Below, piece by piece: positions 1-64,000 of a DNA stretch of 64,000 nt. The notes under the pieces are model-generated. The model had not been told where the DNA came from. It worked only from the letters and a program-made list of their open reading frames with translations, and did not search any database. Position 1 is the stretch's first letter. Each line of letters opens with the position of its first letter. The stretch is from Sphingomonas sp. (GTDB lineage: Bacteria; Pseudomonadota; Alphaproteobacteria; Sphingomonadales; Sphingomonadaceae): assembly GCF_017744835.1 (NCBI RefSeq), contig NZ_JAGIAM010000003.1, positions 1 through 64,000 on the forward strand, given 5' to 3'. Both the position numbers and the translations under genes were made by a program.

Positions 1-74
1 ACTCGGACGTGAAACCAGACAGCGCCGATGGTACTATCGCCTAAGCGATGGAAGAGTAGGTCGCCGCCAGGCAT
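1..74 (+). rRNA. rrf: 5S ribosomal RNA, 3' part
   Basis: The first ~74 bases match the 3' portion of bacterial 5S rRNA. They contain the loop text CTCGGACGTGAAACCAGACA, then GCGCCGATGGTACTATCGCC, then the closing AGAGTAGGTCGCCGCCAGGC. The 5' half lies before the window, so an rRNA operon on the plus strand ends here. The exact 3' end (around base 74) is set by analogy with the E. coli CAGGCAT terminus. Confidence 0.92.
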
Positions 75-360
75 TGCAGCCTGCGTTAGCTCGCACGTTG
101 GACCAAAACCCATTCACGATCGTCTTCCTCCGCCCACCTGGCCGAGGAAGCGCGGCATGCCGCCGCAGATTGCTCCGATTTCGCCGGAACACCGATTGCC
201 CGCCTGGCCCTTGGCCTGAGCGGGCCATTCGTGCGTCTGCGCGCGGCGCAATCCGCATTCCGGCCCGACAATCGCCTCCGAAAGGGACGGGGATCGATTG
301 GAGCCGCGTCGCCGCGCCCGTGCATAGCAGCCCCATCGCCGACGAAGGGGAGTGCGCGGG
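75..360. other. Intergenic region after the rRNA operon
   Basis: About 285 bases separate the 5S rRNA from the first protein start. Overlapping short ORFs on both strands have no recognisable signals and look like high-GC noise. No tRNA cloverleaf and no convincing hairpin-T-tract terminator was found by eye. An AAGGGGAG ribosome-binding site at the right edge serves the GTG at 361. Confidence 0.5.
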
Positions 361-1109
361 GTGGCCGGTTTCAAGCAGCTCGTCTCGATCAATTTCCAGG
401 GGACGGTGATCCTCTTCGGCCGCGGCGCCGGCGAGGAAGGAACCGACATCTGGTTCAACGTCCTCGGCGCCGACGTGCAGAACGACACGCCGGTGCTGCG
501 CTGGTCGGGCTTCACGCGGCTCGAGTTCACCAAACAGGTCCGTCAGGTCGGCATGAGCATCATCACGCTCGTCTGCGACGCGGCGACGATGCAGTCGACC
601 CCGACACCGGCGCGCCGGTCGGCTCCGGTGGGGAGGGCCGGATCGTGCTCAGCGGCACCTGGCCCTTCCACCGTGCCGCGGTGCTGCTGCGCTACGAGAA
701 TGGCGACTGGGGCCGCTGGATCGGCCCGGGCGCGGACGGTTTCCCCGAGTTCGAGATGCTCGGCCGCACGCGCGACCTGGTGCGCTTCCGCGACCGGCAG
801 GGGAGGCCGCATAGCGTACCCTCGGTCCCGATCCGCGAGGCGCTCGACGGCTTCGGCTTCGTCCCCAAGATCCCGCGCCCCCAGTTCGTGATCCATGTCG
901 AGCCGGGCGCCGTCCCCACGGTCCGCATCGACGTCGAATGCTATGCGATTGCCGGCCCCGCCTGGCGCGCCCGCTCCGAAGAGGCGGTCCGCGCCGCGGT
1001 ACTCGACCACCTCCCGGCCCTCCGCGCCGCCTGCAACGACGGTGACGCCCGGCTGGCAATCGGCCTCCATTTCCGCTCGCGCCTCACCAACCGCAGCTCG
1101 GTGATCTGA
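361..1109 (+). pseudogene. Composite broken gene: 5' fragment joined out of frame to a ligase C-terminus
   Basis: Two coding fragments in different frames follow each other. The first starts at GTG 361 behind AAGGGGAG and reads VAGFKQLVSINFQGTVILF... to about base 595; I cannot name its family. The second, in another frame from about 590 to 1109, reads VDPDTGAPVGSGGEGRIVLS, then LLRYENGDWGRW and LGRTRDLVRFRD. These match the RYxxGD and GRxxD signatures in the C-terminal half of adenylate-forming ligases such as PaaK-type acyl-CoA ligases. The N-terminal ATP-binding part of such an enzyme is absent. The simplest reading is a deletion scar fusing the start of one gene to the end of another, immediately after an rRNA operon. 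A sequencing frameshift inside one unusual gene is less likely, because the halves have no known joint architecture. Confidence 0.55.
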
Positions 1110-1152
1110 CCCCCCACGCGCGATATTTCGACACAAGCCCGAAACAAACGCG

Positions 1153-1181
1153 TTGACGCCGATCCTCTCATCTGAGAGAAT
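1153..1181 (+). promoter_or_regulatory. Promoter of the first TonB receptor
   Basis: TTGACG (1153-1158), a 17-nt spacer, then GAGAAT (1176-1181) form a sigma-70-like promoter about 160 nt before the receptor start. The spacing is identical to that of the promoter before the amidohydrolase operon at 11303-11331, which supports both. No transcription data are available. Confidence 0.55.
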
Positions 1182-1185
1182 TGCG

Positions 1186-1200
1186 TTCCATAATATGGGA
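1186..1200. promoter_or_regulatory. Candidate operator TTCCATAATATGGGA
   Basis: An imperfect palindrome TTCCA-TAATA-TGGGA lies exactly 4 nt after the predicted -10 box. A similar site, TTCCA-GAATG-TAGAA, sits at the same place relative to the amidohydrolase operon promoter (11336-11350). A repressor bound here would cover the transcription start. The regulator is not encoded next to it and its family is unknown. Confidence 0.5.
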
Positions 1201-1340
1201 GAAGCCGAGAGGCTCCCCGGGGGAGGTTGCCCAGCTGCGGAACTGGGCCGGCGTTACGCGGCAGCAGACGGCCAGACAGGCCGCGCGGCCAACACCATCT
1301 CGTCCCTCGACGTCCGGCAACGAACCACAAGGGGATGAGG

Positions 1341-4300
1341 ATGATTCGCATGATCTCGCGGCATGGGCTTCTGTCGACCACGAGCGTCGCCGCCGCGTGC
1401 CTGACCTTGCTTGCGACCGCGGCGCAGGCGCAGGAAGCGCAGACCGACCAACCGGCGGTGCAGCAAAGCGGAGAGAGTGAGCCGATCGTCGTCACCGGAT
1501 CGCGCATCAAGCGCGACGGCTTCGACGCCTCCACACCGGTCTCGGTCGTCGGCGCAGAGGAAGTCACTCGCACCGGCACTGTCAATGTCGAGGAGCTGCT
1601 CAGCGAGACGCCGCAGTTCGTCCCCTCGACCAACGGCGGCGCCAGCTCGAACACCGTCCCCGGCGGCACCGCCGACGTGAACCTGCGCGGCTTCGGCAAC
1701 ACGCGCAACCTGGTGCTCGTCAACGGCCGCCGCTTCGCGATCTTCGGGCCCGAGCAGGTCACCGACATCAACACCATCCCCGCCGCGTTGATCGAGCGGA
1801 CCGAAGTGGTCACCGGCGGCTCCTCGGCGGTCTATGGCTCGGACGCGATCACCGGCGTCGTCAACTTCATCCTGCGCCAGGACTTCGAGGGCGTGGAGGC
1901 GCGCGCGCAATACCGCACCGATGCCGCCACCTGGACTCCGGTCTACAGCGCCGACCTGACGCTCGGCACCAATTTCTCGGACGGCCGCGGCAACGTCACC
2001 GTTTCGGCCGGCTATCTCAAGCGCAAGGGCATCACCCGCGGCGAGCGCGGCGCCTGGGCGTTCGATTCGCTCGAGGACGGCTGCATCGTGCCCGGGTCGG
2101 GCAGCCCCAATGGCGCGGGCACCAGCTTCTCGAGCGCGACCGGCGCGGCGTGCACCGCGGCTGGCGGCGAGCTCGGCTTCCGCGCGGGCGGCAGCGGCGA
2201 CATTCCCACCGGCCGCTTCTCGGGCATTCCGCTCCCCGGATCGGCACAGTCCAACGCGGGCCTCAACGCCGCCTATGCCGGCGCGGGTCTCACCGGCATG
2301 GGCTCGTTCGGCTTCACCTTCGACGAAGCCGGCAGCGCGGTGCGCCCCGCAGTCGATCCGGCCGATCGCTTCAACCTCGGCCCCGACAATTATCTGATCA
2401 TCCCGCAGGAACGCTGGATGATCAACAGCTTTGGCCATTACGACTTCAACGACGCGCTGACCGGATACGTCGAGCTCCACTTCAGCAATAACCGCGTCAA
2501 CGCGCGCCTCGCGCCGAGCAACCTCGGCGTGCCGACGCTGTTCGACGTCAACAATCCCTATCTCACCCCCGCGATGCAGGAAGTGCTGCGCCAGCTCGAC
2601 CTGCGCGAGACGGGGACGACCACGGTCTCGGCCGGCTCGGCGAGCTACACCACCACGCCCGGCGACGGCCGCGCGGTGCTGACCGCGGGCAAGCGCTACA
2701 GCGAAGTGGGCCCGCGCATGGCGGACATGCGCCGCAACGTGTTCCGCGTCGCCACCGGCTTCCGCGGCGACCTGGGCAGCGCGTCGGAGAACTTCCTCAC
2801 CGATCTCTCCTACGACGTCTATTACAGCTACGCCCGCAGCGAAGAGACCACGATCCTGCGCAACGCCATCTCGCGCAGCCGCATCCAGGCGTCGGTGCTG
2901 CGCGGCGCAGGCGGCGCGGCGCCGGTGTGCAATATCTTCGGCCTCAGCATCGATGATGCCTGCGCCAACGCCATCCGCGTCACTGCCACCAACACCACGG
3001 TCGCGGAGATGCAGGTGGCGTCGGGCAACATCTCGGGCAATCTCTTCCGCCTGCCCGCCGGCCAGGTCGGCTTCTCGGCCGGCGTCGAGTGGCGGCGGAC
3101 CGAGGCGGTGTTCACCCCCGACTCCTTCCTCGCATCGGGCGACGTCGCAGGCTTCAACCCCGGCCTGCCGACCGGCGGCAGCGTCAGCGCCAAGGAAGTG
3201 TTCGGTGAAGTCCGCGTGCCGCTGATCCACAACACGCCGATGATCGACAGCCTCGTCGTCAACGGCGCCTTCCGCTACTCGGACTATGACCTCGAGGGCG
3301 TCGGCGGCCAGTGGACCTATCTGGGCGGGCTCGAATGGCGGCCGGTGCGGGACGTCACTTTCCGCGGCCAGTATCAGCGCGCTATCCGCGCGCCCAACGT
3401 CGGCGAGCTCTACGGGGGCACGCGCCGCAGCTTCGAAAGCGCGATCGATCCCTGTTCGGACCGCCAGCCCGCCGCGCAGCGCACCGACGCGGTCCGCGCA
3501 GTGTGCGCCGCCACCGGCGTGCCGGCCGGCAACATCTTCGGCGCGATCCAGCCCAACACGATCATCCCGACCGATTTCGGCGGAAACCCGAACCTGGGGC
3601 CGGAAAAGTCCGACACCTGGACCGCGGGCGTGGTCTTCACGCCCAGCTTCCTGCCGCGCTTCCGGGCGAGCGTCGACTATTTCAACATCGAGCTCGAAGG
3701 CGCGATCGCGGCGCTGGGCGGCGGGCTGAGCAACACGCTCAACCTCTGCTACAACGTCATCCAGGACGCGGGCAGCGAGTTCTGTCGCGCCGTGCAGCGC
3801 GATCCCGCCAACGGCGAGATCCGCGATCCCTTCGCGGTGCAGGTGCGCAACGCCAACACCGGCGCGCTCAAGACCTCGGGCATCGATATCGCCGCGCGCT
3901 ACAGCGTGCCGCTCGGCGGCGGGAATCTCTCCTTCGCCACCGACTGGACCTACACCTATGAGTTCACGCTGACGCCGCTCCAGGCGATGCCCGACATCAA
4001 GAACTATTGCGCGGGATCGTTCGGCAGCACCTGCGGCGAGCCGCTCCCCAATTGGCGCGGCAACAGCCGCATCACCTGGGATGCGGGCGACTTCAGCGCG
4101 AGCCTGCGGCACCGCTACATCGGCAGCGTCACCAACGATCGCTACATCCTGCCGACCCGCGCAGGCTCGGCGACCGCGCCGGCGCTGAATACGCTGGTCT
4201 ATCCGGTGCTGAAGGCGCAGCATTATTTCGACCTGTCGCTCAGCTACGACTTCGCCAAGGGCATGCAGATCTACGGCGGCGTCAACAACCTGACCGGTAA

Positions 4301-4406
4301 CGAGCCCCCGATCGTCGGCTCCCCGCAGATCCGCTCGAACACCTATCCGGCGACCTACGACGTGCTGCGGCAGGAGTTCTACATCGGCGCGGTGCTAAAG
4401 TTCTGA
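1341..4406 (+). CDS. TonB-dependent outer-membrane receptor (carbohydrate locus)
   Basis: This 1021-residue protein is an outer-membrane TonB-dependent receptor, expected to import a sugar oligomer or siderophore using energy from TonB-ExbBD. A signal peptide (residues 1-30, ending ATAAQA-Q) is followed by the VVTGSRIKR segment typical of these receptors. Next comes a plug with VNLRGFGNTRNLVLVNGRR, and the barrel ends in FYIGAVLKF with a terminal Phe. ATG 1341 is preferred because AAGGGG lies 6 nt upstream; ATG 1335 has no room for a ribosome-binding site, and the track start at 1227 adds non-secretory sequence. Its promoter and putative operator match those of the hydrolase/transporter operon at 11.3 kb. 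This suggests that it takes up the oligosaccharide those enzymes process. The substrate is inferred, not shown. Confidence 0.9.
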   Translation: MIRMISRHGLLSTTSVAAACLTLLATAAQAQEAQTDQPAVQQSGESEPIVVTGSRIKRDGFDASTPVSVVGAEEVTRTGTVNVEELLSETPQFVPSTNGGASSNTVPGGTADVNLRGFGNTRNLVLVNGRRFAIFGPEQVTDINTIPAALIERTEVVTGGSSAVYGSDAITGVVNFILRQDFEGVEARAQYRTDAATWTPVYSADLTLGTNFSDGRGNVTVSAGYLKRKGITRGERGAWAFDSLEDGCIVPGSGSPNGAGTSFSSATGAACTAAGGELGFRAGGSGDIPTGRFSGIPLPGSAQSNAGLNAAYAGAGLTGMGSFGFTFDEAGSAVRPAVDPADRFNLGPDNYLIIPQERWMINSFGHYDFNDALTGYVELHFSNNRVNARLAPSNLGVPTLFDVNNPYLTPAMQEVLRQLDLRETGTTTVSAGSASYTTTPGDGRAVLTAGKRYSEVGPRMADMRRNVFRVATGFRGDLGSASENFLTDLSYDVYYSYARSEETTILRNAISRSRIQASVLRGAGGAAPVCNIFGLSIDDACANAIRVTATNTTVAEMQVASGNISGNLFRLPAGQVGFSAGVEWRRTEAVFTPDSFLASGDVAGFNPGLPTGGSVSAKEVFGEVRVPLIHNTPMIDSLVVNGAFRYSDYDLEGVGGQWTYLGGLEWRPVRDVTFRGQYQRAIRAPNVGELYGGTRRSFESAIDPCSDRQPAAQRTDAVRAVCAATGVPAGNIFGAIQPNTIIPTDFGGNPNLGPEKSDTWTAGVVFTPSFLPRFRASVDYFNIELEGAIAALGGGLSNTLNLCYNVIQDAGSEFCRAVQRDPANGEIRDPFAVQVRNANTGALKTSGIDIAARYSVPLGGGNLSFATDWTYTYEFTLTPLQAMPDIKNYCAGSFGSTCGEPLPNWRGNSRITWDAGDFSASLRHRYIGSVTNDRYILPTRAGSATAPALNTLVYPVLKAQHYFDLSLSYDFAKGMQIYGGVNNLTGNEPPIVGSPQIRSNTYPATYDVLRQEFYIGAVLKF

Positions 4407-4430
4407 GGCACTGGGCCAAGATTGGAGAAG

Positions 4431-4460
4431 GGGGCGCAGCTTCGGCTGCGTCCCTTTTTT
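4431..4460 (+). terminator. Rho-independent terminator after TonB receptor
   Basis: GGGCGCAGC-TTCG-GCTGCGTCC is a stable tetraloop hairpin followed directly by TTTTTT, 25 nt after the receptor stop codon. One G-U pair is present in the stem. This is a textbook intrinsic terminator on the plus strand. Confidence 0.85.
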
Positions 4461-4478
4461 GGGGCTCGAAACGCTGAG

Positions 4479-4637
4479 GTTGCGCAGACTTGGTCTTCGC
4501 GTAACGGAGGCTTAGTCGGAGCTGGGTGAGGGGATCACCCTATCGTCGATCCGCTCGGCCACCAGCGATCCTTCATCCAACCTTCGCTAGGCAGCAATCT
4601 GCCAAGCTGCGGTATCCTTCTCCCTCCGGAGAAGGTT
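4479..4637 (+). repeat. Left copy of a ~160-bp inverted repeat
   Basis: This stretch runs from GGTTGCGCAGACTT through CTTAGTCGGAGCTGGGTGAG to the palindrome CCTTCTCCCTCCGGAGAAGG. It matches the reverse complement of 6925-7071 along its length, with a more diverged middle. Both copies contain GCCAAGCTGCG and CGCTAGGCAGC. Together they bracket three genes of lower GC. It could be an old mobile-element end or a dispersed intergenic repeat; no transposase is nearby. Confidence 0.75.
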
Positions 4638-4721
4638 TGGATGGCGGCTAACGCCCCGTTTTCGGACCTTTGCGCCTACCGACGTCTTGCTTCAAAGCTG
4701 TCGTTCGTTCATCCATCCGCG

Positions 4722-5573
4722 ATGGTCAGCGGCTCACCTCGTCATGTGGCGCTAGCTTCGGCCTGCTCACTCTCGGTTATGGTAGCCGGCTGCGAGGGTG
4801 CCACGCCCCCCATCCAGAACCGCGTCTTGAAGCCAGATAAAGCTCAGGTCGCTTTCTTCGACCGGCCTGTGGCTCTGGCCGACGCACGAGCTTCTTCAAT
4901 ACCAACCCCTCTGATAGTTATGCTGGCGTCTGATCCATGGCTCAGCGTTGTCGGTTCCGATTCACCGAGGTTCGCGCTCTACAGTGATGGGACTGCTATC
5001 TTCGCAACCACGACGGGGTACATGTCGACAAAATTCGACGGTCGTCAATTAAAGACGTTTTTCGATGCATTCGACCGTCGTGAGTTGAGAAACCTGTCTG
5101 GCAGATATGAGGCTGATGATGCTACGGATCAACCAGGCAACGATCTACTTATATATGATCGCGATACGCCGTTCTATATAAGCGTGTATGGGTCTCTGGA
5201 GAACCAATCTGTAAGACTCAAGTTGCCGGAGGCAGTTGTCGTTTCCTTTGATCGATTGATTAAGTTTTCCTCTTCAAATGCACGAGCTTGGCTGCCGAGT
5301 GTAGTTGAGGTTATGGTGTGGCCGTACGAGTACGCCCCTGACCGGTCGATTTTCTGGCCCGAGCGTTGGCCGGGCTTGAAGGCTCCCACTACGCGGAAGG
5401 ATGGCGATTCTTACAGCATCTTCCTGCCGTCGTCCGAGCTACCCGCATTGAAGGCCTTTCTGGCAACTCGGAAAGAAAAGGGCGCCGTCGAAATCGACGG
5501 CCATAAATGGGCGGCCAGCATTCGGCTGCCTTTTCCCCACGAGGCCCTTTGGACGGCACCGAAGACGAGATAA
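4722..5573 (+). CDS. Hypothetical lipoprotein
   Basis: A 283-residue protein I cannot assign to a family. From ATG 4722 it has a short N-terminus, a hydrophobic stretch and a lipobox-like LSVMVAGC, so it is probably lipidated and anchored in the envelope. The track start at 4641 lies inside the flanking repeat and adds a non-secretory leader, so ATG 4722 is preferred. The mature part has mixed composition with repeated FDRR/FDRP-like turns and no transmembrane segment. Base composition is clearly lower in GC than the receptor before it and codon use is less biased, suggesting that the segment between the inverted repeats was acquired. Confidence 0.7.
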   Translation: MVSGSPRHVALASACSLSVMVAGCEGATPPIQNRVLKPDKAQVAFFDRPVALADARASSIPTPLIVMLASDPWLSVVGSDSPRFALYSDGTAIFATTTGYMSTKFDGRQLKTFFDAFDRRELRNLSGRYEADDATDQPGNDLLIYDRDTPFYISVYGSLENQSVRLKLPEAVVVSFDRLIKFSSSNARAWLPSVVEVMVWPYEYAPDRSIFWPERWPGLKAPTTRKDGDSYSIFLPSSELPALKAFLATRKEKGAVEIDGHKWAASIRLPFPHEALWTAPKTR

Positions 5574-5735
5574 GACCGTACGCGATGGCGCGACTGCACC
5601 TAGTGCCAGCTGAAAGCTGCCATTCCGTATTCCACCCGATTTCGGCCTTTCGCCGCTGCCCCAAATTGGGCGCCGGAAGCGGACGAGCGTCAATGCGCGG
5701 GTTGCGGCCGCCGACCCTGCAAACCCCAAGCAGAC

Positions 5736-6296
5736 CTATTTCTGCACGGGCTCCGCAGGAGCAGTTTCGGCGAGCTTCGACGAACATTCGCGCAGCTTTG
5801 CCACGGCGTCAGACGCATTGAGATAAAGGCTCGTCGTCACCAACGGGCCGAAGAACAGCGTGATGATATCGTGGGACGCGAGGTCCCGGAGGATGTGCTG
5901 AACGTCCGGCCCACCCGTAAACAAATGGGTGAAGAGATAGCCGTCGTTCTTCTGAATTTGAAAAGGCTGGCTGCCCCATGACTCGTCCATCGACTTCCCT
6001 TTCAGGAACGCCAGACGGAAGTCGAGCGAGTCAGTGAGCACGGGGAGCTTGGGTTTGCGAGCGGCCCAGTTGAGCGACACAATCTGTCGCTGCGCGTCGT
6101 AGACGACGATCAGCCCCTGGGCATCCTCCGGGACAGGGCTGGCGTACTCGCGCCCCATCACGCACATCCGATGATTCTCGGCGGTAATTCGCCAATCACC
6201 GACCATGGCATAGGGTTCGCTGACTCGTTCCGCCTGTGCCGTGCTTGCGGTCAGCAGCGCGCACGCGCCCAATATCTTGCCCCTCAACCCGATCAT
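5736..6296 (-). CDS. Hypothetical exported protein
   Basis: The minus-strand product from the ATG at 6296 is 186 residues. It starts MIGLRGKILGACALLTASTAQA-E, a clear Sec signal peptide with an A-x-A cleavage site, so the protein is periplasmic or secreted. The mature part begins with VGDWRITAENHRMCVMGREY and has no motif I recognise. The track start (6392) would add 32 residues with no export character and would extend the antisense overlap at the glyoxalase promoter. It is convergent with the lipoprotein gene and divergent from the VOC gene. The three lie together between the inverted repeats. Confidence 0.65.
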   Translation of the reverse strand: MIGLRGKILGACALLTASTAQAERVSEPYAMVGDWRITAENHRMCVMGREYASPVPEDAQGLIVVYDAQRQIVSLNWAARKPKLPVLTDSLDFRLAFLKGKSMDESWGSQPFQIQKNDGYLFTHLFTGGPDVQHILRDLASHDIITLFFGPLVTTSLYLNASDAVAKLRECSSKLAETAPAEPVQK

Positions 6297-6457
6297 CCCT
6301 CGATGCGATTTCCAAACGAGCGTCGTAGAGCGGCAAGCGTTAAGGGATTGGCGCACGACTTCGAATGTCCGGTGGCCGCCACTTCCACCCATTGGCGGGA
6401 GCGCGCCGGCTGCTACGATCCGCGGCCGAGTCGCGAACCCGCCGCGGGAGAAGCATC

Positions 6458-6892
6458 ATGCGCGCACAACCGCTGATCGCCGTCGCCGATGTCGAAGCGA
6501 GCAGCCGATGGTACCAGCAACTGCTCGGCTGCCGCAGCGATCATGGCGGCCCGGCCTATGAGCGCCTGGTGTCGAACGGCGAGCTCGTCCTTCAGCTTCA
6601 CAGCTTCGAGGTCGAGCACGATCATGGGGCGATAGGCGACCCCGACGACCGCCCGTTCGGCAACGGCGTCCTGCTGTGGTTCGAAGTCAATGATTTCGAC
6701 GAGGCGGTCCGGCGGAGCGAAGCGATGAAGGCGGAGGTCTTCCTGCCCGTGCACCGAAATCCCCCGCCGCCGGAAGAGGGCGGGCCCAACCACTGGGAAA
6801 TCTGGCTGACCGACCCGGACGGCTACCGAGTCGTGCTGTCGAGCCCCGACGGCTCGGCCGATGGGGATTGGACGCCGTCAAAGCCGGGGTGA
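6458..6892 (+). CDS. VOC/glyoxalase-family protein
   Basis: A 144-residue single-domain protein of the vicinal-oxygen-chelate superfamily. It begins with the strand LIAVADVEASSRWYQQLLG, the usual first module of glyoxalase/bleomycin-resistance-like proteins. It ends with EIWLTDPDGYRVVLSS, the D-P-(D/E)-G-Y closing motif. Members bind a metal and act as isomerases, dioxygenases or drug-binding proteins; the substrate cannot be told here. ATG 6458 follows GGGAG at 7 nt, so the longer track start (6365) is rejected. It is the last gene before the right inverted repeat. Confidence 0.85.
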   Translation: MRAQPLIAVADVEASSRWYQQLLGCRSDHGGPAYERLVSNGELVLQLHSFEVEHDHGAIGDPDDRPFGNGVLLWFEVNDFDEAVRRSEAMKAEVFLPVHRNPPPPEEGGPNHWEIWLTDPDGYRVVLSSPDGSADGDWTPSKPG

Positions 6893-6924
6893 TGGGGGGC
6901 TAGTGGGTGGAAAACGGCCGTTCA

Positions 6925-7071
6925 AACCTTCTCCGGAGGGAGAAGGATAGCGCAGCTTGGCAGCTCGCTGCCTAGCGGAGCTTGGATGAGGGGATCCCCT
7001 CTCGATAGCGGGACACCCTCACCCAGCTCCGACTAAGGCCCCGCTTCGCCGGACCTAAGTCTGCGCAACCC
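6925..7071 (-). repeat. Right copy of the ~160-bp inverted repeat
   Basis: The reverse complement of this stretch reproduces the repeat at 4479-4637, beginning at the shared CCTTCTCCCTCCGGAGAAGG palindrome and ending at AAGTCTGCGCAACC. It starts about 30 nt after the VOC gene stop. A further short hairpin (CTCTCCCACGGGGAGAG) follows at 7071-7087. Confidence 0.75.
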
Positions 7072-7162
7072 TCTCCCACGGGGAGAGGGATTTAATGTCC
7101 CAACCAGGGCGGGGAGGTCATCCGCGCGAGGGCCATTCCCTGCGTCCGCCCACAACGCGCTT

Positions 7163-7397
7163 CTTGCAAAGTAGGATTTCGCTTGCTTGGCTGGTCGTCC
7201 GCCGGTCTCGGTCGGCGGCGCTCTTTGAACTGTCGGGCATGGTGGACCATCTTCCGAGGATGGCGAAAAACCCCGCGGAAGGTGTCAACTTTGTCAACTT
7301 CCAGCGGACATGCGACAAGCGCGCGGTCTCCGTCTCGCGACATTCTCTTGCGTTCCGGCGCAACGAAATTGCCCAAAACGCGGGAAAAGTGGGAAGT
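7163..7397 (+). repeat. Dispersed 3'-end element, copy 1 (full length)
   Basis: Shared blocks in order are CTTGCAAAGTAGGATTTCGC, TTGCTTGGCTGGT, GCTCTTTGAAC, GTGTCAACTTTGTCAACTTCC and AACGCGGGAAAAGTGGGAAG. The same blocks in the same order recur at 24490-24768 and 63605-63860, and parts recur at 25460, 26125 and 40163. The last block lies ~30 nt from the 3' end of the minus-strand glycosidase gene. Read on that gene's strand, the element is its downstream region. Short ORFs inside it share LQ(N/S)RISLAWLV between copies, but coding is unproven. Confidence 0.8.
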
Positions 7398-7425
7398 TAG
7401 CCCGGCGCGCCGCTACTTCCCCCAC

Positions 7426-9723
7426 TCACGGAACCGCGCGCACTTCCTCCACGCGCACCTTCCAGCCTTTGGGAAACCCAGGCGCCGCCCCCTGCGACCC
7501 GCCCCACCCCGCGCTCATCATCGCCACTGCAAGCAGCAGCGAACCGTTGGACGGGAAATAGGTCTCCGCCGCCCGCGCAAAGCCGGGGCCATCGGGACCG
7601 ACGCCCGCCTGCGCCGCCGCCGGCCCGACGAGTTGCTTCTCTTCCTCCAGATGCACGCGCGGCGTCATGCCGCTCACGCCCCAGCGGTTGTTGGGCAGGT
7701 CGCGGAACAGCCAGTCGACGGCATTGTCGCGCTCGCCGAGCCGGGCGGCGGTCATCGCGACGGTGGGGAAGTCCCAGCCCCAGGTCTGCCGCAGGTCCCA
7801 ATGCGCCTCGGTGGCGCGCAGCGTGCGGCGCATCGTCGCCGGATCGGTACGGCTCCCGCCGATCAGCCCCCAGGCGAGCAGGAAGGAGGGATGGTCGCGG
7901 TTGAGGCAGTCGGGCGACCTCGCACGGCCGCTGCACGCGCGCGACATTGCCCGGGTCCAGAAATCGGGCGCGGTCTCGACCGGCAGGTACAGCCCGTCGC
8001 GCTGCGGCGGCGGGGTGAGCGCGGCGATCGCTTCGTCCCACTTCGCCTCGCGCTTCAATCCGCGCCGCTCGCGCCAGCGCTGCGCGGTCTCCAGCCCCCA
8101 GCGGAAGAATTCGAGCTCGAAGCCCGGGTTCACCGTGGTGAGCGGCGGGTGGTTCTCCTGCGCGGGGATGATCGGCGGGCCGAGCACCAGCCGGCCGCCC
8201 TCGTGCCGCGGCCAGCTCGCCAGCAGCCGCGCGGTCTGGTCGACCAGCTCGGCATAGCGGTCGAGCGTCGCGCGGTCGCCGCGGGCGCGCCACACCAGCT
8301 CGGCCATGTAGATCGGCGCGGGCTGCTGCCACATGATGAAGGGATTGACCGTGCTGGGGCTGTTCCAGCCTTCGGGACCCGACATCTTGGTCCACCAGGC
8401 GCCCACGACGCGGTGCCGCGCCGCCACTTCGCGGGCGCGGGGGAGCATCGAGACATACCAGCGCAGGCTGCGCTCGAGCGGGGCGGGGCGGCCCCAGGCG
8501 GCCCAGTGCGCGAGGTGGAGCGGCTGGACCTCGAGGTGGAACTTGCCGTTCCAGCTGTTCGAGAACAGCCCTTCCTCCTGCGGCGGATACTCGCCGGCCT
8601 GGTTGATCGCGGCGAGATATTGGGAGAGCACCACCCGGCGCTCCAGCTCGGCGGCGCGCGGATCGGCGCTGCCCGAAAAGTCGATCATCCCGCCTTTCGA
8701 CCAATAGTCGCGCCAGTGGCGGGTCGTGGCGGCGGGATCATAGGCGCCAGGCGTCTGGCGGGCGCGGTCGAAGCTGACCGTGACGGTCAGCCGGTCGCCC
8801 TGCCGCGCGAGCACGCGGAAGCGGTGCGGACCGGTCTCGGCGATGCCGGCCGAGGGGGCGGCGATAGCGGAATAATAGCGGGTGGAATCGATCGTGCGCT
8901 CGATCTCGAGGCGCCCGGGGCTATGGGCGAGCACCCGCGTGTGGTGCCCGGCGTCGTTGCTCCAATCGGAAGGGTCCGGGTTGAGCCTGGCCGACACGCC
9001 CGGATAGCGCACGTCCACGCCGATCCGCCCGCGCGCGACCAGAGGCGAGCGGATCGAGACCATCACCATGTCGCGGTCGGGATGGACGCGCGTCTCCACC
9101 GTCACCGGCGCGCCGTCGAAGACGAAACGGCTGGTCAGCGTGCCCGTCCACAGGTCGAGCCGCTGGTGCGGGCTGGTGATATCGCTGAAGGCGGCCTGGC
9201 TTCCGTCGACGCGGAGCAGCGCCAGCCCCAGACGGCCGAGCGAGAAGCGGTGCGGGTTCTCGCGCAGCCACTGCAGCGCGGGCCGCTTCTCGATCTCGGA
9301 CCAGTCGCGGATCCAGGGATAGGGCTGCTCGCCGCGGCCGGGGACGGGGACCATCACCATCCCGTCCGCCTCGGTGAAGCCAGCCGGGTTGGGGAAGCTG
9401 TGCCATGCCCATTGCGCCATCGTCAGCAGCGGGGCGATCGGCGAATATTGCTCGGGGAAGGTCTGGAGCCCGGTGATGTCGGCGGTGAAGCCCAGGTTGC
9501 CGTTGCCCAGCATCAGCGGCGCATGGGGATCGACGCGGCTGAGCTCGACGTCGTGGCGCGCCACCAGCGCGTGCCGGTCGATCCGCTGGGCGAGGGCAGG
9601 GGAGGCGAGCGCAATCAACAACCCCGTCACCCCCGCGAAGGCGGGGGCCCAGGAGTCGCGAGCAATGCCCTTCGAGGCTCTGGGTCCCCGCCCTCGCGGG
9701 GATGACGGGTTATGGGCGCACAT
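7426..9723 (-). CDS. Exported six-hairpin-type glycosidase-like protein
   Basis: The 765-residue product resembles large (alpha/alpha)6-barrel glycoside hydrolases (GH65/GH95-like), with an N-terminal beta-sandwich region and a C-terminal helical barrel with many Trp/aromatic positions (WGWDFPTVAMTAARLG, NRDHPSFLLAWGLIGG). I cannot assign the exact family or catalytic acid. It has a signal peptide ending ALASPALA-Q. From ATG 9723 the preceding ~30 residues are encoded by a pair of palindromic repeats (PAFAGVTG is their typical translation). The true start may instead be the GTG just before TGLLIALASPALA. It lies 3 nt after the oxidoreductase stop codon, so the two genes are probably one operon. 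It probably acts on an imported oligosaccharide in the periplasm. Confidence 0.75.
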   Translation of the reverse strand: MCAHNPSSPRGRGPRASKGIARDSWAPAFAGVTGLLIALASPALAQRIDRHALVARHDVELSRVDPHAPLMLGNGNLGFTADITGLQTFPEQYSPIAPLLTMAQWAWHSFPNPAGFTEADGMVMVPVPGRGEQPYPWIRDWSEIEKRPALQWLRENPHRFSLGRLGLALLRVDGSQAAFSDITSPHQRLDLWTGTLTSRFVFDGAPVTVETRVHPDRDMVMVSIRSPLVARGRIGVDVRYPGVSARLNPDPSDWSNDAGHHTRVLAHSPGRLEIERTIDSTRYYSAIAAPSAGIAETGPHRFRVLARQGDRLTVTVSFDRARQTPGAYDPAATTRHWRDYWSKGGMIDFSGSADPRAAELERRVVLSQYLAAINQAGEYPPQEEGLFSNSWNGKFHLEVQPLHLAHWAAWGRPAPLERSLRWYVSMLPRAREVAARHRVVGAWWTKMSGPEGWNSPSTVNPFIMWQQPAPIYMAELVWRARGDRATLDRYAELVDQTARLLASWPRHEGGRLVLGPPIIPAQENHPPLTTVNPGFELEFFRWGLETAQRWRERRGLKREAKWDEAIAALTPPPQRDGLYLPVETAPDFWTRAMSRACSGRARSPDCLNRDHPSFLLAWGLIGGSRTDPATMRRTLRATEAHWDLRQTWGWDFPTVAMTAARLGERDNAVDWLFRDLPNNRWGVSGMTPRVHLEEEKQLVGPAAAQAGVGPDGPGFARAAETYFPSNGSLLLAVAMMSAGWGGSQGAAPGFPKGWKVRVEEVRAVP
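9624..9709. repeat. Pair of inverted palindromic repeats inside the glycosidase 5' end
   Basis: Two copies of the GTCAyCCCCGCGaaGGCGGGG-type palindrome common in sphingomonads face each other here, at roughly 9624-9647 and 9682-9709. Both lie within the first ~35 codons of the track ORF. Related palindromes occur at 35612, 50220 and 60640, always between genes. This one is the exception, either lying within a coding sequence or showing that the gene starts later. Confidence 0.75.
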
Positions 9724-9726
9724 CCC

Positions 9727-11193
9727 TCAGCCGAGCTTGCCGGTGCGCATCGGCATCGGCACCGGGGTCTTGTGGCCGGGCATCGGCGGGAGCACGGGCA
9801 GGTCGAGCCCGGTGACCAGATCGGCGATCTTCACTGGCTGGCCGGTCTGGAAGCATTTGTTCGCCGCGATGCCGATCAGGCACGAGGCTGCGCCGCCGCG
9901 CTCGTCGGCAGCGCGCAGCAGCGGGTCCTCGGGGGCGTCGGGATCGAAGATGTCGGCGAGCATCACGGCATCGCCGCCGCCGTGCGATCCCGCGCCCGTG
10001 TCGGGCGTGATTTCCTGCGCCTCGCCGCGCATCGGGATGATCCGCGTCTTGATCCGGTCCTCGTCGCGCTCGTTGCTCGCCCCCGCGACGCCGCCCTGCT
10101 CGATGACGCTATGCTCGAGCCGGCCCTTGGTCCCGTTGAAGGCGACATGATAGCCCTCCCAGGCGTTGAACGCATTGAGGCTGTAGCTGAGCGTGGCGCC
10201 ACCGGCATAGCTGACGATGACGTTCATCGTGTCCTCGATGCTGATCTCGGGCCGCCAGACGCACTGGTCGCGGAAATAGCCATCGTACTTCTCGTTATCG
10301 AGGTAGAGCGCCTTCAGCCCCGGATCGGCGGCAAGGTCGAAGAAGAAGGTGCATTTGTCCTTCTCCGGGCAGGTGTGGCAACGTTGGTGCGCGCCCTGGA
10401 GCCCGAAGCGCTTCGCCATCTCGGGCGTGTAGAAGTCGCGCTTACCCACCGCTTGAACCGACACCGGCATGTCCGAGAGCCACCAGTTGACCAGGTCGAA
10501 ATGGTGCGTCGCCTTGTGCACCATCAGCCCGCCCGAGATCGCCTTGTTCGAGTGCCAGCGCCGGAAATAGTCGGCGCCGTGGACGGTGTTGAGCAGCCAG
10601 TGGAAGTCCACCGAGAGCACGTCGCCGATCACGCCGGACATCAGCAGCTGCTTCACCTGGCTCCGGAAGGGCGAATAGCGATAGTTGAAGGTGACGCGGA
10701 TGTGCCGGCCGCTGCGCTTGACCGCATCGAGGATGTGCTGCGCCTTCTCGGCGGTCATGGTCATCGGCTTCTCGGTGATGACGTCGCAGCCGGCATCGAG
10801 CGCGCGGACGATATAGCCGTCGTGGAAGGCGTCGGGCGGGGTGACGATCACTGCGTCGGGCTTCTGCTCGCGCAGCATCTTGTCGAAGTCGCTGGCGAGA
10901 TAGGGCTTGGGTGGCTTGGCGCCGGCCTGGATCGCGCGCGCGGCGACATGGTCGAGCCGGCCCGGATTGACGTCGCACACCGCGACAAGCTCGCCGTTCG
11001 CCTTGTGCGTGCCCCACAACGCGTCCTGGTACATGCGGTTGCGGCTGCCCACGCCGACGGCGACATAGCGCTTGCGCCCGCCCGCGGCAGCGCTTGCAGG
11101 GACGCTTTCCAGCGCCGCTGCCACCGCCGTGCCCGCGGCCAGCCCCTTCATCACGTCGCGACGGCCAACGGCCGTTCCCTCCAAAGCCTTCAT
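9727..11193 (-). CDS. Gfo/Idh/MocA oxidoreductase, Tat-exported
   Basis: A 488-residue NAD(P)-dependent sugar oxidoreductase-like protein. A twin-arginine leader (GRRDVMKGLAAG, cleavage near ASA-A) precedes a Rossmann domain with VGVGSRNR and VCDVNP. The catalytic EKP motif is in VITEKPMTM. A Cys cluster CHTCPEKDKC near the middle resembles the CxxCxxxxxC insert found in some family members. Family members oxidise, reduce or epimerise sugars and glycosidic positions. Periplasmic Tat-exported forms often sit in polysaccharide loci. It is the first gene of a two-gene unit with the glycosidase and diverges from the amidohydrolase operon. Confidence 0.88.
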   Translation of the reverse strand: MKALEGTAVGRRDVMKGLAAGTAVAAALESVPASAAAGGRKRYVAVGVGSRNRMYQDALWGTHKANGELVAVCDVNPGRLDHVAARAIQAGAKPPKPYLASDFDKMLREQKPDAVIVTPPDAFHDGYIVRALDAGCDVITEKPMTMTAEKAQHILDAVKRSGRHIRVTFNYRYSPFRSQVKQLLMSGVIGDVLSVDFHWLLNTVHGADYFRRWHSNKAISGGLMVHKATHHFDLVNWWLSDMPVSVQAVGKRDFYTPEMAKRFGLQGAHQRCHTCPEKDKCTFFFDLAADPGLKALYLDNEKYDGYFRDQCVWRPEISIEDTMNVIVSYAGGATLSYSLNAFNAWEGYHVAFNGTKGRLEHSVIEQGGVAGASNERDEDRIKTRIIPMRGEAQEITPDTGAGSHGGGDAVMLADIFDPDAPEDPLLRAADERGGAASCLIGIAANKCFQTGQPVKIADLVTGLDLPVLPPMPGHKTPVPMPMRTGKLG

Positions 11194-11302
11194 CCTCTAC
11201 CCTCTCGCATCGCGGGCGTTCGGCCCGTCCGGACCAAATGTATCACCCGGTCCAACATGCGCAATTGCTCGTCACATGATGGGAGAAGGGCCGTTTCGGG
11301 GT

Positions 11303-11331
11303 TTGACGACCAACTTCTCAACCCTTAACAC
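11303..11331 (+). promoter_or_regulatory. Promoter of the amidohydrolase-MFS-GH43-GH28 operon
   Basis: TTGACG (11303-11308), a 17-nt spacer and TAACAC (11326-11331) match the promoter of the TonB receptor at 1153-1181 in both the -35 hexamer and the spacing. The -10 box is weak. The start codon of the operon is 40 nt downstream, behind AAGGAGGGGG. Confidence 0.55.
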
Positions 11332-11335
11332 GTAG

Positions 11336-11350
11336 TTCCAGAATGTAGAA
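11336..11350. promoter_or_regulatory. Candidate operator TTCCAGAATGTAGAA
   Basis: This imperfect palindrome begins 4 nt after the -10 box, exactly as at 1186-1200. The two sites agree at TTCCA, the central AAT, and the pattern of the right half. It may also affect the divergent oxidoreductase gene at 11193. The binding protein is not identified. Confidence 0.5.
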
Positions 11351-11370
11351 CACGAAGCGAAGGAGGGGGA

Positions 11371-12267
11371 ATGGAGCGGCTGCCGTTCATCGATGCGCAC
11401 GTCCATCTGTGGGACCTCGCTCGCATCCGCTACGCCTGGTTGACGCCGCCCTTCTCGGACGACGGCCCCAACGGGAGCGTCGAGCCGATCGCTTCGACCT
11501 ATCTGCTCGATGATTATCGCCGCGAGTCGGCGGGCTGGAACGTCGTTGGCATGGTGCATGTCGATGCCGGCGCCGATGCGGCCCAGGCGCTCGACGAGAC
11601 CGACTGGCTGCAGGACATGGCGGACCGCGAAGGCATGCCCACCGGCATCGTCGCCTTCGCCGCGCTCGACGATCCCAATGTCGACGCGTTGCTCTACGAC
11701 CATGTGCGCCGCCGCAACGTCCGCGGCATCCGCCACATAGTCAATTGGCATGCCGATCCGCGCCGCACCTACACCCCGCGCGACGTGACGCGCGACGAGG
11801 CCTGGCAGAAAGGCTTCGCTTTGCTCGGCAAGCACGGGCTCTCGTTCGACCTCCAGGCCTATCCGGGGCAGTTCGCGGGGCTCGCGGCGCTGATCGAGCG
11901 CCATCCTGACATCCCCGTGATCATCAACCACACGGGCATGGGCGTGGACGGCGAGGCGGACTGGCGCGAGGGCATGGACGCGCTCGCGGCGCTGCCCAAT
12001 GTCGCGGTGAAGATCTCCGGCATGGGCTTCGTCTTCCGGCCGCTTAACGCCGAGGCGGTGCGCGCACGCACGCTCGCCGCGATCGACCTGTTCGGCATCG
12101 ATCGCGCGATGTTCGCCAGCGATTTCCCCACCGACCGGCTGTTCGGCGGCTTCGACGAGACGCTGTCGATGCTCGCCGATGCCGTTTCCGATTTCACCGA
12201 GGGCGAGCGCCGCGCGCTCTTCGCCCGCAATGCCAATCGCATCTACCGGCTCGGGCTGGACGTCTAG
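11371..12267 (+). CDS. Amidohydrolase-2 family lactonase-like enzyme
   Basis: A 298-residue cytoplasmic TIM-barrel metal hydrolase of the amidohydrolase-2 (COG3618) group, which includes L-fuconolactonase and related sugar-lactone hydrolases. Visible metal-ligand motifs are DAHVHLW near the N-terminus, IINHTGMG in the middle and SDFPTDR near the C-terminus. It has no signal peptide. ATG 11371 follows AAGGAGGGGG with good spacing. It heads an operon with a sugar transporter and two glycosidases. It therefore probably opens a sugar lactone made when a released monosaccharide (rhamnose, fucose, arabinose or galactose are possible) is oxidised. Confidence 0.85.
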   Translation: MERLPFIDAHVHLWDLARIRYAWLTPPFSDDGPNGSVEPIASTYLLDDYRRESAGWNVVGMVHVDAGADAAQALDETDWLQDMADREGMPTGIVAFAALDDPNVDALLYDHVRRRNVRGIRHIVNWHADPRRTYTPRDVTRDEAWQKGFALLGKHGLSFDLQAYPGQFAGLAALIERHPDIPVIINHTGMGVDGEADWREGMDALAALPNVAVKISGMGFVFRPLNAEAVRARTLAAIDLFGIDRAMFASDFPTDRLFGGFDETLSMLADAVSDFTEGERRALFARNANRIYRLGLDV

Positions 12268-12279
12268 GGAGACAGGATT

Positions 12280-13527
12280 TTGACCGCTGGTCAGGAGAAC
12301 AACTGGCGCAACACCATCCTCGCGGGGTTGGCCAACTACATCGATGCCGGCTCGATCGTCGCCGGGTCGGTCGCGCTTGCGCTGTGGAAGCACGAATATG
12401 GGCTGAGCGACGCCTTCATTGGCCTGATCGGCGCGTTCAGCGCCAACGCCATCTCGGCGGGTATCGGCGCGCTGGTCGGTGGGATTTTGTGCGATAAGTT
12501 CGGGCGGAAGAAGATCTACCAGTACGATATGCTCTTCTATGCCTTTGGCATGATGTTCCTGGTGTTCGCGAACGCGCCCTGGATGATCGTGCTCGGCTTC
12601 GTTCTCGTCGGCCTGGCAGTGGGGGCGGACATTCCCGCGTCCTGGTCGCTGATCGCCGAGCAGGCGCCCGACAAGAAGCGCGGCGCCCATTCGGGCGTGG
12701 CGCAGTTGCTCTGGTATCTGGGCCCGGTCGCAGTACTGGTGGCGGGCTATTTCCTCCAGCCCTTCGGCATCGCGGGCGTCCGCTGGCTGTTCGTCCATCT
12801 TGCGGTGCTGGCGATCGCGCTCACCTTCCTGCGCTCGCGCATGGAGGAATCGAAGCGCTGGGAAGAGGCCAAGGCAGCGACCGCCGGCCAGGCGCTCAGC
12901 ATCAACTGGCGCGAGCTGTTCAGCCCGCGCTATTTGGGCTCGGTCGTCTTCCTCGCCGCAATGTACGGCTTCTGGAATCTCTGGGCCGGCTATAACGGCT
13001 TCTTCACGCCCTATCTGATCGAGCAGAACAACCTGCCCGCCTGGACCGCGACGATGCTGCCGGCGAGCTACTTCCTGATCGGCATGTTCTCGATCCTGGG
13101 CATCTTCATGACGCTGTCGGACAAGGTGAACCAGCGGCTCCTGTTCGGCATCTCAGCAGCCCTGCATGTCTTCGGCATGGCGCTGCTCGCGATTTTCGGT
13201 TTCAAGCTCGAGATCGTGATCGCGCACATCGTCATCATGGGCATCGCGGGCGGCTTCGGCGCGCAGAGCTTCTTCCAGCTTTGGTCGGCCGAGCTCTTCC
13301 CGACGGCGATCCGCTCGACCGCACAGGGCGCCACCTTTGCGATCGTGCGCATCGGTCTCGGCATCTGGAGCCTCGCGGTGCCGGCACTCGCTGCGGGCAA
13401 CTTCACCCTGCTCGCCTGGATCCTGACCGGCTTCCTCATTGCGTCGGGCGTGATCGGCCTGATCTGGGCGCCGCGCAACGAAGGCAAGTCGCTCGAACAG
13501 ATCGACGCCGAGCGGCGGGCGGCGTGA
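12280..13527 (+). CDS. MFS sugar transporter
   Basis: A 415-residue inner-membrane transporter of the major facilitator superfamily with about 12 hydrophobic segments. Sugar-porter features are GGILCDKFGRKKIY (the G-x-x-x-D-(R/K)-x-G-R-(R/K) loop after helix 2) and ELFPTAIRSTAQG near helix 9-10. The start is a TTG at 12280 behind AGGGAGACAGG; no upstream ATG is in frame. Its end overlaps the GH43 start (GTGA), indicating translational coupling. It probably imports the mono- or disaccharide released by the GH43 and GH28 enzymes. Confidence 0.88.
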   Translation: MTAGQENNWRNTILAGLANYIDAGSIVAGSVALALWKHEYGLSDAFIGLIGAFSANAISAGIGALVGGILCDKFGRKKIYQYDMLFYAFGMMFLVFANAPWMIVLGFVLVGLAVGADIPASWSLIAEQAPDKKRGAHSGVAQLLWYLGPVAVLVAGYFLQPFGIAGVRWLFVHLAVLAIALTFLRSRMEESKRWEEAKAATAGQALSINWRELFSPRYLGSVVFLAAMYGFWNLWAGYNGFFTPYLIEQNNLPAWTATMLPASYFLIGMFSILGIFMTLSDKVNQRLLFGISAALHVFGMALLAIFGFKLEIVIAHIVIMGIAGGFGAQSFFQLWSAELFPTAIRSTAQGATFAIVRIGLGIWSLAVPALAAGNFTLLAWILTGFLIASGVIGLIWAPRNEGKSLEQIDAERRAA

Positions 13528-15113
13528 GGGTGCGTCGCCTGCTCCTCGCGCTGGCCATGGGCGTCGCGGCTCCGGCCGCGGCGCAGCAGGCGACCTACAC
13601 CAATCCGATCCTCTTCGCCGACTATTCGGACCCCGACGTGATCCGCGTCGGGGCCGACTATTATCTGGTCGCCTCGACTTTCCATTTCTCGCCTGGCATC
13701 CCGGTGCTGAAGTCGCGCGATCTCGTCCACTGGACGATCGTCGGTCATGTCCTGCCGCGGCTGCCCTTCGGCCCGCTCTACGACATGCCGGGCCCGCACA
13801 CGCTCGACGACACCATCTCCAAACCGATCGGCGGCACCAAATATGCCAGCGGCGTCTGGGCGCCGTGCATCCGTCACCATGAAGGCAAGTTCTACGTCTA
13901 TTGGTCCACGCCGGACGAAGGCATCTTCATGGCCACCGCCACCGATCCGGCGGGACCGTGGAGCACGCCCGTGACGGTGAAGGCCGGGCCCGGCTACGAA
14001 GACCCGTGCCCCTTTTGGGACGATGACGGCACCGCCTGGCTGGTTCATGGCAAGGTGGGGGCAGGGCCGCTGATCCTGCACCGCATGAGCCCTGACGGCA
14101 CGCGACTGCTCGACGAGGGCAAGGTGATCGCCGAGGACAAGGAGAAGCTCCCGGTCCTCGAAGGTCCCAAGCTCTACAAGCGGAACGGCTGGTACTACAT
14201 CTTCGCGCCGATCGGGGGGGTGGGGACCGGCCCCCAGGCCGTGGGCCGCGCGCGCAGCATCGAGGGGCCGTATGAGTGGCGCGTGGTGCTCGAGGCGGGC
14301 ACCACCCCGGTGCAGGCGCCGCATCAGGGCGGCTATGTCGAGACGCCCTCGGGCCAGGGCTGGTTCGCGCATTTTAATCAGACCGGCGCCTTCGGCCGGA
14401 TCGTGCATCTCCAGCCGGTCCAATGGGTAGACGACTGGCCGGTCATGGGCGACCCGATCCCGGGCAAGACATCCGGCCAGCCGGTGCTCAGCCATGCGAT
14501 GCCCGATACCGGCGCGCCGCCCCCCAGCGATCGCATTCAGGATAGCGACGAGTTCGATCGGCCCCGGCTCGGCCTGCAATGGGAGTGGAACCACAATCCA
14601 CAGGACAGCGCCTGGAGTCTCTCCGCGCGTCCGGGCTGGCTGCGGCTGACGGCGATGCCCGCCGAGCACCTCGTCACGGCCCGCAACACGCTCACCCAGA
14701 TCCTGCAGGGGCCGCGCACGCGGATCACCACGCGGATCGATGTGCGCAACCTCTCCGACGGCCAGCGCGTGGGCCTCTCGCTGTTCGGCGTGCGGCCGAG
14801 TTGGGTGGGCGTGGTGCACACAGGCGCGCAGAACCGGCTGACCTTCGCGACCGAAGGCCGCGAGACAACTGGCCCCGTGCTCGCCAATGCGGCCGTGCTT
14901 TTGCGCGCCGAAGTGAGCGAGGGGCAGGTGGTCCGCTATTCCTACAGCCTCGACGAAGGGCGCAGCTTCGCCGCGTTCGGTGTGCCAACCTGGCTGGCGC
15001 GCTTCTCCTGGTGGAAGGGCTCGCGGCCGGCGTTGTTCAGCTTCACGCGCGGCCCGGCGCCCGCCGGGTTCGTCGACGTCGACTGGTTCCGGGTGGAGCA
15101 CGAGGCGCAATGA
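13524..15113 (+). CDS. Exported GH43 glycosidase (beta-xylosidase/arabinosidase type)
   Basis: A 529-residue secreted enzyme. A signal peptide (RRLLLALAMGVAAPAAA-Q) is followed by the GH43 five-bladed propeller. YTNPILFADYSDPDVIRVG carries the catalytic base Asp near residue 36. VLEGPKLYKRNGWYY carries the likely general acid Glu213. The last ~200 residues form a beta-sandwich like the concanavalin-type C-terminal domain of beta-xylosidases. GTG 13524 overlaps the transporter stop; GTG 13530 is also possible. Family members release xylose or arabinose from side chains of hemicellulose or pectin. In this operon an action on pectin side chains is likely but unproven. Confidence 0.9.
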   Translation: MRVRRLLLALAMGVAAPAAAQQATYTNPILFADYSDPDVIRVGADYYLVASTFHFSPGIPVLKSRDLVHWTIVGHVLPRLPFGPLYDMPGPHTLDDTISKPIGGTKYASGVWAPCIRHHEGKFYVYWSTPDEGIFMATATDPAGPWSTPVTVKAGPGYEDPCPFWDDDGTAWLVHGKVGAGPLILHRMSPDGTRLLDEGKVIAEDKEKLPVLEGPKLYKRNGWYYIFAPIGGVGTGPQAVGRARSIEGPYEWRVVLEAGTTPVQAPHQGGYVETPSGQGWFAHFNQTGAFGRIVHLQPVQWVDDWPVMGDPIPGKTSGQPVLSHAMPDTGAPPPSDRIQDSDEFDRPRLGLQWEWNHNPQDSAWSLSARPGWLRLTAMPAEHLVTARNTLTQILQGPRTRITTRIDVRNLSDGQRVGLSLFGVRPSWVGVVHTGAQNRLTFATEGRETTGPVLANAAVLLRAEVSEGQVVRYSYSLDEGRSFAAFGVPTWLARFSWWKGSRPALFSFTRGPAPAGFVDVDWFRVEHEAQ

Positions 15114-16678
15114 TCGATCGCCGTGCGCTGATGCTGGCGGGCGGGGCGGGGCTCGCCTCCGCGCTGCTGCCGCTCCCCGCCTGGGCCGATCCGCGGCTGG
15201 GCTTCCTCGACGTCCGGCGCTTCGGTGCCAAGGGCGACGGGCGGACGGTTGACACGCCGGCGATCAACAAGGCGATCGACGAAGCCGCCGCGCGCGGCGG
15301 CGGGACGGTGTTCTTTCCGGCGGGAACCTATGCCTGCTACACGATCCGGCTGAAGAGCAACGTCACGCTCCATCTCGACAATGGCGCGACGATCCTGGCC
15401 GCGCCGCCGCCGCAGGACGGACGCGGCGGCTATGACCTCGCCGATCCGATCGATCCGGTGGTCGCCACTTATCAGGACTATGGCCACAGCCACTGGCGCA
15501 ACAGCTTGATCTGGGGCGAGGGGCTCCACGACATCGCTATCACCGGCGAGGGGCTGATCTGGGGCAAAGGGCTGGGCCGCGGCGACGGCAAGGACAACTG
15601 GCTCAAGGACCCGACCGGCCCCGGCACCGGCAACAAGGCGATCGCGCTCAAGAATTGCCGCAACGTGCTGCTGCGCGACTTCCGCGTGCTCGAAGGCGGC
15701 TGGTTCGCGCTGCTGGCGACCGGCGTCGACAACATGACGATCGACAATCTGCTGGTCGACACCAACCGCGACGGCTTCGACATCGACTGCTGCCGCAATG
15801 TCCGCGTCACGCGCTGCACGGTCAATTCGCCGTGGGACGACGGCATCTGCCCCAAGAGCAGCTTCGCGCTCGGCTATCCGCGCATCACCGAGAATCTGAC
15901 GATCTCGGACTGTTTCGTCACCGGCAACTACCAAGTCGGCTCAGTGCTCGACGGCAGCTGGAAGCCGATGCCGCGCGAGTTCGCGCCCAACGTCCATGGC
16001 CGCATCAAGTTCGGCACCGAGACCAACGGCGGCTTCCGCAACATCGCGATCACCAACTGCGTGTTCGACCAGAGCCAGGGCCTCGCGCTCGAGACCGTCG
16101 ACGGCGGCGTGTTCGAGGATGTCGTGATCAGCAACATCACGATGCGCGCTAACTTCAGCTCGCCCTTGTTCCTGCGGCTGGGCAAGCGGATGCGCGGCCC
16201 CGCGGGGCGGCCGATCGGTACGATGAAGCGCATCCTCATCCAGAACCTCACCAGCTCTGGCGGGCCGCTGTTGCCTTCCATCATCGCCGGGCTGCACGAG
16301 CGGCCGATCGAGGACGTGAAGATCAGCGACGTCTACCTCGGCCAGCGCGGCGGCGCGCCCGAGGCGATGGCGCATGTCGTGCCGCCCCTCGCCGAACTCG
16401 CCTATCCCGAACCCAACATGTTCGGAGATCTGCCCGCCACCGGCTTCTTCGTGCGTTGCGCGCGCAACCTCGAGATGAGCAACATCGAGGTTGGGGTCGA
16501 GACGCCCGATCCCCGCCCGGCCTTCCGGCTCGAGGACGTACAGGGCGCCGACTTCTTCCGCGTGCGCACCCCCAAGGGCCCGGCCTTCTCGCTCAAGCAA
16601 GTCGAGGGCTTTCGCGTGTTCGGCAGCCCGGGCCGCGCCGACGTATTGGTCGCGAAGGCGGAGCTGGCGACCTACTGA
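15110..16678 (+). CDS. Exported GH28 polygalacturonase-like enzyme
   Basis: A 522-residue right-handed beta-helix protein with an RR-containing leader (DRRALMLAGGAGLASALLPLPAWA-D). It opens with FLDVRRFGAKGDGRTVDTPAINKAI, the pectin-lyase-fold start of GH28. Active-site motifs are NRDGFDID (Asp221), WDDGICPK (Asp243/244) and GRIKFGTE (RIK 298-300). The GHG motif that normally follows is replaced by QVGS, so the usual His is missing, as happens in divergent exo-acting members. Its ATG overlaps the GH43 stop (ATGA). Probable substrates are galacturonate-containing chains such as homogalacturonan or rhamnogalacturonan. It ends 7 nt inside the convergent EamA gene. Confidence 0.88.
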   Translation: MIDRRALMLAGGAGLASALLPLPAWADPRLGFLDVRRFGAKGDGRTVDTPAINKAIDEAAARGGGTVFFPAGTYACYTIRLKSNVTLHLDNGATILAAPPPQDGRGGYDLADPIDPVVATYQDYGHSHWRNSLIWGEGLHDIAITGEGLIWGKGLGRGDGKDNWLKDPTGPGTGNKAIALKNCRNVLLRDFRVLEGGWFALLATGVDNMTIDNLLVDTNRDGFDIDCCRNVRVTRCTVNSPWDDGICPKSSFALGYPRITENLTISDCFVTGNYQVGSVLDGSWKPMPREFAPNVHGRIKFGTETNGGFRNIAITNCVFDQSQGLALETVDGGVFEDVVISNITMRANFSSPLFLRLGKRMRGPAGRPIGTMKRILIQNLTSSGGPLLPSIIAGLHERPIEDVKISDVYLGQRGGAPEAMAHVVPPLAELAYPEPNMFGDLPATGFFVRCARNLEMSNIEVGVETPDPRPAFRLEDVQGADFFRVRTPKGPAFSLKQVEGFRVFGSPGRADVLVAKAELATY

Positions 16679-17586
16679 GCCGCGCGCGCGGCGCGCGCCT
16701 CGCTGACAACGGGCGCGACGATCCCGGCGAGGATCAGCGCCATCCCGGCGAGATGATAGCCGTGCAGTGGCTCGCCCAGGATGGCGGCCGCCAGCAGGGC
16801 GCCGAACAGCGGCATCAGCGTGATCGCCTGACCCGACTTGGCCGGGCCGATCGAGGCCACCGCGGCGTTGAACAGCGCATAGGCGACCACCGAGGGCAGC
16901 ACCGCGACATAGGCGATCGCGCCGATCACTTCGGGCGTCCAGCGGATGCGCAGTATCTCGTGCCATTCCGTGGCGGCGAGTGGTAGCATTGCGACCACGC
17001 CGATCGCGAAGGTGGCTCCCAGAAAGCTCAGCGCATGCAGTGCGGGACGGAGCCGGAGCAGCGAGGTGTAGAAGGACCAGGCGACCACGCCGCACAGGAT
17101 CAGTGCGTCGCCCCGATTGAACGCGACGTCAGCCAGCGCCGTCAGGTGCCCATGGAAGACGATGAAGATCACGCCGAGCGTCGAAAGGAGCACGCCCGCA
17201 ACCGCCATCCCGCGGGGCTTCACTCGGAAGATCACCAGGTCGATCACCAGCACCAGGGCCGGGATCATCGCCTGAAGCAGCAGCCCGTTGCTCGCGGTGG
17301 TATAGTGCAGCCCGGTGTAGAGAAAGGCATTGAACGCGGCCACGCCGAGCAAGCCGAGCAGCAACACCCGCGCCCAGTTGCGCGCGATCGCCGCACGCTC
17401 TGCGACGAGGTGCCGCCAGGCGAAGGGAAGCACCACCAGCAGCGCGCCGGTCCAGCGCAGCAGCGCCAAGGTGAGCGGCGGGATTTCGTCGCGGGTCGCG
17501 CGCGCTACGATCGAGTTGCCGGCCCAGAGCAGCATGACGAGCGCGAGCATGAGAAAGGCGGCGGTTTGCGGGCGCAGACGGATCAT
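16672..17586 (-). CDS. EamA-family (DMT) permease
   Basis: An inner-membrane protein of about 304 residues with ten hydrophobic helices and two EamA repeats: VMLLWAGNSIVAR opens the first and GVVAWSFYTSLL the second, with the conserved GEPLHGYHLAGMALILAGI near the end. DMT permeases export or exchange amino acids, nucleosides or other metabolites; the substrate is unknown. ATG 17586 is preferred; a TTG at 17604 would add six residues. It is convergent with the GH28 gene and probably not functionally tied to it. Confidence 0.85.
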   Translation of the reverse strand: MIRLRPQTAAFLMLALVMLLWAGNSIVARATRDEIPPLTLALLRWTGALLVVLPFAWRHLVAERAAIARNWARVLLLGLLGVAAFNAFLYTGLHYTTASNGLLLQAMIPALVLVIDLVIFRVKPRGMAVAGVLLSTLGVIFIVFHGHLTALADVAFNRGDALILCGVVAWSFYTSLLRLRPALHALSFLGATFAIGVVAMLPLAATEWHEILRIRWTPEVIGAIAYVAVLPSVVAYALFNAAVASIGPAKSGQAITLMPLFGALLAAAILGEPLHGYHLAGMALILAGIVAPVVSEARAARAAQ

Positions 17587-17951
17587 TCCGGGCCCAATGC
17601 GCAACTACGTGGGCAAAAGCGAGAGGGAAGGACTCTCCAAGGACTCGCGAATCTCGTGCTGGGAACATGAAAACGGTTACTCCCAGAATGCGGAATAATT
17701 GCTGAAATTGCACTCCTCGGGCGCTGTGTTGTGGGTGCAACACCAAGCGTGTGAAATCGGGAACCTCGCTGTCGTAAGTCCAAGAAAATACGCAAAAAAA
17801 TCCAATGCTCGAATTCCCGCCGCGGCAAGCGCAATACGGTTGACAACGTAAGACAGCCTGATAGCGTTAACATCGGGAAGCGAAAGGTCGCTCCGTATCC
17901 ATGCGAATTACGACGCAGACCCTTATTGGCGCGTCGATGAGGAGGGGACAG
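17587..17951. other. Intergenic region between EamA permease and second TonB receptor
   Basis: This ~365-bp divergent region carries the receptor promoter and operator in its right third. The left part is relatively AT-rich, with AAAAATACGCAAAAAAATCC-like runs on either strand, and holds no ORF. Both flanking genes probably start transcription here. Confidence 0.6.
17840..17872 (+). promoter_or_regulatory. Promoter with overlapping LacI-type operator
   Basis: A consensus -35 TTGACA (17840-17845) is followed by TGATAGCGTTAACA at 17859-17872. This matches its own reverse complement at 10 of 14 positions and has the central CG core (A-n-CG-n-T) of LacI-family operators. It overlaps the expected -10 region, so binding would repress. 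No lacI-like gene lies within the window. Confidence 0.55.
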
Positions 17952-20900
17952 ATGAGAAGCTCACGTACACCAGTTTTCACGCGTTCGACGTCGGCGATTG
18001 CCCTCGCGGCCTGCTTCCTGATGCCCGGCGTGGCATTTGCACAGGATGCCGGTGCCCAGGCGCAGGCTGGTACGCCGGCCGCGGACGATCAGAACACGGG
18101 CGACGATATCGTCGTCACCGGCATCCGCGCTTCGCTGGATCAGGCGATCGCGATCAAGCGTGACTCCGCCGGCGTCGTCGACGCGATCTCTGCCGAGGAT
18201 ATCGGCAAGTTCCCGGATACCAACCTGGCGGAATCGCTGCAGCGCATCACCGGCGTCTCGATCACGCGCGCCAATGGTGAAGGCTCGCAGGTCGCCGTCC
18301 GCGGCTTCAGCGGCGGCTTCAACCTGGTGACGATCAACGGTCGCCAGCTCCCCTCCACCAACATCGACACGAGCACCGGCAACGCCTTTGCGCGTGGTAC
18401 CGGCCGCTCGTTCGACTTCCAGAACCTCGCGTCGGAAGGCGTGAGCCGCCTCGAAGTCTTCAAGACCGGCCGCGCCAACATCCCGTCGGGCGGCATCGGT
18501 GCGTCGATCAACATTGTCACGCGCCGCCCGCTCGACGCGAGCGAGGACGGCCTGTCCGGCTCGATCGGCGCCAAGGCGCTCTATGACCTCTCGGTGGAGG
18601 ATGCCGAGGGCAATCTGAGCAAGATCACGCCGGAAGTCTCCGGGCTGGTCAACTGGAAGAACGAGGCCGAGACCTTCGGCGTCACCGTGTTCGGCAGCTA
18701 TCAGCTGCGTGAATCGACTTCGATCCAGTCGAACCCGAACTATTGGAACATCGTGCCGCTGGCCGACTTCCTGAACACGGCGGGTCCGTACATCACCCCG
18801 ACGACGAACATCACCAATCGGCCGACGACGCCCTTCGTCCAGGTCCCGAACGACAGCCGCTACCAGTTCTCCGAGAACCGCCGCGAGCGTCTGAACGGCC
18901 AGGCCGTGGTTCAGTTCAAGCCGACGGACAGCCTGGAGATCACGGTCGACGGTCTCTATGCCCGGAACAAGCTGAGTGACGAGCGCAGCGAGCAGACCAA
19001 CTGGTTCCAGCGGCCGTTCACCGACGTCACCTTCGACGACAACACGCAGATGCAGAGCGCGGTCATCCTCGCCGAGGCCGTGCAGGCGGACAAGGGATAT
19101 GAGCAGCAGCGGTTCGCCACCGACACCGAGCTCTACTCGATCGGCGGCAACCTGAAGTGGAACTTCACCGATAACCTGTCGCTGACCCTCGACGCCAACC
19201 ACTCGAAGTCGAAGACCAACCCGGACAATTCGAACGGCTCGTCCGCGACGACGGTCTCGATCGGTGCCCCGGTCCGTGCGACGCACCGGCTCGACTTCAC
19301 CACCGGCTTCCCGCAGCAGTCGGAAACGATCAACGACTGCCCTGCGACCAACGGCGGCCGCGGCGGCAACTGCAACGGCGTGCTCGACATCGGCGACATG
19401 GGCACGCAGATCGCGCGTGTCATCTACTCGGAGCAGGAAGCACGCATCAACCAGTACACCGCCGAACTCGGCTGGGATCTGGGCGAGGGGAGCCGCTTCA
19501 GCTTCGGCGGCAACTATGTCGACTCGAAGATGCGCTCGGTGACGTCCAACACGCAGCAGATGCTGGGTGACTGGGGCATCACCGACACCGGCATCGTCAG
19601 CCAGATGGCCGGCGATCTGGTCAAGACCTACTGCATGACCTGCAAGTTCGACAAATATGATCCGGCTTCGACGGGATCGGCGTTGGTCGCGTTCCGCGGT
19701 AACGCCGTCGATCTCCTCGACGTGTTCGGGCCCTATTATGCGAACAGCGGGATCGCTGGCCGAGGGGTCATGAACCAGGGGGCGTCCGACGACACCGTGG
19801 GCGAGAAGACCTGGGCGGTCTTCGGCCAGATGAATTGGGCCGGCGAAATCGCCGGGCGCAAGGCGAACGCCCTGATCGGCGTCCGCTACGAGAAGACCGA
19901 CGTCACTTCGATCGCCATTCAGTCGGTTCCGGCGGCGATGCGGTGGCAGTCGGACAACGACTTCCTCGTGGACGGCGGGCCTGCCGGTGACGCCCTCACC
20001 GTGAAGGCAAGCTACGAAAATCTGCTGCCGTCGCTCGACTTCAACATCGAAGTCGTCGACAACGTGGTTGCGCGTACCTCGTTCAGCCGGACGCTCGCGC
20101 GTGCGGATTACAGCAACCTGTTCGCATCGGTCACTGCCGGTGCGCCGAACCGCCCGACGGCGCTCGGTGCGGCACTGCCAAGCGCAAGCCGCCAGGATCC
20201 CGGCCTGTTGCCGCTGGTGTCGGATAACTTCGACGTCTCCGTCGAGTGGTACTACAAGCCCTCGAGCTTCGTCTCGATCGGCTTCTTCAACAAGAACGTT
20301 CGCAATTTCATCGGTACCCAGGTCACCAACGGCAACCTGTTCGGCCTGCGGGATCCGGGCTCGGGCGCGGCGGGTTCGCGGTCGGGCGTCGCGCTGGCCT
20401 ATCTGCGCGACAACAACATCCCGATCAGCGACATCAATCTGTTCGCCTACACGGCGCTTCTGGTGCAGAACAACGGCAACCAGGCGGCCGCCACGGCACA
20501 GTTCCAGGCGAACTACACGCCGGGCGTCGGGCTGGGCACCGCGTTCTACAACAGCCTGGCAGCCGCTGTGGACGTCCTCGGTGACTCCACCGATCCGTTG
20601 GTCAACTTCGCGATCAGCGGCCCGATCAACAACCGTGAAGGCAACATCCACGGCTTTGAGGTCGCCTGGACGCACTTCTTCGGGAACTCGGGCTTCGGCT
20701 TCGCAGCGTCGTACACCAAGGTGGATGGCAACGTGAACGTGGACCCCTATGCGGATCCGAACGTCAACGTCTTCGCGCTGACTGGCCTCGGCGACAGCGC
20801 GAACCTGACCGCGATCTACGACAAGAACGGCCTCTCGGCCCGCGTGTCGTACAACTGGCGCGACAAGTATCTGTCGGGCGTGAACCAGGGCGGCAATCGC

Positions 20901-21098
20901 AACCCGCTGTTCACCGACAGCTTCGGAACGCTGGACGCGAACATCAGCTACGACGTCACCGACAACTTCGCGGTGTCGCTTGAGGCGGTCAACCTGACGA
21001 GCGAGCCGTTCCGTCAGTACGCCCGCACCGAGACCAACCTGGTGTACGTGCAGGAGCTCAAGCCGCGCTTCTGGCTCGGCGCACGCTACCGCTTCTGA
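17952..21098 (+). CDS. TonB-dependent receptor, Xanthomonas/Caulobacter type
   Basis: A 1048-residue outer-membrane receptor. The signal peptide ends near GVAFA-Q. The N-terminal plug carries DDIVVTGIRASLDQAIAIKR and VDAISAEDIGKFPDTNLAES, diagnostic of the long TonB receptors of Xanthomonas and Caulobacter that import plant- or algal-derived sugars. The barrel ends FWLGARYRF. ATG 17952 lies 6 nt after AGGAGG; ATG 17937 is less well placed. The following SapC, cupin and halogenase genes are its usual neighbours in sphingomonads and caulobacters. The LacI-like operator upstream suggests sugar-responsive control. The ligand is unknown. Confidence 0.92.
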   Translation: MRSSRTPVFTRSTSAIALAACFLMPGVAFAQDAGAQAQAGTPAADDQNTGDDIVVTGIRASLDQAIAIKRDSAGVVDAISAEDIGKFPDTNLAESLQRITGVSITRANGEGSQVAVRGFSGGFNLVTINGRQLPSTNIDTSTGNAFARGTGRSFDFQNLASEGVSRLEVFKTGRANIPSGGIGASINIVTRRPLDASEDGLSGSIGAKALYDLSVEDAEGNLSKITPEVSGLVNWKNEAETFGVTVFGSYQLRESTSIQSNPNYWNIVPLADFLNTAGPYITPTTNITNRPTTPFVQVPNDSRYQFSENRRERLNGQAVVQFKPTDSLEITVDGLYARNKLSDERSEQTNWFQRPFTDVTFDDNTQMQSAVILAEAVQADKGYEQQRFATDTELYSIGGNLKWNFTDNLSLTLDANHSKSKTNPDNSNGSSATTVSIGAPVRATHRLDFTTGFPQQSETINDCPATNGGRGGNCNGVLDIGDMGTQIARVIYSEQEARINQYTAELGWDLGEGSRFSFGGNYVDSKMRSVTSNTQQMLGDWGITDTGIVSQMAGDLVKTYCMTCKFDKYDPASTGSALVAFRGNAVDLLDVFGPYYANSGIAGRGVMNQGASDDTVGEKTWAVFGQMNWAGEIAGRKANALIGVRYEKTDVTSIAIQSVPAAMRWQSDNDFLVDGGPAGDALTVKASYENLLPSLDFNIEVVDNVVARTSFSRTLARADYSNLFASVTAGAPNRPTALGAALPSASRQDPGLLPLVSDNFDVSVEWYYKPSSFVSIGFFNKNVRNFIGTQVTNGNLFGLRDPGSGAAGSRSGVALAYLRDNNIPISDINLFAYTALLVQNNGNQAAATAQFQANYTPGVGLGTAFYNSLAAAVDVLGDSTDPLVNFAISGPINNREGNIHGFEVAWTHFFGNSGFGFAASYTKVDGNVNVDPYADPNVNVFALTGLGDSANLTAIYDKNGLSARVSYNWRDKYLSGVNQGGNRNPLFTDSFGTLDANISYDVTDNFAVSLEAVNLTSEPFRQYARTETNLVYVQELKPRFWLGARYRF

Positions 21099-21145
21099 TC
21101 GGATCGAAGGTGCGCTTCGGCGCACTCCCGACAAAGGGGGAGAGA

Positions 21146-21180
21146 GGCCGCCGCGCATTGTGCGGCGGCCTTTTTCTTTT
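21146..21180 (+). terminator. Intrinsic terminator/attenuator after second TonB receptor
   Basis: GGCCGCCGC and GCGGCGGCC enclose a 7-nt loop and are followed by CTTTTTCTTTT. It separates the receptor from sapC, so downstream genes would be expressed at lower level by read-through or from their own promoter. Confidence 0.85.
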
Positions 21181-21228
21181 GCCCGTCTCCACCGCACTGC
21201 TAGACCTGAGAAAACAGGACCGCGGCGA

Positions 21229-21948
21229 ATGAATCCCGTTCAGATCAACAATATCGACCATGCGCAGCTTCGCGTCAGCCCGCGCGCCGGCGCGGCGTTC
21301 GGCGACGCCACCAATCAGGCACTGGTCTTCCCCGCCGAGTTCGAAGAGCTGCAGCGCGAGTTCGCGATCATATTCCGCCGTCGCGAGACCGGGCTTCAGG
21401 CTTATGCGCTGCTGGGTCTGGACCGCGACGAAAACCTGTTCCTGGCCGGCGAGCACTGGGCCAGTCGCTATGTGCCCGCGACGCTTCGAAGGGGCCCGTT
21501 TTCGATCGGCATTGCCCGGTCGGAGGACGGCGAGGCCGGCGAGCCGATGGTCCATCTCGACATGGACGATCCGCGCGTCGGCGACAGCGAGGGCCTGCCG
21601 CTCTTCCTCGAACACGGCGGCAACGCGCCCTATCTGGACCATATGTCCGGGGTGCTGCGGCTGCTCTATCAGGAGATGGAGAAGGCCCCGGCCTTCTACG
21701 CCGCGCTCGACGAAGCCGAGCTGCTCGCGCCGGTCACACTCAGCATCGATGTGAGCGAAGAGCGGCGCTACACGGTTCCCGACGTGCTCGTGGTCGACAT
21801 CGAGCGACTTGCCGGGCTCGCGGGCGAGCCGCTGGAGCGGCTGCACCGATCGGGTGCGCTGCGGCTCGCCATTTTCGCAGCTTCCTCTCTCGGCAACGTG
21901 CAGCAGCTGATTTCACGCAAGCAAGCGCTGCTCGGCGCAAACGGCTGA
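21229..21948 (+). CDS. SapC family protein
   Basis: A 239-residue soluble protein of the SapC family, first described beside a Campylobacter surface-layer locus and common behind TonB receptors in alphaproteobacteria. Recognisable stretches are FPAEFEELQREFAIIFRR, GLQAYALLGL and RRGPFSIGI. Its biochemical role is not established. ATG 21229 begins MNPVQINNIDH; the track start at 21160 lies in the terminator. The stop is 4 nt before the cupin gene, indicating one operon. Confidence 0.85.
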   Translation: MNPVQINNIDHAQLRVSPRAGAAFGDATNQALVFPAEFEELQREFAIIFRRRETGLQAYALLGLDRDENLFLAGEHWASRYVPATLRRGPFSIGIARSEDGEAGEPMVHLDMDDPRVGDSEGLPLFLEHGGNAPYLDHMSGVLRLLYQEMEKAPAFYAALDEAELLAPVTLSIDVSEERRYTVPDVLVVDIERLAGLAGEPLERLHRSGALRLAIFAASSLGNVQQLISRKQALLGANG

Positions 21949-21952
21949 ACCC

Positions 21953-22984
21953 ATGCCGGTCGTCTCTCGCCGCACGCGCGTGATCGAGGGAGCCAAGGCC
22001 TCCAGCCTTCCGGTCGCCGAACTGATCGCCGAGGGCCGTCCGGCGATCCTGCGCGGGATCGCGCGCGACGTGCCGCTGGTCGCTGCGGGGGTGGAGGGGC
22101 CGGCATCGGCAGTCGCGTGGCTCAAGCAGTTCGACGGCGGCCGCCCGGTCACCGCCTATGTCGGGGACGCGGCGATCGGCGGGCGCTTCGGCTATGCCGA
22201 GGATTGCACTGCGCTCAACTTCGCCCGGGAGCGCGGGTCGCTCTCCGCCTATCTCGACCAGATACTGGGCGACATCGGCAATCCCGACGCGCCGGCGATC
22301 TACATCGGCTCGACCGATATCGACCAGTATTTGCCCGGCCTGCGGGAGCAGGCCGCTTTGCCGTTCGGCGATCCCGAGCTGGTGGCGCATCCGCCGCTGG
22401 TCAGCATCTGGATCGGCAACCGGACGATCGCGTCGGCGCATTACGACATGTCGAACAACATCGCCGTGACTTTGGTCGGGCGCCGCCGCTTCACGCTGTT
22501 TCCCCCCGATCAGGCCGCGAACCTCTATCCGGGCCCGTTCGACCTCACGCCCGCCGGGCAGGTCGTCTCGATGGTCGATTTCGACGCGCCCGACCTCGCG
22601 TGCCATCCCCGCTTCGCCGAAGCGCTGGCGGCAGCCGAGGTGGCGGAGATGGAGCCGGGCGACGCGCTGATCTATCCGGCGCTGTGGTGGCACCAGGTCG
22701 AGGCGCTCGATCCCTTCAACGCGATGATCAACTACTGGTGGAACGCGGCGCCGCGCTTCATGGACACGCCGCAGATCACCTTGCTCCACGCGCTGCTGAG
22801 CCTGCGCGACCGCCCCGAGCATGAGAAGGCGGGCTGGAAGGCGCTGTTCGACTATTACGTCTTCGGCCCGGGCGAACAGGCCGGTGCGCATCTGCCCGAG
22901 GAGGCGCGCGGCGCTCTGGGCGCGATGGACGAAATGAAGGCGCGGAGGCTGCGCGCGCAGATCCTGCAGCGCCTCAACCGCTGA
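21953..22984 (+). CDS. Cupin-like/JmjC-type Fe(II) oxygenase
   Basis: A 343-residue member of the cupin_8/JmjC-like group of 2-oxoglutarate-dependent Fe(II) oxygenases. The metal-binding HxD is in SAHYDMSNNIA (His163, Asp165), and the distal His is in LIYPALWWHQVEAL. These flank the usual FTLFPP strand. Such enzymes hydroxylate proteins or small molecules. In this conserved neighbourhood the target is unknown and could be a substrate shared with the halogenase. It sits tightly between sapC and the halogenase gene (11-nt gap). Confidence 0.85.
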   Translation: MPVVSRRTRVIEGAKASSLPVAELIAEGRPAILRGIARDVPLVAAGVEGPASAVAWLKQFDGGRPVTAYVGDAAIGGRFGYAEDCTALNFARERGSLSAYLDQILGDIGNPDAPAIYIGSTDIDQYLPGLREQAALPFGDPELVAHPPLVSIWIGNRTIASAHYDMSNNIAVTLVGRRRFTLFPPDQAANLYPGPFDLTPAGQVVSMVDFDAPDLACHPRFAEALAAAEVAEMEPGDALIYPALWWHQVEALDPFNAMINYWWNAAPRFMDTPQITLLHALLSLRDRPEHEKAGWKALFDYYVFGPGEQAGAHLPEEARGALGAMDEMKARRLRAQILQRLNR

Positions 22985-22995
22985 GGGGAGGGCCC

Positions 22996-24489
22996 GTGGA
23001 AGGACAGGTGGTGAAGCGGGTGGTGATCGCCGGGGGCGGCACCGCGGGATGGGTGGCCGCGGCCGCGCTGGTGCGGCACCTGGGGCCGCTCCTCGACATC
23101 ACTCTGGTCGAATCCGACGAGATCGGCACCGTGGGGGTAGGGGAATCGACCATCCCTACCTCGCGCAGCTTCCACACGCTGCTCGGCATCAACGAGCAGG
23201 CCTTCATGCGTGCCACCCAGGCGAGCTTCAAGCTGGGCATCGTCTTCGAGAACTGGGCGCGCGAGGGCGATCGCTACGTCCACAGCTTCGGCCAGATCGG
23301 GCGCAAGTCGACCTGGATGGCCGATTTCCACCATTTCTGGATGCACGCGCGCGCGCAGGGCTTCGGCGGCGAGCTCGGCGACTATTGCTTCGAGCTCCAG
23401 GCGTCGGAGGCGGAGAAGTTCGCCACCGGCAAGGACGCCGAGATCAGCTACGCCTATCACCTCGACGCCACGCTCTACGCGCGCTTCCTGCGCGGGCTGG
23501 CCGAGCCGGCGGGGGTCAAGCGCGTCGAGGGCAAGATCGCGACGGTCGAGCAGGACGCCGAGACCGGCTTCATCACTGCGCTCGCGCTCGAATCGGGCCA
23601 GCGGATCGAAGGCGATCTGTTCATCGACTGCACCGGCTTCCGCGCGCTGCTGATCGAGAAGACGCTCCAGACCGGCTTCGAGGACTGGTCGCACTGGTTG
23701 ACCACCGACAGCGCCTATGCGGTGCAGACGCGCTCGACCGGGCCGGCGGTCCCCTATACCCGCGCGATCGCGCACGCGAACGGCTGGCGCTGGCGCATCC
23801 CGCTGCAGCACCGCGTCGGCAACGGCTTCGTCTTTTCGAGCCGCTACCTGTCCGACGAGGACGCCAAGGCCCAGTTCCTCCGCGACATCGAGGGCGAGCC
23901 GCTGTTCGATCCGCGGCTGATCCGCTACCGCACCGGCCGGCGGCGCAAGGCGTGGAAACGCAACTGCATCGCCATGGGGCTGTCGAGCGGGTTCATCGAG
24001 CCGCTCGAATCGACCAGCATCCACTTGTTCAAGATCGGCGTGACCCGGCTGATCAGCCTCTTCCCCTTCGGCGGCGTGACCGAGGCAGTGGCCGAGCGCT
24101 ACAACGCGATGTCGCAGGGCGAGCTGGAGGGCATCCGCGACTTCATCATCCTCCACTATCACATGAACCAGCGCGACGATTCGCCCTTCTGGAAGAGCTG
24201 CCGCGAGCTCGAGATCCCGGACTCGCTCGCCGAGCGCATCGAGGCGTTCCGCGACGGCGCGCAGGCGTGGCAGGACTCGATCGACCTGTTCCGCATCGAC
24301 AGCTGGGTGCAGGTGCTGCTCGGCCAGCGGCTGGAGCCGCGCAGCTTCCACCAGCTCGCCCGGATGATGCCGGCGGAGGAGCTGCGGGGGGCGCTCGACG
24401 CGATCAAGGCCGACATCGCCGCCAGGGTCGCGCGCATGCCGAGCCACGAGCAATTCCTGCGGAGCTATTGCGCCGCGCCGGACGCCTAG
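22996..24489 (+). CDS. Flavin-dependent tryptophan halogenase-family protein
   Basis: A 497-residue FAD-dependent halogenase-like enzyme. The FAD-binding GGGTAGW is near residue 13, and GVGESTIP follows. The key Lys79 is in ASFKLGIVFENW, at the same number as in PrnA. The monooxygenase-excluding WxWxIP motif is present as GWRWRIPL. The conserved Glu335 is in SGFIEPLEST, so all halogenation residues are there. GTG 22996 follows GGGGAGGG. It belongs to a TonB-receptor operon rather than a natural-product cluster, so its physiological substrate is an open question; related TonB-linked enzymes were reported to halogenate free indoles in vitro. Confidence 0.92.
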   Translation: MEGQVVKRVVIAGGGTAGWVAAAALVRHLGPLLDITLVESDEIGTVGVGESTIPTSRSFHTLLGINEQAFMRATQASFKLGIVFENWAREGDRYVHSFGQIGRKSTWMADFHHFWMHARAQGFGGELGDYCFELQASEAEKFATGKDAEISYAYHLDATLYARFLRGLAEPAGVKRVEGKIATVEQDAETGFITALALESGQRIEGDLFIDCTGFRALLIEKTLQTGFEDWSHWLTTDSAYAVQTRSTGPAVPYTRAIAHANGWRWRIPLQHRVGNGFVFSSRYLSDEDAKAQFLRDIEGEPLFDPRLIRYRTGRRRKAWKRNCIAMGLSSGFIEPLESTSIHLFKIGVTRLISLFPFGGVTEAVAERYNAMSQGELEGIRDFIILHYHMNQRDDSPFWKSCRELEIPDSLAERIEAFRDGAQAWQDSIDLFRIDSWVQVLLGQRLEPRSFHQLARMMPAEELRGALDAIKADIAARVARMPSHEQFLRSYCAAPDA

Positions 24490-24768
24490 CTTCCCACTTT
24501 TCCCGCGTTTTCGGCAATAAGGTTGCGCGCTCGCGTAAGGTTATTACTTGCGGCTGGTGTTGACGCGGCGCAGGGACATTCGCCGGAAGTGGACAAAGTT
24601 GACACCCTCTGCGGGGTTTTTCGTTCGTTTTTTCGCTTGCGCGGCGCGCGACCGGCGCGGGGTGGAGTTCGTCGAGAATGTCTCGGCACAGGATCGGACG
24701 GTTCAAAGAGCAGCGGCGCCTGGAGCCGGCGCGGCACCAGCCAAGCAAGCGAAATCCTATTTTGCAAG
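24490..24768 (-). repeat. Dispersed 3'-end element, copy 2 (full length)
   Basis: Begins at the base after the halogenase stop codon with CTTCCCACTTTTCCCGCG and ends with GAAATCCTATTTTGCAAG. It is the reverse complement of the block order seen at 7163-7397 and 63605-63860. On the gene's strand it contains GGACAAAGTTGACACC followed by CCCTCTGCGGGGTTTTTCG, which could act as a terminator. Confidence 0.8.
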
Positions 24769-24904
24769 GGATGGAGGGTTGTGTCTCGCCGAACGTTCGC
24801 GATTAGCTGCCCGTCGGCTTGATAGGGCAGGAGTCGCGGCTATTGCCGCTTGGTGGAAGAAAGCTATTCCCATTTTCGAAGCCTGAAGCATCTAGGGACG
24901 AGCG

Positions 24905-25366
24905 TTGAAATCCAGATTGAAGCTGCTCTGCCTGGCGTTTCTGGGGATCATCGCATTCGTGACGATCGGCATCGGGCTGGAAAACTACCTCGGCGTTCCG
25001 TTTGCCGTGACCTATCGCGTGGCATGCGCGGGTGCGTGTCTCTATATAATCGCCCAATTCGGATCAGATTATCCGGGGGAGCGGTGGCCTTGGATCGGGC
25101 TCTTGATAGCGCTGCTGTTCAACCTGGGCCTGTTCTTCTCGCCGCTGGCCCGCCTGCCGGCGTCGAAGGGAGACATACTGTTCTTTGGCTTGCCCGACGC
25201 AACCATCATGTTAGCCGCGCGGATCGTCTCCTATCGCGTTACGGACGACCATCAGCGTGCGGTGCGCCAGCAGATGATCGTCAGCCTCATCCTGGCCATG
25301 GCGTTTTCCGCGCTTTTCCTCTCGATCATGTTCATTCCGTCGCCTTCGCCCATTGATCCGCGCTAG
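24905..25366 (+). CDS. Hypothetical four-helix membrane protein
   Basis: A 153-residue inner-membrane protein with hydrophobic segments at about residues 5-25, 38-52, 63-82 and 123-143 and a charged loop RIVSYRVTDDHQRAVRQQ before the last helix. No family is recognised. The start is TTG 24905 behind AGGGACGAG. It stands alone between two copies of the dispersed 3' element and has moderately lower GC than the halogenase gene. Regulation is not visible. Confidence 0.65.
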   Translation: MKSRLKLLCLAFLGIIAFVTIGIGLENYLGVPFAVTYRVACAGACLYIIAQFGSDYPGERWPWIGLLIALLFNLGLFFSPLARLPASKGDILFFGLPDATIMLAARIVSYRVTDDHQRAVRQQMIVSLILAMAFSALFLSIMFIPSPSPIDPR

Positions 25367-25459
25367 CAAGAGGCGGTTGAAAACCCTCTACTGCTGGCGG
25401 GATAGGGCGGTCGAAGCCTGACGAAAGCGAGAGTGCGAGGGGTTTCGCGCCCAATGGCT

Positions 25460-25531
25460 GACGGTTCAAAGAGCAGCGCCGCCCGGAGCCGGCGCAGCAC
25501 CAGCCAAGCAAGCGAAATCCTATTTTGCAAG
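25460..25531 (-). repeat. Dispersed 3'-end element, copy 4 (partial)
   Basis: From GACGGTTCAAAGAGCAGC to CCTATTTTGCAAG this is nearly identical to the distal third of copy 2 (24700-24768). It lies 94 nt after the membrane-protein gene and keeps the same orientation relative to that gene. The CTTCCCACTTTTCC block is missing. Confidence 0.75.
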
Positions 25532-25632
25532 CTCGGGGCGGCCGGTTGCCGGACGTCGGTCACCGGGTGGAAAGCTGTCGTTAACAGGCGCGGGCGCATT
25601 ACTGGGACGATTGGCTGTTAGGGAGCCACGCC

Positions 25633-26073
25633 TTGCTGATTAAATCGCTCGTGCTGGTTTCGACGTTGCTTTGCGTCAGTGCTCAGGCCGACTCAGCAGA
25701 TGTGCAGGACCGATTGCTCGGCGCAGCCGAGATTCGCGCAGCGCTAAGCGGCAAGGTCATTGCCTACGGCCCGAAGGGCTGGGCAGACGCCGGCATCCAC
25801 GAGGAATTCCAAGAAAAGGGAATTTGGAAGGGGATCTACTACTCATTCGGGCCAATCCCCTTTTCCGGCCGCTGGTCAGTTGTGGGCAATCAACTGTGTG
25901 TCAGCCCTGACCGACGCGCGATCGTGGCCCACTGGTTCGAGGGGAGTCGTTGCCGCAGCATTTGGCGTGAGCGAACATCCGGAGCACTGAAGCTCGAACA
26001 TTTGAACCCTGGCTTCGACAAAATCGGCCCACTCTCGGTAAAAATCACCGAGCTCAGCAACCTCAGACGATAG
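25633..26073 (+). CDS. Hypothetical exported protein
   Basis: A 146-residue protein with a Sec signal peptide (LIKSLVLVSTLLCVSAQA-D). The mature domain, including GRWSVVGNQLCVSPDRRAI and a second Cys shortly after, suggests a small disulfide-bonded periplasmic domain of the type that reads W-x-V-x-G-x-x-C; the family is not certain. TTG 25633 follows AGGGAG. It is followed by a decayed copy of the dispersed 3' element. Confidence 0.65.
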   Translation: MLIKSLVLVSTLLCVSAQADSADVQDRLLGAAEIRAALSGKVIAYGPKGWADAGIHEEFQEKGIWKGIYYSFGPIPFSGRWSVVGNQLCVSPDRRAIVAHWFEGSRCRSIWRERTSGALKLEHLNPGFDKIGPLSVKITELSNLRR

Positions 26074-26124
26074 TGGCAGCTATCGGGGCGCTTGCTGCCG
26101 GTCCGCTTTTCGCGCCCGCTCGCT

Positions 26125-26175
26125 GTTCAAAGAGCGCAGGCCGATCCGATGGACAGGGAACCAGGCAGGCGGAAT
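26125..26175 (-). repeat. Dispersed 3'-end element, copy 6 (decayed fragment)
   Basis: GTTCAAAGAGCGCAGG followed by ACCAGGCAGGCGGAATCC corresponds to the B and A blocks of copies 2 and 4, with several substitutions. It lies ~50 nt after the exported-protein gene stop, in the same relative orientation as the other copies. Confidence 0.5.
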
Positions 26176-26227
26176 CCCGGGATCGCGCGCGGCGTCTTCC
26201 AAGGAGGCGATCGGGCGCGCGAGCATC

Positions 26228-27199
26228 TCAGCCGAGACCCTGCGCCCGCGCCCACGCGACGAAGAGTTCCTTCCAGCGCCGTGCGGGCTCCCCTGCCGGA
26301 CCGGGGAGTCCGAGGCCATGTTCGCCGGCGGTGAACAGGTGCGTTTCCACCTTCACGCCGGCCGCCTTGAGAGCGGCGCGCATCTCGAGGGTGTTTTCGA
26401 CCGAAACGACGGTGTCGTCCTCGGCATGGGCCAGGAAGCAGGGCGGGGTGGCGGCGCTGACATTCTGCGCAGGGCTGTGCGCTCGCTGCACATCGGGTGA
26501 CGGTTCCGGGCCCAGCAGCATGTCGCGCGAGCCCTGGTGCGCGAGCGGCAGGCGCATCGACTGGACGGCATAGATCGGCGCCGCGATCGCCGGCCGCGCG
26601 CTCAGCCGATCGGCGGCATCGACGGGGTCATAGACTCGCGCCTCGCTCCGGGTGGCGAGATCACCGCAGACATGGCCCCCGGCGGAAAAGCCGAGCGCGC
26701 CGACCTTGTCCGGATCGACGCCATATTGCGCCGCGCGCGCACGGATCAACCGCATGGCGCGCTGCGCATCTGCAAGCGGCACATCCGCCCGGTTGGCCCA
26801 GCCCTCGCCCGGCAGACGATAATAGAGCACGAAGACGGTCCAGCCGCGCTCGGCGAGCCAGGGCCCGATCTGATAGCCTTCCACGTCGATGACGATCACC
26901 GAGTAACCGCCGCCCGGCGTCACCAGCAGCGCCGCCCCGTTCGGCTTCGACGGCCGGAACACTTTCATGCGGGGGCGGGCGATGCCCTTGACCATGCGGC
27001 CGTGGCGTTGGGCATTGCCGGTCTCGATCACCTGTTCGACGGGCAAGATCGGCGGCGCGCCGGGGGGAATGCCGGGCCACAGCTCGATCTCCTCCGCCGG
27101 AAAGGCAGGCCAGGCGCCGGACTGCTGCGCAGCACGCGCAGGGGCGCTCAGCAACCCTGCAGTCACTCCAGCCAGCAAGGCTTCGCGACGATTCAGCAT
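26228..27199 (-). CDS. Exported alpha/beta-hydrolase (carbohydrate esterase-like)
   Basis: A 323-residue secreted esterase. An RR-containing leader (NRREALLAGVTAGLLSAPARA-A) is followed by an alpha/beta-hydrolase fold. VTPGGGYSVIVIDVEG contains the oxyanion GGG, and ALGFSAGGHV contains the nucleophile elbow G-x-S-x-G. AHAEDDTVVSVENTL gives the Asp and HLFTAGEHGLGL the His. The closest known type is the acetyl-xylan/pectin acetyl-esterase-like group. ATG 27199 is chosen because the longer track ORF begins far upstream inside the lipoprotein gene. It probably removes acetyl groups from plant polysaccharide in concert with the nearby hydrolases. Confidence 0.85.
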   Translation of the reverse strand: MLNRREALLAGVTAGLLSAPARAAQQSGAWPAFPAEEIELWPGIPPGAPPILPVEQVIETGNAQRHGRMVKGIARPRMKVFRPSKPNGAALLVTPGGGYSVIVIDVEGYQIGPWLAERGWTVFVLYYRLPGEGWANRADVPLADAQRAMRLIRARAAQYGVDPDKVGALGFSAGGHVCGDLATRSEARVYDPVDAADRLSARPAIAAPIYAVQSMRLPLAHQGSRDMLLGPEPSPDVQRAHSPAQNVSAATPPCFLAHAEDDTVVSVENTLEMRAALKAAGVKVETHLFTAGEHGLGLPGPAGEPARRWKELFVAWARAQGLG

Positions 27200-27279
27200 C
27201 AGCGTCTGTCCATTCCCCTGTCGGAGGCGGCCTGCCGCCGAGGGACGGGGGCGTCGCCGGCAGGACCAGGCGCGCGGCC

Positions 27280-27612
27280 TTACTGCGCCGGCTGGGCTTC
27301 GTTGGCGCCTTCGTCGCGCGAGACGCGGGCGGTCATGCCGGTGGCGTCTGCGTCGTCCTGGGTCTGTTCGCTGGGGGCGATCTCGGGGGCGGGGGCCGCC
27401 ATGGTCTCGGCAGTGGTGTTGTCGACGCGCGCGGCGGGCGGCGCTTCGTCCGCGGGCAGCTCGGTCATGTTGGTCGCGTCGGGGATCGGCATGGTGTCGG
27501 TGGCGTTGACGGCCGGCGCGGGCTGCTCGTCGTTCGAGCCGCCGCCGCATGCGGCGAGGCCGAGCGGGGCGAGGGCGAGGGTCGCCAGCACGGCGATGCG
27601 CTTGATGGTCAT
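27280..27612 (-). CDS. Small acidic lipoprotein
   Basis: A 110-residue protein with a classic lipobox, APLGLAAC-GGG at residues 15-22, followed by a low-complexity acidic tail rich in Ala, Pro, Asp, Glu and Thr without secondary structure. It is probably an outer-membrane lipoprotein with an extended linker; no enzymatic motif is present. It lies 14 nt downstream of the L,D-transpeptidase gene on the same strand and is probably cotranscribed with it, which hints at a role in the cell envelope. Confidence 0.75.
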   Translation of the reverse strand: MTIKRIAVLATLALAPLGLAACGGGSNDEQPAPAVNATDTMPIPDATNMTELPADEAPPAARVDNTTAETMAAPAPEIAPSEQTQDDADATGMTARVSRDEGANEAQPAQ

Positions 27613-27626
27613 GGTCTTTCCCTTTT

Positions 27627-29156
27627 TCAGCGTTGCGCCGCGGTCACGGCCGAGCGGTTTTCGATCTTGGATGCCAGCGTCTTGTCCCAGCCATAGGGGT
27701 CGGCGCGGAAGTTCATCGTGCCGTTGGCGCTGGCATAGGCGGTCCAGTAGAGCAGATAGACCGCCACCTGGTCCTGGTCCTTCAGCGGCACGCGCAGCGT
27801 CTTGCCCGCGTCGATCGCCGCCTGGATCTGCGGCGGCTGCCATTCGGGATCGTTGCGCAGCAGCAGCTGGGCGAGCTCGCTCGGCTTCTCCAGCCGCACG
27901 CAGCCATGGCTCTCGAGCCGGCTGAAGCGCGAGAAGGTGGTCTGGCTGGGCGTGTCGTGCAGATAGACCGCATAGGGATTGTTGAAGTCGAACTTGTAGC
28001 GGCCGAGCGCGCTGCTCGGCCCCGGCTGCTGCTGGATGCGGCGATTGGGGCCGGTGCCGATGATCTTGTAGTTGTTGCGCTTGAGATAGGCCTCGCCCTT
28101 CGGGAACAGCTCCTTGGCGGCGATGCCGGCGGGGACGTTCCACGGCGGATTGAGCACGATCGAGTGGATCTTCGACTGGAGCATCGGCGTCTCGTTGCCC
28201 GGACGGCCGGTGACTGCCTTCATCGAGAAGATCGCCTCGTCGCCTTCGAACACCGTCATCACCGCGGCGGCGATGTTGACCTGGATGCGTTTCGCCGGGA
28301 GGGTCGCCGGAAGCCAGCGCCAGCGCTCGAGGTTCGCCATGATCTGGCGCACGCGGTCGCCCGCGGGCACGTTGAGCGCGGCGAGCGTGCCGGTGGAGAC
28401 CACGCCGGTGGGATTGAGGCCGTAGCGGCGCTGCGCGCGCTGGACCGCGGCCTGGAGCGGCGCATCGAACTTGGTGCCGGCGGGATCGACTGCGCTGTCC
28501 TCGACCGCGAGGCGCTTGCGCAGCGTCGCGACGCGCGCGCCGGTGGCGCCGAGCCCCATGTCGGGGCCGGCCGGGATGGTCGGCCAGCCGCCCGCCGCCT
28601 CGATCTTGCGATAGGCCTGGAGTCCCTTCTGGAGCGCGTCATAGCCCGAATAGGGCGGGGGGAGCGCGCGGATCCACTGGGCGATCCGGTCACGCTTCAC
28701 GGCGTCGGCGAAGCCGGGCAGCGGGTCGTAGGGCTGGGGGCGGAGGCCCCAATTCTCCTGGAAGTCGCTGGTATCGAGCCGGCCCGAATGGACCGCGCGG
28801 GCATAGTCGAGCGCGGCGCGGACCAGCGCGTCGTTGTCGCGGATCGGGGGCTGCGCGCTGCCGTCGTGGCGCAGGCCCTGGGCGAAGGAGGCGTCGGCCA
28901 GCATCTGGGTGAGCTGCGCGGCCTGGGTGGCGTTGAGCTTCGGCAGCGCGATCGGCTGGACCGGCGCGGGCACGGGCACTGCCTGGACCGGCGCAGGCAC
29001 GGGGGCCGGCGGCGGAACCTGCTGCTGGGGGACCTGCTGTGCAAGCGTGGGGGCCGTGATCAGCCCCGCGCCGATTGCCAGGGCGAGGCCCTGCGGTGCC
29101 AAACTCAAACGCACTGGATACTTCTCCCGCTCGGACGGCGATGCCGCCTGAATCAT
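27627..29156 (-). CDS. L,D-transpeptidase, YcbB (LdtD) type
   Basis: A 509-residue exported enzyme that forms 3-3 cross-links in peptidoglycan or attaches proteins to it. The signal peptide ends APTLA-Q. A Pro/Val/Gln-rich linker follows, then a helical scaffold region and a peptidoglycan-binding domain (LRKRLAVEDSAVDP...YGLNPTGVVSTGTLAALN). The YkuD catalytic domain has VYLHDTPS and the nucleophile motif SHGCVRL. This is the standard YcbB layout and length. The lipoprotein gene follows directly. Two other YkuD proteins are encoded in this window. Confidence 0.93.
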   Translation of the reverse strand: MIQAASPSEREKYPVRLSLAPQGLALAIGAGLITAPTLAQQVPQQQVPPPAPVPAPVQAVPVPAPVQPIALPKLNATQAAQLTQMLADASFAQGLRHDGSAQPPIRDNDALVRAALDYARAVHSGRLDTSDFQENWGLRPQPYDPLPGFADAVKRDRIAQWIRALPPPYSGYDALQKGLQAYRKIEAAGGWPTIPAGPDMGLGATGARVATLRKRLAVEDSAVDPAGTKFDAPLQAAVQRAQRRYGLNPTGVVSTGTLAALNVPAGDRVRQIMANLERWRWLPATLPAKRIQVNIAAAVMTVFEGDEAIFSMKAVTGRPGNETPMLQSKIHSIVLNPPWNVPAGIAAKELFPKGEAYLKRNNYKIIGTGPNRRIQQQPGPSSALGRYKFDFNNPYAVYLHDTPSQTTFSRFSRLESHGCVRLEKPSELAQLLLRNDPEWQPPQIQAAIDAGKTLRVPLKDQDQVAVYLLYWTAYASANGTMNFRADPYGWDKTLASKIENRSAVTAAQR

Positions 29157-29385
29157 GCCCTAATATGCGAATTCTCGCGCGGAGTGCGAGCGGGGAATGA
29201 ACCGGAAGGCGCTCGGGGCCGGTCGCGGCGCCTTTCGCAGCACCGTGAAAATGCGATGGCGCCGCTTCTCAACCGCCGCGAAAGCCGGCATGTTCGCGCA
29301 CGAAGGGCAGTCCGCCGGCCGCAGGCGCTGCCCGACAGAGGTATGCGGCGACAGCTTCATAACGAGCGTCCCAGGGAGAGCAGAT

Positions 29386-30738
29386 TTGGCCAGCACGCGA
29401 TCCACTCAGACAACGTTGGCATATGCCGCCGTCACCACCTTGTTCTTCGCCTGGGGCTTCATCACGTCGCTGATCGACCCGCTGGTCGCGGCCGTGAAGG
29501 GCGTCTTCACGCTCACCAATTTCCAGGCGCAGGCGGCGGCGTTCGCCTTCTTCATCGCCTATGGCGTGATGTCGTTCCCGGCGGCGGCGCTGCTCGCGCG
29601 AGTCAAGTCGATCCCGACGATCCTGATCGCGCTGGGCATGATGATCGCGGGGTGCCTGGTGATGCTGGTCGCGGCCAACGCCGCGGTGTTCACGCTGGTG
29701 CTGCTCGGGCTGTTCATCCTGGCGAGCGGAATCACCGTGCTGCAGGTGGCGGCGAACCCGCTGGCGGCGGCGCTGGGCGATCCGCGCTACAGCCATTTGC
29801 GGCTGACGCTCAGCCAGACCTTCAATTCGCTCGGCACCTTCCTGGGGCCGCTGCTCGGCGCGCATCTGTTTCTCAAGGGCGTCGAAGTGAAGGAAGGCGC
29901 GGCGATCACCGACGCGGTGCGCGCCGACGCGCTGGCGGGCATCGACTCCGCCTATTTCTGGATCTGCGGGCTGATCGCGGCGCTGGCGGTGTTCTTCTGG
30001 CTCAGCCGCCGCGTGGTGACCGAGGCGGCGCCGCCGTCCTCGGCCGAGGCGCGCGGCAGCATCGGCGCGCTGATCGCCGACGCCTTCTCGTCGCGCTGGG
30101 CGCTGTTCGGCGGGCTGGCGATCTTCCTCTATGTCGGCGCCGAAGTGTCGATCGGCACGCAGATGGCGCTGTTCCTCAATTCGGATGCGGTGTGGGGGCA
30201 GAGCGACGCGCCGTTCGGCGTGCCGCTGCTCGGCTTCGCGATGGGCAGCGACGGGGTGCATGGCGTGTCGCTGCAGGAGGCAGGCAAGGCGGTCGCCTTC
30301 TATTGGGGCGGCGCGATGGTGGGGCGCGCGATCGGATCCGCGCTGCTCGCCCGGGTCCGCGCCTCGGCGCTGCTCGCGCTGTTCACCGCCGTGGCGGCGG
30401 CGATGTGCCTCTATGTCGTCGCGGTGGGCGGGGTGACCGCGGGCTTCGTCGCCTTGTGCATCGGTCTGTTCAACTCGATCATGTTCCCGGTGATCTTCAC
30501 CCTGACGCTCGAACGCTCGAGCGCGAGCGAGGAGGCGACCTCGGGGCTGCTCTGCACCGCGATCATCGGCGGCGCCTTCCTGCCGCTGCTGGTCGGCCGC
30601 GTGTCGGATGCGAGCAGCTATTCGGCGGCGCTGATCGTGCCGGCGGCCTGCTATCTGGTGCTCTGCCTGTTCGCGATCGGCGCGGGCCGGGCGCGGGTGC
30701 TGCGGCGCGAGGACGAGGTCGGCCCCTCGATCCACTGA
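29386..30738 (+). CDS. FHS-family sugar:H+ symporter (FucP/GluP-like)
   Basis: A 450-residue inner-membrane transporter with about 12 helices. It has the fucose/glucose/galactose symporter signatures FFAWGFITSLIDPL, NFQAQAAAFAFFIAYGVMSFP and LTLSQTFNSLGTFLGP, and a late motif GLFNSIMFPVIFTLTLE. These are typical of FucP and GluP relatives. The start is TTG 29386, 6 nt after AGGGAGA; the track ATG (29197) would add 63 residues of non-membrane sequence. It is divergent from the transpeptidase and precedes the esterase/oxidoreductase group, fitting uptake of a released hexose or deoxyhexose. Confidence 0.88.
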   Translation: MASTRSTQTTLAYAAVTTLFFAWGFITSLIDPLVAAVKGVFTLTNFQAQAAAFAFFIAYGVMSFPAAALLARVKSIPTILIALGMMIAGCLVMLVAANAAVFTLVLLGLFILASGITVLQVAANPLAAALGDPRYSHLRLTLSQTFNSLGTFLGPLLGAHLFLKGVEVKEGAAITDAVRADALAGIDSAYFWICGLIAALAVFFWLSRRVVTEAAPPSSAEARGSIGALIADAFSSRWALFGGLAIFLYVGAEVSIGTQMALFLNSDAVWGQSDAPFGVPLLGFAMGSDGVHGVSLQEAGKAVAFYWGGAMVGRAIGSALLARVRASALLALFTAVAAAMCLYVVAVGGVTAGFVALCIGLFNSIMFPVIFTLTLERSSASEEATSGLLCTAIIGGAFLPLLVGRVSDASSYSAALIVPAACYLVLCLFAIGAGRARVLRREDEVGPSIH

Positions 30739-30975
30739 GGGCGGAGTCTGAGCGAAGCGAAGGCGCCTGCGCGGGCCAGTAAACGAAATCTGCCGGGCGA
30801 AAAGCCTGACCACCGAAGTCCGCTACCCCGCCAATGCACGCGACATCCCGCGCCTCACGCTGCGTGGGTGGAATGTCGCCGATCAGAGCTTCGAGGTGCG
30901 GCCTTGATCGATCGCGGCGGCGTGACGCAGGATGCCCAGGTGCGCGAACCCGACCCGCTCGTTTCCGGAGGAACC

Positions 30976-31707
30976 ATGACCGATCCCTTCCGCCGCGGCC
31001 TGCTTGCCGCGGGGCTGATGCTTCCCTTTGCCGCCTCCGCGCAGGGCACGCCGCAGCAGGAGACGTGGGAGCAGCGCTGGGCCCGCGAATTGCGCGAGGA
31101 CTGGCCGATGCTCGGCCGCTACCGCGACGAGAACGCCAAGCTGCGCGCATCCGGCGCGAAGACCCACATCGTCTTCATGGGCGATTCGATCACCCAGGGC
31201 TGGCGCGAGAAGCGGCCGGCCTTCTTCAAGCCCGGCCGCGCCGGGCGGGGCATCAGCGGTCAGACCACGCCGCAGATGGTGCTGCGGATGATGGCCGACG
31301 TCATCGCGCTGGGGCCGCGCTTCGTCCACATCATGGCCGGCACCAACGACATCGCGGGCAATACCGGCCCGATGACGATCGAGCAGAGCTTCGACAATTA
31401 TCGCATGATGACCGAGCTGGCGCAGGCGAACGGCATCAAGGTGCTGCTCGCATCGGTGCCGCCGGCGAACGGCTTTCCGTGGCGGCCGGGACTGGAGACG
31501 GTCGAGCCGATCCGCGCGCGCAACGCCTGGCTGAAGGACTATGCCAGGCGGGCAGGGGCGAGCTTCGTCGACTATACGCCAGTGCTCGCCGATGCCGCCG
31601 GAGGCATGAAGCCCGGGCTCGCCTATGACGGAGTGCATCCGACCGAGGCGGGCTATGCCGCGATGGAAACGGTGCTCGAGCCGCTGCTGCGCGCGCGAGG
31701 CGTGTGA
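30976..31707 (+). CDS. Exported SGNH/GDSL hydrolase
   Basis: A 243-residue secreted esterase. After a leader (DPFRRGLLAAGLMLPFAASA-Q) come the four SGNH blocks: FMGDSITQGW (nucleophile Ser), GRGISGQTT (Gly), MAGTNDIAG (Asn) and YDGVHPTEAGY (Asp-x-x-His). This fold includes rhamnogalacturonan and oligosaccharide acetyl-esterases. The position among oxidoreductases and sugar transporters supports a carbohydrate de-esterification role. ATG 30976 follows GGAGGAACC. Confidence 0.88.
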   Translation: MTDPFRRGLLAAGLMLPFAASAQGTPQQETWEQRWARELREDWPMLGRYRDENAKLRASGAKTHIVFMGDSITQGWREKRPAFFKPGRAGRGISGQTTPQMVLRMMADVIALGPRFVHIMAGTNDIAGNTGPMTIEQSFDNYRMMTELAQANGIKVLLASVPPANGFPWRPGLETVEPIRARNAWLKDYARRAGASFVDYTPVLADAAGGMKPGLAYDGVHPTEAGYAAMETVLEPLLRARGV

Positions 31708-31866
31708 CGCTGCGGATCGGCGCTTCCCGGCGGCCGAATTTGCGCTAGCTTTCCGAATGCTTCGGGCGAGACCTGCGCAACGTGGGGGACACGCCCGCCA
31801 CCTATCACGTCATCAACTGGAAGACCCGGCCACGCCGAAGGACTGACGCAAGAGGGAGGAAGCCGC

Positions 31867-33033
31867 ATGGACCCGTTCGACCGCCGCGCGATACTGATGG
31901 GGACCGGAATCGCCGGGCTGGCGGCGGGTCTTCCCGCCGGGGCGTTCGGCCAGTCGGCCGCGCAGGGCAATGCGGTGTCGGAATCGGCCGCGCCCGCCGG
32001 GCCCGAGCCGGGGGTGAAGCACCGCATCGATTTCGGCGTGATCGGGCTCGACCACGCGCATATCTACAGCATGACCGACGCGATGATCCGCGGCGGCGGC
32101 ACGCCCACAGCGTTCTTCGCGACCGACCCGGTGCAGATCGCCACCTTCCGCAAGCGCTATGGCAATGGCGTGCGGCTGGCGCGGAGCGAGGATGAAATTC
32201 TCGCCGACAAGTCGATCAAGCTCATCGTCGGGGCGCCGGTCCCGGATCTGCGCGCGCCGCTGGGCATCCGGGCGATGCGCGCGGGCAAGGACTATCTGGG
32301 CGACAAGCCCGCGATCACCAGCCTCGACCAGCTCGCCGAGGTCCGCCGCGCGGTGAAGGAGACCGGGCGCAAGTTCGCGATCCTGTATTCCGAGCGGCTC
32401 GAAGTACGCGCTGCGGTCCATGCCGGGCAGCTCGTCGACCAGGGACGGATCGGCAAGGTGATCCAGACGGTCAACCTCGCGCCGCATCGGGTCAGCCCTG
32501 CGAGCCGGCCCGACTGGTTCTGGGACAAGGCGCGCTATGGCGGCATCCTCACCGACATCGGCAGCCATCAGGCCGACCAGTTCCTCTACTACACCAAGAC
32601 CACCAGCGCGCAGGTCGTCGCCGCGCAGACGGGCAACCTCCGCCACCCGGACCGACCGAAATTCGAGGATTTCGGCGACATGATCGCCACCGGCAACGGG
32701 GGCACGGGGTATGTGCGGGTCGACTGGTTCACCCCCGATGGGCTGCCGACCTGGGGCGACGGGCGCCTCTTCCTGCTCGGCACCGAGGGCTATATCGAGC
32801 TGCGCAAATATGTCGACATCGCCGGGCGGCCCGGCGGCAACCACTTGCTCGTCGCGGACAAGAAGGGCGTCGAATATGTCGATTGCTCGAAGGTGCATCT
32901 GCCGTTCGGGCCGCAGTTCATTGCCGACGTGGTCGAGCGCAGTTCGGTCGCGCAGGATCAGGACCAGGCGCTGCTCGCCGCCGAGCTGGTACTGACCGCG
33001 CAGAAGAATGCCACCCGGCCGATCCTGGCCTGA
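31867..33033 (+). CDS. Gfo/Idh/MocA oxidoreductase, Tat-exported (1 of 3)
   Basis: A 388-residue oxidoreductase with a twin-Arg leader (FDRRAILMGTGIAGLAAG, cleavage near AFG-Q). The Rossmann segment FGVIGLDHAHIYSMTD lacks the usual GxGxxG spacing. The catalytic lysine is in YLGDKPAITS (DKP in place of EKP). The C-terminal half has the typical open sheet with GSHQADQFLYY. It probably acts on a sugar or glycoside in the periplasm; cofactor binding may be altered. It is followed 16 nt later by a second family member. Confidence 0.85.
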   Translation: MDPFDRRAILMGTGIAGLAAGLPAGAFGQSAAQGNAVSESAAPAGPEPGVKHRIDFGVIGLDHAHIYSMTDAMIRGGGTPTAFFATDPVQIATFRKRYGNGVRLARSEDEILADKSIKLIVGAPVPDLRAPLGIRAMRAGKDYLGDKPAITSLDQLAEVRRAVKETGRKFAILYSERLEVRAAVHAGQLVDQGRIGKVIQTVNLAPHRVSPASRPDWFWDKARYGGILTDIGSHQADQFLYYTKTTSAQVVAAQTGNLRHPDRPKFEDFGDMIATGNGGTGYVRVDWFTPDGLPTWGDGRLFLLGTEGYIELRKYVDIAGRPGGNHLLVADKKGVEYVDCSKVHLPFGPQFIADVVERSSVAQDQDQALLAAELVLTAQKNATRPILA

Positions 33034-33049
33034 GCAAGGGAGGGGGACC

Positions 33050-34402
33050 ATGGAGCTTTCCAGACGCAAGCTCATCCAGATCGGCGCCGCGGTCGCCGCG
33101 CCCGTGATCGTGCCGTCGAGCGTGTTCGGCCAAAACGCGCCGTCGAACCGCATCGCGGTGGGCGCGATCGGCGCGGGGCGGATCAGCCGCAGCCACGACA
33201 TGAAGGAGATCCACCGCCACGACGACGCGCAGATCGTCGCGGTGTGCGACGTCGACACCAAGCGGCTGGGCGCGGGCATGCAGCTCGTCGACAGCCGCTA
33301 CGCCGCCAAGTCGGGCAAGGACTATTCGGGCACCAGGGGCTATACCGATTTCCACGAGCTGCTCGCGGACAAGGGCATCGACGCCGTCCTGATCTCCACG
33401 CCCGACCACCAGCATGCGCCGATGGCGATCCATGCGGTCCGCGCGGGCAAGCATGTCTATCTCCAGAAGCCCGCATCGTTGACGATCGCCGAAGGGCGCA
33501 AGATGGCCGACGCGGTCGAGCGCAGCGGAAAGGTCCTCCAGATCGGCTCGCAGCAGCGCGGGTCCGAGCCCTGGCCGCAGTTCCGGCGCGCGGTCGAGCT
33601 GGTGCGCAACGGCCGGATCGGGCGGATCAAGCACGTTGAGGTCGGGCTGCCGGGCGACCCCTCGGGGCCCGAGGCGCCAGTGATGCCGATCCCCCGCAAC
33701 CTCGACTACGACGCCTGGCTCGGCACCACGCCCGAGGTCTACTATACCGAGACGCGGGTGCATCCGCAGGACTCGTTCGAGAACCGCCCCGGCTGGTTGC
33801 GGATGGAGCAGTTCGGCGCGGGAATGATCACCGGCTGGGGCTCGCACCATGTCGACGTCGCGCACTGGGGCATGGACATGGAGCATTCGGGCCCGGTCGA
33901 AGTCTGGGGTAAGGCCGAGTTCCCCGCCAGCGGCCTGTGGGACGTCCACGGCCCCTTCGAGACGCACGCGCGCTATGCCAATGGCATGACGATGACGATC
34001 TCGGGCGCGCTGCCCAACGGGATCAAGTTCATCGGCGACAAGGGCTGGGTGTTCGTGACGCGGAGCGGCCCGGTGACGTCGAGCGATCCCGCGGGCCCGC
34101 AGATCGATCCGCTCCAGGCGAGCGATCCGAAGATCCTGACCAGCGTGATCGGGCCGAGCGAAGTCCAGATCCCCAAGACTCCCGAGCAGCATCGCAACTG
34201 GCTCGACGCGATCCGCACCGGCGTGCCGGTGAGCGCGCCCGCCGAGATCGGCCACCGCGCCTGCTCGACCTGCCTCGTCCACCATATCGCGATGAAGACG
34301 GGGCGGCGGCTGAAGTGGGACCCGGAGGCCGAACGCTTCCTGGGCGACGACGCGGCGAACGCGATGCTCAGCCGTCCCCAGCGCGCCAGATACGCAGTGT
34401 AG
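33050..34402 (+). CDS. Gfo/Idh/MocA oxidoreductase, Tat-exported (2 of 3)
   Basis: A 450-residue enzyme with leader SRRKLIQIGAAVAAPVIVPSSVFG-Q. The NAD-binding VGAIGAGRISRSHD and VCDVD are followed by LISTPDHQHAPMAIHA and YLQKPASLT (QKP as catalytic motif). GMITGWGSHHVDVAHWGMD carries the His/Asp pair of the active site. Many such secreted paralogs in Bacteroidetes and sphingomonads are glycoside-modifying dehydrogenases. ATG 33050 follows GGGAGGGGG. It probably forms an operon with its neighbour upstream. Confidence 0.88.
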   Translation: MELSRRKLIQIGAAVAAPVIVPSSVFGQNAPSNRIAVGAIGAGRISRSHDMKEIHRHDDAQIVAVCDVDTKRLGAGMQLVDSRYAAKSGKDYSGTRGYTDFHELLADKGIDAVLISTPDHQHAPMAIHAVRAGKHVYLQKPASLTIAEGRKMADAVERSGKVLQIGSQQRGSEPWPQFRRAVELVRNGRIGRIKHVEVGLPGDPSGPEAPVMPIPRNLDYDAWLGTTPEVYYTETRVHPQDSFENRPGWLRMEQFGAGMITGWGSHHVDVAHWGMDMEHSGPVEVWGKAEFPASGLWDVHGPFETHARYANGMTMTISGALPNGIKFIGDKGWVFVTRSGPVTSSDPAGPQIDPLQASDPKILTSVIGPSEVQIPKTPEQHRNWLDAIRTGVPVSAPAEIGHRACSTCLVHHIAMKTGRRLKWDPEAERFLGDDAANAMLSRPQRARYAV

Positions 34403-34416
34403 ATTTTCTACTTCGC

Positions 34417-34562
34417 CTCCCTGAAAGGGAGGAGCAAGGGGTGGGCGTAGTGGCAGGTGAGGCTCGATTCCTCGACCGGCGCTTTGCTGGCTGCCGTTGA
34501 GTTTCTCTTGGCGCGCAGACGCGCGCACGCACCCCCGACCCCTCCCTGCAGGCAGGGAGGGG
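34417..34562. repeat. Palindromic repeat pair between oxidoreductase genes
   Basis: Two G/C hairpins flank this stretch: CCTCCCTGAAAGGGAGG at 34417-34433 and CCCCTCCC-TGCAGGCA-GGGAGGGG at 34539-34562. The sequence between them has no good ORF. Similar CCCTCCC hairpins occur at 40.0-40.5, 46.2 and 47.4 kb. The second is immediately before the ribosome-binding site of the next gene. Confidence 0.7.
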
Positions 34563-34583
34563 AGAACGAGAAAGGAGCAACGC

Positions 34584-35606
34584 ATGATCCGCACCGGACT
34601 GATCGGCTTCGGGCTCGGCGGCACCGCGTTCCATGCACCTCTGGTCGAGGCGGTGGACGGGCTCGAGCTGGTCGCCGTCGCTACGCGCAAGGCCGAGGCG
34701 GTGGCCGCGGCCTATCCGCGGGCGCGCGCCACCACGCCCGAGGCGCTGATCGCCGATCCCGCGATCGACCTGGTCATCGTCTCCACGCCCAACGACACGC
34801 ATTTCCCGCTCGCCCGCGCCGCCTTGGAGGCGGGCAAGCATGTCGTGATCGACAAGCCCTTCGCCAATTCGACCGACGAGGCGCAGCAGCTCATCGATCT
34901 CGCCACGGCGCGCGGGCGGCTGGCCATCCCCTTCCACAACCGGCGCTGGGACAGCGACTTCCTCACCGTGCGCAAGCTGCTCGACAGCGGGCGGCTGGGA
35001 GAGATCATGCTGTTCGAGGCGCATTGGGACCGCTTCCGCCCCGCGCTTGCGCAGCCGTGGAAGGAATCGGTCGAGGCGGGATCGGGCCAGCTTCCCGACC
35101 TCGGCCCGCACATGATCGACCAGATACTGCTGCTCTTCGGCATGCCCGAGGCGCTCAGCGCCGACCTGGCGGTGCAGCGCGAGGGCGGGGCGGTGGACGA
35201 TTATTTCGACCTGACGCTCCACTATGGCGCGCGCCGCGTAGTGCTGTCCTCGTCGCGCCTGGTCGCCGCGCCGCGCCCGCGCTTCGGCATCCACGGGCGG
35301 CTGGGGAGCTTCGTCAAATATGGCCTCGACCCGCAGGAGAACGCCGCGCGCGCCGGGGGCAAGGCGAGCGATCCCGAGCATGGGCGCGAGGATCCGGAGA
35401 TCCACGGCACGCTGACGCTGGGCGACGGCACGCGCGAAGTGATCGCGTCCGAGCGCGGCGACTATCGGCGCTTCTACGCGGGCGTCGTGGAGGCGATCGC
35501 CACGGGCAGCCCGCCGCCGGTCGCCGCGGAGGATGCGCTCGCCGGCTTGCGCATCATCGAACTCGCCCGCCGCAGCGCCACCGAGGGCCGGCGGCTGGCC
35601 GTCTAA
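34584..35606 (+). CDS. Gfo/Idh/MocA oxidoreductase, cytoplasmic (3 of 3)
   Basis: A 340-residue soluble oxidoreductase without a signal peptide. It has TGLIGFGLGGTAFHAPLVEA at the N-terminus, IVSTPNDTHFPLA, then VVIDKPFANS with the catalytic lysine, and DLGPHMIDQILLLFG in the active site. This matches the YdgJ/YhhX-like branch acting on scyllo-inositol or related polyols, but the substrate is not certain. ATG 34584 follows AAAGGAG. It is separated from the upstream pair by hairpin repeats and probably has partly independent expression. Confidence 0.88.
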   Translation: MIRTGLIGFGLGGTAFHAPLVEAVDGLELVAVATRKAEAVAAAYPRARATTPEALIADPAIDLVIVSTPNDTHFPLARAALEAGKHVVIDKPFANSTDEAQQLIDLATARGRLAIPFHNRRWDSDFLTVRKLLDSGRLGEIMLFEAHWDRFRPALAQPWKESVEAGSGQLPDLGPHMIDQILLLFGMPEALSADLAVQREGGAVDDYFDLTLHYGARRVVLSSSRLVAAPRPRFGIHGRLGSFVKYGLDPQENAARAGGKASDPEHGREDPEIHGTLTLGDGTREVIASERGDYRRFYAGVVEAIATGSPPPVAAEDALAGLRIIELARRSATEGRRLAV

Positions 35607-35611
35607 TGTCA

Positions 35612-35637
35612 GTCATCCCCGCGTTCGCGGGGATGAC
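35612..35637. repeat. Perfect palindromic repeat between convergent genes
   Basis: GTCATCCCCGCG-TT-CGCGGGGATGAC is a perfect 26-nt hairpin lying in the 33-nt gap between two convergent genes. It belongs to the same family as the palindromes at 9624, 50220 and 60640 and may serve as a bidirectional transcript end. Confidence 0.8.
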
Positions 35638-35639
35638 GG

Positions 35640-38195
35640 TTATTGGGATTTCCGGTAGAGTGCGTCCGCCGCCAGCGCGAGGAACATGTAGTTGGTCTCG
35701 CCGCCGCCCATCACATATTCGGTCTGCTGCCAGAAATAGGGCCAGGTCTTGAGCTCGGGCAGGTCGGGGCGCACGAGATTGGTGCCCGAGATCACTCCAC
35801 CCGGGATGTAGGACCAGTCGGCGCGGTTGCCGCCATAGGCGGTCGTCGCCGAGACCGCGCCTACGCCCGAGGCGAAGCTGGCGGTGTTCTCGCCCGGATG
35901 CACGCCCAGCACGAAGTTGAGCGCATTGATGTAGCTGTCGGTCGAGGTCGCCTGGGGCCAGCCCTTGTGGAAGAAATATTGCTCGACCCCACGCCGCTGG
36001 ATGTCCCAGCCCGCGCCCCAGATCTGCGGCTTGTAGGGCACGCCATAGGGGGAGTCGGTGCGCGCCTCGGCCGTCACCCTGGCCTGATAGGCCGTCACGG
36101 CGCGCGTCACATTGTCGCGGAAGCCCTGCGGCAGCTGGTCGAGGATCGAGGCGAGCATCCAGCCGGTCTTGTCGATCTGCGAGACGATGTCGTTCTCGAG
36201 CGTCACCAGCTTTGCCACCAGCGCGCGGTCGTGCGTCGCATGGATCAGCTCGGCGAGCGCGAACACGCGGTTTTCGGCCTTGCCGCGGTCGATCGCCCTG
36301 GTCGTCAGGTCGCGTGCGGCGGCGAGCGCCTCGGCCGCCAGCGCCGGGTTGCTCGCCTTGAGCGCCCGCGCGGCACCGGCGAGGCCGGCGGCGGTGTAGA
36401 GCTCGCGGTCGGGATTGTCCTCGGTGAACACCCAGCGATCGTCCCAGCGGATGGGGTTGCCGTTATTGTCGACGCCCAGGCCCTCGACCGGCTTGCGGAA
36501 GACATTGTCGGTCTGCAGCGATCCGTCGCCGAGCATCGCATATTGGCGCAGCGACGGATCGATGATGCCGCGATAGAGCCGACCCATCGCGCGATAGCCG
36601 CCGAGCACCGAGAGCAGCCCATGCTCGATCTGCTGGATCGCGTCGTTCTTCCCGTCGGGATCGTGGATCTCGACTAGGTTGCGCTTCTGGTCGATGCGGG
36701 TCGCGTCATAGTCGAGCCCGAATTCCTCGACCATGCGCGAGAGCAGCCAGACGGTGCCGATCTGCGATTCCACGCGCAGGTCGTAGTCACCCGCGTCATG
36801 CCAGCCGCCGGCGTTGAGGCCGGGCACGATCTCGCCCGGCTTGAACTTGGTGAGCGTCGAGGGCCCCTGCGCATAGCCGTCGTAATGGTTGAGCGGGCTC
36901 GGCGCCATCAGCGCGTCGTCCATATGATCGAGCCCGTGCCAGATGCGGTATTTCTCGCGCACCAGCATGTGGCACATCTGGACCGGCAGGAAATATTCGA
37001 GCGTCGGCTGCCAGACGTGGCGCGCATAGACGTCCTGCGCGATGCGGAAGGCCTGCGAGGTCTTATCGCCATAGCGCACGACGTACATGCCCGGCTCGCG
37101 CACCTGGCTGAAGTCGAAGGTGGCGTAGCGATAGCGCAGGAAATTGCCCCAGGGCCGGGGCGCGGCGCGCATCACTTCGGTGCGGCCCTCGGCGCCGAGG
37201 CGGTAGAGCGTCGCGGGCTGGAGCGCGTCGGTCGCGGCGTCGAGCTCGATCACTGCGCGCTTCGGCTGGGCCGGGGCGTAGCCGACCTGGCTGACCTGGA
37301 TCACCGGCTCGTAGCGCCAGCCCGAGACGACGTTGGGCGTGACGATCCACTCGATAGCATTCTTCGTCGCGCCAGGCGCCACCTTGCCGCGGACGATGAA
37401 CCAGCCGTTGTTGTGCGGCAGCCGCCCGTCGATCAGCTCGATCTCGCCGGTGCGGCTCTGGATCGAGAGCCGCTGCTTGTCCTCCTCGGGCGCGACCACC
37501 AGCGTCTTGCCCGTGGCGAGCGGCGCGGCGAGCGCCTGGCCGTTCAGCGACTGGACCGGCCCGTTGGCCTGGGCGTTGCGCGGCTCCGGAACCTTGCCGC
37601 CGGCCAGCCGTTCGACGGGGCCATTGGGCTGGCGCGGGAAGATGCCGGTCTGTCCATCCATCAGCCAGGATTTGCCGAACAGGTGCGTCGGGAACAGCTC
37701 GAGGTTGAAGCCCACCTTGCCCGTCCATTCGGGCGGCAGCGGCTTGTCCAGATCCACGCTGATCCGGAAGCTGTTGCCGCCCGCGGGCGAGACATGGACT
37801 GCGTAGCCGAGCTTCAGGTCGGGATAGTAGATCGGATTGAAGCCCTTCGAATCCTTGGTGGGATCGGGATAGCTGAGCGTCTGGGTGATCGTTCCTGTGG
37901 CGGAATCGACGTGCCGCTCGCCCGAGGCGGGCATCGGCGACCATTGGCCGGGCGCGGGCTCCAGCCGCAGGTCGCCGTTGGCGGCGACGCGGACGCCGTG
38001 CTGGATCACGGTCACGCCGGTCTGGTGGCCGTCGGGATAGATGTCGGTGAAGACGAACACGTCGAGCCCGGGCGTGGTCAGATAGCCCTTGTCGCCCAGG
38101 TGCAGGCCCTCGCTCGCCGGGCCCGCCGCGATGAGCGCCGGAAGCGCCACTCCCAGCATCAACAACCTGCCGATCCGCATTGCGTCCCCTCTCAT
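35640..38195 (-). CDS. Exported GH9-like glycoside hydrolase
   Basis: An 851-residue secreted protein. A signal peptide (MRIGRLLMLGVALPALIAAG) is followed by a long beta-rich N-terminal region and an Ig-like segment (IQVSQVGYAPAQPKRAVIE), the CelD-type module that precedes GH9 domains. The (alpha/alpha)6 domain carries GLNAGGWHDAGDYDLR, with the catalytic base Asp pair of GH9. Near the C-terminus NFVLGVHPGENTASFASGVG matches the G-x-N-P-x-x-x-S motif region. GH9 enzymes cut beta-1,4-glucans or related chains; the unusual N-terminal half suggests a different specificity. ATG 38195 follows GGAAGGAAAC; ATG 38180 is an equally plausible start. Confidence 0.85.
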   Translation of the reverse strand: MRGDAMRIGRLLMLGVALPALIAAGPASEGLHLGDKGYLTTPGLDVFVFTDIYPDGHQTGVTVIQHGVRVAANGDLRLEPAPGQWSPMPASGERHVDSATGTITQTLSYPDPTKDSKGFNPIYYPDLKLGYAVHVSPAGGNSFRISVDLDKPLPPEWTGKVGFNLELFPTHLFGKSWLMDGQTGIFPRQPNGPVERLAGGKVPEPRNAQANGPVQSLNGQALAAPLATGKTLVVAPEEDKQRLSIQSRTGEIELIDGRLPHNNGWFIVRGKVAPGATKNAIEWIVTPNVVSGWRYEPVIQVSQVGYAPAQPKRAVIELDAATDALQPATLYRLGAEGRTEVMRAAPRPWGNFLRYRYATFDFSQVREPGMYVVRYGDKTSQAFRIAQDVYARHVWQPTLEYFLPVQMCHMLVREKYRIWHGLDHMDDALMAPSPLNHYDGYAQGPSTLTKFKPGEIVPGLNAGGWHDAGDYDLRVESQIGTVWLLSRMVEEFGLDYDATRIDQKRNLVEIHDPDGKNDAIQQIEHGLLSVLGGYRAMGRLYRGIIDPSLRQYAMLGDGSLQTDNVFRKPVEGLGVDNNGNPIRWDDRWVFTEDNPDRELYTAAGLAGAARALKASNPALAAEALAAARDLTTRAIDRGKAENRVFALAELIHATHDRALVAKLVTLENDIVSQIDKTGWMLASILDQLPQGFRDNVTRAVTAYQARVTAEARTDSPYGVPYKPQIWGAGWDIQRRGVEQYFFHKGWPQATSTDSYINALNFVLGVHPGENTASFASGVGAVSATTAYGGNRADWSYIPGGVISGTNLVRPDLPELKTWPYFWQQTEYVMGGGETNYMFLALAADALYRKSQ

Positions 38196-38444
38196 GTTTC
38201 CTTCCTTGCGAAGGATCGTTTGAGGCGAGGGTGGCGCGGGAATGCGGCCCGGTCAACGCTGTCGGGCGCTTTTTGTCCGATGACTGCGGCCAGCGATGCC
38301 GGGGCAGTGCGCTAGCGCTCGCCACGCGTCCGGAAACTTCGTTCCGGTGCCGGCGAGTTACAGGCTTTTTCCGTAGGTTCAGGCGTACTCCGTTTTCGAT
38401 ATGCGAAACTACCCGCGGTAGCGCCGCGACTTTGAGGATTTTCG

Positions 38445-40031
38445 ATGCACAGCCTGCTCGCGGCTTTCTGGAATGACGGCCTTGCACCCGACGCGAGCAT
38501 GGGGCTGGTCTGGACTCATGCCGTGGCGGACGCCGTGTCGGCGCTGTCCTATGTCGCGATCGCCGTGGCGCTGTTCGTGTTGGTCCGCCGCCGCACCGAG
38601 CTTTCCTATGGCTGGGCCTTCTGGTGTTTCGCGGCCTTCCTGGCGGTGTGCGGCCTCGCCCATGCGGTGAATATCCTGGGCTTGTGGCACCCGGCCTTCG
38701 GGCTGCAGGCAGTGGTGAAGCTCGTGGGGGCAGCGGTGTCGCTCGCAGCAGCCATCGCGCTGTGGTTGTTGTTGCCCAAGGCGTTCACGCTTCCCTCCGC
38801 CGCCGAGTTGCACGCAGCGAACCGCGAGCTCGAAGAGCGCGTGCGCGAGCGTGACGCCGCGCTCGGGGATCTGCGCGCGCAGGCGGCGCAGCGCGAGCAT
38901 GCCGAGGCCGCGCTGCTCCAGTCGCAGAAGCTCGAGGCGGTCGGCCAGCTCACCGGCGGCATCGCGCACGACTTCAACAATCTGCTCCAGGCAATCGCCG
39001 GCAATCTCGAGCTGATCGCGCGCAAGCCCGACGACGGCGACCGCGTCGTGCGCTGGAGCGCGAGCGCGCTCAACGCCGTCGAACGCGGGCGTGCGCTGAC
39101 CGGCCAGCTCCTTGCCTTCTCGCGCAAGCAGCGGCTCGACATGGCCTCGGTCCGGCTGGTCGAGCTGATCGGCGGCGTGAAGGACCTGGTCGAGCGCGCG
39201 GTCGCGCCGCTCAGCCACGTCCAGATCAAGCCGATCGATCCGGCGCTAAACGTCGAGGCCGATCCGCTGCAGGTCGAGCTCGCAGTGCTCAATCTCGCCT
39301 TCAACGCGCGCGATGCGATGCCCGAGGGTGGCACGCTGACCATCTCGGCCGAACGGCGCAGCGGCCAGGTCGCGCCCGATCTTGCGCCGGGCGACTATGT
39401 CGCGCTCACGCTCCGCGACACGGGGACCGGCATGTCGCCCGAAGTGCTGGCGCGCGCGGCCGAGCCTTTCTTCACCACCAAGGGCGTGGGCAAGGGCACC
39501 GGCATGGGGCTGTCGATGGCCTATGGCGTGATGCGCGAGTGCGGCGGCGGGCTGCAGATCGAAAGCGAGCAGGGCAAGGGCACTGCGGTTACGCTGTTCC
39601 TGCGCGTGGCCCGCGTCGAGCCTCGCCGCGCAGTGGAGGACGACGCCCGCAGCGACCAGCGCATCGATCTATCGGACTGCCGGATCACGCTGATCGAGGA
39701 TGACCCCGAGGTGCGCACCACGCTGGTGGAGATGCTGCGGGCAGCCGGGGCCGAAGTGCGCGAGGCCGGCGACGGCGCCGAAGGGCTCGAGCTGATCCGC
39801 GCGCGCAAGCCCGACCTGGTCATCGTCGATTTCGCGATGCCGGGCATGAGCGGCGCCGATGTCGCGCGCGAGGTCCGCCAGACCGATCCCGACCTCGACG
39901 TGCTCGTCGTCACCGGCTTCGCCGAATCGAGCCAGCTCGAGGCGCTCGCCGGGCCGCATCTGCAGATGCTCAAGAAGCCCTTCGAATCGCACGAGCTCCT
40001 CCGCCGCGTGGCGGACATATTGGATCGCTGA
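38445..40031 (+). CDS. Hybrid histidine kinase with ethylene-receptor-like membrane domain
   Basis: A 528-residue membrane sensor. Three helices at about residues 27-110 contain VADAVSALSYVAIAVALFVLV and FLAVCGLAHAVNILGLW. The Cys69-x3-His73 pair and the preceding Asp match the copper/ethylene-binding helices of ETR1 (CGATH). A coiled coil (120-160) leads to the HisKA domain with GGIAHDFNNLL (phospho-acceptor His175). An HATPase domain follows (NLAFNARDAMPEGG, DTGTGM, GTGMGLSMAYG). A C-terminal receiver has Asp462 in VIVDFAMPGMSG and Lys in MLKKPF. Whether it binds ethylene or simply copper/heme is unknown. It stands alone, divergent from the GH9 gene, with no cognate regulator adjacent. Confidence 0.88.
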   Translation: MHSLLAAFWNDGLAPDASMGLVWTHAVADAVSALSYVAIAVALFVLVRRRTELSYGWAFWCFAAFLAVCGLAHAVNILGLWHPAFGLQAVVKLVGAAVSLAAAIALWLLLPKAFTLPSAAELHAANRELEERVRERDAALGDLRAQAAQREHAEAALLQSQKLEAVGQLTGGIAHDFNNLLQAIAGNLELIARKPDDGDRVVRWSASALNAVERGRALTGQLLAFSRKQRLDMASVRLVELIGGVKDLVERAVAPLSHVQIKPIDPALNVEADPLQVELAVLNLAFNARDAMPEGGTLTISAERRSGQVAPDLAPGDYVALTLRDTGTGMSPEVLARAAEPFFTTKGVGKGTGMGLSMAYGVMRECGGGLQIESEQGKGTAVTLFLRVARVEPRRAVEDDARSDQRIDLSDCRITLIEDDPEVRTTLVEMLRAAGAEVREAGDGAEGLELIRARKPDLVIVDFAMPGMSGADVAREVRQTDPDLDVLVVTGFAESSQLEALAGPHLQMLKKPFESHELLRRVADILDR

Positions 40032-40162
40032 ACCTCGTGTTCCCTTTCTGAAAGGGAGGGAAGCCAGGGCGTATCGACGTTCATCCTAACGCGCTCCCCT
40101 CCCTTTTGAGGAGGGGAGACGAATGTCGAGACAACCCAGCTTCCCGGCGCAAAATCTTGCCG

Positions 40163-40318
40163 CTTGCAAAATAGGATTTGGCCTGAAACAAAACGGGAAC
40201 GCTCTTTCTCAATCTGAATATAATCGGCGTTTCGCGCGCACACGCACGCGCACGCGCGCAGGCACGTACGCACGCGCATGCGCCCGCGTTGGGGTCTCCA
40301 CTTTGTCCACTTCCGCCG
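40163..40318 (+). repeat. Dispersed 3'-end element, copy 5 (diverged)
   Basis: CTTGCAAAATAGGATTTGGC matches block A of the element, ACGCTCTTTCTCAA resembles block B, and TCCACTTTGTCCACTTCCG matches the central block of copy 2. The last block is missing and the middle is occupied by an alternating CG/CA tract. It lies 3' of the minus-strand nadE gene, in the family's usual relative orientation. Confidence 0.6.
40233..40283. repeat. Alternating purine-pyrimidine tract
   Basis: Bases 40233-40260 alternate pyrimidine and purine without a break (CGCGCGCACACGCACGCGCA...), and after GG the alternation resumes through CACGTACGCACGCGCATGCGC. Such tracts favour left-handed (Z) DNA under negative supercoiling. 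It sits between two convergent 3' ends, where supercoiling should be strong. Confidence 0.75.
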
Positions 40319-40505
40319 TGTCCACTTCCGGCATCGCCCCGCCGGATCGGCCGATGGTCAGGCCCGCTCGAACCGCCGCGATAGTGTGACCTTGGTGTGA
40401 CCTTTGGTCGCGCAGGATGCGGGGCGGCGCGATAGCGTAACGCGCTCCCCTCCCTGAAGGGAAGGGGAGATGAATGCGATACAACCTAGCTCACGCTGTT
40501 CCGGC

Positions 40506-42557
40506 TCAGGGCAGCGCCGCGCGCAGTTCCTCGATCCAGGCGGTCGCCACGCTGTCGGACGGCGCGCGCCAGTCGCCGCGGGGGCTCAGCGCGCCGCCGG
40601 CCGAGACCTTGGGGCCGTTGGGCAGCGCGGATCGCTTGAACTGGCTCGTCTGGAAGAAGCGGAACAGGAAGGATTCGAGCCACTTCGCGATCGTCGCCAG
40701 ATCATACTGGTTGCGGCCGGCCTCGGGGAAGTCGATCGGCCACAGCCCGGCCGCGGCGTCGCGCCACGCGTGCCAGGCGAGGAAGGCGATCTTCGACGGC
40801 CTGAGCCCGTGGCGCACGACATAATGGAGGAAGAAGTCGTTGAGCTCATAGGGCCCGATCCGGTCCTGCGTGCTCTGCATCCTGCCCTCTGCATCGGCGG
40901 GGACCAGCTCGGGCGAGATTTCGGTGTTGAGGATCGCGGTGAGCACGTCGGCGGCCTCGCCGGTGAACTGGCCGGTCTTCACCGTCCAGCGGATCAGATA
41001 CTGGATCAGCGTCTTGGGCACGCCGGCGTTGACGCCGTAATGGCTCATCTGATCGCCGACGCCATAGGTGCACCAGCCGAGCGCCAGCTCGGACAGGTCG
41101 CCGGTGCCGAGCACGAAGCCCTGGCGCTGGTTGGCGAGGCGGAAGAGATAGTCGGTGCGCAGCCCCGCCTGGACGTTCTCGAAGGTCACGTCATAGACCG
41201 GCTCGCCCTCGGCGAAGGGATGGCCGAGGTCGGTGAGCATCTGCCGCGCGCTCGGGCGGATGTCGATTTCCTCGCCGGCCACGCCCAGAGCTCGCATCAG
41301 CGCCCAGGCGTTCGACTTGGTCGCGTCGCCGGTCGCGAAGCCCGGCATGGTGAAGCCGAGTATGTCCGAGCGCGGGCGGCCGAGCCGGTCCATCGCCTTG
41401 CACGCGACGATCAGCGCATGGGTGGAATCGAGCCCGCCCGAGACGCCGATGACGATGTGCTTGCTGCCGGTGGCTTCGAGCCGCTTGCGCAGCCCCTCCA
41501 CCTGGATGTTGAACGCCTCGTAGCAATCCTCCTCGAGCCGCGCGGGCGTGTTCGGCACGAAGGGGAAGCGGCGGAGACGCCGGACCAGCCCGCGATCGGC
41601 GAAATCGGGTGCATGCTCGAAGCCGATGCGGCGGAAGCGCATTTCGGGGTGATTGGCGGCGCGGGCATTGTCGTTGAACGTGCCGTTGCGCATCCGCTCG
41701 AGCCGCAGCCGCTCGAGGTCGAGGTCCGAATAGACGATCTCGGTGGTCAGCTCGAAGCGTTCGGAGGCGGCGAGCAGCTCGCCCAACTCATAGATCAGCC
41801 CCTGGCCATCCCAGGCGAGGTCGGTCGTGCTCTCGCCGGGGCCCGAGGCCGAATAGACATAGGCCGATAGCGTGCGCGCCGACTGGGCGGCGCAATAGAG
41901 CTCGCGCTCGCGGCCCTTGCCGATGACGATGTTGGAGGCGGAGAGGTTGCACAGCACCAGCGCGCCGGCGAGCGCGCCTTCGGTCGATGGCGGGACGGGG
42001 GCCCAATAATCCTCGCAGATCTCGATGTGAAAGACGAAGTCCGCCAGGTCGGTCGCGGCGAAGACCAGGTCGGCGCCGAAGGGCACGGTCTGGCCGGCCA
42101 CCGTGATCTCCAGCCCGGTGAGCCCGATGCCGCTCGCGAACCAGCGCTTCTCGTAATATTCGCGGTAGTTGGGGAGATATTGCTTGGGCACCACCCCCAG
42201 GATGCGCCCGCGCGCGATCGCCACCGCGCAATTGTAGAGCCGCCCGTTGCGCCGCAGCGCCGCGCCGACGAGCAGCATGGGCTTGAGCCCCTTGCTCGCC
42301 TGGGCGATCGCGGCGATCCCCGCTTCGGTCGCGTCGAGCACCGCGTCCTGCAGATGCAGGTCGTCGATCGCATAGCTGGTGACGTTGAGCTCGGGGAAGA
42401 CGAGCAGGTCGGCGCCCTCGGCGTCGCCCTGTTTCGCCAGCGCGATCGTCGCGCGCGCGTTGGCGGCGGGATCTGCGACCACGGTCGCCGGCGTGCACAC
42501 GCCCGCCCGGATCATCCCGTGGCGGTGGAGCGCGTAAAAGGGGTGGGACTTCGCCAT
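40506..42557 (-). CDS. nadE: Glutamine-dependent NAD+ synthase
   Basis: A 683-residue two-domain enzyme making NAD+ from nicotinate adenine dinucleotide, ATP and glutamine; the length fits the long glutamine-using type. The N-terminal nitrilase-like glutaminase has the Glu in [11 protein letters not shown], Lys in [18 protein letters not shown] and Cys in HIEICEDYW. The synthetase domain has the ATP loop [14 protein letters not shown] and [16 protein letters not shown] 42557 overlaps the upstream pncC stop codon (ATGA), so the two genes are translationally coupled. Both belong to pyridine nucleotide synthesis and salvage. Confidence 0.95.
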
Positions 42558-43060
42558 CAAAGCGCCTCCGCCAGCATTTCCAGTCCGGTGCGCAGGCATT
42601 CGACGCGCACCCCGCCGCGGCCGATGTCGCCGAAATGCGCCTCGCGGTGCGCGGTCGGCCGGCCTTGGCGCGCGCAGGCGAAATGGACAAGGCCGGGTTC
42701 GTCCTCCGGTGCCCCGCGTCCTGCGAAGCCGGTGACGGAAATGGCGATGTCGGCCTTGCTGCCCTTGAGCGCCCCCTCGGCCATCGCGCACGCCACGACC
42801 TTGCTCACGGCGCCTTCGCGCTCGATCAGGTCGAGCGGGATGCCGAGCAGCTCGGACTTGGCTTCATTGGTGTAGACCACGAACCCGCGCTCGAATGCAT
42901 GGCTGGCGCCGTCGACGTCGGTGAGAAGCGAGGCGAGCAGCCCGCCCGTGCAGCTTTCCGCCGTCGCGAGCGTGAGCTCCTTGTCGCACGCCGCCTCGAG
43001 CAATTTCCGTGCGGCGCGATCCACCTCGTCGGGAAGCGCGGGAGAAAGCGTTTCGGTCAT
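42557..43060 (-). CDS. pncC: CinA-family nicotinamide-nucleotide amidohydrolase
   Basis: A 167-residue single-domain CinA C-terminal protein. Motifs are LATAESCTGGLLASLLTDV at the N-terminus and ISVTGFAGRGAPEDEPGLVHFA (the G-x-A-G-P-x-G-G-loop equivalent, slightly altered) in the second half. Standalone proteins of this family deamidate NMN to nicotinate mononucleotide, recycling the product of DNA ligase. The four-base overlap with nadE, the final enzyme of the same pathway, supports this role. Confidence 0.9.
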   Translation of the reverse strand: MTETLSPALPDEVDRAARKLLEAACDKELTLATAESCTGGLLASLLTDVDGASHAFERGFVVYTNEAKSELLGIPLDLIEREGAVSKVVACAMAEGALKGSKADIAISVTGFAGRGAPEDEPGLVHFACARQGRPTAHREAHFGDIGRGGVRVECLRTGLEMLAEAL

Positions 43061-43136
43061 GCAATGGTCCTAGCCGGGGGTTGGGCTCAGTGCCAACCCC
43101 GGCGGACCCCGATCGATCCCAAATAGGGGAGGCGGA

Positions 43137-43847
43137 TCAGGCCTTGGCGGAATAGATCATCCGGCCGGGGCCCAGGCGCTCGAACACCTTGGCGAGGTCA
43201 CGCTCGCCGACCGCGAAACAGCCCTGGCTGCGGCCGAGCTTGCCGTGCTGCATCACGACCTCGGGGTTGGCGTACCAGGCGGAGTGGACGACGATCGCGC
43301 GGTCATAGGCATTGCTGTTGGTCGGATCGAGGCCGATCAGCTTCTGCGAATCGCCGTGCTTGCCGACATAATAGTCGGCGGTCAGGAACGCGCCTTCGCA
43401 GGTCGCCTCCGAACCCATGTCGTTCGAGAAACGGTGGAGCATGCCGGTGTGCTCGGGGTCCGAGCCGATGCCGTGCGCTACCAGGAAGCTCTGCACTTCG
43501 CCGGTGCCCATGTTGACGATGTAGAAGCGTGCGTCCGCCGAGGGGCGTGCGAAGTCGGCGATCGCGATGCGGTCGTGCGACGGAATCCGGAACGAGTGCC
43601 GGTCGAGCGCGGCCACGGCCTTCTTGAACAGCTCGGGCCGGACGCCGGCTGGAACGGCACGTGCCTTCGCGACCTGCGGGGCCTTGGGGATGGGAACGGG
43701 TGCGGGCGGCGGGACCGGAATCGGAGCCGCGGCCATGTCCACCGAACTGGAAACGCACGAGGAAAGCGTTGCGCCACCCGCGATGGCCAATGCCGATCTC
43801 AGCAATGCCCGGCGCGAGTGCACCGTATCGAGACTGTCCTTCACCAA
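43137..43847 (-). CDS. YkuD_2-type murein L,D-transpeptidase-like lipoprotein
   Basis: About 236 residues. An RR-containing leader (SRRALLRSALAIAGGATLSSC) ends with a lipobox-like Cys, then a Pro/Val-rich linker, then the catalytic domain. The nucleophile motif is GRSQGCFAVGE and the upstream His is in AIVVHSAWYAN, as in the YkuD_2 (PF13645) branch, which differs from the SHGCxR type. It may cross-link or trim peptidoglycan. The start (TTG 43847 or GTG 43844) is uncertain because neither has a strong ribosome-binding site. Confidence 0.85.
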   Translation of the reverse strand: MVKDSLDTVHSRRALLRSALAIAGGATLSSCVSSSVDMAAAPIPVPPPAPVPIPKAPQVAKARAVPAGVRPELFKKAVAALDRHSFRIPSHDRIAIADFARPSADARFYIVNMGTGEVQSFLVAHGIGSDPEHTGMLHRFSNDMGSEATCEGAFLTADYYVGKHGDSQKLIGLDPTNSNAYDRAIVVHSAWYANPEVVMQHGKLGRSQGCFAVGERDLAKVFERLGPGRMIYSAKA

Positions 43848-44092
43848 ACCCGTTGCCCGCTTCGCTGCTCTATTTGCTACCTAATAGCAAAATGGTTCCT
43901 GACGATGTTTGAACAATACCGTATATTTCCGTCACTCACCGCAGCTTGTGCCCATTTCACCGAGACTTGCGCGGTTCGGGGCGCGGAAAGCTTTCGCGCC
44001 CGGGCTTTGAGTCGGTCAGGGCACCAACTGCGCCCAGCTACGTTGAATCCCGTGAAACGGGCGCCCGCCCAAGCGATTGACGGAGAAGGAAA
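43848..44092. other. Divergent intergenic region between two YkuD genes
   Basis: About 245 bp of relatively low GC separates the two divergent L,D-transpeptidase genes. It contains TTGCTACCTAATAGCAAAATGG near the left and TTTGAACAATACCGTATATT at 43909-43929, which may hold a promoter. No ORF is supported. Confidence 0.5.
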
Positions 44093-44770
44093 ATGAGAAC
44101 CGGCCCGAGCGCGTTGATCGCGCTTGCGCTGCTTGCCGCGCTGCCCGCCACGCCCGCCGTGGCCCAAGCCGCGGAGGGAACCGTGCAGCCCGACACCCAC
44201 CCGCTCAAGCCCGGCCAGTTCGTCTGGCACGAGCAGCCCGCGCAGATCGCCGCGAGCACCGCCACGGAGCCGCTTTCGCTCGTCGTCAGCCTGGTCGCGC
44301 AGCGTGCCTATCTCTATCGCGGCGGGCGGCTGCTGGCCGAGACCACGGTTTCGACCGGGGCACCGGGCTACGACACGCCGACCGGCGAGTTCACCATCCT
44401 GCAGAAGCAGGCCTTCCACCGTTCGAACCTCTACAGCGATGCACCGATGCCGCACATGCAGCGGCTCACCTGGGACGGGATCGCGCTGCACGGCGGCTAT
44501 ATTCCCGGGCGTCCCGCCTCGCATGGCTGCGTGCGGCTGCCGGTCAAGTTCGCCCGCCAGCTCTTCGATCTCACGCCGGTCGGCAGCAAGGTGACCATCG
44601 TCTACGATCTGCTCGAGGCCGCCGAGCCCTATGCTCCGCCGCAGATCAATGCGCAGACCGAGGGGCTGGGCGGCCAGGCCTATGACCGGCTCACCATGAG
44701 CGGCAACCCGCCGGCGGACACGCCCGCCGCGAGCCCGGCATCCTGGGTCGCGGGCGAAGCCAAGCCCTAA
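44093..44770 (+). CDS. L,D-transpeptidase (YkuD, SHGCVR type)
   Basis: A 225-residue exported enzyme. A signal peptide (ALIALALLAALPATPAVA-Q) is followed directly by a compact YkuD domain. VVSLVAQRAYLYRGG is the first strand pair, STGAPGYDTPTGEFTI the substrate loop, IALHGGYIPG the His and PASHGCVRLP the catalytic Cys. A disordered Ala/Pro tail follows. ATG 44093 follows AAGGAAA. This is the simple type that cross-links peptidoglycan or anchors proteins. It is divergent from another YkuD gene. Confidence 0.92.
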   Translation: MRTGPSALIALALLAALPATPAVAQAAEGTVQPDTHPLKPGQFVWHEQPAQIAASTATEPLSLVVSLVAQRAYLYRGGRLLAETTVSTGAPGYDTPTGEFTILQKQAFHRSNLYSDAPMPHMQRLTWDGIALHGGYIPGRPASHGCVRLPVKFARQLFDLTPVGSKVTIVYDLLEAAEPYAPPQINAQTEGLGGQAYDRLTMSGNPPADTPAASPASWVAGEAKP

Positions 44771-44804
44771 GCCCGGCCCTACACCCACCCCTTGCCTCTC
44801 CATT

Positions 44805-45206
44805 TCACGGAGGGGTGAGGAGGTCCTGCCGCGCATCGAAGCTGCGCCGCGCCGTCTCGATCCGTTCGAGATTATCCTCCGCCCAGGTCCACACCCCGCA
44901 GAAGGCCGCTCCCAGGCTCAGCCCCAGCTCGGTAAGGCGATATTCGACGCGCGGGGGGATCACCGGATGGACGGTGCGCACCACCAGCCCGTCGCGCTCC
45001 ATCTGGCGCAGCGTCTGGGTGAGCATCTTCTGGCTGATCCCGGGCACCAGCTTGCCGACGCGCGTGAAGCGCAGCTCGCCATGATCCGCGAGCACTTCGA
45101 GGATCAGCATCGTCCATTTGTCGGCCACGCGGCCGATCACGTCGTTCACCAGCGCATCGACGCGTGGATCGGCGTCCGGCCATGGCTTGGGCGAGACCGC
45201 GGTCAT
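44805..45206 (-). CDS. HxlR-family transcriptional regulator
   Basis: A 133-residue winged-helix regulator. DVIGRVADKWTMLILEVLADHGELRFTRV and VPGISQKMLTQTLRQMERDGLVVRTVHPVIPPRVEYRLTELG form the complete HxlR DNA-binding domain. The ATG at 45206 follows GGAGAG. It is divergent from an SDR gene with 106 nt between them, the usual arrangement in which HxlR represses the neighbouring oxidoreductase and itself until an electrophile or other signal is sensed. No conserved N-terminal Cys is present. Confidence 0.9.
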   Translation of the reverse strand: MTAVSPKPWPDADPRVDALVNDVIGRVADKWTMLILEVLADHGELRFTRVGKLVPGISQKMLTQTLRQMERDGLVVRTVHPVIPPRVEYRLTELGLSLGAAFCGVWTWAEDNLERIETARRSFDARQDLLTPP

Positions 45207-45312
45207 CTCACACTCTCCAAATGGTAAGTATAAATCTTTCGGGTGCCTTCTTTCGATACGATACTGTAGCGATATATGGGCAGCCATCAACCGCAGAAAC
45301 GGGAGACGGCAG
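45207..45312. promoter_or_regulatory. hxlR-SDR divergent control region
   Basis: The 106-bp gap is AT-rich for this genome, with ATGGTAAGTATAAATCTTTC near the regulator side and CGATACGATACTGTAGCGAT toward the SDR. Both promoters and the HxlR site should lie here. The half-repeat GATACGATACTG is a candidate contact, but I cannot define boxes confidently. Confidence 0.5.
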
Positions 45313-46074
45313 ATGAAGACCAACGGCAACACCATCCTCATCACTGGCGGCGGATCGGGCATCGGCGAAGCGCTGGCGCACCACTTCCATGACCTGGGCA
45401 ACAAGGTGATCATCGCCGGACGCCGGCTCGATGCGCTGGAACGTGCGGCGGAGGGGCGGCCGGGCATCGCGGTGATGCAGCTCGACGTCGAGAGCGCCGA
45501 AGGCGTCGAGGACTTCGCCCGCCGCGTGCTCGCCGAGCATCCCGAGCTCAACGTGCTGGTCAACAACGCCGGCATCATGCGCTTCGAGGCGCTCGACACG
45601 CGCCGCGACCTCGCCGACGCCGAGGCGACGATCACCACCAACCTGCTCGGCCCGATCCGGCTGACCAATGCGCTGGTCGATCACCTCGCCGCACAGGCGG
45701 ACGCGGCGATCGTCAACGTCTCGTCGGGGCTCGCCTATGTCCCGCTGGTCGATACGCCGACCTACAATGCCACCAAGGCCGCGATCCACAGCTACACCGT
45801 GTCGCTGCGCGAGGCGCTGCGGGGCAAGGTGGAAGTGATCGAGCTCGTCCCGCCCGCGGTCCAGACCGGGCTCACGCCGGGGCAGGAGAGCCGGCCCGGC
45901 TATCTGCCGCTCGAGGACTTCATCGACGAAGTGATGGCGCTGTTCGGCCAGCAGCCGACGCCGGCGGAGATACTGGTCGAGCGCGTGAAGTTCCTGCGCA
46001 ATGCGGAAGCCGAAGGGCGGTTCGAGGCGACGCTGGCGCAGCTCAACCAGTCGGCCCGCGAGGCGCGGGGATAG
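45313..46074 (+). CDS. SDR oxidoreductase, DltE-like
   Basis: A 253-residue short-chain dehydrogenase with cofactor motif TGGGSGIGEAL, NNAGI, VNVSSGLAY and the catalytic YNATK. The C-terminal region (QTGLTPGQ, PEILVERVKFLRNAEAEGRF-like) resembles DltE-type SDRs often controlled by HxlR or TetR repressors. Probable substrates are quinones, ketones or aldehydes. ATG 45313 follows GGGAGACGGCAG. It is followed by a bidirectional terminator. Confidence 0.9.
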   Translation: MKTNGNTILITGGGSGIGEALAHHFHDLGNKVIIAGRRLDALERAAEGRPGIAVMQLDVESAEGVEDFARRVLAEHPELNVLVNNAGIMRFEALDTRRDLADAEATITTNLLGPIRLTNALVDHLAAQADAAIVNVSSGLAYVPLVDTPTYNATKAAIHSYTVSLREALRGKVEVIELVPPAVQTGLTPGQESRPGYLPLEDFIDEVMALFGQQPTPAEILVERVKFLRNAEAEGRFEATLAQLNQSAREARG

Positions 46075-46157
46075 GGCTGCAAGCTCACCTCCCTGCGGCG
46101 AGGGGCTGAGGGTGGGTGCGAGCCGAAGGCGAGCCCAACGAGATGCGGTGAAAAAAG

Positions 46158-46186
46158 AAAGGCCGGGCATCGAGCCCGGCCTTTTC
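46158..46186. terminator. Bidirectional intrinsic terminator
   Basis: AAAGGCCGGGC-ATCGA-GCCCGGCCTTTT has an 8-bp GC stem flanked by A-run on the left and T-run on the right, so it can terminate the SDR transcript (+) and the synthase transcript (-). It lies between the two convergent genes. Confidence 0.88.
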
Positions 46187-46232
46187 TAACCACCCCTTGA
46201 TCCCCTCCCTTGCAGGGAGGGGAAATAGAGGC

Positions 46233-47312
46233 TCAGCCGAACAGCTTCGCCCAGCCGCGCTTGGCGCGGTCCTTCCAATAGCCGCGGTGATAGGCGTCCG
46301 ACGCCAGCAGCGGCATCACCGAGCCGGCCTCGGCGAAGACCATCTGCTCGATGCCGGTGTTGACCTTGCCCCACGAGGCGGCTTCCTGCAGCGTCGAGGA
46401 CGAGCAGGCGCCGTCGCGGACGTCGGCGACCGTGATCTGGACCGCGTACTTGTGCACCGCGACGTCCTCGTGACCGAGGATCTCGGCGCAGACGACGGTG
46501 TCCTGGATGAAGTTCTTCGGCACGCCGCCGCCGATCATCAGCAGGCCGGTGGTGCCGGCCTCGATCTTGATCTGGGTGAGCTCGCGGAAGTCCGCGACCG
46601 CGTCGATCATGACGTAGGGCTTGCCGGCCTTGGCAGCGTCGACCTGATGCTTGACGAGGCCGAAGCCGGCCGAGCTGTCCACGAACGCCGGGCAGAAGAT
46701 CGGCACGTCATGCTCGTAGGCGAGCTTGACGAGGCTGTTCTCCTTCTTGCCATGCTCGACCAGATACTTGCCCATCTCGCGGATGAAGGCGCGCGACGAA
46801 TAGGCGCCCGGCTCGAGGCTCTCGGCGATCTCGAAGATCGTGTGATCGACGTGCTGGAGGTCTTCCTCGTCGATGTACGTGTCGTAGATGCGGTCGATGT
46901 AGAGCGAGCGCAGCGTGTCGTCGTCGGGGATCTCGAGCGCCTGATAATGCTTGTGGCCGAGGCCCTCGAAGAAATCCATGTCGACGATCGTCGCGCCGGT
47001 CGCGACGATGCCGTCGACCATGTTGTTGCGCACCAGCTCGGCATAGAGGTCCATGCAGCCGCCGGCCGAGGTCGAGCCCGCGATCACCAGGAAGATCGTG
47101 CAATCCTTGTCGGCCAGCATCTGGTTGTAGATGTTGGTCGCGCGGCCGAGGTCGCGGCTGGTGAAGCTCATGTCGGCCATCGCGTCGACGATCGGGCGCG
47201 CATCGAACTTGGTGATGTCGATGTGCTTCACTTCCTTCGACAGAAGCTCGGCCTTGCGGGTGTCGTTGATCGGCGGGTTTGCCGCCGCGGTCTTGGTGAG
47301 GGTGTCGGACAT
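46233..47312 (-). CDS. Deoxyhypusine-synthase-like protein (probable homospermidine synthase)
   Basis: A 359-residue NAD-dependent Rossmann-type enzyme of the deoxyhypusine synthase family. Bacteria lack eIF5A, so bacterial members transfer the aminobutyl group of a polyamine to another acceptor. The active-site Lys316 is in EAASWGKVN, aligned with SWGKI of the eukaryotic enzyme, and VQITVADVRDGACSSS precedes it. VIAGSTSAGGCMDLY carries a cofactor-contact loop. Sphingomonads contain sym-homospermidine as main polyamine. An ornithine decarboxylase gene lies upstream on the same strand. ATG 47312 follows GGGAG; the track start (47333) is less likely. Confidence 0.88.
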   Translation of the reverse strand: MSDTLTKTAAANPPINDTRKAELLSKEVKHIDITKFDARPIVDAMADMSFTSRDLGRATNIYNQMLADKDCTIFLVIAGSTSAGGCMDLYAELVRNNMVDGIVATGATIVDMDFFEGLGHKHYQALEIPDDDTLRSLYIDRIYDTYIDEEDLQHVDHTIFEIAESLEPGAYSSRAFIREMGKYLVEHGKKENSLVKLAYEHDVPIFCPAFVDSSAGFGLVKHQVDAAKAGKPYVMIDAVADFRELTQIKIEAGTTGLLMIGGGVPKNFIQDTVVCAEILGHEDVAVHKYAVQITVADVRDGACSSSTLQEAASWGKVNTGIEQMVFAEAGSVMPLLASDAYHRGYWKDRAKRGWAKLFG

Positions 47313-47373
47313 GGGAACTCCCATTCTTTCCAATGGCCGCCGTCATTCAAGGGGACGCGGAAACCCGTAAGTT

Positions 47374-47524
47374 CCCCTCCCGCTTGCGGGAGGGGTTAGG
47401 GGAGGGGCTGCAACAGCCTTCCCCGAAAGCCATGCCCTCCCAGTATCAGGTGAAATGGCCCCCGGCCATTTCAGATCGTCCGGGGGACGATCGACCTGAT
47501 ACTCCCTCCCGCAAGCGGGAGGGG
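47374..47524. repeat. Structured palindromic element with three-way junction
   Basis: Between the synthase and decarboxylase genes, two hairpins CCCTCCCGC-TT/AA-GCGGGAGGG (47375-47394 and 47504-47523) bracket a cloverleaf-like core. In the core, AGTATCAGG (47442) pairs with CCTGATACT (47503). It encloses TGAAATGGCC-CCC-GGCCATTTCA and GATCGTCC-GGG-GGACGATC. All stems are perfect. It could fold in RNA or extruded DNA. No ORF is present. Confidence 0.85.
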
Positions 47525-47549
47525 AGCGAAGGCGGCTAGCGTTCAGCCG

Positions 47550-48740
47550 TTACAGCTTGACGACGTTCGAAGGCAGCGCGCGTTCCGCGGCTTCGCCCAG
47601 GTAGAGCGACGTCATCGGCTCGTCGTCGACGATCGCGGTCTCGGTTGCGCCGAAACCGTTGAACGCCGTGCGCATCGCCGCGCCGTACGCGCCGAGCATG
47701 CCGATCTCGATATAGTCGCCGGCCTGCACGTCGGCGGGCAGCAGGAACGGGCCTGCCATATGATCGAGGTCGTCGCACGTCGGGCCGTAGAAGCTGAACT
47801 CCACGTCGCGGGCGTTCGAATCCGGCTCGCGGAGGAGACGGACGGGGAAGCGCCAGCCGATGTGCGCGGCGTCGAACAGCGCGCCGTACGCGCCGTCGTT
47901 GATGTAGAGCTCCGAACCGCGGCGCCGCTCGACGCGTACGATCAGCGAGCTATACTCGGCGCACAGCGCGCGGCCCGGCTCCGCCCAGAGCTCGGCCGAA
48001 TAGGAAATCGGCAGGCTCTCGAACGCGCGGTGGATCGTCGCGAAATAATGCTCGAGCGGCGGAGGCTCCATGCCCGGGTACGACGAGGGGAAGCCTCCGC
48101 CGACGTCGATCACGTCGACGGTGACGCCGGCCTCGACGATCGCCGAGCGCACGCGCTCCATCGCATTGGCATAGGCTTCGGGCGCCATCGCCTGCGAACC
48201 GACGTGGAAGCAGATGCCGAGCGCGTCCGCCGCCTGGCGGGCTGCGATCAGCAGTTCCTTCGATTCACCCGGGCCCACGCCGAACTTGGAGGCGAGGCTG
48301 AGCTTCGAATGGTCCGAAGAGACGCGCAGGCGGACGCACAGCGTCAGGTCTTCCGCGCCCTTGGTGGCGCGGACGATCTTCTCCAGCTCCTCGATCGAAT
48401 CGAGGCTGAACACGCGCACGCCATGCTCGAAATACGCCTCTTCGATCGCTTCCTCGGCCTTCACCGGGTGCATGAAGCACAGGGTGGCCTCGGGCAGCGT
48501 CTTGGCGACGAGCCGTACCTCGGCGATCGAGGCGACGTCGAAATGCGTGATCCCGCTATCCCACAGGATCTGCAGCAGATCCGGCGAGGGATTGGCCTTC
48601 ACGGCATACATCGAGCGGCCCGGAAACTTCTCCACGAAGAAGCGGGCGGCACGCGATGCGGCGTGCGGACGGGTGAGCGTGACCGGGGCTACCGGTCGAA
48701 GGGCGGCAGCTAGCCCCAGCGCGCTATGGTGCTTGTGCAA
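47550..48740 (-). CDS. Ornithine decarboxylase (PLP fold III)
   Basis: A 396-residue PLP enzyme of the alanine-racemase-like fold III group, turning ornithine into putrescine. The Schiff-base lysine is in SMYAVKANPSPDLLQ. FHVGSQ and DVIDVGGGFPSSYPG bind phosphate. AEPGRALCAEYSSLIVRV and the catalytic Cys in FYGPTCDDLD complete the active site. TTG 48740 lies 8 nt after TTTGGAGG and is preferred over TTG 48770. It precedes the deoxyhypusine-synthase-like gene on the same strand, giving a short route ornithine to putrescine to homospermidine. Lysine decarboxylation is possible in this subfamily. Confidence 0.88.
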   Translation of the reverse strand: MHKHHSALGLAAALRPVAPVTLTRPHAASRAARFFVEKFPGRSMYAVKANPSPDLLQILWDSGITHFDVASIAEVRLVAKTLPEATLCFMHPVKAEEAIEEAYFEHGVRVFSLDSIEELEKIVRATKGAEDLTLCVRLRVSSDHSKLSLASKFGVGPGESKELLIAARQAADALGICFHVGSQAMAPEAYANAMERVRSAIVEAGVTVDVIDVGGGFPSSYPGMEPPPLEHYFATIHRAFESLPISYSAELWAEPGRALCAEYSSLIVRVERRRGSELYINDGAYGALFDAAHIGWRFPVRLLREPDSNARDVEFSFYGPTCDDLDHMAGPFLLPADVQAGDYIEIGMLGAYGAAMRTAFNGFGATETAIVDDEPMTSLYLGEAAERALPSNVVKL

Positions 48741-48892
48741 TTCAAGGGACCTCCAAATGCCTTGCGGCAAACATTGACGAAAAGCTGCCTTGCGGTTGGA
48801 AGTCCCATGGGGCAGCGGAAGGCGGCATTTAGGGACGCGGTCCCCCCATGTAAAGTGATTCGAGGCCCGGAAATGTACGGCGGGGTTAAACT

Positions 48893-49861
48893 GTGACGAT
48901 TGTGCGACAGCCGACCCGCGCAGGGGTGCGCGACGCGGCGGCGAAGCTGGTGGCCATCCTGCCGCAAACCCCTCTGTTTACAGCGGAAATTCGCGGCGTT
49001 CCGGTCTGCTTCAAGGCGGAATCGCTGCAGCCGATCGGGGCTTTCAAGATCCGCGGCGCCTGGCACCGGCTGACAGCGCTCGACGCCGCCGCGCGCGAGA
49101 AGGGCGTCGTCGCCTTTTCGTCCGGCAACCATGCGCAGGGCATTGCCTGGGCGGCGAAGCGACTCGGCATCCCGGCGGTGATCGTGATGCCGGCCGATGC
49201 GCCCAAGGTGAAGATCGATGCGACGCTCGCGCTCGGTGCCGAAGTGGTGAAGTACGACCGCGCGACCGAGAGCCGCGAGAAGATCGCCGCGCATCTTGCG
49301 CACGCCCGTGGCGCGGTGCTGGTCCCGAGCTTCGACGATCCCTGGGTGATCGAGGGGCAGGGGAGCGCCGGCATCGAGGCCGTGAGCCAGATGGTAGAGA
49401 GGAAGCTGCCCGATCCATCGCAGGTGCTCGTGCCCTGCGGCGGCGGCGGGCTGGCGGCGGGGATCGCGCTGGCGCTTCCCGATGTCGAGATGATCGTGGT
49501 CGAGCCGGAGGGCTGGGACGACATGCGCCGCAGCCTCGATGCCGGATGGATCGAGCCGGTCGGCGACAGTCCGCCCGCCACGGCCTGCGACGCGCTGCAG
49601 ACCAAGCAAGTGTCGCCGCTCACCTTCGACGTGCTCAGCCGCCGCGGGGTGACCGGCGTGGCGGTGAGCGAGAAGGACGTGCGCGACGCGCAGCGCTGGG
49701 CGGCCGCCAAGCTGCGGCTGGTGGTCGAGCCCGGCGGCGCGGTCGCGCTCGCGGCGCTGCTCGCTGGCAAGGTCCAGCCGCGCCCCGGAACGCTCGTGAT
49801 CCTCTCGGGCGGCAATGCCGATCCGGACGCCTATGCCGCCGTGCTGGGATCGGAGGGCTGA
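48893..49861 (+). CDS. Threonine/serine dehydratase-like PLP enzyme
   Basis: A 322-residue fold-II PLP enzyme deaminating threonine or serine to the 2-oxo acid. The PLP lysine is in PIGAFKIRGAWHRL. SSGNHAQGIAWAAKRLG and the phosphate-binding VPCGGGGLAAGIA follow. It lacks the C-terminal ACT regulatory domain of biosynthetic IlvA, so it is a catabolic-type enzyme. GTG 48893 is the only reasonable start. The stop overlaps the start of a small membrane-protein gene (TGATG), indicating an operon. Confidence 0.88.
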   Translation: MTIVRQPTRAGVRDAAAKLVAILPQTPLFTAEIRGVPVCFKAESLQPIGAFKIRGAWHRLTALDAAAREKGVVAFSSGNHAQGIAWAAKRLGIPAVIVMPADAPKVKIDATLALGAEVVKYDRATESREKIAAHLAHARGAVLVPSFDDPWVIEGQGSAGIEAVSQMVERKLPDPSQVLVPCGGGGLAAGIALALPDVEMIVVEPEGWDDMRRSLDAGWIEPVGDSPPATACDALQTKQVSPLTFDVLSRRGVTGVAVSEKDVRDAQRWAAAKLRLVVEPGGAVALAALLAGKVQPRPGTLVILSGGNADPDAYAAVLGSEG

Positions 49862-50040
49862 TGCACGAGACACGCTTCGGCGGCCTGCTCGCGCAGGTGC
49901 TCAGCCTCGCCACACGCGGGCTGGGGCTGTTCCTGTTCGTGGTGGCCTTCGCCGCTTATCGCCGCGACCCGCGCGCGATCGCGATCCTGGCCGGCAGCGC
50001 GGCGCTGCTCGTCCTGCTGCTGATCCTGCTGGTGTCCTGA
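49861..50040 (+). CDS. Small two-helix membrane protein
   Basis: A 59-residue protein, MHETRFGGLLAQVLS..., with two hydrophobic helices (about 18-33 and 41-58) separated by YRRDPRAI. No family is recognised. Its ATG overlaps the dehydratase stop by one base and its stop directly abuts the ATG of another small membrane protein. It is inferred to be expressed by translational coupling. Confidence 0.7.
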   Translation: MHETRFGGLLAQVLSLATRGLGLFLFVVAFAAYRRDPRAIAILAGSAALLVLLLILLVS

Positions 50041-50208
50041 ATGCTCGACCCGTCGCTCAATCCGCTGATGCTCAGCATCGCGGTCCTCGCCATGTTCGCG
50101 CTCGTCTGGGGCGGCGTGCGCACCTTCCGCAGCGACCGGCTCAAGGGCGCGCTGATGCTGGTCTGCGCGCTGGTGATCCTGGGGAACCTGCTGATCTGGC
50201 AGATTTGA
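50041..50208 (+). CDS. Small two-helix membrane protein (too short for the track)
   Basis: A 55-residue ORF, MLDPSLNPLMLSIAVLAMFALVW..., starting at the base after the preceding stop codon and ending ...LLIWQI. It has two hydrophobic helices with the basic turn RTFRSDRLKG between them. Codon use and third-position GC match the neighbours, and zero spacing to the upstream gene supports translation. Function unknown. Confidence 0.65.
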   Translation: MLDPSLNPLMLSIAVLAMFALVWGGVRTFRSDRLKGALMLVCALVILGNLLIWQI

Positions 50209-50219
50209 CCGCAATAAAC

Positions 50220-50249
50220 CGTCGTTCCCGCCTTCACGGGGACGACGGT
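50220..50249. repeat. Palindromic repeat between convergent genes
   Basis: CCGTCGTTCCCG and CGGGGACGACGG enclose CCTTCA; this is the same family as the palindromes at 9624, 35612 and 60640. It fills the 49-nt gap between two convergent genes and may act as a transcript end. Confidence 0.75.
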
Positions 50250-50257
50250 TGGTGTCC

Positions 50258-50914
50258 TCAGCGGATCGGACAGTTCGGGTCGAGCCGCATGTCGAGATAG
50301 CGGTCCACCGATCCCATCATCTGGTCCATCTCATGCTCGAAGAAATGGTTCGCGCCCGGAATGGTGTCGTGGTGGATGGTGATGTGCTTCTGCGTGCGCA
50401 GCTTGTCGACCAGCTTCTGGGTCGCGGCCGGAGTCGCGACTTCGTCGGCCTCGCCCTGGATGATGATGCCCGAGGAGGGGCAGGGCGCCAGGAAGCTAAA
50501 GTCGTACATGTTCGCCGGCGGCGCGATCGAGATGAAGCCGCGGATCTCGGGCCGGCGCATCAGCAGCTGCATGCCGATCCAGGCGCCGAAGCTGAAGCCT
50601 GCGATCCAGGTGGTCTGCGCCTCGGGATGGAAGCTCTGCACCCAGTCGAGCGCGCTCGCCGCGTCCGAAAGCTCACCGATGCCGTTGTCGAACGTGCCCT
50701 GGCTCTTGCCGACGCCGCGGAAGTTGAAGCGCAGCGTCGCGAAGCCGCGGCGCTGGAAGGTCTTGTAGAGCTCCTGCACGATCCGGTTGTTCATCGTGCC
50801 GCCCGCATTGGGGTGCGGGTGGAGGATCATGGCGACGGGCGCGCGCGGCTTGGGTGCGGGAGCGAAACGGCCTTCGAGGCGCCCTTCGGGACCGGGGAAG
50901 ATGACTTCGGGCAA
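50258..50914 (-). CDS. Alpha/beta-hydrolase (COG2945 type)
   Basis: A 218-residue cytoplasmic hydrolase. LHPHPNAGGTMNNRIV is the signature N-terminal loop of this family. TLRFNFRGVGKSQGTFDNG follows. The nucleophile elbow is GFSFGAWIG. The Asp is in QGEADEVATP and the His in PGANHFFEHEMD. Its natural substrate is not known; members are generally described as X-Pro-dipeptidyl-peptidase-like or carboxylesterase-like. Its promoter faces that of the cysteine desulfurase genes across a 92-nt gap. Confidence 0.88.
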   Translation of the reverse strand: MPEVIFPGPEGRLEGRFAPAPKPRAPVAMILHPHPNAGGTMNNRIVQELYKTFQRRGFATLRFNFRGVGKSQGTFDNGIGELSDAASALDWVQSFHPEAQTTWIAGFSFGAWIGMQLLMRRPEIRGFISIAPPANMYDFSFLAPCPSSGIIIQGEADEVATPAATQKLVDKLRTQKHITIHHDTIPGANHFFEHEMDQMMGSVDRYLDMRLDPNCPIR

Positions 50915-51006
50915 GGTTCTCTACCTGTTGAATGGGCGCGCGCGGTGGAGCGCGGGGAGTTGCGCGCTATATAGGCACCGCCGCCCTTCACGCAATTGGA
51001 ACCAAC

Positions 51007-52083
51007 TTGGCCGACCGCATCTATCTCGATCACGCCGCAACCACGCCGATGACGGCCGCCGCGATCGCCGCGGTCGAGCAGGGCATGCGGGCCTGGGCGA
51101 ACCCTTCTTCGCCGCACGCCGAGGGACGCGCCGCCCGCGCCGCGCTGGAGGACGCGCGCACCCGCATCGCCGCCGCCTATGGCTGGGCGCACGAGCTGGT
51201 GCTGACCTCGGGCGCCAGCGAATCGCTCCACCTCGCGCTGGGCCGTTCGATGGCCGGGCAGCGGCTGATCACGGCAGTCGAGCATGATTCGGTGCTGCGC
51301 CATTCGGAGGGCGCGAGCGTGCTGCCCGTCGGCGCCGACGGCATGGTGAACCTTGACGCGCTCGCCCGCGCGCTGGAGGGCAAGGGGCGGACGCTGCTCT
51401 GCGTCCAATGGGCCAACAGCGAGACGGGCGTCCGTCAGCCGGTCGCCGCCATCGCCGAGATCGTCCACGCCGCGGGCGGCATCCTGCTCGTCGATGCCGC
51501 CCAGATGCCCGCGCGCGCCGACGACGCAGTGTTGCGCCACGCCGATCTCGTCGCGGTCTCGGCGCACAAGCGCGGCGGCCCGCCGGGGATCGGCGCGCTG
51601 CTCGTCCGCGACTTCGGCGTGCTGCTGCCGATGGGCGGACAGGAGAAGGGCTATCGCGCCGGCACCGAGAACCTGCCCGGCGCGCTCGGTTATGCCGCCG
51701 CGGTCGCCGAACCCGAGGACCTTGCCCGCATGGCCGCGCTGCGCACTCGGCTGGAGGATGCGATCCGCGCGGCGGGCGGCGAGATCGTCGGCGCCGCAAC
51801 CCCGCGCAGCCCGCTGATCGGCGCCTATCGCATGCCCGGCGTATCGTCCGCCGCGCAGCTCATCCGCTTCGACCTTGCCGGCATCTCGGTCTCGGCGGGC
51901 AGCGCCTGCTCCTCCGGCAGCATGCGCCCCAGCCACGTGCTCACCGCGATGGGCTGGAGCGAGCCCGAGCTGCGCGAGGTCGTCCGCGTGAGCTTCGGCC
52001 GCACCACCAGCGAGGATGAGATCGACCGCTTCGCCGAATTGTGGCGCACTATCGCCTCCGAAGCGCGTACGAGGGCTGCATGA
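51007..52083 (+). CDS. Cysteine desulfurase (first of an overlapping pair)
   Basis: A 358-residue fold-I PLP enzyme of the NifS/IscS family that takes sulfur from cysteine. IYLDHAATTPM opens the protein. The PLP lysine is in VSAHKRGGPPGIGALL and the persulfide Cys in VSAGSACSSGSMRPSHVL. The start is TTG 51007, since upstream codons lie in the promoter region. Its stop overlaps the ATG of a second desulfurase (ATGA). The catalytic loop is complete, so it should be active. The role in Fe-S assembly or tRNA thiolation cannot be separated from its twin's. Confidence 0.9.
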   Translation: MADRIYLDHAATTPMTAAAIAAVEQGMRAWANPSSPHAEGRAARAALEDARTRIAAAYGWAHELVLTSGASESLHLALGRSMAGQRLITAVEHDSVLRHSEGASVLPVGADGMVNLDALARALEGKGRTLLCVQWANSETGVRQPVAAIAEIVHAAGGILLVDAAQMPARADDAVLRHADLVAVSAHKRGGPPGIGALLVRDFGVLLPMGGQEKGYRAGTENLPGALGYAAAVAEPEDLARMAALRTRLEDAIRAAGGEIVGAATPRSPLIGAYRMPGVSSAAQLIRFDLAGISVSAGSACSSGSMRPSHVLTAMGWSEPELREVVRVSFGRTTSEDEIDRFAELWRTIASEARTRAA

Positions 52084-53174
52084 TCTATCTCGACTATCAG
52101 GCGACCACTCCGCTCGCGCCCGAGGCGTTCCAGGCGATGCTGCCTTGGCTCCAGGACAATTTCGCCAATCCCCATTCGGCGCACCCCGCCGGCCGCGCGG
52201 CCAAGGCGGCGGTGGAGGCGGCGCGCGACCAGGTCGCCGCTCTGATGCCGACCGGCGGCACGCTCGTTTTCACCAGCGGCGCGACCGAGGCGCTCAACTG
52301 GGCGATCAAGGGCACGACCGGCGACATCGTCACCATCGCCACCGAGCACGCCGCGGTGCTCGACACCGTCGAGGCCGAGGCGCGGCGCGGCCGCAAGATC
52401 ACGGTGCTGCCGGTCGGCAGCGACGGCCTGGTGGAGTTCGCCGCCGCGCGCGAGGCGATCCGCCCCGGCGTCGGACTGGTCGCGGCGATGCTGGTCAACA
52501 ACGAGATCGGCACGATCCAGCCGGTCGAGCAACTCGCGCGCCTCGCCCATGAAGCCGGTGCGCGCTTCCTGTGCGACGCGGTACAGGGCTATGGCCGCGA
52601 GCTGATCCCGGACAATTGCGACTTGGTCGCCATCTCGGCGCACAAGATCCACGGGCCCAAAGGGATCGGCGCACTCTGGGTGCGCGACGGCGTGGCGCTC
52701 GAGCCTTTGCTCCACGGCGGCGGGCAGGAGAAGCCGGGCCGATCGGGCACGCTCTCTCCGGCGCTCTGTGCTGGCTTCGGCGCCGCCGCCAAGCTCGCCA
52801 AGCAGCGTTTCGGCGCCGATCATGCCCATGCCGAGCAGCTTTTCCGCGCCGGCCTCGCGCGGATGGCGAGCATGGGCTGGACTCTCAACGGCTCGCAGGA
52901 AGAGCGCTACCACGGCAACCTCAACCTGCGCCGCGAAGGGCTCGACGTCGCGCGGCTGATGTCGGACCTGCGCGACATCGCCTTTTCCGCGGGCTCGGCC
53001 TGCGCGAGCGGATCGGGAAGGCCCAGCCATGTGCTGGGCGCGATCGGCCTCACCGATGCCCAGGCGCGCTCCAGCGTCCGCATCGGCTTCGGCCGCTACA
53101 CGACCGAAGAGGAGCTGATGGCGGCGCTCGACCGGATCGATGCCGTCGCGCGCGCGCAGAAGGTGGCGGCATGA
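52080..53174 (+). CDS. Cysteine desulfurase (second of the pair)
   Basis: A 364-residue NifS/IscS-family enzyme beginning IYLDYQATTPLAPEA. The PLP lysine is in ISAHKIHGPKGIGALW and the persulfide Cys in FSAGSACASGSGRPSHVL. It overlaps both neighbours by four bases (ATGA at 52080 and at 53171). The first desulfurase, this enzyme and the ferredoxin are therefore one coupled unit. The two desulfurases are clearly paralogous but diverged. They may work on different partners or as a heterodimer. Confidence 0.93.
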   Translation: MIYLDYQATTPLAPEAFQAMLPWLQDNFANPHSAHPAGRAAKAAVEAARDQVAALMPTGGTLVFTSGATEALNWAIKGTTGDIVTIATEHAAVLDTVEAEARRGRKITVLPVGSDGLVEFAAAREAIRPGVGLVAAMLVNNEIGTIQPVEQLARLAHEAGARFLCDAVQGYGRELIPDNCDLVAISAHKIHGPKGIGALWVRDGVALEPLLHGGGQEKPGRSGTLSPALCAGFGAAAKLAKQRFGADHAHAEQLFRAGLARMASMGWTLNGSQEERYHGNLNLRREGLDVARLMSDLRDIAFSAGSACASGSGRPSHVLGAIGLTDAQARSSVRIGFGRYTTEEELMAALDRIDAVARAQKVAA

Positions 53175-53506
53175 TCCGTGTCCGGTTCGTCAGCGCCGAC
53201 CAGACGGAAACCCGCGAGGTCGAGGCGGCCGAGGGCGCGATCCTGCTCGATGTCGCTCAGAACGACGGCCAGCCGCTCGAAGGCACGTGCGAGGGGCAGA
53301 TGGCCTGTTCGACGTGCCATGTGATCGTCGCGCCCGAGGATTTCGAGCGCCTGCCGCCGGCGAGCGAGGAGGAGGAGGACATGCTCGATCTCGCCGTCGC
53401 CGCCACGCGCACCAGCCGGCTCGCCTGCCAGATCCTGCTCACGCCGGAGCTCGACGGCCTCACCGTCCGCATCCCACCCGAGCACCGGGACATGCAGGGG
53501 CGCTAG
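53171..53506 (+). CDS. [2Fe-2S] ferredoxin, adrenodoxin type
   Basis: A 111-residue electron carrier. The cluster ligands are in GTCEGQMACSTCHVIV (C-x5-C-x2-C) and the distal Cys in RLACQILLTPEL, the ISC-type adrenodoxin/Fdx pattern. ASEEEEDMLDLA is the acidic helix that contacts partners. It ends the desulfurase operon. In ISC systems such a ferredoxin supplies electrons for cluster assembly, which supports an Fe-S role for the desulfurases. Confidence 0.94.
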   Translation: MIRVRFVSADQTETREVEAAEGAILLDVAQNDGQPLEGTCEGQMACSTCHVIVAPEDFERLPPASEEEEDMLDLAVAATRTSRLACQILLTPELDGLTVRIPPEHRDMQGR

Positions 53507-53544
53507 CTCCGGGAACGGGGCGGGGCAGTGAACGTTTCACTGCC

Positions 53545-53958
53545 GTGCCGAAACCGAACCTGAGCCAGATGCTGTACGACGCCGGATGCCGTGTGTCGGA
53601 GACAGTCGCCAACATCGCCGGTCATCCGATGGCCCAGATCGGGGTGGTGATCTTCTGTCTCGCCTGGTTCCTGCTCCCGCTCGGCGACGATGCCACCGCG
53701 GCGCTCACGCTGGTGCTCTCGGTGCTCGCGATCACGCTCACCCAGATGGTGCTCAACCAGCAGAAGCGGCACGAGGCCGCGCTCCACCTCAAGATCGACG
53801 AGCTGATCCATGCGATGAAGGGCGCGCGCGACGAGGTCATGGGGATCGAGGGCAAGAGCGAGGCCGAGCTCGAGGCGCTGCGCATCACCGGCGAAGAGGC
53901 CGAGGGCGTGCTCGAGGAGCGCAAGGCGGACCCCAAGCGTGCTGCCAAGCGGGCATAG
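53545..53958 (+). CDS. Low-affinity iron permease-like membrane protein
   Basis: A 137-residue inner-membrane protein with two helices (about 28-46 and 50-67; IGVVIFCLAWFLLP and ALTLVLSVLAITLTQMVLNQQ). A charged helical tail beginning RHEAALHLKIDELIHAMKGARDEVMGIE follows. This matches the short bacterial proteins annotated as low-affinity iron permease (COG5478); the transport function is not firmly established. GTG 53545 is the only sensible start in frame. Its place after a ferredoxin may reflect iron metabolism. Confidence 0.75.
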   Translation: MPKPNLSQMLYDAGCRVSETVANIAGHPMAQIGVVIFCLAWFLLPLGDDATAALTLVLSVLAITLTQMVLNQQKRHEAALHLKIDELIHAMKGARDEVMGIEGKSEAELEALRITGEEAEGVLEERKADPKRAAKRA

Positions 53959-54029
53959 CCGGAACCAATGCTCCGGCCTGCCATTTCCCTGCAGCAACAG
54001 GGTCATCCCGGACAATCAGGAGAGAGGCT

Positions 54030-54314
54030 ATGAAGATACTCGTACTGGCGGCAGCGGCCGCAGCGGCGGTCCTGGCGACCCCGGCGGCATCGGCAGCCCC
54101 GATCCCCGCCGTTTCGCTTTCGGAGGCGACCTATGGCACCGTGGCAGCCGGGGCGCAGGAACGCGGCTGGGATCGCAACGACCGCCGCTATCATGACAAC
54201 CGTCGCTATCGCGACCGGCGCCATCGCCGCGCGCATTGGAAGACGGTCTGCACGCGCCAGTGGCGCCATGGCCACCGCGTCCGGGTCTGCCGCAAGGTGC
54301 GCGTCTGGCGGTGA
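54030..54314 (+). CDS. Small basic exported protein
   Basis: A 94-residue protein with a clear signal peptide (LVLAAAAAAAVLATPAASA-A). The mature part is strongly basic with an RRYHDNRRYRDRRHRRAHWK tract and two Cys (KTVCTRQW, RVCRKV) that could form a disulfide. Proteins like this are common in sphingomonads and remain uncharacterised. ATG 54030 follows AGGAGAGAGG. The high His/Arg content would allow metal or nucleic-acid binding, but this is speculation. Confidence 0.75.
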   Translation: MKILVLAAAAAAAVLATPAASAAPIPAVSLSEATYGTVAAGAQERGWDRNDRRYHDNRRYRDRRHRRAHWKTVCTRQWRHGHRVRVCRKVRVWR

Positions 54315-54385
54315 ATTTCGGCCGGGAGCGCGCGAAAGCCCGCTCCCGGCTTGCCTCCGGGAAAAGCTTCCCCCATATGCGCCGC

Positions 54386-54474
54386 GGGAGTCGGGCGGAC
54401 GCAGCCGTCGCCAACCCGGTCAGGTCCGGAAGGAAGCAGCCGTAACGATTTCGTTGCGGGTCGTTCCGGCTCCC
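54386..54474 (+). ncRNA. ffs: 4.5S RNA, signal recognition particle RNA
   Basis: The universal SRP domain is present as GGTCAGGTCCGGAAGGAAGC followed by AGCC, with the GGAA tetraloop and asymmetric loop needed for Ffh binding. The ends GGGAG (54386) and CTCCC (54474) pair to close an ~89-nt hairpin, the size expected for alphaproteobacterial 4.5S RNA. Its position upstream of dnaX-ybaB is the usual synteny. Confidence 0.95.
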
Positions 54475-54523
54475 ACCCCGCCATAGCGTTGACAAGTTTC
54501 CGCTGGCGCGGGAGACTCCCGCC

Positions 54524-54772
54524 GTGATCACGATCAGGCTCGATCTTTCCGACAGCGTGAAGCGCGAACTCGAGGCGCGCGTGCGAGAGAGCGCGCATGC
54601 GACCATCGAGGACTATGTGCGCGACCTGATCGAAACCGATCTGGTGCAGGAGGAAAGCTGGGAGATGACTCCCGAGCTGGCCGCTGCACTCAAGGAGGGA
54701 GAATCGAGCGGCGTCGATTCGCGCTCGCTGGAAGACATATTGGCCGATGCCCGGAAACGCTGGCGGGCGTGA
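54524..54772 (+). CDS. ParD-like antitoxin
   Basis: An 82-residue protein with an N-terminal ribbon-helix-helix domain (ITIRLDLSDSVKRELEARVRES, IEDYVRDLIETDL) and a flexible acidic tail that would wrap the toxin. It starts at GTG 54524, 35 nt after a TTGACA (54489). The stop overlaps the toxin start (GTGA). ParD proteins neutralise ParE and repress their own promoter. The pair is inserted between ffs and dnaX. Confidence 0.85.
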   Translation: MITIRLDLSDSVKRELEARVRESAHATIEDYVRDLIETDLVQEESWEMTPELAAALKEGESSGVDSRSLEDILADARKRWRA

Positions 54773-55059
54773 AGCTCGTCGTCTCGGCGGCAGCCGGCCG
54801 CGATCTCGACTCGATCTACGACTACACGCGCGGCCAATGGGGCGAGGAGCAGGCGGATCGCTATGTGCACGAGCTGTGGGATGCTTTTTCGGCCGTGGCG
54901 CGCGACCCAGGGCGCGGTCTGCCGGCGACCGGGTCGCCTGCCGGCTATCGGCGGCTGAGGCAGGGGAGCCATTTCATCTTCTATCGCATTCGCGCTGACG
55001 TGCTGCGTGTCGAGCGTGTGCTGCACGTGCGCATGCACGCAGTGCGTCATCTGAGCTGA
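54769..55059 (+). CDS. ParE/RelE-family toxin
   Basis: A 96-residue RelE/ParE-fold protein: LVVSAAAGRDLDSIYDYTRGQWGEEQADRYVHELWDAF, then GLPATGSPAGYRRLRQGSHFIFYRI and a C-terminal VLHVRMHAVRHL strand. ParE members poison DNA gyrase; RelE members cut mRNA. The features (long N-terminal helices, no catalytic RelE triad obvious) favour ParE. It is translationally coupled to the antitoxin by a four-base overlap. Confidence 0.88.
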   Translation: MKLVVSAAAGRDLDSIYDYTRGQWGEEQADRYVHELWDAFSAVARDPGRGLPATGSPAGYRRLRQGSHFIFYRIRADVLRVERVLHVRMHAVRHLS

Positions 55060-55100
55060 TCGCTTCGACAAAGCGATTTGCCGCGCCTAGATAGACCCTG

Positions 55101-56747
55101 ATGTCCGATTCCCTGCTTGGCCTCGACGAACCGCCACAGCCCGCGAAGGCCGAAGCCTATCGCGTGCTCGCTCGCAAATATCGGCCGCAGACCTTCTCCG
55201 AGCTGATCGGGCAGGATGCGATGGTCCAGACCTTGGGCAACGCGATCAAGCGCGACCGGCTGGCGCACGCCTTCCTGCTCACCGGCGTCCGCGGGGTGGG
55301 CAAGACCTCCACTGCGCGGCTGATCGCCAAGGCGCTCAACTGCATCGGGCCGGATGGGCAGGGCGGGCCGACGATCGATCCGTGCGGAGTCTGCGAGCCG
55401 TGCCGCGCGATTGCGGAAGGCCGCCACATCGACGTGATCGAGATGGACGCGGCGAGCCACACCGGCGTCGACGACGTGCGCGAGATTATCGAGGCGTCGC
55501 GCTACGCCGCGGTCAGCGCGCGCTACAAGATCTACATCATCGACGAAGTCCACATGCTGTCGAAGAGCGCGTTCAACGCGCTGCTCAAGACGCTCGAGGA
55601 GCCGCCGAGCCATGTGAAGTTCCTGTTCGCCACGACCGAGGTGAACAAGGTGCCCGTCACCGTGCTTTCGCGCTGCCAGCGCTTCGACCTGCGGCGCATC
55701 CCCGCCGAGACGCTTGCGGCGCACTTTACGCGCGTGGTCGAGGCCGAGGGCGTCGATGCCGAGCCTGAAGCGCTGGGACTGATCGCGCGCGCCGCCGAGG
55801 GTTCGGCGCGCGACGGGCTGTCGATCCTCGACCAGGCGATCGCGCATGCCGGCCTCGAAGGCGGCGGCGTGCGTGCCGAGGCCGTGCGCCAGATGCTCGG
55901 CCTCTCCGATCGCGGCGCGATCCGCGCTTTGTTCGGCCTGCTGCTCGCCGGCGATGCGCCGGGCGCGCTCAAGGCGCTGCGCGGCCAATATGACCTGGGC
56001 GTCGATCCGCAGGCCGTGCTGCGCACGCTGCTCGAAACGGTGCACGGCGTGACGCTCGCCAAGCTGGGCAGCACGCCGGGCGCGGGTCAGTCGGCCGAGG
56101 AGCTGGCGGCGCTCGCCGAATGGACCTCGCTGTCCTTCCCCGTGCTCCACCGGCTGTGGCAGCTGCTACTGCGCGGGCACGACGAAGTCGCCAAGGCCGC
56201 GCTGCCGATCGAGGCGTGCGAAATGGCGCTGCTGCGCGTGATCCACGCCTCGCAGCTTCCCGATCCGGGCGAGCTCGCGCGGCAGATCGCGAGCGGCGCC
56301 GTGCAGGTCTCCGCGCCTGCCGCCGCCGCTGCCGCGCCCGCCGCCGCTCCGGCCGCCCCCGAGGCGCCCGCCGCCGGGCCGAGCCTGCCCGCGAGCATGG
56401 CCGAGCTCGTCGCACATCTCGAGGCGAACCGCCGCATCCTGCTCGCGCAGCAGGTGCGCGACTATCTCCGCCCGGTCCGGTTCGAGGGATCGGAAATGGA
56501 TTATGGCGTGTCGCGCGCCATGCCCGAGGAATTCGAGCGCGAGCTCGGCGCGGCGTTGCGCGAGAGCACCGGCGTCAATTGGCGCCTCAAGTGCGTTGAA
56601 GACGCGACGGCGCTCACGCTACGCGAAGAGCAGGCGGCGAACGACGCGGCCGAGCGCGACGCAGTGCTGGCCTCGCCGATGGTCGCCGCTGCGATGCAGG
56701 CCTTTCCCGATGCCGAGCTGATCGGCTGGACCAAGACAGGAAGTTGA
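55101..56747 (+). CDS. dnaX: DNA polymerase III subunit tau/gamma
   Basis: A 548-residue clamp-loader ATPase. YRVLARKYRPQTFSELIGQ starts the AAA+ domain. GVRGVGKTSTARL is Walker A. The zinc-binding Cys set follows (CGVCEPC plus an earlier LNC), then IYIIDEVHMLSKSAFNALLKTLEEPP (Walker B/DEVH) and the SRC sensor in LSRCQRFDLRRI. An Ala/Pro-rich linker near residues 400-435 leads to a short tau C-terminus. A programmed frameshift slippery site was not obvious. It is followed by ybaB at a one-base gap. Confidence 0.96.
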   Translation: MSDSLLGLDEPPQPAKAEAYRVLARKYRPQTFSELIGQDAMVQTLGNAIKRDRLAHAFLLTGVRGVGKTSTARLIAKALNCIGPDGQGGPTIDPCGVCEPCRAIAEGRHIDVIEMDAASHTGVDDVREIIEASRYAAVSARYKIYIIDEVHMLSKSAFNALLKTLEEPPSHVKFLFATTEVNKVPVTVLSRCQRFDLRRIPAETLAAHFTRVVEAEGVDAEPEALGLIARAAEGSARDGLSILDQAIAHAGLEGGGVRAEAVRQMLGLSDRGAIRALFGLLLAGDAPGALKALRGQYDLGVDPQAVLRTLLETVHGVTLAKLGSTPGAGQSAEELAALAEWTSLSFPVLHRLWQLLLRGHDEVAKAALPIEACEMALLRVIHASQLPDPGELARQIASGAVQVSAPAAAAAAPAAAPAAPEAPAAGPSLPASMAELVAHLEANRRILLAQQVRDYLRPVRFEGSEMDYGVSRAMPEEFERELGAALRESTGVNWRLKCVEDATALTLREEQAANDAAERDAVLASPMVAAAMQAFPDAELIGWTKTGS

Positions 56748-56748
56748 T

Positions 56749-57069
56749 ATGGATCTCGAGAAGATGATGGCCATGGCGCAGAACGTCCAGGCCGAGCTTG
56801 CCAAGGCGCAGGAGAATCTGGACACGCTCGAAGTCGAGGGCGTCTCGGGCGGCGGCCTTGTGAAGGTCAAGGCGTCCGCCAAGGGGCGGATCATCGGCGT
56901 CGACATCGACGAGTCGCTGCTTCAGCCGTCCGAGAAGGGCATGGTCGAGGACCTCGTCGCCGCCGCCTTCAACGACGCGCGCGCCAAGGCCGATGCGGTC
57001 GCTCAGGCCGAAATGTCCAAGATGAGCAGCGGCCTGCCGCTCCCGCCGGGTTTCAAGCTTCCCTTCTGA
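56749..57069 (+). CDS. ybaB: YbaB/EbfC family nucleoid-associated protein
   Basis: A 106-residue DNA-binding protein with the family's helical start (MMAMAQNVQAELAKAQENLDTLEVEGVSGGGLVKVKASAKG) and GVDIDESLLQPSEKGMVEDLVAAAFNDARAKA. It forms dimers that bind DNA broadly. It is coupled to dnaX as in most bacteria; recR, the usual third gene, is not found next to it here. Confidence 0.94.
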   Translation: MDLEKMMAMAQNVQAELAKAQENLDTLEVEGVSGGGLVKVKASAKGRIIGVDIDESLLQPSEKGMVEDLVAAAFNDARAKADAVAQAEMSKMSSGLPLPPGFKLPF

Positions 57070-57139
57070 GGACGGTTGCGCCGGAACCATGTGCTGCGCT
57101 CCTCGGTTGCTACCCGTGCAATTGAAGGAGTGGAATTCC

Positions 57140-57430
57140 ATGGTCGATCGAGTTGTTGAGCGTACCGACGGCAACACGTCGGAGCGCGTGACCGAAACCT
57201 CGACCGCGCCTGCGGGCACCACGGTCGTGGAGCGTCGCGGAGGCGGCGGTGGATTGTTGATCGGACTGGCGGTGCTGATCCTCGTGGTGATCGGCGCGAT
57301 CTATCTGATCAACCAGAACAACCGCGAAGCAGTGAAGACCGACGCGATCACCGGCGCTGCGGACAGCGTCGGGGATGCCGCCAAGGATGTCGGCGGCGCT
57401 GCCAAGGACGCGGCCAAGAAGGTCCAGTAA
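57140..57430 (+). CDS. Hypothetical single-pass membrane protein
   Basis: A 96-residue protein with a polar N-terminus (many Thr, Glu), a Gly run, one transmembrane helix (LLIGLAVLILVVIGAIYLI, about 43-61) and an amphipathic Ala/Lys/Asp-rich repeat tail (DSVGDAAKDVGGAAKDAAKK) resembling stress-type apolipoprotein-like tails. ATG 57140 follows AAGGAG. No function is assigned. It directly abuts the convergent mtgA gene. Confidence 0.7.
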   Translation: MVDRVVERTDGNTSERVTETSTAPAGTTVVERRGGGGGLLIGLAVLILVVIGAIYLINQNNREAVKTDAITGAADSVGDAAKDVGGAAKDAAKKVQ

Positions 57431-58234
57431 TCAGCGCAGGCAGCCGTCGAGGCCGTCGCCTGCCACCACGCCGATCCGGCGGTTGATCGAATTGCCGTAG
57501 CGCCGCGTGAAGCCCCTGGGGTCGATCGCGGCGCGCTTCTTCGGGAGCGGCAGCACCGCCGCGATCTGCGCGGCCTCGCGGTCGGTGAGGCGCGAGGCGT
57601 CGTGCTTGAAATAGCGCATCGCGCCGGCATTCACGCCATAGGTGCCGATGCCGGTCTCGGCGACGTTGAGGTACACCTCCATGATCCGCCGCTTGCCCCA
57701 GATATTCTCGATGAGCAGCGTGAAATAGGCCTCCAGGCCTTTGCGGAAATAGCCGCCCCCCTGCCACAGGAAGACGTTCTTCGCGGTCTGCTGGCTGATC
57801 GTCGATCCGCCGCGAATGTGCTGCTTGCCGGTGGCGTTGCGCGCGGCGGCCGCGGCGATCGCCTTGTAGTCGAAGCCGTCGTGCTGGCAGAAGCGCGAGT
57901 CCTCGGCGCCGATCGCGGCGCGCGGCATGCTGCGGTCGATCTGCGAGAGCGGCATCCATTGCTTGGTGACGCCGTGCCCGGCGACCACGTCACCGATCAT
58001 GGTGAAGGTGATCGGCGGGTTCACGAAGCGATAGGCAAGCACCCAGAGCAGCGAGCCGATCAGGAAGGCGAGCACGGCCTTCACCAGCAGCATCAGCAGC
58101 CGGCGCCCCAGGGGCTTGGACGATCGGGCCTTGGGCGATCGTGGCTGGCGGGCGGCGGCTTGGGGCATGGTGTCGGGCGTCGGTATCACGGCAGGGGCGG
58201 ACAGCGGGCGAAGGTCGTGCCCGCCGCCGCTCAT
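57431..58234 (-). CDS. mtgA: Monofunctional peptidoglycan transglycosylase
   Basis: A GT51 glycosyltransferase of about 267 residues that polymerises lipid II into glycan strands. It has one membrane anchor (LLMLLVKAVLAFLIGSLLWVLAYRF), then the catalytic Glu in RAAIGAEDSRFCQHDGFD. GGSTISQQTAKNVFLW and KRRIMEVYLNVAETG are the conserved GT51 blocks. There is no transpeptidase domain, so it is the monofunctional form. The start is uncertain: ATG 58234 is given, ATG 58165 would shorten the cytoplasmic tail, and neither has a strong ribosome-binding site. Confidence 0.92.
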   Translation of the reverse strand: MSGGGHDLRPLSAPAVIPTPDTMPQAAARQPRSPKARSSKPLGRRLLMLLVKAVLAFLIGSLLWVLAYRFVNPPITFTMIGDVVAGHGVTKQWMPLSQIDRSMPRAAIGAEDSRFCQHDGFDYKAIAAAAARNATGKQHIRGGSTISQQTAKNVFLWQGGGYFRKGLEAYFTLLIENIWGKRRIMEVYLNVAETGIGTYGVNAGAMRYFKHDASRLTDREAAQIAAVLPLPKKRAAIDPRGFTRRYGNSINRRIGVVAGDGLDGCLR

Positions 58235-58286
58235 GCCCGCAGGCCCGGCCGCGCGCAAGGCGAACCGGCGGCTGCGCGCGCTATGC

Positions 58287-59192
58287 TCAATGCGCCGCCA
58301 GCAGCCGCTTCTCGCCGGCGAGGCGCATCATCGCCTTCTGGAGCTTCTCGAAGGCGCGGACCTCGATCTGGCGGACGCGCTCGCGCGACACGCCATAGAC
58401 CTGGCTCAGCTCCTCGAGCGTCTTCGGATCGTCGGTCAGGCGACGCTCGGCGAGGATGTGCTTCTCGCGCTCGTTGAGGTCGTCCATCGCCTCGGTCAGC
58501 ATCTCGTGGCGGACGTCCGCCTCCTGCGCCTCGGCGACGCGCTCGTCCTGCAGCGGGCCCTCGTCCTGGAGCCAATCCTGCCACTGGCCCTCGCTGTCCT
58601 CGCGCATCGGCACGTTGAGCGACGTGTCGCCGCCCATCGCCATGCGGCGGTTCATCGACGTGACCTCTTCCTCGGTCACGCCCAGGTCGGTCGCGATCTT
58701 CGCCACATGCTCGGGGCTCAGGTCGCCGTCCTCGAACGCGTCGAGCTTGGCCTTCATCCGGCGCAGGTTGAAGAACAGCTTCTTCTGCGCGGCGGTGGTG
58801 CCCATCTTCACCAGGCTCCACGAGCGCAGGATGAATTCCTGGATCGAGGCGCGGATCCACCACATCGCATAGGTCGCGAGGCGGAAGCCCCGATCGGGCT
58901 CGAACTTCTTGACGCCCTGCATCAGGCCGATGTTCCCCTCGGAAATCAGCTCCGAGACGGGCAGGCCATAGCCGCGATAGCCCATGGCGATCTTCGCCAC
59001 GAGTCGCAGGTGCGACGTGACCAGCTGCGCCGCGGCGTCAGGGTCGCCATGCTCCTGGAAGCGCTTGGCGAGCATATATTCCTGCTCGGGCGCCAGGATC
59101 GGAAACTTCTTGATCTCGGCCAGATAGCGGTTGAGGCTCGCCTCTCCGCCGAGCGCGGGGATCGTCGCTGGGACGTTGCTTCCGCTTGCCAT
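58287..59192 (-). CDS. rpoH: Heat-shock sigma factor sigma-32
   Basis: A 301-residue sigma-70-family factor. The region-2 core-binding/-10-recognition segment ends in RGFRLATYAMWWIRASIQEFIL. The RpoH box is AAQKKLFFNLRR, which distinguishes it from RpoD and is where chaperones and FtsH act. The region-4 helix-turn-helix is LEELSQVYGVSRERVRQIEVRAFEKL. ATG 59192 follows AAAGGGAGAATGTGATC. In alphaproteobacteria it directs heat-shock and stress genes. It lies 55 nt after rluD on the same strand. Confidence 0.95.
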   Translation of the reverse strand: MASGSNVPATIPALGGEASLNRYLAEIKKFPILAPEQEYMLAKRFQEHGDPDAAAQLVTSHLRLVAKIAMGYRGYGLPVSELISEGNIGLMQGVKKFEPDRGFRLATYAMWWIRASIQEFILRSWSLVKMGTTAAQKKLFFNLRRMKAKLDAFEDGDLSPEHVAKIATDLGVTEEEVTSMNRRMAMGGDTSLNVPMREDSEGQWQDWLQDEGPLQDERVAEAQEADVRHEMLTEAMDDLNEREKHILAERRLTDDPKTLEELSQVYGVSRERVRQIEVRAFEKLQKAMMRLAGEKRLLAAH

Positions 59193-59247
59193 GATCACAT
59201 TCTCCCTTTCACTGGGCACGATGCCGTAGGCGTCGCGCCACGGAAAC

Positions 59248-60198
59248 TCATACGTTAAGGTGGTTGAACAGTTCCTGCATGTCCGCAGGCATTTCGCTTT
59301 CGAAGGCCAAAGCGTGGCTATTGATGGGGTGAATGAACCCCAGATGCGCCGCGTGCAAGGCCTGGCGTCGGAAATCCAAGGTTTCCAGAACTTCCCGAAG
59401 ATTGCCCACACGGCCATAGACCGGATCGCCGACCAGCGGGTGGCCGATCGAGGCCATGTGGACCCGGACCTGATGCGTCCGGCCCGTCTCCAACTTGCAC
59501 TCGACCAGAGTCGCGCCGCGCAGCGGGCGAAGTGTACGCCAATGCGTGATCGCGTGCTTGCCCTGACCTTCGCGCACCACCGCGATCTTCTTGCGGTTGG
59601 TCGCCGATCGGGCGAGCGGCGCGTTCACCGTCCCCTCCGCCTTGAGCAGCCGGCCCGAAACGATCGCCTTGTAGCGCCGGTCGATCGAATGCGCCTTGAA
59701 CTGGCGCGCCAGCCCTTCATGCGCGCGGTCGGTCTTGGCCGCGACCATCAGGCCCGAGGTGTCCTTGTCGATCCGGTGGACGATCCCCGGCCGCGCCACG
59801 CCGCCGATGCCCGAAAGCTGACCGGCGCAGTGGTGGAGCAGCGCATTGACCAACGTGCCGTCGAGATTGCCCGCGGCCGGATGGACCACCAGCCCCGCGG
59901 GCTTGTCGATGACGATCAGATGCTCGTCCTCGTACGCGACCTGGAGCGGGATCTCCTGCGCCTCGTTGTGCGCCGGCCTGGGCTCGGGCACCGCGACGCT
60001 GAACAGCGTGCCGGCAAGCGCCTTGCGCGCCGGATCGCGGGCGAGGCCCTCGGGCCCCGTCACGGCTCCCGACGAGATCAACGCCTTCAGCCGCTCGCGC
60101 GAGAGCGTGGGGACCGCATCCGCAAGCGCCCGGTCGAGGCGCCAGCCGTCGGCACCCTCCGAAATACGCGCTTCAATGATGGAAACCCCCGGAACCAT
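59248..60198 (-). CDS. rluD: Ribosomal large-subunit pseudouridine synthase D
   Basis: A 316-residue RluA-family enzyme that makes pseudouridines in 23S rRNA helix 69. An N-terminal S4 domain is present (WRLDRALADAVPTLSRERLKALISSGAV). The catalytic Asp is in PGIVHRIDKDTSGLM. VIDKPAGLVVHP and ETGRTHQVRVHMASIGHP are the two other signature stretches. The ATG at 60198 removes the unsupported 80-residue track extension. It is upstream of rpoH and divergent from the JAMM gene; 19 bp separate the starts. Confidence 0.93.
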   Translation of the reverse strand: MVPGVSIIEARISEGADGWRLDRALADAVPTLSRERLKALISSGAVTGPEGLARDPARKALAGTLFSVAVPEPRPAHNEAQEIPLQVAYEDEHLIVIDKPAGLVVHPAAGNLDGTLVNALLHHCAGQLSGIGGVARPGIVHRIDKDTSGLMVAAKTDRAHEGLARQFKAHSIDRRYKAIVSGRLLKAEGTVNAPLARSATNRKKIAVVREGQGKHAITHWRTLRPLRGATLVECKLETGRTHQVRVHMASIGHPLVGDPVYGRVGNLREVLETLDFRRQALHAAHLGFIHPINSHALAFESEMPADMQELFNHLNV

Positions 60199-60217
60199 TC
60201 TGTACCGGTAGATAGGT

Positions 60218-60622
60218 ATGGAGTGTAGGATTTCAACCAGCCTGCTCGACGCGATCCGGCGGGAATCCGCGATCGTTGCGCCCAGGGAGGCATGCGGGCT
60301 GCTGTTCGGCGGACCGGCCGAAATCACCGATTGGCAGGTGGTTGAGAATGTTGCCGAAAACCCCGAGCGCCGGTTCGAGATCGCGCCCGCCGCGCTGTTC
60401 GCGGCGCTCAGGGCCGAGCGCGCAGGCGGCCCCCGCATCGCCGGCTATTGGCACTCGCACCCGAGCGGCGACGCCACCCCCTCGGCCACCGACGCGGCGA
60501 TGGCGGCGGCGGACGGCAAGCTGTGGCTGATCGTGGCGGGGGCGGCGGCGCGGCTGTGGCGGGCGGAGGAAGGCGGCCCGGTGCATGGGCGGTTTCGGGA
60601 GGTGGGGGTGGTGGTTGGGTGA
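60218..60622 (+). CDS. JAMM/MPN metalloprotease-family protein
   Basis: A 134-residue Mov34/MPN domain protein. The zinc motif GYWHSHPSGDATPSATDAAMA gives H-x-H-x(10)-D, and the upstream Glu is in REACGLLFGG. Bacterial JAMM proteins cut ubiquitin-like or sulfur-carrier-type tails, or act in siderophore and cysteine synthesis; no sulfur-carrier gene is adjacent. ATG 60218 lies only 19 nt from the rluD start, so the two promoters overlap. Confidence 0.9.
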   Translation: MECRISTSLLDAIRRESAIVAPREACGLLFGGPAEITDWQVVENVAENPERRFEIAPAALFAALRAERAGGPRIAGYWHSHPSGDATPSATDAAMAAADGKLWLIVAGAAARLWRAEEGGPVHGRFREVGVVVG

Positions 60623-60639
60623 GGGCCTCAGGCCCTTCC

Positions 60640-60665
60640 GTCACCCCGGCCTTGTGCCGGGGTCC
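60640..60665. repeat. Palindromic repeat after JAMM gene
   Basis: GTCACCCCGG-CCTTGTG-CCGGGGTCC is a variant of the short palindromes at 9624, 35612 and 50220. It is 18 nt after the JAMM gene stop and just before the ATPase gene. Confidence 0.7.
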
Positions 60666-60697
60666 ACCGGGACGCAGACCGTTAGCGGAGTGAAGCT

Positions 60698-61207
60698 TTG
60701 TTCGTGATGATTTCAGGGTGTTCGGGCGGGGGGAAGTCGACTCTGCTTTCGGAACTAGAACGGCGCGGGTACGCCGTTGTCGCGGAGCCCGGGCGGCGCA
60801 TCATCGCCGAGGCGCGTGCCGGAGATGGTCGCACGCTTCCATGGATCGATGCGGCTGCATTTGCTCGACGCGCCCTTGAGATGTCCGTCAGTGATTTCGA
60901 GGCGGCCCGCGGTCTCACTTTCTTTGACCGCGGCGTCGTGGACGCGGCGGTCGCGATCGTTGCGACCGGCGGTGACTATCCAGCGCCAGTAATCGATTCC
61001 ATCCGCTACGATCGGGTTTTCCTCGCGCCGCCATGGCCCGAGATTTATGTGAACGATGAAGACCGCCGGCACAGCTTGGACAAGGCTTTGCAGGACTATG
61101 GACGCGTGCAGCAGGCTTACCTGAACGCGGAGTATGCTCCCATAATGCTGCCGCGCGACACAGTATCGGCTCGTGCTGACTTTGTCCTGAGCCAGCTTCG
61201 GGTATAG
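60698..61207 (+). CDS. AAA-type ATPase/kinase-like P-loop protein
   Basis: A 169-residue P-loop protein with Walker A MISGCSGGGKSTLLSEL at the N-terminus and a YAVVAEPGRRIIAEA segment typical of the AAA_28-like (NadR/thymidylate-kinase-type) domain. FFDRGVVDAAV provides an acidic cluster. Such proteins may phosphorylate small molecules; the substrate is not known. The start TTG 60698 follows GGAG; ATG 60707 is an alternative. GC content and codon bias are already lower than in the rluD-rpoH block, so it may belong to the acquired segment with the reverse transcriptase. Confidence 0.78.
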   Translation: MFVMISGCSGGGKSTLLSELERRGYAVVAEPGRRIIAEARAGDGRTLPWIDAAAFARRALEMSVSDFEAARGLTFFDRGVVDAAVAIVATGGDYPAPVIDSIRYDRVFLAPPWPEIYVNDEDRRHSLDKALQDYGRVQQAYLNAEYAPIMLPRDTVSARADFVLSQLRV

Positions 61208-61547
61208 CGGATACGAGCGGCTCCGGGGTGTCTTGCTATCGATCTTAGTGGCTGCGCCTAATTGTCAGCGATGCTATTATTGGATGTGCGTGGCAGTTGG
61301 CGAGCTGTCTCGACTTTGAACACCAATATCGATTGACGCGGCAATGAAGTTGTTCCTATCCTGTTCGCGTTGATCTCTGGCAGGAAGCGCGGCTGGCGGG
61401 ATAACCGTCGAGAGCGAGCGAACCTGCTACGGCGAGGCGACGGCGCAAGTCGTCACCCCGATTGAGCGGCAAGGGCCGAAAGGTTCCGCTGCTGAGTTCA
61501 GCGCTCCGTCAGGCGGGTGAGGTTGATCGACAGGACCCCAAAGACGC
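61208..61547 (+). promoter_or_regulatory. Reverse-transcriptase leader with promoter and structured RNA candidate
   Basis: This 340-bp gap has a promoter-like TTGACG at 61333-61338 and TATCCT at 61357-61362. A ~185-nt leader before the reverse transcriptase follows. Within the leader, CGACG-GCGCAAGT-CGTC (61437-61454) and AGCGG-...-CCGCT (61466-61490) can form hairpins, with more G/C stems after them. Such leaders supply templates or partners in retrons and in several defence-associated reverse transcriptases. Homology to a known ncRNA could not be judged by eye. Confidence 0.5.
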
Positions 61548-62921
61548 TTGGCATCAGATCTTACAAGAGCGGTCCGGAACCTGAGGAACTTGGAACACGC
61601 GTGGGGCGTGATCCAACGAAACGGGCGCACATCGACATCCGAAGAGGTTCGGCTCGAATTGGAGGTTTTCGCCGAAGATGCGTCGGCCAAATTAAGATCG
61701 ATCCAATCTCGCCTCGGACACAATTCGTTCAAGTTTGAACCTGCTAAGGGTGTTCCCATTCCGAAGCTCGATGGGCGAGGAAAAAAGACTGGTAAGTTCA
61801 GACCGATAGTACTTGCGCCGGTTGAGAGCCGTGTCGTTCAGAGGGCGATTCTCAACGTGCTGCTCGATGTTCCTACACTGAAGCCGTTTGTTCAGACCCC
61901 TTACAGTTTCGGGGGCATCAGAGGCGAGCGCGGACGAAAAGTCGAGAGATTAGCCCGCTCCGAATCTATTTCGGCGGTACCGGCTGCGATCAAGGCGGTT
62001 CTCGACGAGATAGGCGCCGGAGCCAGATTTGTCGCAAGTGCCGATATCCGGTCATTCTTCACGCGAATCTCGAAGGACGCAGTCACTCAAATCATCGCGG
62101 CCGCCATCAATGATGGCGAGCTAATTGCGCTCTTTCGTCAAGCCATTGATGTTGAGCTATCCAATATGGCGCAGCTCAGAGATAAAGCGGTCGATTTCCC
62201 CATCGAGGATATTGGTGTCGCTCAAGGCAATTCCCTTTCGCCACTCCTCGGAAATATCGTTCTTGCCGACTTCGATCGGGAAATGAACGAGGGTGATTGT
62301 AGGTGCATTCGATATATCGACGATTTCATCATATTAGCGCCATCCAAGGCGGCTGCGACGGCGCGCCTTCGGAAAGCCGCGAATATGCTCAAGGCGCTCG
62401 GCATGGAGCTTTCTCCCGAGAAAAGCTCAAAGGGCGGCACATCAATCGACGATGGATTCGACTTTCTAGGTGTCAATCTTTGCCTCGGTGCGGTCCGACC
62501 GGGGGCGAAGGCCCAAGCCAAGATACTACGTTCCGTACAATTGGCTTTTGAGGAAAGTCTCAAAGCATTGCGTGGCATCCGACACGGCCAAACTCTCGAT
62601 CGCACAAGCTCGCTTTCAAGCACATTGAGGCGCGTTGACGGGATGATTGATGGCTGGGGAAAGCACTATTGGTTCTGCAATGATACGCAGGCTTTCTTAA
62701 ATCTAGACGTAAAGATAAGCGAAAGCATCCGCCGCTATCTCGGTGAATATACGGCAATCCGTGCCGAGACGGCTACGACAAGCCACCAGCGAATGCTGGG
62801 GATTTCTGAACTCCGCTACATCGCGCGCGAACCTTTCAATTTTCCGGCAATCGGCACGCGGCGGGCAGAGCGCGACAGGAAATTTGCCGCAACGCTTTCA
62901 TCGGCAGAGGGCCTATCTTAG
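61548..62921 (+). CDS. Standalone reverse transcriptase
   Basis: A 457-residue RNA-directed DNA polymerase. Motifs in order are GVPIPKLDGRGKKTGKFRPIVLA (finger/RT1-2), FVASADIRSFFTRIS (motif A, Asp166), VAQGNSLSPLLGNIVLADFD (motif B), CRCIRYIDDFIIL (motif C, YIDD 256-259) and FDFLGVNL. The C-terminal RVDGMIDGWGKHYWF resembles the maturase/thumb helix of group-II-intron-like enzymes. No HNH endonuclease or Cas1 fusion is present. No intron boundaries were recognised, so it is free-standing, like abortive-infection, retron or DRT enzymes. The TTG at 61548 lacks a strong ribosome-binding site, so the start may be later. GC is lower than in its neighbours, which suggests transfer. Confidence 0.9.
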   Translation: MASDLTRAVRNLRNLEHAWGVIQRNGRTSTSEEVRLELEVFAEDASAKLRSIQSRLGHNSFKFEPAKGVPIPKLDGRGKKTGKFRPIVLAPVESRVVQRAILNVLLDVPTLKPFVQTPYSFGGIRGERGRKVERLARSESISAVPAAIKAVLDEIGAGARFVASADIRSFFTRISKDAVTQIIAAAINDGELIALFRQAIDVELSNMAQLRDKAVDFPIEDIGVAQGNSLSPLLGNIVLADFDREMNEGDCRCIRYIDDFIILAPSKAAATARLRKAANMLKALGMELSPEKSSKGGTSIDDGFDFLGVNLCLGAVRPGAKAQAKILRSVQLAFEESLKALRGIRHGQTLDRTSSLSSTLRRVDGMIDGWGKHYWFCNDTQAFLNLDVKISESIRRYLGEYTAIRAETATTSHQRMLGISELRYIAREPFNFPAIGTRRAERDRKFAATLSSAEGLS

Positions 62922-63086
62922 ACGCAAGATGCATCCCCGGACTGAAAAGGGCGGCGAACAGGCGCACGGCCCTGGAGATAAGATGGGCCTTGGTTCTTAG
63001 CCCGCAAACGCCTTTGACGGCCCCCACCCGCAGCGCCTATCCTGCCCCCGCAGCGCAACCGCCGCGCGCGACCCGGATGACCACCC

Positions 63087-63578
63087 ATGACCCGGACCCA
63101 GGATCGCAGAACCCTCCTCGCCACCGGCGCCCTCGCGCTGGCCGGCGCCTCCGGCGCCGCGCTGGCCGGGCCGGCGCTCGCCGCTTCGCCGACGCCGCTG
63201 CGCCTCAGCGATGCCGAATGGCGGCGGCGGCTTTCGCCCCAGGCCTATGCGGTGCTGCGGCGGGGGGCGACCGAGCGGGCCTTCTCCAGTCCGCTCAATT
63301 CGGAGCATCGCAACGGCACCTTCCTGTGCGCCGGCTGCGCGCTGCCTCTGTTCGCCGCGCGCACCAAGTTCGACAGCGGCACCGGCTGGCCGAGCTTCTG
63401 GACGCATCTGCCCGACGCCGTCACGCAGAAGCGCGACACCAGCCTGTTCATGGTCCGCACCGAAGTCCGTTGCGCGCGCTGCGACGGGCATCTCGGTCAT
63501 GTCTTCAACGACGGCCCCAGGCCGACCGGGCTGCGCTATTGCATGAACGGCGCCGCGCTGCGCTTCGTGCCTGCCTAG
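63087..63578 (+). CDS. msrB: Exported methionine sulfoxide reductase B
   Basis: A 163-residue enzyme reducing methionine-R-sulfoxide. A twin-arginine-like leader (RRTLLATGALALAGASGAALAGPALAA) sends it to the periplasm. Two zinc CxxC pairs are present (FLCAGCALPL, VRCARCDGH). GTGWPSFW and the catalytic Cys in LRYCMNGAALRFVP are complete. It probably repairs oxidised envelope proteins. It stands alone after the reverse transcriptase and before a full copy of the dispersed 3' element. Confidence 0.94.
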   Translation: MTRTQDRRTLLATGALALAGASGAALAGPALAASPTPLRLSDAEWRRRLSPQAYAVLRRGATERAFSSPLNSEHRNGTFLCAGCALPLFAARTKFDSGTGWPSFWTHLPDAVTQKRDTSLFMVRTEVRCARCDGHLGHVFNDGPRPTGLRYCMNGAALRFVPA

Positions 63579-63604
63579 AGCGGCCGACGGCGGGCGACGG
63601 CGTC

Positions 63605-63860
63605 CTTGCAATGCAGGATTTCGCCTGCTTGGCTGGCAGTCCGCCGGCCGTGCCGACGGCGTTCTTTGAATCCGTGGAGCCCTGAGCCGGAACGCTCGAC
63701 TGCCTCGACTTGCTTGAAGTCCGAGGCTGGCTGGACAGCCGAAAACCCCGTGGAAGCTGTCGTGTTCGTCAACTTCCGCCGGTGCGCCCGACTGCGCTCA
63801 AGGAAATTTCCTTGCGCAGGAGCGCAACAACATTTCCGAAAACGCGGGAAAAGTGGGAAG
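63605..63860 (+). repeat. Dispersed 3'-end element, copy 3 (full length)
   Basis: From CTTGCAATGCAGGATTTCGC to AACGCGGGAAAAGTGGGAAG it follows the same block order as copy 1. Its final block lies 16 nt from the stop codon of the minus-strand gene at the window end, again placing the element downstream of, and antisense to, that gene. Confidence 0.75.
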
Positions 63861-63876
63861 CCAGGCGGGCCAAATC

Positions 63877-64000
63877 CTATTCCGCCGGTACGAGCTCCTT
63901 GAGCGGCACTTTGGTGTCGGCGAGCTTCGCTGTGTCGACGCCCGGGACGAGCAGCAGCTTGCGCCCCTGGACATAGTCCTTGGTGGCGTTGACGCAATCG
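63877..64000 (-). CDS. C-terminal fragment of an unidentified gene
   Basis: The minus strand reads ...DCVNATKDYVQGRKLLLVPG...KVPLKELVPAE and stops at TAG (63877-63879); the rest lies beyond the window. No family can be recognised from about 40 residues. It is kept because codon bias matches the chromosome, and because a full copy of the 3' element sits directly after it, as with other genes here. Confidence 0.5.
   Translation of the reverse strand, partial: DCVNATKDYVQGRKLLLVPGVDTAKLADTKVPLKELVPAE

Follow-up and report, generated by a model that had tools for sequence, protein, structure and literature searches.

The window analyzed here, a stretch of 64,000 nucleotides of Sphingomonas sp. 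DNA, contains a reverse transcriptase (RT) gene preceded by a leader and a candidate promoter, the positions of which are collected in Table 1. The leader spans about 61369-61547 (~185 nt). GC content over the leader and the RT is 0.52-0.57, versus 0.62-0.74 in the flanks, which agrees with the lower GC reported in the initial annotation. Transcription from the promoter, P0, would be expected to start near 61369. Taken alone, the sequence match makes P0 a weak assignment; in a scan of 61150-63100, three sites of the TTGACG-N18-TATCCT type were obtained versus 1.1 expected in shuffles. A promoter at an equal distance from the R element recurs among the homologs, in line with the promoter originally proposed at 61333-61362. 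A second site with the same hexamers, at 63014-63043 (+) before the next gene, is probably due to chance.

Table 1. Positions of the features at the RT locus, numbered along the window.
Feature	Position	Strand	Remarks
AAA_28-family P-loop protein	60698-61207	+	TTG start; just upstream of P0
Putative P0 promoter, -35 hexamer TTGACG	61333-61338	+	homologous promoter precedes R1 of L016
Putative P0 promoter, -10 hexamer TATCCT	61357-61362	+	18-nt spacer; sigma70-like
R element	61375-61504	+	single copy here, two in long-form relatives; structured RNA, five covarying helices
R helix 1	61378-61382 with 61425-61429	+	
R helix 2	61395-61399 with 61405-61409	+	
R helices 3 and 4	61436-61437/61456-61457 and 61441-61444/61449-61452	+	
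R helix 5	61465-61477 with 61482-61493	+	
alpha' (CGTCAGGCGGGT)	61507-61518	+	pairs with alpha, a segment located after R1 in long forms and missing from the window
beta' (TCGACAGGACCCC)	61527-61539	+	partner of beta in long forms
RT ORF, G2L4 family	61548-62921	+	457 aa, TTG start
D166 of RT	62043-62045	+	
RT3a insertion of RT	about 62154-62219	+	
AQG of RT	62220-62228	+	
YIDD of RT	62313-62324	+	

Within the RT frame, Pfam recognizes RVT_1 only (3e-21), with neither a D nor an endonuclease domain. The catalytic residues D166 and YIDD, described from the outset as intact, are invariant or near-invariant among RT homologs, YIDD being present in 74 of 78 aligned sequences and YVDD in the remaining 4. 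Comparison with solved structures by phmmer gave 9d5x and 9d4s, the G2L4 RT of P. aeruginosa, as the best matches (E~1e-63 over 415 residues), the next structure being far behind at about 1e-17. Similarly, a Foldseek search with an AlphaFold model of the protein (pLDDT 86.6) placed 9d4s first, with a TM-score of 0.90 by target length, and 9d4s/9d5x were the top matches. In a tree of the RTs built without outside RT groups, 9d5x falls inside the family. YIDD is the motif that distinguishes G2L4 RTs (PMC4244168, PMC12337344), whose published role is the repair of DNA double-strand breaks via microhomology end joining (PMC12337344). Because of the sequence and fold matches, the YIDD motif and the tree position, the window RT is assigned to G2L4, a family already described, and not to the undescribed group suggested previously. 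Agreement with the prototype extends to the RT3a insertion, in which the aligned residues before AQG are E at D182, N at N185 and FP at F198-P199, and to the lack of D and endonuclease domains and of intron RNA. The window RT differs in being longer, owing to an RT2a insertion and a C-terminal tail, and in its D at R191: of the salt-bridge residues of the RT3a plug, R190 is kept and R191 is replaced by D, this position being R in only 10 of 77 relatives.

Other classes of RT were also considered. For the NCBIfam profiles of Drt2 and retron St85, the window RT reached 34.5 bits (cut-off 390) and 41 bits (cut-off 235), respectively, and a retron identity was rejected with a score so far under the cut-off. 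Among the PADLOC UG profiles, UG17 was the best named one at 104 bits, with the generic RT profile higher at 134. DRT10 consists of a UG17 RT beside a SLATT protein; around the window RT no SLATT protein was recognized, the nearest upstream ORF being AAA_28, and with UG17 below the generic profile this identity was also set aside. The NCBIfam profile TIGR04416 (group_II_RT_mat) scored 146 bits, as could be expected of a degenerate group II intron with its maturase, but the curated cut-off is 300. In addition, Rfam over 60600-63200 of the window revealed no group II intron element, including domain V/VI, and YIDD and the nearest structures belong to G2L4, making such an intron extremely unlikely. 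Cas1, HNH or intron likeness was found neither in the RT ORF nor in the neighbouring ORFs, consistent with the RT having been described as free of such partners. A match to Rfam Chlorobi-1 at 62130-62192 (+), within the RT coding sequence, reached 26 bits against a gathering threshold of 50 and is probably a chance match. The initial annotation had further considered the RT a defence protein, perhaps linked to the P-loop protein upstream. An AAA_28 homolog was sought beside the other G2L4 loci and found at none, so this protein is probably unrelated to the RT. PADLOC analysis of 116 flanking ORFs gave single matches, e.g., to GajB, HamA, a type I REase and PD-T7, together with broad mads profiles; this is at most a mild defence signal, and a defence role is accordingly a tentative proposal.

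The leader is strongly conserved. Compared with L016, the nearest relative, the window is identical at 154 of 155 leader positions at an RT synonymous divergence of 1.05, and in most other pairs the leader is also conserved beyond the synonymous sites of the RT. Such conservation, which had been set beforehand as the test of the leader, was found without any intron domains. Five helices were obtained within R, and across 26 aligned leaders, including that of the window, they are 93.4% paired, with 16 of 26 pairs changed on both sides, a level of covariation reached in 0 of 500 shuffles. In a control in which the helix partners were slid, pairing falls to 33-55%; since the structure was derived from the same sequences on which it was tested, this control is biased in its favour. 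In terms of folding energy, the leader alone is no more stable than its composition predicts (z = -1.27). The stems are therefore convincing because of covariation between homologs and not because of energy, and the stem-rich leader of the earlier description stands on the former and not on the latter.

To place the window among its relatives, G2L4 loci were collected in a scan of one genome per species, giving 79 loci. Most belong to Pseudomonadota, and a few carry the labels Acidobacteriota, Nitrospirota or Bacteroidota; to these, one relative from a plasmid and two from viral contigs were added. The scan was anchored on the RT and is silent on R elements without one. Upstream sequence was long enough in 65 loci, and in 47 of these a further R, nearly identical to the first, lies upstream, so that two copies, R1 and R2, enclose a segment S. 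In these long loci the copies have a median length of 129 nt and a median identity of 99.2%, 21 pairs being 100% identical, and the R1-R2 period is 321-425 nt. Between loci, R diverges; the 32 loci in which a start could be recognised fall into 21 R clusters. The -10 hexamer before R1 ends a median of 11 nt ahead of it, and R1 therefore begins near the predicted P0 start. Within S, a second predicted promoter, P1, is located a median of 32 nt before the conserved CAAAAACG / CAAAAACGTGCC. At L016:1225-1300, and correspondingly in other long loci, the CAAAAACGTGCC block overlaps a short ORF in another frame (..CKNVPTRHG..), which has the better-spaced ribosome-binding site and is followed by a GUGCC/GGCAC hairpin.

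The prototype P. aeruginosa G2L4 locus is itself absent from the collections searched, and a Stutzerimonas locus (L063) was used as its proxy. The RT of this locus is 86% identical to 9d5x and has an R1-S-R2 block in front, with R repeats matching at 141/141 positions. Two Pseudomonas loci, L067 and L068, are also relatives of the solved G2L4 RT; in the former no second R copy is seen, and the latter has an assembly gap in the leader. A further pair, L043 and L044, represents two equal-score matches near both ends of one MAG chromosome (CP051228.1), perhaps an assembly overlap. The G2L4 papers covered describe a free-standing repair enzyme, and repeats, ncRNA or a split gene were not found mentioned in them, nor was a report of these with G2L4 RTs found in the literature covered, which was largely open-access and had the original 2022 G2L4 study outside it. 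The R1-S-R2 architecture is presented here as new, with the reservation that absence from the literature is not proof.

Long-range pairing was analyzed in the long loci. Two segments, alpha just after R1 and beta about 45 nt into S, are complementary to alpha' and beta' after R2. The own-locus score of alpha was 29.0 versus 20.2 (sd 0.7) in permuted loci, and that of beta 27.3 versus 19.6 (sd 0.6), an excess of about 12 standard deviations each, which is not a probability since the loci are related. Across 17 aligned loci, pairing reaches 95% in the alpha and beta helices, and in 8 pairs both partners have changed (0 of 500 shuffles); alpha was found independently by RNAalifold. With the order alpha, beta, alpha', beta', the helices would cross within one transcript, forming a predicted H-type pseudoknot. 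In the clade of the window, an AGGA inside beta' is probably the ribosome-binding site of the RT.

The long loci also carry an unusual open frame. It begins at ATGCAAAAACG or at a variant start and passes through R2, usually ending soon after it, and in some loci it continues toward the RT. Read through R1, the same frame enters S and, in many loci, ends close to P1. The gene parts are circularly permuted, with the N part upstream of R2 and the C part downstream of R1; in the window, both parts are absent and the R frame (AGSAAGGITVESERTCYGEATAQVV..) corresponds to the R segment of the permuted ORF. In 21 loci, one per cluster, the N-R-C frame is free of stops across 902 codons of R, where 28 would be expected, and across the 840 codons that follow R1, where 30 would be expected; 34/26 and 47/43 stops were counted in the other two frames. 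When 301 genomes were searched at the translated level, R-C and N-R came out as separate pieces and never as one uninterrupted full-length N-R-C match, and no contiguous effector gene was found in plasmids. Because the halves are permuted around R in the linear locus, only a circle or a tandem product would contain the whole N-R-C gene. Regarding selection, changes at third codon positions numbered 191 in R, versus 179/165 at first/second positions, and 267 in C, versus 292/268. Ordinary coding selection on R and C was rejected on these counts, third positions not being clearly more variable, so the frame is kept open in the absence of ordinary purifying selection at the amino-acid level. The predicted protein belongs to no family in Pfam or PHROGs, and an AlphaFold model of R1-C (pLDDT 52) shows no confident fold. 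The N-terminus is charged (basic) and then hydrophobic, i.e., signal-like, in 31 of 32 loci. A well-spaced ribosome-binding site at the MQKRA start was absent from the loci inspected by eye. A frameshift at CAAAAAC into the MQKRA frame was set aside, as slippage would require a mismatched codon, and so was translation of R1-C alone, for which a plausible start with a ribosome-binding site exists in only 2 of 32 loci.

The frame bears on two alternative explanations. The locus might be a module resembling type I toxin-antitoxin systems, in which P1 drives a small hydrophobic toxin, N-R2, under regulation by the P0 RNA. The short hydrophobic N-terminus, the two promoters and an RNA beginning near the repeat would suit such a module; however, the P0 RNA is not antisense to the toxin RNA, both having one and the same sense, and the open C half and the RT are left unaccounted for, so that this explanation appears very unlikely. 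Alternatively, the RT may be simply the published repair enzyme and R-S-R a regulatory leader, the pseudoknot of which controls RT translation. An R1xR2 deletion would then act as a crude expression switch, and the N-R2 mini-protein, if made, would be a leader peptide. The ribosome-binding site inside beta' and the intact RTs of loci with a single R are in agreement with this. Such regulation, however, needs no identity between the R copies, and it does not predict that the C half after R1 and the N half, which are not contiguous, share precisely one open frame; the scarcity of R1-C starts also weighs against it. This regulatory explanation is regarded as unlikely.

Single-repeat loci deserve separate consideration. 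A single detectable R before the RT occurs in the window and in 17 other loci of the tree; in a few distant ones, a diverged second copy could be missed. The window is a short form, P0-R-RT, in which the P0 flank matches the flank before R1 of L016 and the 3' side matches R2. On the tree, short and long forms are intermixed, the 18 short loci needing 15 changes, as many as shuffled labels. The simplest reading is that recurrent recombination between R1 and R2 has deleted the intervening segment, duplication being the alternative direction. No remnant of S was found elsewhere in the genome by pattern, and a search with the long L016 leader returned the window copy alone. For an empty-site comparison within the genus, gene order around the JAB gene was too little conserved in the stretches compared. 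RT dN/dS is 0.05-0.2 in pairs that include short forms, indicating purifying selection. Since short forms retain an intact RT under such selection, the RT may serve a function even where the split gene is missing.

Recurrent short forms are also the leftover expected if homologous recombination, and not the RT, joins the gene halves. R1xR2 exchange would excise a P1-N-R-C circle and leave P0-R-RT, the RT being a mere neighbour or mending the break by strand annealing. Identical direct repeats of 130 nt are good substrates for this process, and homogenisation of R or excision of a circle could come from homologous recombination alone, which counts against strand transfer by the RT. Recombination, however, leaves unexplained why the repeat starts near the promoter start, why covarying helices link S to the gap between R2 and the RT, and why the block lies directly before an RT, though the last point comes from an RT-anchored sample. 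This explanation is therefore considered improbable, to about the same degree as that of the regulatory leader.

The reading preferred here, held at roughly even confidence, is that strand transfer by the RT between the R copies assembles the permuted gene and that the window is a derived short form; joining by recombination alone and the regulatory leader are its serious competitors. The P0 transcript of a long locus would comprise R1, the C half, P1, the N half, R2 and the RT, folded via the crossing alpha/alpha' and beta/beta' helices of the predicted pseudoknot. The RT would start copying this RNA within or after the C half and proceed through R1 to the RNA 5' end. Subsequently, the cDNA end would move to R2 by virtue of R homology, and copying would continue into the N half and P1, yielding (R-S)n DNA in which P1-N-R-C exists as one gene. 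Its product would be a protein of ~100-125 aa, signal- or membrane-like at the N-terminus, which might act as an anti-phage or growth-arrest effector. In the window, R1xR2 recombination would have removed P1, both gene halves, alpha and beta, leaving the intact RT.

The proposed process resembles that of DRT2, in which a pseudoknotted RNA also precedes the RT (PMC12039810, PMC11100668). In DRT2, the stop-free frame neo overlaps the structured RNA (PMC12039810), and in both cases the stop-free frame is absent from the linear genome and would exist only in joined or concatemeric DNA. By this analogy, a defence role of the RT locus is tentatively regarded as plausible. Several differences should be pointed out. 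The RTs belong to different families, as the Drt2 score indicates. The join is bounded here by direct repeats of 130 nt and in DRT2 by short ACA motifs; P1 is intact within S, whereas the DRT2 promoter is split and formed only across the junction; and the protein predicted here has a signal-like N-terminus. The repeat unit is a multiple of three in DRT2, whereas the R-S units often have lengths not divisible by three, with mixed remainders, so that the endless ORF of DRT2 is no general feature here. A parallel also exists with retroviral and LTR elements (R-U5...U3-R), in which the repeat starts near the RNA 5' end and recurs downstream, a promoter-bearing segment lies upstream of the second copy, and the joined order U3-R-U5 corresponds to P1-N, R, C. 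No mobility, integrase or RNase H is seen here, however, and the outcome would be a small gene and not a provirus; the parallel concerns the logic of the process and does not imply common descent. Diversity-generating retroelements likewise combine an RT with a near-identical repeat pair of 100-150 nt, one copy lying at the 3' part of an ORF, and are characterized by adenine-specific differences between the two repeats. This identity was rejected: mismatches between R1 and R2 are of many kinds and not limited to adenine, the copies are for the most part identical or almost identical, and this RT belongs to G2L4.

G2L4 RTs have so far been treated as stand-alone repair enzymes. It is suggested here, somewhat more tentatively than for the assembly mechanism itself, that G2L4 loci are gene-assembly machines whose effector is absent from the linear genome and that single-repeat loci have lost the gene. 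If most G2L4 loci, among them that of a close relative of the solved enzyme, carry a covarying, pseudoknotted terminal-repeat RNA and a permuted open frame, that RNA is probably the natural substrate of the enzyme, and the repair activity may be a laboratory view of a strand-annealing chemistry that evolved for joining this RNA. If true, these loci would represent a second, separate case of an RT writing a gene that is missing from the genome, with an evolutionary trace visible in the recurrent single-repeat forms.
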